A DNA stretch of 21,740 nt from positions 1 to 21,740 of IMG/VR virus record IMGVR_UViG_2124908038_000005; one strand, written 5' to 3'. A model generated the notes under the pieces. It did not search any database. It was not told the DNA's origin and saw only the letters and a program-made list of their open reading frames with translations. The position numbers and the translations under genes were made by a program. Positions 1 to 21,740 of this stretch are shown one piece after another. The stretch's first letter is position 1. The number at the start of each line of letters is the position of its first letter. Source of the stretch: a virus.

Positions 1-1
1 A

Positions 2-1981
2 TTTAGAGAACCTGCAATACATTTTCAAAAGTATGGTTATTATATAGCAGCTCCTAGGAATACTACGGAATATAAAGAGTACTGGGATAAAGAAGCTCAT
101 AAATGTCTATATGGTTATACTGCAGAAGATGGAGATTTCATATCTGGGTATAACTATTTCTATTTAAATTATTCTCCAATTAGTATTGTAACAGTTAAAA
201 CTGTACAAGTAGGAGAAGGTAAATATAGAGATATACCTGAAAGAAGTATAGATTTTCCTAGATTTTATGATACTGACTATGACTATTTTAATTATATAGA
301 GGATGCTGAATTACAAGGCAAGCATGCTGTAGTTATTAAGAAAAGACGTGCTGGTTATTCCTTTAAAGGAGCATCCATGATGTGTAGAAACTTCTATTTA
401 ATACCTGGAAGTAAGTCATATGCAATCGCTTCAGAAGCTGAATTCTTAACTAAAGATGGGTTATTAAATAAGGCTTGGGAGTTAATGTCTTGGATAGATC
501 AACATACTGCTTGGACTAAGAAGAGACAGAAGGTAGATACTAGAATGCATAAGAGAGCATCTTATGTTGTTAGTAATGATGGGACAATGATTGAATCAGG
601 CTTTATGTCTGAAATCATGGGTGTTACTCTTAAGAATGATATACAAAAAGCTAGAGGTAAAGCTGGTAAATTAATCTTATGGGAAGAAGGTGGTAAGTTT
701 CCAGGTCTTAAAGATGCTTGGCAAATAGCTAGACCATCAGTAGAACAAGGTTCCAATGTATTTGGGCTAATGATTGCTTATGGTACTGGTGGTACTGATG
801 AAGCAGATTATACAGGTCTTAAAGATTTATTTTATGAGCCAGATGGTTATAATATATTAGGAGTAGATAATATATGGGATGAAGGAGCTGTTAAAAAATG
901 TGGCTTTTTTGTACCAGCATGGGTTAATATAGAAGGTGTAGACGATCAAGATAGACCTTTTATGGATGAAGATGGTAATTCTATTAAACATTTATCTATC
1001 AACTACATACTCACTGAACGTCAAAAGATAGTAGATAACACATCTGATAGGAATGCAATAGATAGATATATAGCAGAACATCCTCTTAATCCTATGGAAG
1101 CCACTTTACAGTTAAGTGGTAATATATTTCCTAAGAAAGACCTTGTTAAACATCTAGCATATGTAAGAAATAATGATCTAGTTAAGGACTTTAAGCAAGT
1201 TGGCAACTTATCATTTAATGGAAATGGGGTTCTACAATGGACTCAAGATAAGGAAACTAAAGCTTTAAATAAGTATAAATTAGATAAATCTGCTAGTAGA
1301 AAAGGAGCTATAGTTATATGGGAACATCCTATGGATAATCCTCCATGGGGACTTTATATAGCAGGTTGTGACCCATATGATCATGATAAATCAGGTACAG
1401 ACTCTTTAGGATCAGTATTTATATATAAAAGATTTCAGAATTTTGAATCATTTTATGATACTATTGTAGCTGAATATACTGCTAGACCTGATACTGCTGA
1501 AGAGTTTTATGACAATGTTAGGAAATTATTGTTATATTATGGTGCTACACTTCTATATGAAAATCAAAATCCAGGGTTAGCAGCATACTTTAGGAATAAA
1601 CATTGTGATTATTTACTTGCAGATCAACCTAATATTATATCAAAGATAGTACATGATAGTAAAGTCCAAAGAGGTAAAGGTACTCATATGATTACTGATA
1701 TCAAAGACTGGGCAGAAGGAAGATTAAGAGATTGGTTAATAGAAGAGTATGAACCAGGTAAATTAAATCTTACTAAAATACTATCAGAACCATTACTAGA
1801 AGAATTAATTGCTTATAATGATAAAGGTAATTTTGATAGAGTTATGGCAATGTTCTGTGTAATGATTTATAAAGAAGAATTACATGACTTACATGTTAAA
1901 AAGAAAGAAGATGTTGCAAGGAGTAATAGTATATTCAAGGAAGCAATATTCTCAAATAAACAATTCGAATGTTTTAATTAA
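2..1981 (+). CDS. terL: Terminase large subunit (5'-truncated)
   Basis: Motor ATPase and nuclease that pumps DNA through the portal and cuts the concatemer. The frame is open from base 2, so the true start lies upstream; the first internal ATG (377) falls after the ATPase P-loop and cannot be the start. Visible residues (counted from base 2): a deviant Walker A, KKRRAGYS at 113-120; Walker B LILWEE at 224-229 with tandem Glu; a coupling-type segment AYGTGGT near 260; and an RNase H-like nuclease with likely acidic ligands D457 (GCDPYD), E520 (LLYENQ) and D612 (FDRVMA). The visible part is 659 residues. Arginine codons are almost all AGA/AGG. It lies 7 bases before the portal gene, the usual packaging pair. 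The fold is clear from motif order; assignment to the crAss-like branch is inference from context. Confidence 0.93.
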   Translation, partial: FREPAIHFQKYGYYIAAPRNTTEYKEYWDKEAHKCLYGYTAEDGDFISGYNYFYLNYSPISIVTVKTVQVGEGKYRDIPERSIDFPRFYDTDYDYFNYIEDAELQGKHAVVIKKRRAGYSFKGASMMCRNFYLIPGSKSYAIASEAEFLTKDGLLNKAWELMSWIDQHTAWTKKRQKVDTRMHKRASYVVSNDGTMIESGFMSEIMGVTLKNDIQKARGKAGKLILWEEGGKFPGLKDAWQIARPSVEQGSNVFGLMIAYGTGGTDEADYTGLKDLFYEPDGYNILGVDNIWDEGAVKKCGFFVPAWVNIEGVDDQDRPFMDEDGNSIKHLSINYILTERQKIVDNTSDRNAIDRYIAEHPLNPMEATLQLSGNIFPKKDLVKHLAYVRNNDLVKDFKQVGNLSFNGNGVLQWTQDKETKALNKYKLDKSASRKGAIVIWEHPMDNPPWGLYIAGCDPYDHDKSGTDSLGSVFIYKRFQNFESFYDTIVAEYTARPDTAEEFYDNVRKLLLYYGATLLYENQNPGLAAYFRNKHCDYLLADQPNIISKIVHDSKVQRGKGTHMITDIKDWAEGRLRDWLIEEYEPGKLNLTKILSEPLLEELIAYNDKGNFDRVMAMFCVMIYKEELHDLHVKKKEDVARSNSIFKEAIFSNKQFECFN

Positions 1982-1988
1982 AAATTAA

Positions 1989-4367
1989 ATGGATTTATAC
2001 TATAAACGAACCGAGTTTCCCGTGCAAAAGCTTCCTATGTCTAAAAAAGGAGATGCATGGAGAAGAGCATGTGTTGATGTATTAATATCTAGAGAAGGTA
2101 GTACATTTATAAGTGGACGATCTAGAAAAGATATACTTAGAGTTAACTATGATTTATATAATAGTATATTTTCTGAAGAAGATTTTAAGTATATAGTTAA
2201 TCCATTTAATGTAGAAGAAGGATTTCCTGCTCATCCTCAGAATATGAATATAATTAAACCTAAGATTGATTTATTGATAGGTGAGGAAACTAAACGTCCA
2301 TTTAACTTTAAAGTATTTTCTACAAATGATGAGACAATATCTCAGATACAAGACTTTAAGAAACAATCTTTAATTAAAGAGTATTTAGATTCTGTAACTA
2401 ATGGGGATAACCCAGAAGAAACTCAAAAGAAATTACAAGAGATTGATAGATATATTAAGAACAAGTATGCTACTGCTGGCGAAACAATGGCATATAATAG
2501 TCTTAAATACTTAAGAGAGTATTTAAATATTGATCATGAGTTAATTAAAACATGGAAAGATGGGTTAATTGCTGGTGAAGAGATTGCTTATGTAGGCATA
2601 GTTAATGGTGAACCAATGTGTGAACGTTGTAATCCATATACTTGTACTTATGATAATGATCCAGATATAGAGTTTATAGAAGATGGAGATTGGTTTGTAA
2701 GACGATTCTTAATGTCACCTGGTGGTATATATGATAGATTTCAATCTATAATGGATGAAGAAGATCTTGATAAGTTATTACAAATGTTAGGGGGAGATTC
2801 ACTTCAACGTAGACCTTCTGATGTTAATTATAATAGTATTATATACAAAGATAAGATTATATCTGATATTACTAATGATGAATTCTTTAAAGGGCAGTTA
2901 CTACCAGTATGGCATTGTACTTGGAAATCATTCAAGAAGATAGCTTATATTAGATATACTGATGAAGATGGAGAAGAAATTGAGGATGTAGTAGATGAAA
3001 CTTATAAACTAGATGATGAAGAAAAAGCACAAGGTAAGACTATAGAATGGGATTGGATTACAGAAGTATGGGAAGGATATAGAATAGGTACAGATATATT
3101 TTTAGATATAAAACCTGTACAGTATCAATATCAATCATTAGATAATCCTAAAACTACTAAGTTACCTTATGTAGGAGTTAGACATAACTGCACTAATACC
3201 CGTAATAGATCCTTAGTTGACTTACTTAAACCATTACAGTATATGTATATTGTAGTATGGTATAGATTAGAGTTAGCATTATCTAGAGATAAAGGTAAGA
3301 TTATTAATATGGATATTACACAGATACCTAAATCAATGGGGATATCTGTAGAGAAATGGATGCATTATTTATCTGCTCTAGGAGTCAATTTTATTAATCC
3401 TTATGAAGAAGGATGGGATATACCTGGTCGTGAAGGAGGTAAACCTGCTCAGTATAATCAGATGTCATCTCAAGATTTGAGTATGTCTAAAGTTATAATG
3501 GATTATATTCAATTACTTAATAAGATTGAAGATATGGCTGGTGAGTTCTCTGGTATATCTAGACAACGTCAAGGCGAGATATCTTCTAGTGAATTAGTAG
3601 GTAATGTACAAAGAGCTACTGTACAATCTAGTCATATTACTGAACCTCTATATGAGATACATAATATCTTTAAGAAAAAGATGTATGCTGCATTACTTAA
3701 TACTGCTAAATATGCATGGGGAGAGAATAAGAAAAAGAGATTGACATTTATAGCAGATGACTATACTAGAATGTTCCTAGAAGTTAATGATGATTTTCTA
3801 TACTCTGATTTTGATATATTTGTATCAGATGCTACACAAGAGAATCAGAATCTTGAATCATTAAGATCTTTGATACAACCTGCTATGCAAAATGGAGCTA
3901 CATTATCAGATGCTGCATTGATTCTTACTACTCAAAGTATATCTGAAATAAAGAATAAACTTAAGGAGATTGAAGAAAAACGTGCTCAAAATGAACAAGA
4001 ACAACAGAAGGCTCAACAAGAAGCACAGCAACAAATGCATCAAGAAGAACAGGCGGTATTAGCAGAACAAAATAGAATTAAAGAAGAAGATTCTATACGT
4101 AAAGCTGAAACTGCTATTCAAGTCGCAATGATTGGGGCAGAATCTAGAAAGCAGTCTACTAGTTCTAATAGTCCTATTCCTGAAGATAACTCTATTGAAT
4201 TAGCTAAATTACAATTAGAACAAGAGAGTATCTTACTTGATGATAGATATAATCAGAATTCTTTAGATGAAGAAATAAGAAAGAATAAAGCTTTAGAGTC
4301 TCTTAAAGCACAAGAGATAGAAGTTAAACGTAAACAGGCTTCTAAACCTGTTAGTAAAAGTAAATAA
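1989..4367 (+). CDS. Portal protein (crAss-like type)
   Basis: Predicted dodecameric portal at the capsid vertex through which DNA enters and leaves, docking the terminase outside and the neck proteins below. At 792 residues it is long for a portal, as expected in crAss-like phages. The body (about 1-650) has the mixed alpha/beta character of portals, including a segment near 80-110 with NIIKPKIDLLIGEETKRP, a pattern I associate with this portal group. The C-terminal 140 residues are rich in Gln, Glu, Lys and Ala and should form long helices or a coiled coil, equivalent to a portal barrel or tail. The start follows an AT-only leader (AAAAATTAAATGG) with no Shine-Dalgarno site. Its position between terminase and scaffold/capsid is the main support; the sequence alone is less diagnostic. 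Confidence 0.85.
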   Translation: MDLYYKRTEFPVQKLPMSKKGDAWRRACVDVLISREGSTFISGRSRKDILRVNYDLYNSIFSEEDFKYIVNPFNVEEGFPAHPQNMNIIKPKIDLLIGEETKRPFNFKVFSTNDETISQIQDFKKQSLIKEYLDSVTNGDNPEETQKKLQEIDRYIKNKYATAGETMAYNSLKYLREYLNIDHELIKTWKDGLIAGEEIAYVGIVNGEPMCERCNPYTCTYDNDPDIEFIEDGDWFVRRFLMSPGGIYDRFQSIMDEEDLDKLLQMLGGDSLQRRPSDVNYNSIIYKDKIISDITNDEFFKGQLLPVWHCTWKSFKKIAYIRYTDEDGEEIEDVVDETYKLDDEEKAQGKTIEWDWITEVWEGYRIGTDIFLDIKPVQYQYQSLDNPKTTKLPYVGVRHNCTNTRNRSLVDLLKPLQYMYIVVWYRLELALSRDKGKIINMDITQIPKSMGISVEKWMHYLSALGVNFINPYEEGWDIPGREGGKPAQYNQMSSQDLSMSKVIMDYIQLLNKIEDMAGEFSGISRQRQGEISSSELVGNVQRATVQSSHITEPLYEIHNIFKKKMYAALLNTAKYAWGENKKKRLTFIADDYTRMFLEVNDDFLYSDFDIFVSDATQENQNLESLRSLIQPAMQNGATLSDAALILTTQSISEIKNKLKEIEEKRAQNEQEQQKAQQEAQQQMHQEEQAVLAEQNRIKEEDSIRKAETAIQVAMIGAESRKQSTSSNSPIPEDNSIELAKLQLEQESILLDDRYNQNSLDEEIRKNKALESLKAQEIEVKRKQASKPVSKSK

Positions 4368-4381
4368 TAATTAAGTTAATT

Positions 4382-5614
4382 ATGGAAGATAATATTAAAA
4401 ATTCATTCGGTGGATTTTCTGCAATAACAGATTCCTTATTACGCACTGATGGTAATAATACCATTGGAGAAGATAATGAGAGGACTATAGATCCCGAAGA
4501 TATTAAGAAACAGATGGAGGCATTAGATAATGTTAAACCTGTCTCTAAATCTTCTACCACTAAAAGTACTAAAGAAATAGTTAAAGACGACGAAGAAGAA
4601 CTTGAAGAAGATGATGATTCTGAAGAAGAATTAGTTGATGAAGAGGAAGAAGATGTAGATGATACTGATGATATCACTGAAGATGGTAATGCTGAAAAAC
4701 TAGAAAGTAAAGTTAAAGGTTCTAAGAAGAAAGATTCTGAAGAACTTGATGTAGAAGAAGGTGATTTAGTAGAAGCATTTGCAGATTTATTTGCTGAAGA
4801 ATTAGGTTGGAAGTATGAAGATAATAAGAAACCTAAAGATATCAAAGGTATAATTAAGTACATGCAAGATATTGTAGACACTAATTCTGAACCTAAATAT
4901 TCAAATGATGAGATTAAAGCATTAGATGAATTTGTAAAGAATGGAGGTAGTCCTAGAGAATACTTTAAACAAGTATATGTAGAGGATATAGATCCTGAGA
5001 AATTAGATATTACAAAAGAATCTGATCAGAAAGCTATCATTAGAACTAATCTCAAGAATCGTGGGTATTCAGAACAACGTATTGAGAAGTTAATTAGTCG
5101 TTATGAAGATACGGACGCCTTAGAAGATGAGGCAGAAGATTCTCTAGCAGAAGTAAAAGAGTACGCAAGTACTAAAAAGGAACAGCTATTGAAGGATCAG
5201 GCAAAAGTACGTGAGAGACAAGAAGCAGAACAACTTACTTTTATCAAGAACGTAGAGAAAGTTATAAAGGACACAAATGATATTAGGGGAATTCCTCTTT
5301 CAGAGAAAAAGAAAGCTGCTCTTATAGAGTATGTATTCAAACCTGAGAAAGATGGAATGACTAAGTATCAGAAAGAGTATAATAGTGATTTAAAGAATTT
5401 GCTTGAGTCAGCTTATTTTACTATGGAACGTGATACCTTTGTACAACAAGTACAAAAGAAAGCTACAACAAATGCTGTTAAAAACCTAAAACTTAAAATA
5501 AGAACTGCAGGTAAGAGCACAAAGAATGCTTCATCCGATGACGATAGTAGCGGCAAGGTTGCACAGGTTTGGGAAATGGCAAGTTCATTTCTTGCTAAGA
5601 ATAATAACAATTAA
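4382..5614 (+). CDS. Acidic scaffolding-like / capsid assembly protein
   Basis: Likely head assembly protein, by position between portal and capsid genes, where podoviruses commonly encode the scaffold. The 410-residue chain has three parts: a short N-terminus (1-55); an extremely acidic stretch (about 62-105) of runs of Asp and Glu; and a mostly helical charged remainder with a Lys/Glu/Gln-rich coiled-coil segment (about 255-300). The C-terminus is basic (residues 355-390, many Lys), typical of a scaffold tail that contacts the capsid. No enzymatic motif is seen. The reverse strand has an open frame over the acidic stretch only because GAA/GAT repeats read as Ser codons. Alternative: an internal virion protein. 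The acidic composition and position are observed; the scaffold role is inferred. Confidence 0.6.
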   Translation: MEDNIKNSFGGFSAITDSLLRTDGNNTIGEDNERTIDPEDIKKQMEALDNVKPVSKSSTTKSTKEIVKDDEEELEEDDDSEEELVDEEEEDVDDTDDITEDGNAEKLESKVKGSKKKDSEELDVEEGDLVEAFADLFAEELGWKYEDNKKPKDIKGIIKYMQDIVDTNSEPKYSNDEIKALDEFVKNGGSPREYFKQVYVEDIDPEKLDITKESDQKAIIRTNLKNRGYSEQRIEKLISRYEDTDALEDEAEDSLAEVKEYASTKKEQLLKDQAKVRERQEAEQLTFIKNVEKVIKDTNDIRGIPLSEKKKAALIEYVFKPEKDGMTKYQKEYNSDLKNLLESAYFTMERDTFVQQVQKKATTNAVKNLKLKIRTAGKSTKNASSDDDSSGKVAQVWEMASSFLAKNNNN

Positions 5615-5630
5615 ATAATAAAAACAATTT

Positions 5631-7100
5631 ATGGATGGTGTATTAAATAATCTCCAACTTTACAAGTCTAAATATTTTTCAGATCTTGTAGATGAGAACA
5701 TGCTTTCAAATGCATTAATGACTAAACCATACGAAGTTTCTACTGTTTTGTCCTATATCTTTGGTCGCTACGAAAATAGCACTATTGACTTTTTGACAAG
5801 TGGTCTTGGTAAGACTATCATAACAGAAAATAGACAGTATGAATGGCCAGTAATGATTGAAGCTGATAAAGCAATCAGTATTAAACAGGCTAAATGGAAT
5901 GGTGCAGCTATCACAGCAGCTCTTACTCCTGGTATCAATGGAACCCCAATTCAATTGTGGTTAGGTGAAAAATGGTTTGGTCCTGGTGCTATCCTGGAAT
6001 TTGATGATAAGGAATTCCAAGCTCGTGTTATGGGTGCTCCTTATCAGGATGGTAATGATTGGGTATATACTGTAGTATGTGCAGATGGTAACCCTGCTTC
6101 ATTTATTCCTCCTTCGTTACTTGTAGCTGGTGCTCAGGTAAGTAGATTAGGTTCTGCATACGAAGAAAACTCTGAAGAAGCTGATATCGTGAACTATCAG
6201 ACTCCTTTCAAACTTAGGAATCATATGACGACTATGCGTCTTACTTATGATATCACAGGTAGTGCATATTCAACTGTAATGGTTATTGCAATGCGTGATC
6301 CTAAGACTAAGAAAACATCTTATTTATGGTCTGATTATCAGGAATGGCAAGCTCTTCGTCAATGGTATAATACTATTGATAGACAGTTAGTATATTCACA
6401 TTACAATGCTAACCCAGATGGTACTACTGATTTAGTAGGAACTAATGGACGTCCTGTATATATTGGTGCTGGGTTGTTACAACAGATTGCTCCTGCTAAT
6501 AAGAAAACTTATACTGTATTAACTGCAGATATTCTTGAAGATTTCTTATTTGACTTATCCTATAATATCTTAGGTACTAACGAACGTAAGTTTGTAGCGC
6601 TAACGGGTGAAATGGGAATGAAGGAGTTAGATCGTGTATTGAAAGCTAAAGCTGCTGCATATACATTAGTTGACACTCACTTTGTAACTGGTACTGGTCA
6701 GGAATTGACATTAGGTGGACAGTTCGTTACTTATAAAATGTTGAATGGTATTGAGTTAACTCTCAAACATTTCCCATTGTATGATAATATAGCTTACAAC
6801 CGTAAATTACATCCTACGAGTGGTAAACCTATTGAATCTTATCGTTTTACTTTCCTTGATTTTGGAGCACGTGATGGTGAATCTAATATCACTAAAGTAG
6901 TTCGTAAAGGACGTGAAATGGTTATGTGGCATGTAGCCGGTGCTGTTGCTCCAGGTACAGGATTTGCAAAATCTATTAATACTCTTCGTTCAAATGCAAA
7001 AGATGGTTATTCAGTTAACTTCTTATCTGAACAAGGTATTATGATTAAAGATCCTACAGCTTGTGGTGAATTAATTATGGATTCAAGTTACGGTGTATAA
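5631..7100 (+). CDS. Major capsid protein (HK97-fold, crAss-like)
   Basis: Main building block of the icosahedral head. The 489-residue length, absence of signal or membrane segments, and N-terminal character (LSYIFGRYENSTIDFLTSG around 41-59) match my knowledge of crAss-like capsid proteins. It follows terminase, portal and scaffold in canonical order. Codon choice supports very high expression: I count 14 CGN against 4 AGR arginine codons, whereas the terminase uses almost only AGA/AGG. GGT, GCT and TTC/AAC codons also look more frequent than in the neighbours. The start follows an AT-only leader (ATAAAAACAATTT), and a GC-rich stem-loop lies just downstream. HK97 fold is inferred from family knowledge; no fold-specific motif can be proved by eye. 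Confidence 0.85.
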   Translation: MDGVLNNLQLYKSKYFSDLVDENMLSNALMTKPYEVSTVLSYIFGRYENSTIDFLTSGLGKTIITENRQYEWPVMIEADKAISIKQAKWNGAAITAALTPGINGTPIQLWLGEKWFGPGAILEFDDKEFQARVMGAPYQDGNDWVYTVVCADGNPASFIPPSLLVAGAQVSRLGSAYEENSEEADIVNYQTPFKLRNHMTTMRLTYDITGSAYSTVMVIAMRDPKTKKTSYLWSDYQEWQALRQWYNTIDRQLVYSHYNANPDGTTDLVGTNGRPVYIGAGLLQQIAPANKKTYTVLTADILEDFLFDLSYNILGTNERKFVALTGEMGMKELDRVLKAKAAAYTLVDTHFVTGTGQELTLGGQFVTYKMLNGIELTLKHFPLYDNIAYNRKLHPTSGKPIESYRFTFLDFGARDGESNITKVVRKGREMVMWHVAGAVAPGTGFAKSINTLRSNAKDGYSVNFLSEQGIMIKDPTACGELIMDSSYGV

Positions 7101-7112
7101 TTAGAATGAAAC

Positions 7113-7156
7113 TGACTGTGATATTGGAGGAGGAGCAATTCTCCTCCGAACAGTCA
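7113..7156 (+). other. Two-tier RNA stem-loop after capsid gene
   Basis: A perfect 7-bp inner stem, GGAGGAG (7129-7135) with CTCCTCC (7141-7147), closes a CAATT loop. It sits inside an outer 7-bp stem, TGACTGT (7113-7119) with ACAGTCA (7150-7156). The GC-rich inner stem stands out in a very AT-rich region. No T-tract follows, so it is not a textbook intrinsic terminator. A role in partial termination, mRNA 3'-end protection or RNA processing is inference. It fits the need for more capsid than neck protein. Confidence 0.65.
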
Positions 7157-7186
7157 AATATAAATTAACTCTTAATAATTAAATTA

Positions 7187-7939
7187 ATGGAAGTTATATT
7201 ACGACCCTTACTTAGAGACAAGTGGGCAGGAGTATTTAAATACAAAAATTGTACCGACTATGTTGGTACTTATTTTACTCGTACAGGAGCAATTCATACA
7301 GGACTAACCTTAGAAGATACAGAAAGATTAGGTAAACTATTAGGTAAAGATCCTAAAGAACTTAGTCCAAGTTCTGAATTCTGGCATAATTATTATATCC
7401 GTATTGGAAATAAAGATATATATCTTGATACAGATAATCCAGAAGACGAGTTAAAATATTTATTCTTAAAGACTCATAAACGTGTGGCTAATGGATTCAA
7501 TGATAATAATCCTACAGCTAATTATGTATTGATTAATAAAGAATCAGAGGCTAAAGAAGCTAATAAATTTAATCAAATTAAACGTAAGGCAATAGTAGCT
7601 TTTGGAAAATTATCTCTAGAGGAGATGCGTAAAGCATTACGTTTATATGGGACTAATCCTGAAAACTTATCAGGAGAATTAGTAGAAAATAGATTATTTG
7701 AAATAGTAGAGAAAGATCCAGAAAAGTTCTTAGATAGATGGGTTGATAATAAACGTAGAGAAACAGAGTATCTTATACAAGAAGCTGTAGCTAAGAATAT
7801 TATCAGAAAGAATAAATCTGAATATAAATATGGTACTGATACTATAGGTCATTTACTAGATGATGCTATTAATTATTTAGATAGTCCTGAACATAGAGAC
7901 TTAAAACAAATTATCATTAACGATATTAATGCTAAATAA
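7187..7939 (+). CDS. Head-region protein with possible SAP-like segment
   Basis: Unassigned 250-residue protein directly downstream of the capsid gene. The N-terminal 100 residues look globular and mixed, with aromatic-rich strands (WAGVFKYKNCTDYVGTYF, 13-30). Residues 141-185 read as helix – short extended turn – helix (KLSLEEMRKALRLYG, then LSGELVENRLFEIV), which resembles SAP/HeH nucleic-acid-binding motifs. The remainder is helical and charged. No signal peptide or membrane segment is seen. It is the first gene after the capsid stem-loop and is followed 2 bases after its stop by the ring paralogues, suggesting a virion or head-completion role. A DNA-binding role rests only on the pattern and is weak. 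The start has an AT-only leader (TAATAATTAAATTA). Confidence 0.6.
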   Translation: MEVILRPLLRDKWAGVFKYKNCTDYVGTYFTRTGAIHTGLTLEDTERLGKLLGKDPKELSPSSEFWHNYYIRIGNKDIYLDTDNPEDELKYLFLKTHKRVANGFNDNNPTANYVLINKESEAKEANKFNQIKRKAIVAFGKLSLEEMRKALRLYGTNPENLSGELVENRLFEIVEKDPEKFLDRWVDNKRRETEYLIQEAVAKNIIRKNKSEYKYGTDTIGHLLDDAINYLDSPEHRDLKQIIINDINAK

Positions 7940-7941
7940 TA

Positions 7942-8637
7942 ATGACAGTTTTTCCTGATATGCATAATGCATTTAGGTTGAATTTAGATAAATCTTCTTC
8001 TCTGGTAGGAAATCCCGATTTCTCTCCAGAGGAGATTGATTTTTGGCTAAATGAAGCTCAAGATAGATTTATTAAACAAAGAGTATTTGGTAATAACATT
8101 AGAAGAGAAGCCTTTGATGGCAGTCTTAAAAGAGTAGAAGATATACGTAATATAGTTATTAATTCATCTTCAATATCTTTATCCTCTAGTGTTATAGGAT
8201 CTAATATTAAAGAAGGTGTATTGCCTTTTACTGATGCTAATTCTCCATATATGTACTATATAGATTCTACTTTATTTGATTCTGGTAGTAGTGCAATGAA
8301 TGTAGGAGAACCTATAAAGATAACAGATGCTTCTAAATATGTGAAAGATAGTATCAATAATCCTTATATAAGAAGACCTCTTCCATTCTTTTATGGAAAT
8401 AAGATAGCATTTGTATATGGAGATGAATTTATACCTACTACTTTTACATTAACTTATATTAAGAAACCTAAACAATTAACTTATACTACAGTCTCTGGTT
8501 ACCAAACTAATACATGTGAATTAGCAGAAGAGACTCATAGAGAGATAGTTGATATAGCAATAGGATTAGTTATAGAAAATATAGAGTCCCCAAGAGTTCA
8601 AACGTACTCTCAAATAAATCAATCTAATATAGAATAA
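7942..8637 (+). CDS. Neck ring / head-completion protein, paralogue 1
   Basis: First of three consecutive related genes. The 231-residue protein has an N-terminal helical block with EEIDFWLNEAQDRFIKQR (about 29-46) and RREAFDGSLKRVEDIRNIV (about 53-71), then a beta-rich middle, and a C-terminal CELAEETHREIVDIAIGLVIE helix (about 193-213). The same three landmarks recur in order in the next two proteins. In crAss-like phages stacked ring proteins form the neck between portal and tail; I assign that role from position and paralogy, not from a recognised catalytic motif. No enzyme signature is present. It starts 2 bases after the preceding stop, so translation is probably coupled. Confidence 0.68.
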   Translation: MTVFPDMHNAFRLNLDKSSSLVGNPDFSPEEIDFWLNEAQDRFIKQRVFGNNIRREAFDGSLKRVEDIRNIVINSSSISLSSSVIGSNIKEGVLPFTDANSPYMYYIDSTLFDSGSSAMNVGEPIKITDASKYVKDSINNPYIRRPLPFFYGNKIAFVYGDEFIPTTFTLTYIKKPKQLTYTTVSGYQTNTCELAEETHREIVDIAIGLVIENIESPRVQTYSQINQSNIE

Positions 8638-8639
8638 GC

Positions 8640-9437
8640 ATGACATCTAGAGAAATGCAAATCTCTTTTGTAAGAGAATTAACTGCAATAAGTGAGCATT
8701 TTGAATCTCCTGATATGATAGGTTCTGATACTATTATGTATTGGATTAATAATGGTCAAGATGAGTATTTAAAGAAAAGTTATATATCTAAGGCTTCTAC
8801 TAAAGAAAATGTAGAGTTTATTCAGAAGAGACTAGAAGATTTAAAACAATTAGTATCTAGAAAAACTATGTTTGCAGGTACTAGTTTTGTCATATCTAAC
8901 ACTGAACCTACTAGTGCTATTACTATTTCTGCTACACAGTCTACTAGAATAGGGGCTAATGCAGATGGATCATTAGCATTTCCATTACCATCAGACTATT
9001 TTTACTATGTTAGATCTACTAGTAAAGTATCTGGTACATATATACAATCTGCTACTAAATCTTATATCAATAATAATTTAATAGAACATTCTGATATAAA
9101 TCCTGCGATTTTAGTTAACGCTATTAACACTCCTATAATTCGTAATCCATTAGTTATTTTAGAGAGTAGTCCAGTAACTGGAGATGCTTCTAAATCGTAC
9201 ATGCTTTTATATAAAGATAGTTATACAAATCTATTTAATATAGAATTAGTGTATATCAGATATCCAAAAAGAATAGTTTTAACTATAACTGATTCTACTA
9301 CACAAACTTTAACTTGTGAGTTACCTTTTCAAACACATCAAGAAATTATAGATTATTCAGTTAAAATGTATATAGAAGATTATAAATTTAAATTATCTAG
9401 TTCAAAAGGTACTAAAGGAGGAGAGGAATCTAAATAA
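8640..9437 (+). CDS. Neck ring / head-completion protein, paralogue 2
   Basis: Second of three tandem paralogues, 265 residues. Landmarks: SDTIMYWINNGQDEYLKKSY (about 28-47), ENVEFIQKRLEDLKQLV (about 55-71), and near the C-terminus CELPFQTHQEIIDYSVKMYIE (about 227-247). The middle is longer than in the other two copies, with Ser/Thr-rich beta segments (about 75-215), as if an extra loop or domain had been gained. The C-terminus ends in a Lys/Gly-rich tail. The start lies 2 bases after the previous stop and its own stop overlaps the next start by one base (TAATG). A structural neck role is inferred; the relationship to the flanking copies is seen directly. Confidence 0.68.
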   Translation: MTSREMQISFVRELTAISEHFESPDMIGSDTIMYWINNGQDEYLKKSYISKASTKENVEFIQKRLEDLKQLVSRKTMFAGTSFVISNTEPTSAITISATQSTRIGANADGSLAFPLPSDYFYYVRSTSKVSGTYIQSATKSYINNNLIEHSDINPAILVNAINTPIIRNPLVILESSPVTGDASKSYMLLYKDSYTNLFNIELVYIRYPKRIVLTITDSTTQTLTCELPFQTHQEIIDYSVKMYIEDYKFKLSSSKGTKGGEESK

Positions 9438-10117
9438 TGACAGCACTTGAAATGCAATCTGCTTTTGAATTAGAATCTGGTATGATAGATAAAACATTAA
9501 AACCTTTATCTGTAGATATATTTTATTGGATTAATAGAGCAATAGAAAAATTTACTAAGACTAGATATGATGGGTATAATCCTAAAAGAGAGGGATTTGA
9601 ACAGACTCAAAAGAGGATAGATGATTTAAGAACATTAGTTAAAGAAGTTACTATATCTACTACTACAGGTAGTACTAAACCAAATGGTGTTATAGCTACT
9701 TTACCTAATGATTATATGTTTATGGTAGGCGAAGAAGTAGATGTTACTTATACTGATAATCATAGTGTAGTAATAACTCAAAGAGATGCTGTTACTGAGA
9801 CTAATGTAAATAGTTATGCTAGAGAAATAAAGAATACATTAGGTGAATATAATCTTCACTATGGTCTGGCTCGACCATTAAGATTATTCTATGGAAATAC
9901 TATAGAACTTATTACAGATGGTAATTATACTGTACCTACTTATTACTTACGTTATATAAAGGTTCCAGCAGTAGTTGCTTTACCGTCTACAAATTGTGAT
10001 CTTCCAACTCAATGTCATTCCGAAATAGTCAAAATGGCTGTAGGAATGTATGTTGAAAGTATCAAAGATGATGGAAGATATAAGACAATAGAAAATGAAT
10101 TAAATACAATGGAGTAG
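9437..10117 (+). CDS. Neck ring / head-completion protein, paralogue 3
   Basis: Third tandem paralogue, 226 residues. Landmarks: VDIFYWINRAIEKFTKTRY (about 26-44), REGFEQTQKRIDDLRTLV (about 51-68), and CDLPTQCHSEIVKMAVGMYVE (about 192-212). Its stop is TAG rather than the usual TAA. Reading through that TAG gives a frame open to 10222 with two more TAGs; I treat the first TAG as the stop because codon third positions become much less AT-rich beyond it. A 6-bp hairpin (AATGGA/TCCATT, 10108-10123) spans the stop. Unusually for this window, a purine run (AAAGGAGGAG, 9414-9423) lies 13 bases before the start; it also encodes Lys-Gly-Gly of the preceding protein, so its use in initiation is doubtful. 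Confidence 0.68.
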   Translation: MTALEMQSAFELESGMIDKTLKPLSVDIFYWINRAIEKFTKTRYDGYNPKREGFEQTQKRIDDLRTLVKEVTISTTTGSTKPNGVIATLPNDYMFMVGEEVDVTYTDNHSVVITQRDAVTETNVNSYAREIKNTLGEYNLHYGLARPLRLFYGNTIELITDGNYTVPTYYLRYIKVPAVVALPSTNCDLPTQCHSEIVKMAVGMYVESIKDDGRYKTIENELNTME

Positions 10118-10272
10118 TCCATTTTAAAAATCTACATTAATTAGGTTAGTAGACAAGGGTTCAACGTGGAAATGCTAAATGCAGAGTAGAAGAAAGAGCT
10201 TGTACATTGTTTAATGTACTAAATCAAAAACCTTAATGTATATGTGTATATTAAACAATTAAATTAAAACTT
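10118..10272 (+). other. 155-base gap with possible structured RNA
   Basis: No convincing gene. Three features stand out. A 7-bp perfect hairpin GTACATT-GTTT-AATGTAC lies at 10202-10219. A long-range helix, ATTAGGTT (10140-10147) with AACCTTAAT (10229-10237, one bulged T), could enclose about 100 bases. ACAAG (10153-10157) could pair with CTTGT (10199-10203), though this competes with the hairpin. The enclosed part is visibly less AT-rich than the true intergenic leaders. The last 35 bases (from 10238) are almost pure A/T and serve as the leader of the next gene. A structured RNA or untranslated leader is possible; I do not recognise a family. A promoter may also lie here but no consensus was found. 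Confidence 0.4.
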
Positions 10273-11274
10273 ATGTTAAATAGAGTAAATAAACCTATTA
10301 TCGGTAAAAATATAGCTAGGACAGCGTCTTTAGTTATGTACGGTAGTGGTAGTAACATAGTAGAAGGTGAAATAGTAGTTGCAGATAAGAATAAACAAAT
10401 TCTTGCTGCTGGTGCTACTGTAGCTGATACTGATACTATCTACATCGTTGAAGGATTAGGAGATACTTATAGTTATGTAACTGAAACAGGTGTATCAGTT
10501 ACAGGAGTTAGAAAACTTTTATTCTCTAATCCTATTGTAGGAAAAGAAGTAAAAAGTTATTTAGGTAGAGCGTATGCTGCTGCCGTAGAAGAAGTTGTAA
10601 CTATAGTAGGTAGTACATTTGCTCCTATAGTAGGTACATTATATAAACTTAGAATAGTTTATAGTGATACTTACGAAAGACCAGGACAAGTAACTGCAAC
10701 TTATAATATTACTGCTACTACTACTTCTGTTACAGATCTTTATACTGCTTTTGTAGCTAAAATCAATGCCGATGTGAATCGTAGAATTCAAGCTACTACT
10801 CCATCAAGTAACTTAGTTCTTACTGGACGTGTGCTTCCTTTTGATGTATCAGATACTGTTAATGCCATTGATGAATATCATCAAGTTGCATTTAAAGCAT
10901 TCTTATTCTCAGCTAATTTTGGTGATGTAGCTATTACTTATACTACTCGTCCATTCCCAGGTAATGGTACATGGCAGAGAGTACGTGATGTTGAAAAATT
11001 ATCACTTGCTAACCAAAGAGGCATAACTAACTTAATATGGTTCCCAGTTATCAAACCGCTTATGCGTACTGTAGCTGCTGCAACTTATAATTCTATAGTT
11101 ATTGAACATGAAGCACCTTATATTTCTTCAGATAATCAATATACTAAGAAAGCTCCTATGACTACGGAAATTTATATTCCTGTAGGTGCTGTACAAATGG
11201 CTTCTATACTTCAAGTATTGAATCCTTGGATGGCTTCTGCAGATGGAGCATTTGCAAATGTTAGTTTAACTTAA
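10273..11274 (+). CDS. Beta-rich virion protein, probable head auxiliary
   Basis: Unassigned 333-residue protein, probably an abundant structural component. It is rich in Ala, Thr and Val with alternating hydrophobic patterns typical of beta-sandwich virion proteins, and has no signal peptide, membrane span or catalytic motif. The N-terminal third is strand-rich (residues 20-90, many Val/Gly), the middle carries Thr-rich strands (about 115-160), and the C-terminal third includes a hydrophobic helix (QMASILQVLNPWM). It follows a 155-base gap and shares a short unit with the next gene, both upstream of a strong terminator, so the two may be expressed as a late mini-operon. Head decoration or auxiliary capsid protein is the leading guess; a tail-tube-like protein is an alternative. 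Confidence 0.6.
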   Translation: MLNRVNKPIIGKNIARTASLVMYGSGSNIVEGEIVVADKNKQILAAGATVADTDTIYIVEGLGDTYSYVTETGVSVTGVRKLLFSNPIVGKEVKSYLGRAYAAAVEEVVTIVGSTFAPIVGTLYKLRIVYSDTYERPGQVTATYNITATTTSVTDLYTAFVAKINADVNRRIQATTPSSNLVLTGRVLPFDVSDTVNAIDEYHQVAFKAFLFSANFGDVAITYTTRPFPGNGTWQRVRDVEKLSLANQRGITNLIWFPVIKPLMRTVAAATYNSIVIEHEAPYISSDNQYTKKAPMTTEIYIPVGAVQMASILQVLNPWMASADGAFANVSLT

Positions 11275-11289
11275 TAAAATATAAATAAA

Positions 11290-11676
11290 ATGGGTAATGA
11301 ACTTTTAATAAAAAGAACTGCTGTTGCCAATATTACTATACCTAATGCAGCTACGACTGTTTCTACTGGAGTATTTATTCCAGCAGGTGCAATTATAACT
11401 GGAATTAGATGGGTATCTGGAGATGCAATAACTATAACGGGGGCTTCAGCAACTGTAGCTCTTCGTGCAGGAACTGCTAACTTAGCAGCTACTGTTAATG
11501 TGTCTAACTTAGGAGCCAGTCAGACTCCTACTAGTACTGCTGTTACAAACGCAGCTGGTTATCTAGTAACTGTTAATTCAGAACTTAACTTGATAGTACA
11601 AGCTAGTGCCAACTCGGCAGCTACTGCTAGTTATGATTTCTATGTAGATTATCTCTATGTAGCAGGTCACGAATAA
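11290..11676 (+). CDS. Small beta-sandwich virion protein (decoration-like)
   Basis: 128-residue protein made almost wholly of short beta-strands rich in Ala, Thr, Val and Ile. A Gly/Pro-marked turn lies near FIPAGAIITGIRW (29-41), and the aromatic C-terminus (YDFYVDYLYVAGHE) is typical of a single jelly-roll or sandwich domain. There are no cysteines and no membrane span. It sits 15 bases after the preceding virion gene and ends just before an intrinsic terminator. Small Ala/Thr-rich domains next to head genes are often capsid decoration proteins or head-fibre bases; which one applies cannot be told by eye. The start follows an A/T-only leader (AATATAAATAAA). Confidence 0.55.
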   Translation: MGNELLIKRTAVANITIPNAATTVSTGVFIPAGAIITGIRWVSGDAITITGASATVALRAGTANLAATVNVSNLGASQTPTSTAVTNAAGYLVTVNSELNLIVQASANSAATASYDFYVDYLYVAGHE

Positions 11677-11685
11677 TAATATTAT

Positions 11686-11720
11686 AAAGGGGGTTGAAGA
11701 TTAAATATCTTCCCCCTTTT
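11686..11720 (+). terminator. Intrinsic terminator
   Basis: AAAGGGGG (11686-11693) pairs with CCCCCTTT (11712-11719). An inner stem AAGAT/ATCTT closes the loop TAAAT, with a 3-base bulge between the stems. The downstream side runs into TTTT followed by ATATT. The G/C block in an otherwise A/T-rich sequence, the T-run, and its position 10 bases after a stop codon make this the clearest terminator in the window. It should separate the head genes from the enzyme pair downstream. Confidence 0.85.
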
Positions 11721-11736
11721 ATATTAAAAATATAAT

Positions 11737-12456
11737 ATGGAACCAAGAATATTAGGAGAAAACACCGTAGGATTGCATAACGCCGATCTTGAGAAATCAA
11801 TTGAAAGGGTAGATAAATCTAAGATGTATGAAGATCTTTCAACCATTATAATATGTCCTACTAGAGGACTATTTCCAACAAGGGTTGTACAGTCTTGGAT
11901 GAAAATGTTAAAACCAATGAATCAACTTGTAGCAGGTCCTATCTTTGCTGAAGCAATGAAAGTAGATGATGCATATAATAGTTTGATTCAGTATATATTA
12001 GATAATCCATATCTAAGTAAGTTTAAATATATTCTTACAATAGAAGAGGATAATTTACCACCACCTGAAGGTCTATTAAAACTATATGAAAGTATAGGAG
12101 AATATGACGTAGTAGGTGGGTTATATTGGCATAAATCAAAGAATGGGTTTCCAATGTTATTTGGTAATCCCGATAAAGGTCCGCTAGATAGTGCTCCTCA
12201 GACTCCCAAAGTAGGGGAAGTACAAAGAGTAAATGCATTAGGAATGGGATTTAATCTATTTAAGTTAGATATGTTTAGAAAGATTTCATCTCCATGGTTT
12301 AAAACAGTTCAATGTGATAATGCAGAAGAAGGTCAAAGTACAATGACTCAAGACTTCTATTTTTATAGAATAGCTGCTGAGCATGGATTTAAATTTGCTT
12401 GTGATAATAGAATTTTAGTAGGACACTTTGATAGTAAAACTGATACGATATACTAG
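11737..12456 (+). CDS. GT-A-fold glycosyltransferase
   Basis: Predicted transferase of a sugar from a nucleotide-sugar donor. After about 35 N-terminal residues comes the Rossmann-like first strand STIIICPTRG (35-44). An acidic metal-binding motif in DXD position follows (TIEEDN, acidic residues 103-105), then GGLYW (117-121), the acceptor-side segment LGMGFNLFK (168-176), TQDFYFY (204-210) with a likely catalytic acid, and a final GH (229-230) that often supplies a metal-binding His. At 239 residues it is a minimal GT-A domain without a membrane anchor, so soluble. It starts 17 bases after the terminator. It ends at TAG; one codon later the methyltransferase begins in the same frame. Acceptor unknown: host glycan, virion protein or phage DNA are all open. 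Confidence 0.75.
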   Translation: MEPRILGENTVGLHNADLEKSIERVDKSKMYEDLSTIIICPTRGLFPTRVVQSWMKMLKPMNQLVAGPIFAEAMKVDDAYNSLIQYILDNPYLSKFKYILTIEEDNLPPPEGLLKLYESIGEYDVVGGLYWHKSKNGFPMLFGNPDKGPLDSAPQTPKVGEVQRVNALGMGFNLFKLDMFRKISSPWFKTVQCDNAEEGQSTMTQDFYFYRIAAEHGFKFACDNRILVGHFDSKTDTIY

Positions 12457-12459
12457 ATT

Positions 12460-13005
12460 ATGGTAAATGAATTAAAATTAGATCTCTGTTGTGGAGATAA
12501 TAAAAGAGAAGGATTCTTTGGAATAGATATAGCCCAAACTATTTCAACAGATTGTGTAATGGATCTAACTAAATATTCTTGGGATATTGCTAGTGAAAGT
12601 GCAGATGAGATACACTGTTCTCATTATGTAGAACATATACCACATGATATAAATAACCCAAATGATAAAAGAGATGGGTTTATTCAATTTATGGATGAAG
12701 TATATCGAATACTTAAACCAGGAGGTAAAGTACATATTATATGTCCTTATTACACTTCTATTAGGGCATTCGGAGATCCTACACATGTAAGATACATTGG
12801 TGAATGGTCATTCTATTATTTTAATAAAGAATGGCTAACAGTAAACAAACTAAACCATTATAATATTAATTCTAATTTTGATATGAAGTTTTCATATTAT
12901 ATTAATAATGAATTAACACTAAAATCAGAGGAAGTTAGAAATGAAGCTTTTAAACATGATTGGAATGTTATAGATGATTTGATAGTAGACCTCGTAAAAA
13001 TTTAA
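12460..13005 (+). CDS. Class I SAM-dependent methyltransferase
   Basis: Predicted methyltransferase with a Rossmann-like fold. Motif I is LDLCCGD (7-13), a variant of the usual acidic-Gly-x-Gly loop in which two Cys precede the Gly. GIDI (21-24) carries the acid at the end of strand 2. YVEHIP (56-61) resembles the post-strand-4 motif of the Methyltransf_11 group, and LKPGGKVHI (85-93) is the characteristic segment before strand 5. At 181 residues the C-terminal part is short but still plausible. No target-recognition domain or DNA-methylase NPPY/DPPY motif is seen, so a small molecule, sugar or protein target is more likely than DNA. It sits 3 bases after the glycosyltransferase stop and in its frame, suggesting coupled translation and a joint pathway. 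Confidence 0.78.
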   Translation: MVNELKLDLCCGDNKREGFFGIDIAQTISTDCVMDLTKYSWDIASESADEIHCSHYVEHIPHDINNPNDKRDGFIQFMDEVYRILKPGGKVHIICPYYTSIRAFGDPTHVRYIGEWSFYYFNKEWLTVNKLNHYNINSNFDMKFSYYINNELTLKSEEVRNEAFKHDWNVIDDLIVDLVKI

Positions 13006-13007
13006 AT

Positions 13008-13634
13008 ATGATAACATTAAATTATTCTGTATTAGAAAGGAATGATAGCAAGGTATTAACTCTAACAGATACATCAACTGGATGGGGTACAGATACAGAT
13101 ATTAATTTTACAAGTATTAGAGCATTATCGAATCTTACATATGCTATTACAGCGATAATTACCATCAATACTACAGATTCTTCAACACTATATGATCAAA
13201 TAGATCTATATTCATTAACTGCTACAACTCCATTTGTTAGTCAATCTAATATGGTATTCCCTATAGATGCTACTAAATTAACTATTAGTGCTAGTGCATT
13301 AGGAGATATTAATACATTACTACCAGATGGTATATGGGATATACAGTATAATTTATTACATTATGTAGGAGGAGCATGGACTATAATACATACTATAACT
13401 CAATCTGTATTAGTATACGGTCAAACTAAAACTGCTGTATATAATAGATTAAGACAAGTTCCAGATTTAGATGAAACTGGTAATAGTTATAGAGATATTC
13501 AAGAAGCTTTGTTTTATTATACTTATTTACAAGCAATAGAGAAAAGTGCGTTTATAGCTAAAAAAGTTGATTTATTACAAATGTTACAAACCTTAGAAAG
13601 GTTATTATTGAATGGAAGCAATTATCCTTGGTAG
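13008..13634 (+). CDS. Tail-region structural protein, fibre adaptor candidate
   Basis: Unassigned 208-residue protein. Residues 1-140 are beta-rich with many Thr, Ser and Ile (for example ITAIITINTTDSS), consistent with a sandwich domain. Residues 143-205 switch to helices (DIQEALFYYTYLQAIEKSAF, LLQMLQTLERLLLNG). A beta head followed by a helical tail directly before fibre genes suggests an adaptor or assembly partner for fibres. The stop is TAG, and the last 23 bases overlap the next gene, whose ATG is embedded in this reading frame, so the two proteins are likely translationally coupled. No enzymatic motif was found. Function is inferred from position. Confidence 0.55.
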   Translation: MITLNYSVLERNDSKVLTLTDTSTGWGTDTDINFTSIRALSNLTYAITAIITINTTDSSTLYDQIDLYSLTATTPFVSQSNMVFPIDATKLTISASALGDINTLLPDGIWDIQYNLLHYVGGAWTIIHTITQSVLVYGQTKTAVYNRLRQVPDLDETGNSYRDIQEALFYYTYLQAIEKSAFIAKKVDLLQMLQTLERLLLNGSNYPW

Positions 13635-15639
13635 TCCTTATGATGTAGCACAGGGGTCAGTAACTCCTATTATAGTACCAGCATATACTGCAGATCAAGC
13701 AGTTATAGTACTATCGGATGTTTATTCTCCTTACTTATTACCTTCTGGATCATCTTCAGATAGTTTCTGGTTTAGAAATAATTTAGGTTATGTGTATCCT
13801 CTGACGATAACTGATAAAGTTATTGTTGGGGGTACTTCTATTATAGGGAGTGAGCAATTTAGGGTTGTAGGTAAAGTATTAGTAGATAGTATACAATTAG
13901 GTAATTCTACTACAATTAGTAGTATACTAAATGATGGTACATTATCAGCTAATAGTCAAATTGCTATTCCTACACAATTTGCAGTTAAAACCTATGTAGA
14001 TACTTTATCTGCTACAACATTACATGCAGGTAATAATATATCATTATTAACTAACGATGCTGGGTATATAATAACTGAAATAGATCCTATATTCGTAGCT
14101 TCTACCGCATTTAATATTACATCTACACAAGTAGGTAATTGGAATACTGCATATGGATGGGGAAATCATGCTCTTATAGGATATTTAACATCAGAAACAG
14201 ATCCTGTATTTCTAGCATCAGATGCTTCTGCGGTTACTGCTGCTAAGATATCTAATTGGGATACAGCCTTCTCTTGGGGAAATTATGCGTTAGCTGGATA
14301 TCTTACTGTTGAGACAGACCCGGTATTTGTTGCCTCTATTGCTCATGGTATAATTGGAACAGATATTACTAATTGGAATACTGCTTTTTCAGATGCTCAT
14401 GTACATAATAATTTTGCTTTATTACAGACTATAATCAATAGTGGAGATGGATTAAAAGCATTATATAATGATGGAACATATAAATCTACAGCTATTGTAG
14501 CAGGATCAGATACATACGTACAATTTAACAACGCTGGGGTATTAGGAGCTGATAGTACATTTAACTTTGATTCAGTTAATAAAAGAGTAAATGCTACTCA
14601 AACTCTTGTTACAACATCTTATTATAGTAATACTACCACTAATATTCATAAGGATGGTAGTAATAATTTAACATTTGTAGATGCAGTTAGTGGTACTGTA
14701 ACCTTAGCTAGTCTAGTTGCAAGTACAGGAACTATATTCTCCTCACCAACAGGATACACTACTACATCAGCAACTGTAGGTGGTATAGCGTCTGGTACAG
14801 CAGTTGCATCATTAAATGGAAAGACACTACTGCAAGTAATGCAAATGATGTTATTCCCAACTCCATTAGCCCCTTCATTTGTGAATCCTACAGAATCTAT
14901 TGCTTTAACTATAGGTACTCCTGCTAATTTTAGTGGTACATTTGTAGAAAAAGGAACAAGTTCTACTATGACAATAGTGGGTACTCTTAATACTTCTAAT
15001 GGTCCTGGAGGTAATGTATACGCATTAGTTAATGGTTCTCCTTCATATCAATTAAATGGATCTGGATTTACTAATGGTAGTAGTGTAACATTTACTTCTA
15101 CTAGTTATATATTCGAAGTAGATCAAGTATTCAAAGCAAATGGTTTAGGAGAGACTACTCCAGAATTTGTAACTTTACCAGATAGCACTGTTGTTTATGC
15201 TAATAGTTATTTAGGATATAGTCCAGGTACTGTAATTGCTACTAAAACATATGTTGTAGTAGATCCTACTTACTATGGTGCATTTATTGCAGGTACATCT
15301 ACGTATAGTACAATGCCAACATTCGCAGAAATAAAGGCTGGGTGTACTAAATTAATAGGCCCAGAACCTACTACATTAAGTGTTCCTATTACTAGTTATA
15401 CAGGTTCTACTGATACACATAAGTATATAGTTATAGCATATCCAGATTCATATGGATTACTAACTCATATATTCTATGTAGAAGGTGGAAATAATGATGT
15501 TATAAGTTCATTCTTAAATACTACTGCTACATATACTAGAGCAGATAGTACAACTGTTACATATAGAGTATATTATGCTCTTAATAGTTATTCGGGTGTT
15601 TCAACTCCTGGTACATTACATTATACAATTAATTTTTAA
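13612..15639 (+). CDS. Tail fibre protein with 39-residue repeats
   Basis: 675-residue putative adhesion fibre. The N-terminus (1-110) is beta-rich and probably attaches to the virion. A helix-forming motif IPTQFAVKTYVD (about 123-134), common in phage fibres, precedes three repeats beginning E(T/I)DP(V/I)F at residues 156, 195 and 234, with conserved NW(N/D)TA and GYL; the third is cut short. The middle is Thr/Ser/Asn-rich shaft. A C-terminal block (about 420-675) contains an Ig-like strand pattern near PTESIALTIG and a final domain with YIVIAYPDSYGLLTHIFY and YRVYYALNSYSG, a pattern I associate with fibre tips of Bacteroidota phages. It starts inside the preceding gene. Receptor unknown; cell-surface polysaccharide or protein are both possible. 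Confidence 0.75.
   Translation: MEAIILGSPYDVAQGSVTPIIVPAYTADQAVIVLSDVYSPYLLPSGSSSDSFWFRNNLGYVYPLTITDKVIVGGTSIIGSEQFRVVGKVLVDSIQLGNSTTISSILNDGTLSANSQIAIPTQFAVKTYVDTLSATTLHAGNNISLLTNDAGYIITEIDPIFVASTAFNITSTQVGNWNTAYGWGNHALIGYLTSETDPVFLASDASAVTAAKISNWDTAFSWGNYALAGYLTVETDPVFVASIAHGIIGTDITNWNTAFSDAHVHNNFALLQTIINSGDGLKALYNDGTYKSTAIVAGSDTYVQFNNAGVLGADSTFNFDSVNKRVNATQTLVTTSYYSNTTTNIHKDGSNNLTFVDAVSGTVTLASLVASTGTIFSSPTGYTTTSATVGGIASGTAVASLNGKTLLQVMQMMLFPTPLAPSFVNPTESIALTIGTPANFSGTFVEKGTSSTMTIVGTLNTSNGPGGNVYALVNGSPSYQLNGSGFTNGSSVTFTSTSYIFEVDQVFKANGLGETTPEFVTLPDSTVVYANSYLGYSPGTVIATKTYVVVDPTYYGAFIAGTSTYSTMPTFAEIKAGCTKLIGPEPTTLSVPITSYTGSTDTHKYIVIAYPDSYGLLTHIFYVEGGNNDVISSFLNTTATYTRADSTTVTYRVYYALNSYSGVSTPGTLHYTINF
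14077..14406 (+). repeat. Tandem 117-base (39-residue) fibre repeats
   Basis: Two full units (14077-14193, 14194-14310) and a shortened third (14311-14406) encode the same pattern: acidic start with DP(V/I)F, then x-A-S, a variable stretch, NW(N/D)TA, an aromatic-Gly/Ser-Trp-Gly-Asn segment, and GYL. Bases have diverged but spacing is exact, so the repeats are old and held by protein structure. They likely form a trimeric fibre shaft. Confidence 0.85.
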
Positions 15640-15642
15640 AAC

Positions 15643-18600
15643 ATGGCTGTAATATCATTTCCATTAGGATTTAAAATAGTAGAAACATTAGGTACTGCTA
15701 ATACAGGAGTTCCTATAGATGAAAGATTGGTATTTTCATCTAGTTCAGTTAGAACTGTATACGATCCTGATTTCTTTTATGAAGGGCTATTTTCATATGT
15801 AGTAGGACTTCCTTATCATGGTAGTGGAGTAACTAGTGATGCTGGATTCTACTATAGAAATAGTGCTAATACATGGGTTGGTTTAAATGCCGATACTGTA
15901 GATGACAAGCAAGCTAATGGAACTATGGATAGTTCTAGTGCTGCTAGTAGTAATCCTACAACAGGTACTAATATAGTAAATCATATAAACTACTTATATA
16001 CTCTATCTGCTGCATCAAGTTCAGGTAGAACATGGAAATCAGCAGTTACAACATTTGCAGATTTAGCTACTACATACCCTACTCCATCAGTTGGATGGGC
16101 TGCTGTAGTAAATGCTACTAATATAATCTATATATGGAATGGTTCAGCATGGGTTGCAACAAGTAGTAATTCTCCTTCATTATCATCATCTGTAGATGGT
16201 ATTGTAAGTCATACATGGTACACTACTATAAATGATATTATAACTAATACTTCTAATTATCAGAATCAGAATACTTTCAGTAATATATCAGTTAAGAATA
16301 ATAGTGTAGATGCTTTAGGATCTCCTGTAAGTTCTACTACAACTACTGATACATTCACTATAAATGCTACTGGAGGATTAACTGCTATAGTTAGCGGTAA
16401 AGCTATAACATTAAATAGTACTTCTACTTCTGGAGTAACTCCTACAGATTTTACATTTAAGTTTGATACAGGTAGTAATTACTATAGACCTTATACTGAT
16501 AAAACTGAAGCTGGAGGAGCTGCAAGTGCAGGTAAATTTTATAATGGGACGTCTACTCCTACTGCTACAAATCGTTTAAATTATGATGGTAATTTATTTG
16601 CTAATACGTTAACTGGATTAAATTCTGGGATAGGGGCAGCTATTACTGCTACTTCTACTAGTGGAGCTGGAGTTCAGATATTTGCAGATTCAGGTACTTC
16701 TATCATAGCAAATTCAAATACAGGGTTAGGATTATTAATAAACAATACATCCGGTAATACATCATTACTAATAGATGCACAAGTAAATAATGTAGATAAA
16801 TTCACAGTAAGTGCCACTGGAGATATAAACTCATTAGTATTAAACACATCAGGATCTACTCAAACTGCAGGTTTCTTTTATACTGGAACAACTGACCCTA
16901 ATGCATCACACACTAATAGATTGAATTATGACGGTTATTTATATAGCAATGCATTCATAACATCATTATCATCTGGAGCTAGAACTACTATTACTTCTGA
17001 TGGAATGTTAGTGGCAGAAAGTGCTGGAGTAACTAATAGTTCTATATCAGCAGCTTTATATGAACAAACTGTAAATAGTGTCAGTAGAACAACTTTAAAT
17101 CCATTAGTTGTAGGTACAGGTTCTATAGCATATCTATTTGATACTGCTAATGTATTAACTACATCTCTTAGAGCTCAATTTTTAAATAAGGGTAGTAATC
17201 CTACAAATATATTAGCAGATGGATCAATAGATATACCTGCTAGTACTACATATAAGATAGGAGGAGTACCATTAATTGGCATACCTACATTAACAGCAGG
17301 GTCAGTAATATTTAGTAATGGGACTACATTAGCAGAAAATAATGCTAATTTCTTTTGGGATGATACAGCAATAGCTTTAAAAATTAGTAATACTATCGGA
17401 CAAACTCTTATACAAGGAGGTAGTATTACAATTTACGCAGATGCTTCTTCAGGAGGAGTTCAATCAACTTATCTTTTAAATGGTAGCACTATAAGTGGTG
17501 ATTCTTATTTATGGGGAATTCAACAGGATTTAGCAGATCAAAAAAGAGGGGGAGATCTACAAATATTTAATTATAATTCTATTAACAATACCTCTATTAG
17601 TGTAGATACTATTTCAGATAATATTTATTTGAATACTTTTGACTCAAATAGTAATTCTGTAGGTAAGAAAATATATGTACAGTATTCAACTACTGATTTA
17701 AAAGGAGGAGATTTTTCTTTAACTGCTGGGAGCACATTAAATTATTTAGATCCAACATTTACTTCTTTAGGAGCTACTTCTCAAAATTGGGTTTTTATGT
17801 GTGTAGCTCCGAATGGAGATGTGTATGCTACTAAAGGAACTGGTGATATATACATGCAATCTGGAGGAGTAGGAACATTTAATGCTTTAAGCCAAACTAG
17901 TAGAAATTGGCAAGGTATATGTGCTACACCTAGTGGTGATATATATGCAATAGTTTCTAGTGGAGATCTTTATAAAAGAACTGGAGGTACTGGAAATTTT
18001 GTTGGACTATCTCAAACTTCTAGATCTTGGAGAGGACTTGCGTCTGATAGTAGTGGGAATCTTTATGCGACAGTTGCAAATGGTGATATTTATAAAAGAA
18101 CAGGTACTGGTAACTTTACTGCACTTGGGCAAACGTCTAGAAATTGGAATGCTATAACAGTAACTCCTAATGGAGATGTTTATGCAATTACTAGAACTTC
18201 TGGAGGAGAGATATATAAGCAAACTGGAGGTACTGGTAGTTTTGTATCATTAAATCAAAATGGAATACTAAGTAGTACTGCTTGGATTGGAATAGCAGCT
18301 TCTCCTATAGGTAATATATATGCTTTATCAGATGGTATAGATACTTTATATAGCAGTCCTTTATTTGTTCAACCTTTTGGACAAAATGGATTTATTAATA
18401 TACAAGAAAGATATTTACATAATATTACTGTTTTTTACACTTGTGTAACAGTTTCCTCTTCTGGGCTAATTTATATATCATCCTCATTGGCAGGAAATAT
18501 ATATGTAAGTAATTCTACTGATGCTTCTCTAGGTACTTCTAATCTTAATGGAGGATCTTTAATACTATCATCTGGAATGGGTAAAGGTACTGGAAGTAGT

Positions 18601-20121
18601 AATATTATATTTTCTACAGCTACTACCTTATCTTCTGGAACCAATCTTCAGACTATTACAGAAAAAGCAAGAATATTAGGAAATGGTAATTTCGGTATTA
18701 ATACTACAATTCCTGCTTATAGACTAGACGTAAATGGAGATATTAATATATCAACAGGAAGTCATTATAAAATTAATGGAGTTAACCTATCTGCATCTGA
18801 TATAGGATCTTTTGTATTACCTTCATTAACTTCTGGATCTATTTTATTTTCAGATGGAACAACTATTGCGCAGAATAATACAAAATTATTTTGGGATAAT
18901 ACATTTAATAGATTAGGCATAGGAACAAATACTCCTGTATATGATATAACAATTGATGGAAATGCTATATCAGGTAGAAGTATAGGCATGAAACGAGATA
19001 CAGGTACTAGTATTTCTGGAACACAATTAGCTATTTTTGCTGCTGGCGCTGGAACAGGTGCTACTAATAAAGGGGGTGGAACATTATTTTTATCTAGTGG
19101 TATAGGTACTGGAAATTCTAGTTATGCGGCTATTGTATTTAGAGTTTATAATCCAGTAGTATCAGGTACAGGAGATCAGACTCTTTCTTATGCTATGAAT
19201 ATAGCTAATAATGGAAATGTATCATTAGATGCAGGAATAGTTCCGGGATTAATAAATTTTTCTGTTGGTAGAGAATCTGCGAAAATAATGGGGATGGACA
19301 GATCAAATACTACAGGTCATGCTGGAAGTAATCTTACTATAATATCAGGAGGTACACATCCATCTGCTAGTAATTTAAGAGGAGGAACATTAATATTTTC
19401 AGATGGTATAAGTAAAGGTAATTCTACGGGTACATCATTTCAGTGGGTTACTTATGATTCTACAACTTCTGGATCTACTGATCAAACATCTAGTGTTAAG
19501 ATGACTATGCTAAGTAATGGTAATTTAGGAATTGGCAAAGTACCTGGATCGTATCTATTAGATGTTAATGGAGATATAAATATATCTACTGGAAATAATT
19601 TTAAAATAAATGGAACTAATTTAGCTTCATCAGATGTTGGTGCTGAACCAAATCTTGGTACACCTGCTTCTAATGGAATGGTATTAACTTCTACAACTGG
19701 AAATGTTAGATCTTGGATATCAATTACTAAGAATAACTTTAGTTATTATGCTGCTAATCCTGTATATAATTTCTTAAGAAATAATACATATGCTACTGGT
19801 AATGATTTATTACCTTCACCATACTATACTGTTCCTAGAACTGGAACATACATAATTAATTTTGGAGGTATGAATATGGATAATAGCGGTGGATTACTAG
19901 CTGCTACAGAAAATCAATACAGTGTATTTGTAAATAGTACTCAAAATACAAATAGTGTAGCAAGTAGTTATGATGTTAAAGGTAGATTTAGTATGTCAAT
20001 AATAGCATCTTTAACTATAAATGATGTAATACATATTATGTATAGAAGTGCAGATCCTACTAATTTTGGTAATGCTAATTGTACATTCAAAGGATTATAT
20101 GTAACCATAACAGAATTATAA
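15643..20121 (+). CDS. Giant modular tail fibre with inserted beta-propeller
   Basis: 1492-residue adhesion protein, the largest in the window. In order: N-terminal virion-attachment region (1-75); a fibre motif LNADTVDDKQA (about 82-92); a block near 135-180 ending YIWNGSAWV; two NRLNYDG-containing units (around 310 and 427); a shaft repeat near 530-590; six propeller-like units (about 707-958); alternating shaft modules (about 965-1340) with GG(T/S)L and LDVNGDINISTG signatures; and a C-terminal C1q/TNF-like jelly roll (about 1367-1492) with YTVPRTGTYIINF, YSVFVN and a last strand FKGLYVTITEL. No signal peptide, membrane span or obvious glycanase site is visible. It starts 3 bases after the preceding stop. 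Adhesion is inferred from module types; the propeller may bind carbohydrate. Confidence 0.78.
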   Translation: MAVISFPLGFKIVETLGTANTGVPIDERLVFSSSSVRTVYDPDFFYEGLFSYVVGLPYHGSGVTSDAGFYYRNSANTWVGLNADTVDDKQANGTMDSSSAASSNPTTGTNIVNHINYLYTLSAASSSGRTWKSAVTTFADLATTYPTPSVGWAAVVNATNIIYIWNGSAWVATSSNSPSLSSSVDGIVSHTWYTTINDIITNTSNYQNQNTFSNISVKNNSVDALGSPVSSTTTTDTFTINATGGLTAIVSGKAITLNSTSTSGVTPTDFTFKFDTGSNYYRPYTDKTEAGGAASAGKFYNGTSTPTATNRLNYDGNLFANTLTGLNSGIGAAITATSTSGAGVQIFADSGTSIIANSNTGLGLLINNTSGNTSLLIDAQVNNVDKFTVSATGDINSLVLNTSGSTQTAGFFYTGTTDPNASHTNRLNYDGYLYSNAFITSLSSGARTTITSDGMLVAESAGVTNSSISAALYEQTVNSVSRTTLNPLVVGTGSIAYLFDTANVLTTSLRAQFLNKGSNPTNILADGSIDIPASTTYKIGGVPLIGIPTLTAGSVIFSNGTTLAENNANFFWDDTAIALKISNTIGQTLIQGGSITIYADASSGGVQSTYLLNGSTISGDSYLWGIQQDLADQKRGGDLQIFNYNSINNTSISVDTISDNIYLNTFDSNSNSVGKKIYVQYSTTDLKGGDFSLTAGSTLNYLDPTFTSLGATSQNWVFMCVAPNGDVYATKGTGDIYMQSGGVGTFNALSQTSRNWQGICATPSGDIYAIVSSGDLYKRTGGTGNFVGLSQTSRSWRGLASDSSGNLYATVANGDIYKRTGTGNFTALGQTSRNWNAITVTPNGDVYAITRTSGGEIYKQTGGTGSFVSLNQNGILSSTAWIGIAASPIGNIYALSDGIDTLYSSPLFVQPFGQNGFINIQERYLHNITVFYTCVTVSSSGLIYISSSLAGNIYVSNSTDASLGTSNLNGGSLILSSGMGKGTGSSNIIFSTATTLSSGTNLQTITEKARILGNGNFGINTTIPAYRLDVNGDINISTGSHYKINGVNLSASDIGSFVLPSLTSGSILFSDGTTIAQNNTKLFWDNTFNRLGIGTNTPVYDITIDGNAISGRSIGMKRDTGTSISGTQLAIFAAGAGTGATNKGGGTLFLSSGIGTGNSSYAAIVFRVYNPVVSGTGDQTLSYAMNIANNGNVSLDAGIVPGLINFSVGRESAKIMGMDRSNTTGHAGSNLTIISGGTHPSASNLRGGTLIFSDGISKGNSTGTSFQWVTYDSTTSGSTDQTSSVKMTMLSNGNLGIGKVPGSYLLDVNGDINISTGNNFKINGTNLASSDVGAEPNLGTPASNGMVLTSTTGNVRSWISITKNNFSYYAANPVYNFLRNNTYATGNDLLPSPYYTVPRTGTYIINFGGMNMDNSGGLLAATENQYSVFVNSTQNTNSVASSYDVKGRFSMSIIASLTINDVIHIMYRSADPTNFGNANCTFKGLYVTITEL
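16513..16956 (+). repeat. Paired NRLNYDG fibre modules
   Basis: Two copies of a roughly 33-residue unit, at 16513-16611 and 16852-16956, offset by 339 bases. Both carry AG(K/F)FY followed by (N/T)GT, then TNRLNYDG or the same with His-Thr before Asn, and end in a strand with Asn-Ala or Ala-Asn. The intervening sequence is unrelated. Such units are seen as shaft domains in other phage fibres; here they appear to have been duplicated as modules. Confidence 0.7.
17221..19640 (+). repeat. Duplicated shaft modules flanking the propeller
   Basis: A module with IDIP or DINIS, then a (K)I(N/G)G(V/T) turn, occurs at about 17221-17400, 18724-18950 and 19558-19640. The first two copies continue with (L/T)TSGS(I/V)-type and FS(N/D)GTT(L/I)A segments and end near a Phe-Trp-Asp pair. 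A second module with GG(T/S)L(I/F)(L/F)S(S/D)G recurs at about 18541-18690, 18979-19250 and 19276-19560. The two types alternate on the 3' side of the propeller, so the propeller lies between two copies of the first module. Confidence 0.7.
17761..18516 (+). repeat. Six beta-propeller-like repeats within fibre
   Basis: Six consecutive units begin near residues 707, 747, 787, 826, 868 and 918. The first four keep spacing of 39-42 residues and the pattern x-L-x-Q-T-S-R-x-W, then a hydrophobic pair, P/S-x-G-(D/N)-(V/I/L)-YA, then G-(D/E)-(I/L)-Y and TG-Gly/Thr. The last two are longer and degenerate but keep Ile-YA or Ile-Tyr-Ile and Asn-Ile-Tyr. The layout of one Trp and two G-x-(I/V)-Y strands per unit resembles tectonin or similar lectin propellers. 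Confidence 0.75.
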
Positions 20122-20123
20122 TA

Positions 20124-20405
20124 ATGGCAACTACACAGCAAATAAACGATTTTAAAGCTACATTAATGTGGGAGGAAACTAGGATAGGAAGTATCTTAAA
20201 TAATCTTTTAGCTATTAATGGAAGATCTGAAAATAAGAATAGTGAATTAAAATTTAAATTAATTAATATATATACAAATATAATGATTGATTATTTTAAT
20301 GAACCTAATTATTCTACATATAATTTCTTTGATATAGATCAAATGTATAAAATTATAGAGCATTTTAATGACTTATGTAAAACTAATTATACAATAACTT
20401 TATAA
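20124..20405 (+). CDS. Hypothetical protein, 93 residues
   Basis: Not recognised. I choose the ATG at 20124, two bases after the fibre stop, over an in-frame ATG at 20079 that would lie inside the fibre gene and add an unlikely 15-residue start. The product is mostly helical, with Asn, Ile and Tyr abundant, and lacks a membrane span, cysteine pair or enzyme motif. Its stop overlaps the next start by one base (TAATG), so it forms an operon with the membrane-anchored protein downstream. A fibre chaperone or a lysis accessory are possible guesses from position only. Confidence 0.6.
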   Translation: MATTQQINDFKATLMWEETRIGSILNNLLAINGRSENKNSELKFKLINIYTNIMIDYFNEPNYSTYNFFDIDQMYKIIEHFNDLCKTNYTITL

Positions 20406-20770
20406 TGATATCAGAGATACTAACTGGAAACTTTGAAACTGCTAATGTGGTTACAACTGCATCATTTACATTATTTACTATATTATTAGCTATAATAGGA
20501 TTCTTTGGAAAGAATGAAATTAGGCAAGTAACATTTAATATAAAAGATCTAGCTATTAAAGTTAATGAATTAACTAATGTAATGTCTGCAGAAAAGGAAA
20601 GAATTAGCAATACTAAAGAATCGTTAAATCTTATAAAACAATCTATAGATAGTAAGATTAATAATATAACATCAAAAGTAGAAGAATTAGATAAAAATCT
20701 AACTTCTATAAAAGAATCTATAGCAGTGTTAAATACTTTAGAGAATACTAGAACTAAATCTAAAATATAA
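20405..20770 (+). CDS. Membrane-anchored coiled-coil protein
   Basis: 121-residue protein with one hydrophobic segment (about 17-34, VTTASFTLFTILLAIIGFF region) followed by a long charged helix (about 40-115) with heptad-like spacing of Ile, Leu and Val, ending basic. No signal cleavage site or lipobox Cys is visible. An N-terminal anchor plus coiled coil occurs in holin-associated proteins of the XhlA kind, in spanins and in tail-associated proteins; the sequence does not decide among these. It overlaps the upstream gene by one base and lies in the cluster of short genes after the fibres, where lysis genes are often found. The structural reading is firm; the function is not. Confidence 0.6.
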   Translation: MISEILTGNFETANVVTTASFTLFTILLAIIGFFGKNEIRQVTFNIKDLAIKVNELTNVMSAEKERISNTKESLNLIKQSIDSKINNITSKVEELDKNLTSIKESIAVLNTLENTRTKSKI

Positions 20771-20777
20771 TAAGTTA

Positions 20778-21035
20778 ATGAGAGAGATAGATTACTACAT
20801 CAAATTACTTAGAGACTATGGATTTAATGATATTGAAATATTAGATTTTTTATCTATAGTCTATAACTGTATGCAAAGTAGTAAGGATGTAGAATCTCAA
20901 ATAAGTTATGGATCTAATAATAAATATAAAGATGTTTATTATCAGTATTCTGATGAATTAGATAACCTTATAGTTAATAATAGCGTACAGAATATGGGAA
21001 TAGATCCTATCACTAAAAATATAGTGATAAATTAA
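20778..21035 (+). CDS. Small paralogous protein A, 85 residues
   Basis: Not recognised. The N-terminal half is two helices around LRDYGFNDIEILDFLS and IVYNCMQSSKDVESQI, ending in an Asn-rich turn (YGSNNKYKD). The same pattern returns in the truncated gene at 21585, so this is one copy of a small family. Residues after 50 form a second, less conserved part. It has no membrane span. It sits 7 bases after the coiled-coil gene. A helical protein-protein interaction role is plausible but unproven. Confidence 0.6.
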   Translation: MREIDYYIKLLRDYGFNDIEILDFLSIVYNCMQSSKDVESQISYGSNNKYKDVYYQYSDELDNLIVNNSVQNMGIDPITKNIVIN

Positions 21036-21058
21036 ATTAAATAATTAAAATTAAGAGT

Positions 21059-21202
21059 ATGCCAGTAGAACCAGTTAAGCCACCACCAACAATATATAGT
21101 GCTGTTAAAATATTAATATCTGCAATAATATATAAAGTATTTCCAAAATATTACAATAAAAGAATGGCTATTAGTGAGAGTACTAAAACAGCTAGTAAAT
21201 AA
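21059..21202 (+). CDS. Small hydrophobic peptide, 47 residues
   Basis: A short gene starting at an ATG preceded by AT-rich leader (AATTAAAATTAAGAGT) and ending in TAA. It has a Pro-rich start (PVEPVKPPP), one hydrophobic segment with a Lys near its start (IYSAVKILISAIIYKVF, about 12-28), and a basic, Ser/Thr-rich end. One short membrane helix with positive flanks suggests a membrane peptide. The 3' end overlaps the next reading frame by 29 bases, a typical phage arrangement. Reality as a gene rests on the fit into an otherwise empty gap between two genes; function unknown, with holin-like activity a possibility. Confidence 0.5.
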   Translation: MPVEPVKPPPTIYSAVKILISAIIYKVFPKYYNKRMAISESTKTASK

Positions 21203-21581
21203 GTATAGGATATTTGAAGTGTCGTGTATATTATTTCTACTTGCTAGTATGATGTATATGACACTTCCACATTTGAAAATATTTGACTTTCCAAATTTCT
21301 GGACAAACTTTTACTATATAAAAGATTATTTATTTTTAAGTTTATTACTTGGGGTAATGAGTACTTTTTTAGTAACTGAATTCCAAAAAATGTTATCATC
21401 CGCTTTAATACTATTTACTTTAGAAAGACTAGGATTTAATATATTTATGACGTTTATTAGTATAGAATATCAAGATAAGATTAGAAATTCTGGACCAATA
21501 GGAATAATATTAAGTATAGAATTATTCGTAGCTTTATATTTATCTAGGCATTATATACGAAGATTAATTAAATTAAAATAA
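21174..21581 (+). CDS. Four-helix membrane protein
   Basis: 135-residue integral membrane protein read from a GTG start within the preceding short gene. Four hydrophobic helices are visible: about 16-33 (VSCILFLLASMMYM), 50-68 (YLFLSLLLGVMSTFLV), 74-96 (LSSALILFTLERLGFNIFM) and 108-126 (GPIGIILSIELFVALYLS). Both ends are basic, suggesting cytoplasmic termini. No transporter or enzyme motif is seen. Position after the fibres and beside a single-span coiled coil makes a holin or other inner-membrane lysis or entry factor possible, but four spans is also common in unrelated phage membrane proteins. If the GTG is not used, an ATG at residue 26 or 27 would remove most of helix 1, which argues for the GTG. 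Confidence 0.6.
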   Translation: MRVLKQLVNKYRIFEVSCILFLLASMMYMTLPHLKIFDFPNFWTNFYYIKDYLFLSLLLGVMSTFLVTEFQKMLSSALILFTLERLGFNIFMTFISIEYQDKIRNSGPIGIILSIELFVALYLSRHYIRRLIKLK

Positions 21582-21584
21582 ACT

Positions 21585-21740
21585 ATGAATCCAGTATATT
21601 ATATAGTATTGCAATTAAGAAATTATAACTTTAGTGATTTAGAAATAATCACTTTTTTAAGTATAATATATAATTGTTTAGTAACAGGCAAAGATATTGA
21701 ATCAACTATTGCTAATGGTAATAATAATAAATTTATTAAT
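21585..21740 (+). CDS. Small paralogous protein B (3'-truncated)
   Basis: Open from an ATG 3 bases after the previous stop to the end of the window (52 codons, no stop). It matches the 85-residue protein at 20778 across its first 50 residues: (L)R(D/N)Y-x-F-(N/S)-D-(I/L)-EI then FLSI(V/I)YNC, (K)D(V/I)ES and G-x-NNK(Y/F). The full length cannot be seen. The two copies bracket the membrane-protein genes. Confidence 0.65.
   Translation, partial: MNPVYYIVLQLRNYNFSDLEIITFLSIIYNCLVTGKDIESTIANGNNNKFIN

Follow-up and report, generated by a model that had tools for sequence, protein, structure and literature searches.

The closest described counterparts of the locus reported here are found among phage receptor-binding proteins and injection-system fibres. 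In Gp45 of Staphylococcus phage phi11, a propeller lies between the stem and the C-terminal towers and has a cavity into which GlcNAc could fit (PMC4901313). In eCIS fibres, beta-propeller lectins are carried on collagen shafts and C1q domains are found in other fibres (PMC12923769). In crAss001, 12 hubs are present, with a trimeric fibre on each (PMC10172136).

The stretch of DNA analysed here, called the window, is a virus contig of 21,740 bases (IMGVR_UViG_2124908038_000005) that encodes a long fibre-like protein, P0001. In our reading, which we consider probable, P0001 carries an NHL/tectonin-like propeller in the loop of a shaft module of a crAss-like fibre, where it would form the side arms of a trimer and bind glycans, a separate contact being made at the tip.

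The phage and its fibre genes

As judged from its portal, terminase and capsid proteins, the window phage is a crAss-like phage (Crassvirales). Its portal, its terminase and its major head protein have matches among the PHROG families (phrog_6681, phrog_6547 and phrog_11589), and the best named-phage matches of the portal are crAss-like phages, with about 46-53% identity. The head protein, used as a query, retrieved 64 loci in viral contigs (62-88% identity), and the portal is also present in six of the larger records of these capsid relatives (49-71% identity). Slightly upstream of the fibre genes, at 11737-12456 and 12460-13005, lie glycosyltransferase-like and methyltransferase-like genes (phrog_12406 and phrog_5399).

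Gene position and weak family matches suggest that P0001 belongs to a virion tail fibre: aa 123-203 weakly match phrog_11315, the other weak PHROG matches are to tail fibre families, and its shaft-like stretches are also found in the fibre ORFs of two relatives, G010 and G011. The N-terminus of the upstream fibre protein P0002 is conserved: the fibre ORFs of G008, G010, G011 and G013 begin with sequences 49-54% identical to it. The anchor-like N-terminus and the shaft stretches are encoded by a single ORF in G010 and G011 and by two genes, P0002 and P0001, in the window, as seen in a comparison with loci L150 and L151. Neither P0001 nor its propeller region has a match among named phages, and a search of viral contigs for close relatives of the shaft, the head and one upstream gene found none. 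The features discussed below are listed in Table 1.

Table 1. Features of the fibre region; positions refer to the window.
Feature	Position (strand)	Residues	Basis
Upstream fibre gene P0002	13612..15639 (+)	675 aa	phrog_9729 and phrog_22284, tail fibre
Fibre-like structural protein P0001	15643..20121 (+)	1,492 aa	Weak PHROG matches; shaft-like stretches common to relatives
Interrupted shaft module, first half	17659..17751 (+)	aa 673-703	HMM from other loci, model positions 8-38
Six-bladed beta-propeller (predicted)	17758..18513 (+)	aa 706-957	Repeats and predicted fold
Interrupted shaft module, second half	18523..18720 (+)	aa 961-1026	HMM from other loci, E 1.4e-13 in P0001 (model positions 36-100)
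Intact shaft module, empty slot counterpart	18973..19218 (+)	aa 1111-1192	HMM from other loci; pairwise score
Intact shaft module, empty slot counterpart	19258..19524 (+)	aa 1206-1294	HMM from other loci; pairwise score
C-terminal head, possibly C1q/TNF-like	19642..20118 (+)	159 aa	Sub-cut-off Pfam match; likeness to L151

A predicted six-bladed propeller

P0001 contains six repeats of about 40 residues (aa 706-748, 749-788, 789-827, 828-868, 869-917 and 918-957), with blade starts at 17758, 17887, 18007, 18124, 18247 and 18394 of the window. The array had been placed at 17761-18516 by the original prediction, which is nearly identical to the stretch matched by a profile of its relatives (17752-18513). 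In pairwise alignments, blades 1-4 score 74-140 against one another, with shuffle maxima of no more than 46, and the scores of blade 5 with these four are 41-54, a level reached in none of 200 shuffles. Blade 6 scores at chance level or lower, with a marginal exception against blades 4 and 5, and a repeat HMM detects five of the six blades in P0001; the sixth is accepted because a blade is present in the structure model and because six repeats are the rule in relatives. By the same HMM, 35 of 56 distinct arrays contain exactly six repeats, and many of those with another number run off the end of a contig, are split, or hold roughly three sets of six. Two loci (L018 and L019) have part-repeats at both ends of the array, which would be expected if paired strands closed the ring. 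The claim of six such repeats is therefore confirmed, for blades 1-5 by scores above the shuffles and for blade 6 through the model and the relatives. The conserved blade positions (R-x-W, G-D-V-Y, G-D-I-Y and G-x-G-x-F) recur throughout the repeats and are structural in character. Pfam also gave short matches to models such as F-box, SSL_N and SPASM, which were judged to be artefacts of the repeats.

AlphaFold2, with an alignment of 24 sequences, yields a six-bladed beta-propeller (pLDDT 88.6, pTM 0.88), and this fold is confidently predicted for aa 706-957. The best Foldseek matches in the PDB are the designed protein Pizza6 and PknD, both of the NHL type, with target TM-scores of 0.81-0.86; about 17-21% of the structurally aligned residues are identical. 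Further matches include NHL domains, lactonases and strictosidine synthase. In the DSSP assignment, a strand at residues 16-18 of the model precedes blade 1, and blade 6 has three strands. A propeller had been proposed from the sequence, with a beta-helix or a shaft continuation named as the result that would speak against it; neither is seen in the confident model, and the proposal withstands this structural test because of the predicted fold, the Foldseek matches and the profile matches to known propellers.

As to the type of propeller, profile searches of the PDB gave PknD as the best match (E 2e-5) and Tectonin 2 as a weaker one (E 0.0034); no profile of the tectonin/tachylectin group exceeds its cut-off. 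The Pfam family Tachylectin falls just under its cut-off (27.3 against 29.8 bits, E 3.6e-6), and NHL scores 17.6 bits against a cut-off of 20. A search of P0001 for the Asp box S-x-D-x-G-x-x-W/F/Y found none, and a sialidase or endosialidase propeller was rejected for this reason. Among the tectonin, sialidase and NHL propellers to which a comparison had been suggested, the NHL-type PknD is thus the best match; the tectonin resemblance first noticed survives in the Tectonin 2 profile match, but the stronger match to PknD, the best folds (Pizza6, PknD and NHL domains) and the sub-cut-off Tachylectin score argue against a strict tectonin assignment.

Insertion into a shaft module

The two intact modules of P0001 align with each other with a score of 151, where shuffles reach at most 68, and the sequence directly C-terminal of the propeller matches the second half of both (scores 104-105, shuffles 64-69). 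The match to the upstream half is short and weak; it is not significant in simple pairwise alignment and becomes weakly significant by profile, with an E of about 8e-4 within this one protein. The flank pattern GRDL..SAGRTINF, propeller, G.PNLDGGTLK.K.GTGKG is present in loci from Flavobacterium genomes and in several phages. A profile made by joining the two flank halves, built from these other loci with the window excluded, matches P0001 as one split module and as two intact modules further on; therefore the propeller fills the loop of a module, and the intact modules represent its empty form. An insertion within the loop of one shaft module is thus supported at the sequence level, the evidence for the upstream half being weaker. 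The original prediction had placed the propeller between copies of the shaft module. That position has to be corrected, since the propeller lies inside a single module, while the insertion itself is supported through the profile from other loci. The entry site is defined by the intact copies in P0001, and the same slot is found in Flavobacterium genomes and in phages. Phage-like proteins of Flavobacterium use this site as well, and it seems to be a standard host-recognition slot that phages have in common.

Whether the insertion is present in related phages, a comparison put forward with the original prediction, was addressed with the capsid relatives: the propeller profile, which detected six of six known positives, found no propeller in their 25 records, most of which are fragments. 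The upstream fibre gene is present in 7 of the 25 records. Because so many of these records are fragments, absence is best shown for G010 and G011, in which the fibre ORFs were read.

The propeller family in other loci

The first search retrieved one locus, in a GC-rich phage, encoding a protein of 253 residues that consists of six such repeats; this protein, used as a query, retrieved 45 viral loci. Bacterial genomes, searched with a profile, added 20 more, of which 10 are from Flavobacterium and several from candidate-phyla MAGs. For an uncultured crAss-like phage, the shared slot would provide a clue to the host, namely Bacteroidota and perhaps Flavobacterium. In some loci the propeller is stand-alone, and in one Flavobacterium fibre-like protein (L054) it is preceded by a collagen-like stretch.

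Several other arrangements were observed. A Phage_nozzle protein (L031:3832-7245) is interrupted by a propeller of this family between profile positions 620 and 654, and in a 1,478-residue protein (L022:4948-9381, and also L023) a six-bladed propeller of the family is accompanied by a crAss muzzle C-terminal domain (Pfam, 1.9e-7). A fibre-like protein of 1,329 residues (L035:2096-6082, in G002) bears three propellers, two of them followed by shaft half-modules like those of the window, and 18 repeats per protein, apparently three consecutive propellers, are found in L024:5236-10083 and L030:4357-7497. At L036:4456-11171, a split-module fibre is followed by ORFs that, by eye and from their first residues, are holin-, endolysin- and integrase-like, so that the locus looks like a prophage. 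Propellers of the family are also found in contigs binned as Nomurabacteria, Parcubacteria, Zambryskibacteria and Saccharibacteria (L049, L052, L056, L061 and L063).

In a tree of the propellers the protein contexts are mixed, with at least three context changes on supported branches; the window copy is placed without support, and the slot-borne propellers are not united. This topology, in which exchange of blades and the register of the repeats could cause distortion, suggests that propellers have been exchanged between protein contexts.

The C-terminal head

The head matches Pfam BclA_C, which we take to be a C1q-like domain, with E 4e-4 and 20.7 bits, below the cut-off of 38. A domain similar to it, with 28% identity, ends the fibre ORF L151 of G011. 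Searches with a two-row profile of the head gave no PDB match, those of PHROG and NCBIfam were empty or weak, and AlphaFold2 on the two-sequence alignment reached a pLDDT of 34.9. The C1q-like head of the original prediction is accordingly kept as no more than plausible, in view of the BclA_C match, which is below cut-off, and of the low pLDDT. This reading is reasonable because C1q-like domains have been reported in cryoconite phages as variable putative receptor-binding parts (PMC7468147).

Proposed function

The last blade of such propellers is where the N- and C-terminal strands come together; the two ends are therefore adjacent, and the domain can be inserted into a loop with the shaft left undisturbed. 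If the P0001 fibre is a trimer, three propellers would project sideways from each shaft. Each of them could bind a surface glycan of a Bacteroidota host, with the binding sites on one face or between blades. The virion would be kept reversibly attached by many weak contacts, and either the C-terminal head or the tip of the tail would make a second contact. Since blades 5 and 6 have diverged, the propeller may bind a target other than that of its relatives, or nothing.

Among the possible roles, reversible glycan binding appears the most likely, an enzymatic or a structural role being less likely. A depolymerase-like enzyme that cuts or modifies host surface polysaccharide is an improbable reading, for which it may be said that phage endosialidases use propellers and that lactonases and strictosidine synthase are among the Foldseek matches. 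Six-bladed propellers are also among the predicted depolymerase folds of Klebsiella phages (PMC11448410). The lack of an Asp box in P0001 counts against it, as do the conserved positions, which are repeat-wide rather than gathered in a single catalytic site, and the fact that no enzyme family scores above its cut-off apart from the short SSL_N repeat model.

Hardly stronger is the case for a structural role, in which the propeller would space or stabilise the fibre or touch an adjacent virion protein, like the seven-bladed nozzle and muzzle propellers. Those of the SU10 nozzle and the crAss001 muzzle are structural (PMC9509320, PMC10172136), and a propeller of the present family is inserted in the nozzle protein L031; however, the propeller was not found in the capsid-relative records and so is apparently dispensable for fibre assembly, its plug-in position beside intact modules does not suit such a role, and the same domain is also stand-alone. 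That the repeats merely continue the shaft as a beta-helix or beta-prism, without closing, is very improbable: the weakness of blade 6 would agree with it, but the confident model with target TM-scores above 0.8 to six-bladed propellers, the six-repeat rule and the two loci with part-repeats at both ends speak against it.

Beyond glycan-binding side arms in this one fibre, the module loop might be a general slot in which Bacteroidota phages exchange propellers, and perhaps other binders, as side-arm receptors independent of the tip, an extension that we regard as tentative. If it is true, host recognition could change by side-arm swaps with the tip unchanged, and if the slot takes different binders, there would be a concrete rule, open to testing, by which fibres acquire receptors on their side arms.

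Comparison with known systems

The propeller lectins Tectonin 2 (PDB 5fsb) and tachylectin-2 resemble the P0001 array in their short Trp-containing repeats; unlike it, they are stand-alone lectins, and the profile match is weaker than to PknD. The PknD sensor domain and Pizza6, its best structural and profile matches, are non-viral and without a fibre context. The SU10 and T7 nozzles and the crAss001 muzzle likewise contain propellers in tail proteins, crAss001 belonging to the same order as the window phage, but these have seven blades and are located in the tail channel instead of a fibre (PMC9509320, PMC10172136). The eCIS tail fibres, like P0001, join propellers or C1q domains to shafts; they belong to contractile injection systems, and a propeller inside a shaft module is not described in the available part of that account (PMC12923769).

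Gp45 of phi11 shares with P0001 a fibre-like organisation, trimeric there, with a mid-protein propeller, C-terminal domains and a proposed glycan site in the propeller; it differs in having five blades, a helical stem and a propeller that follows the line of the chain instead of filling the loop of a repeated module (PMC4901313). Gp45 is not among the matches of the propeller sequence profile; of the known receptor-binding proteins, it comes closest as an earlier example in which a propeller is the proposed site of glycan binding. The supposition that few fibres have two such binding domains has to be set against the mid-protein propeller and distal domains of Gp45 (PMC4901313) and against the eCIS fibres, in which propellers are combined with shafts and distal domains (PMC12923769). 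P0001 is a variant of a known theme because propeller-bearing receptor-binding proteins and injection-system fibres have been published. In the literature covered by our partial search, no account was found of this propeller family or of a shared slot; propellers in phage receptor-binding proteins being already known, the new point is the shared insertion slot.
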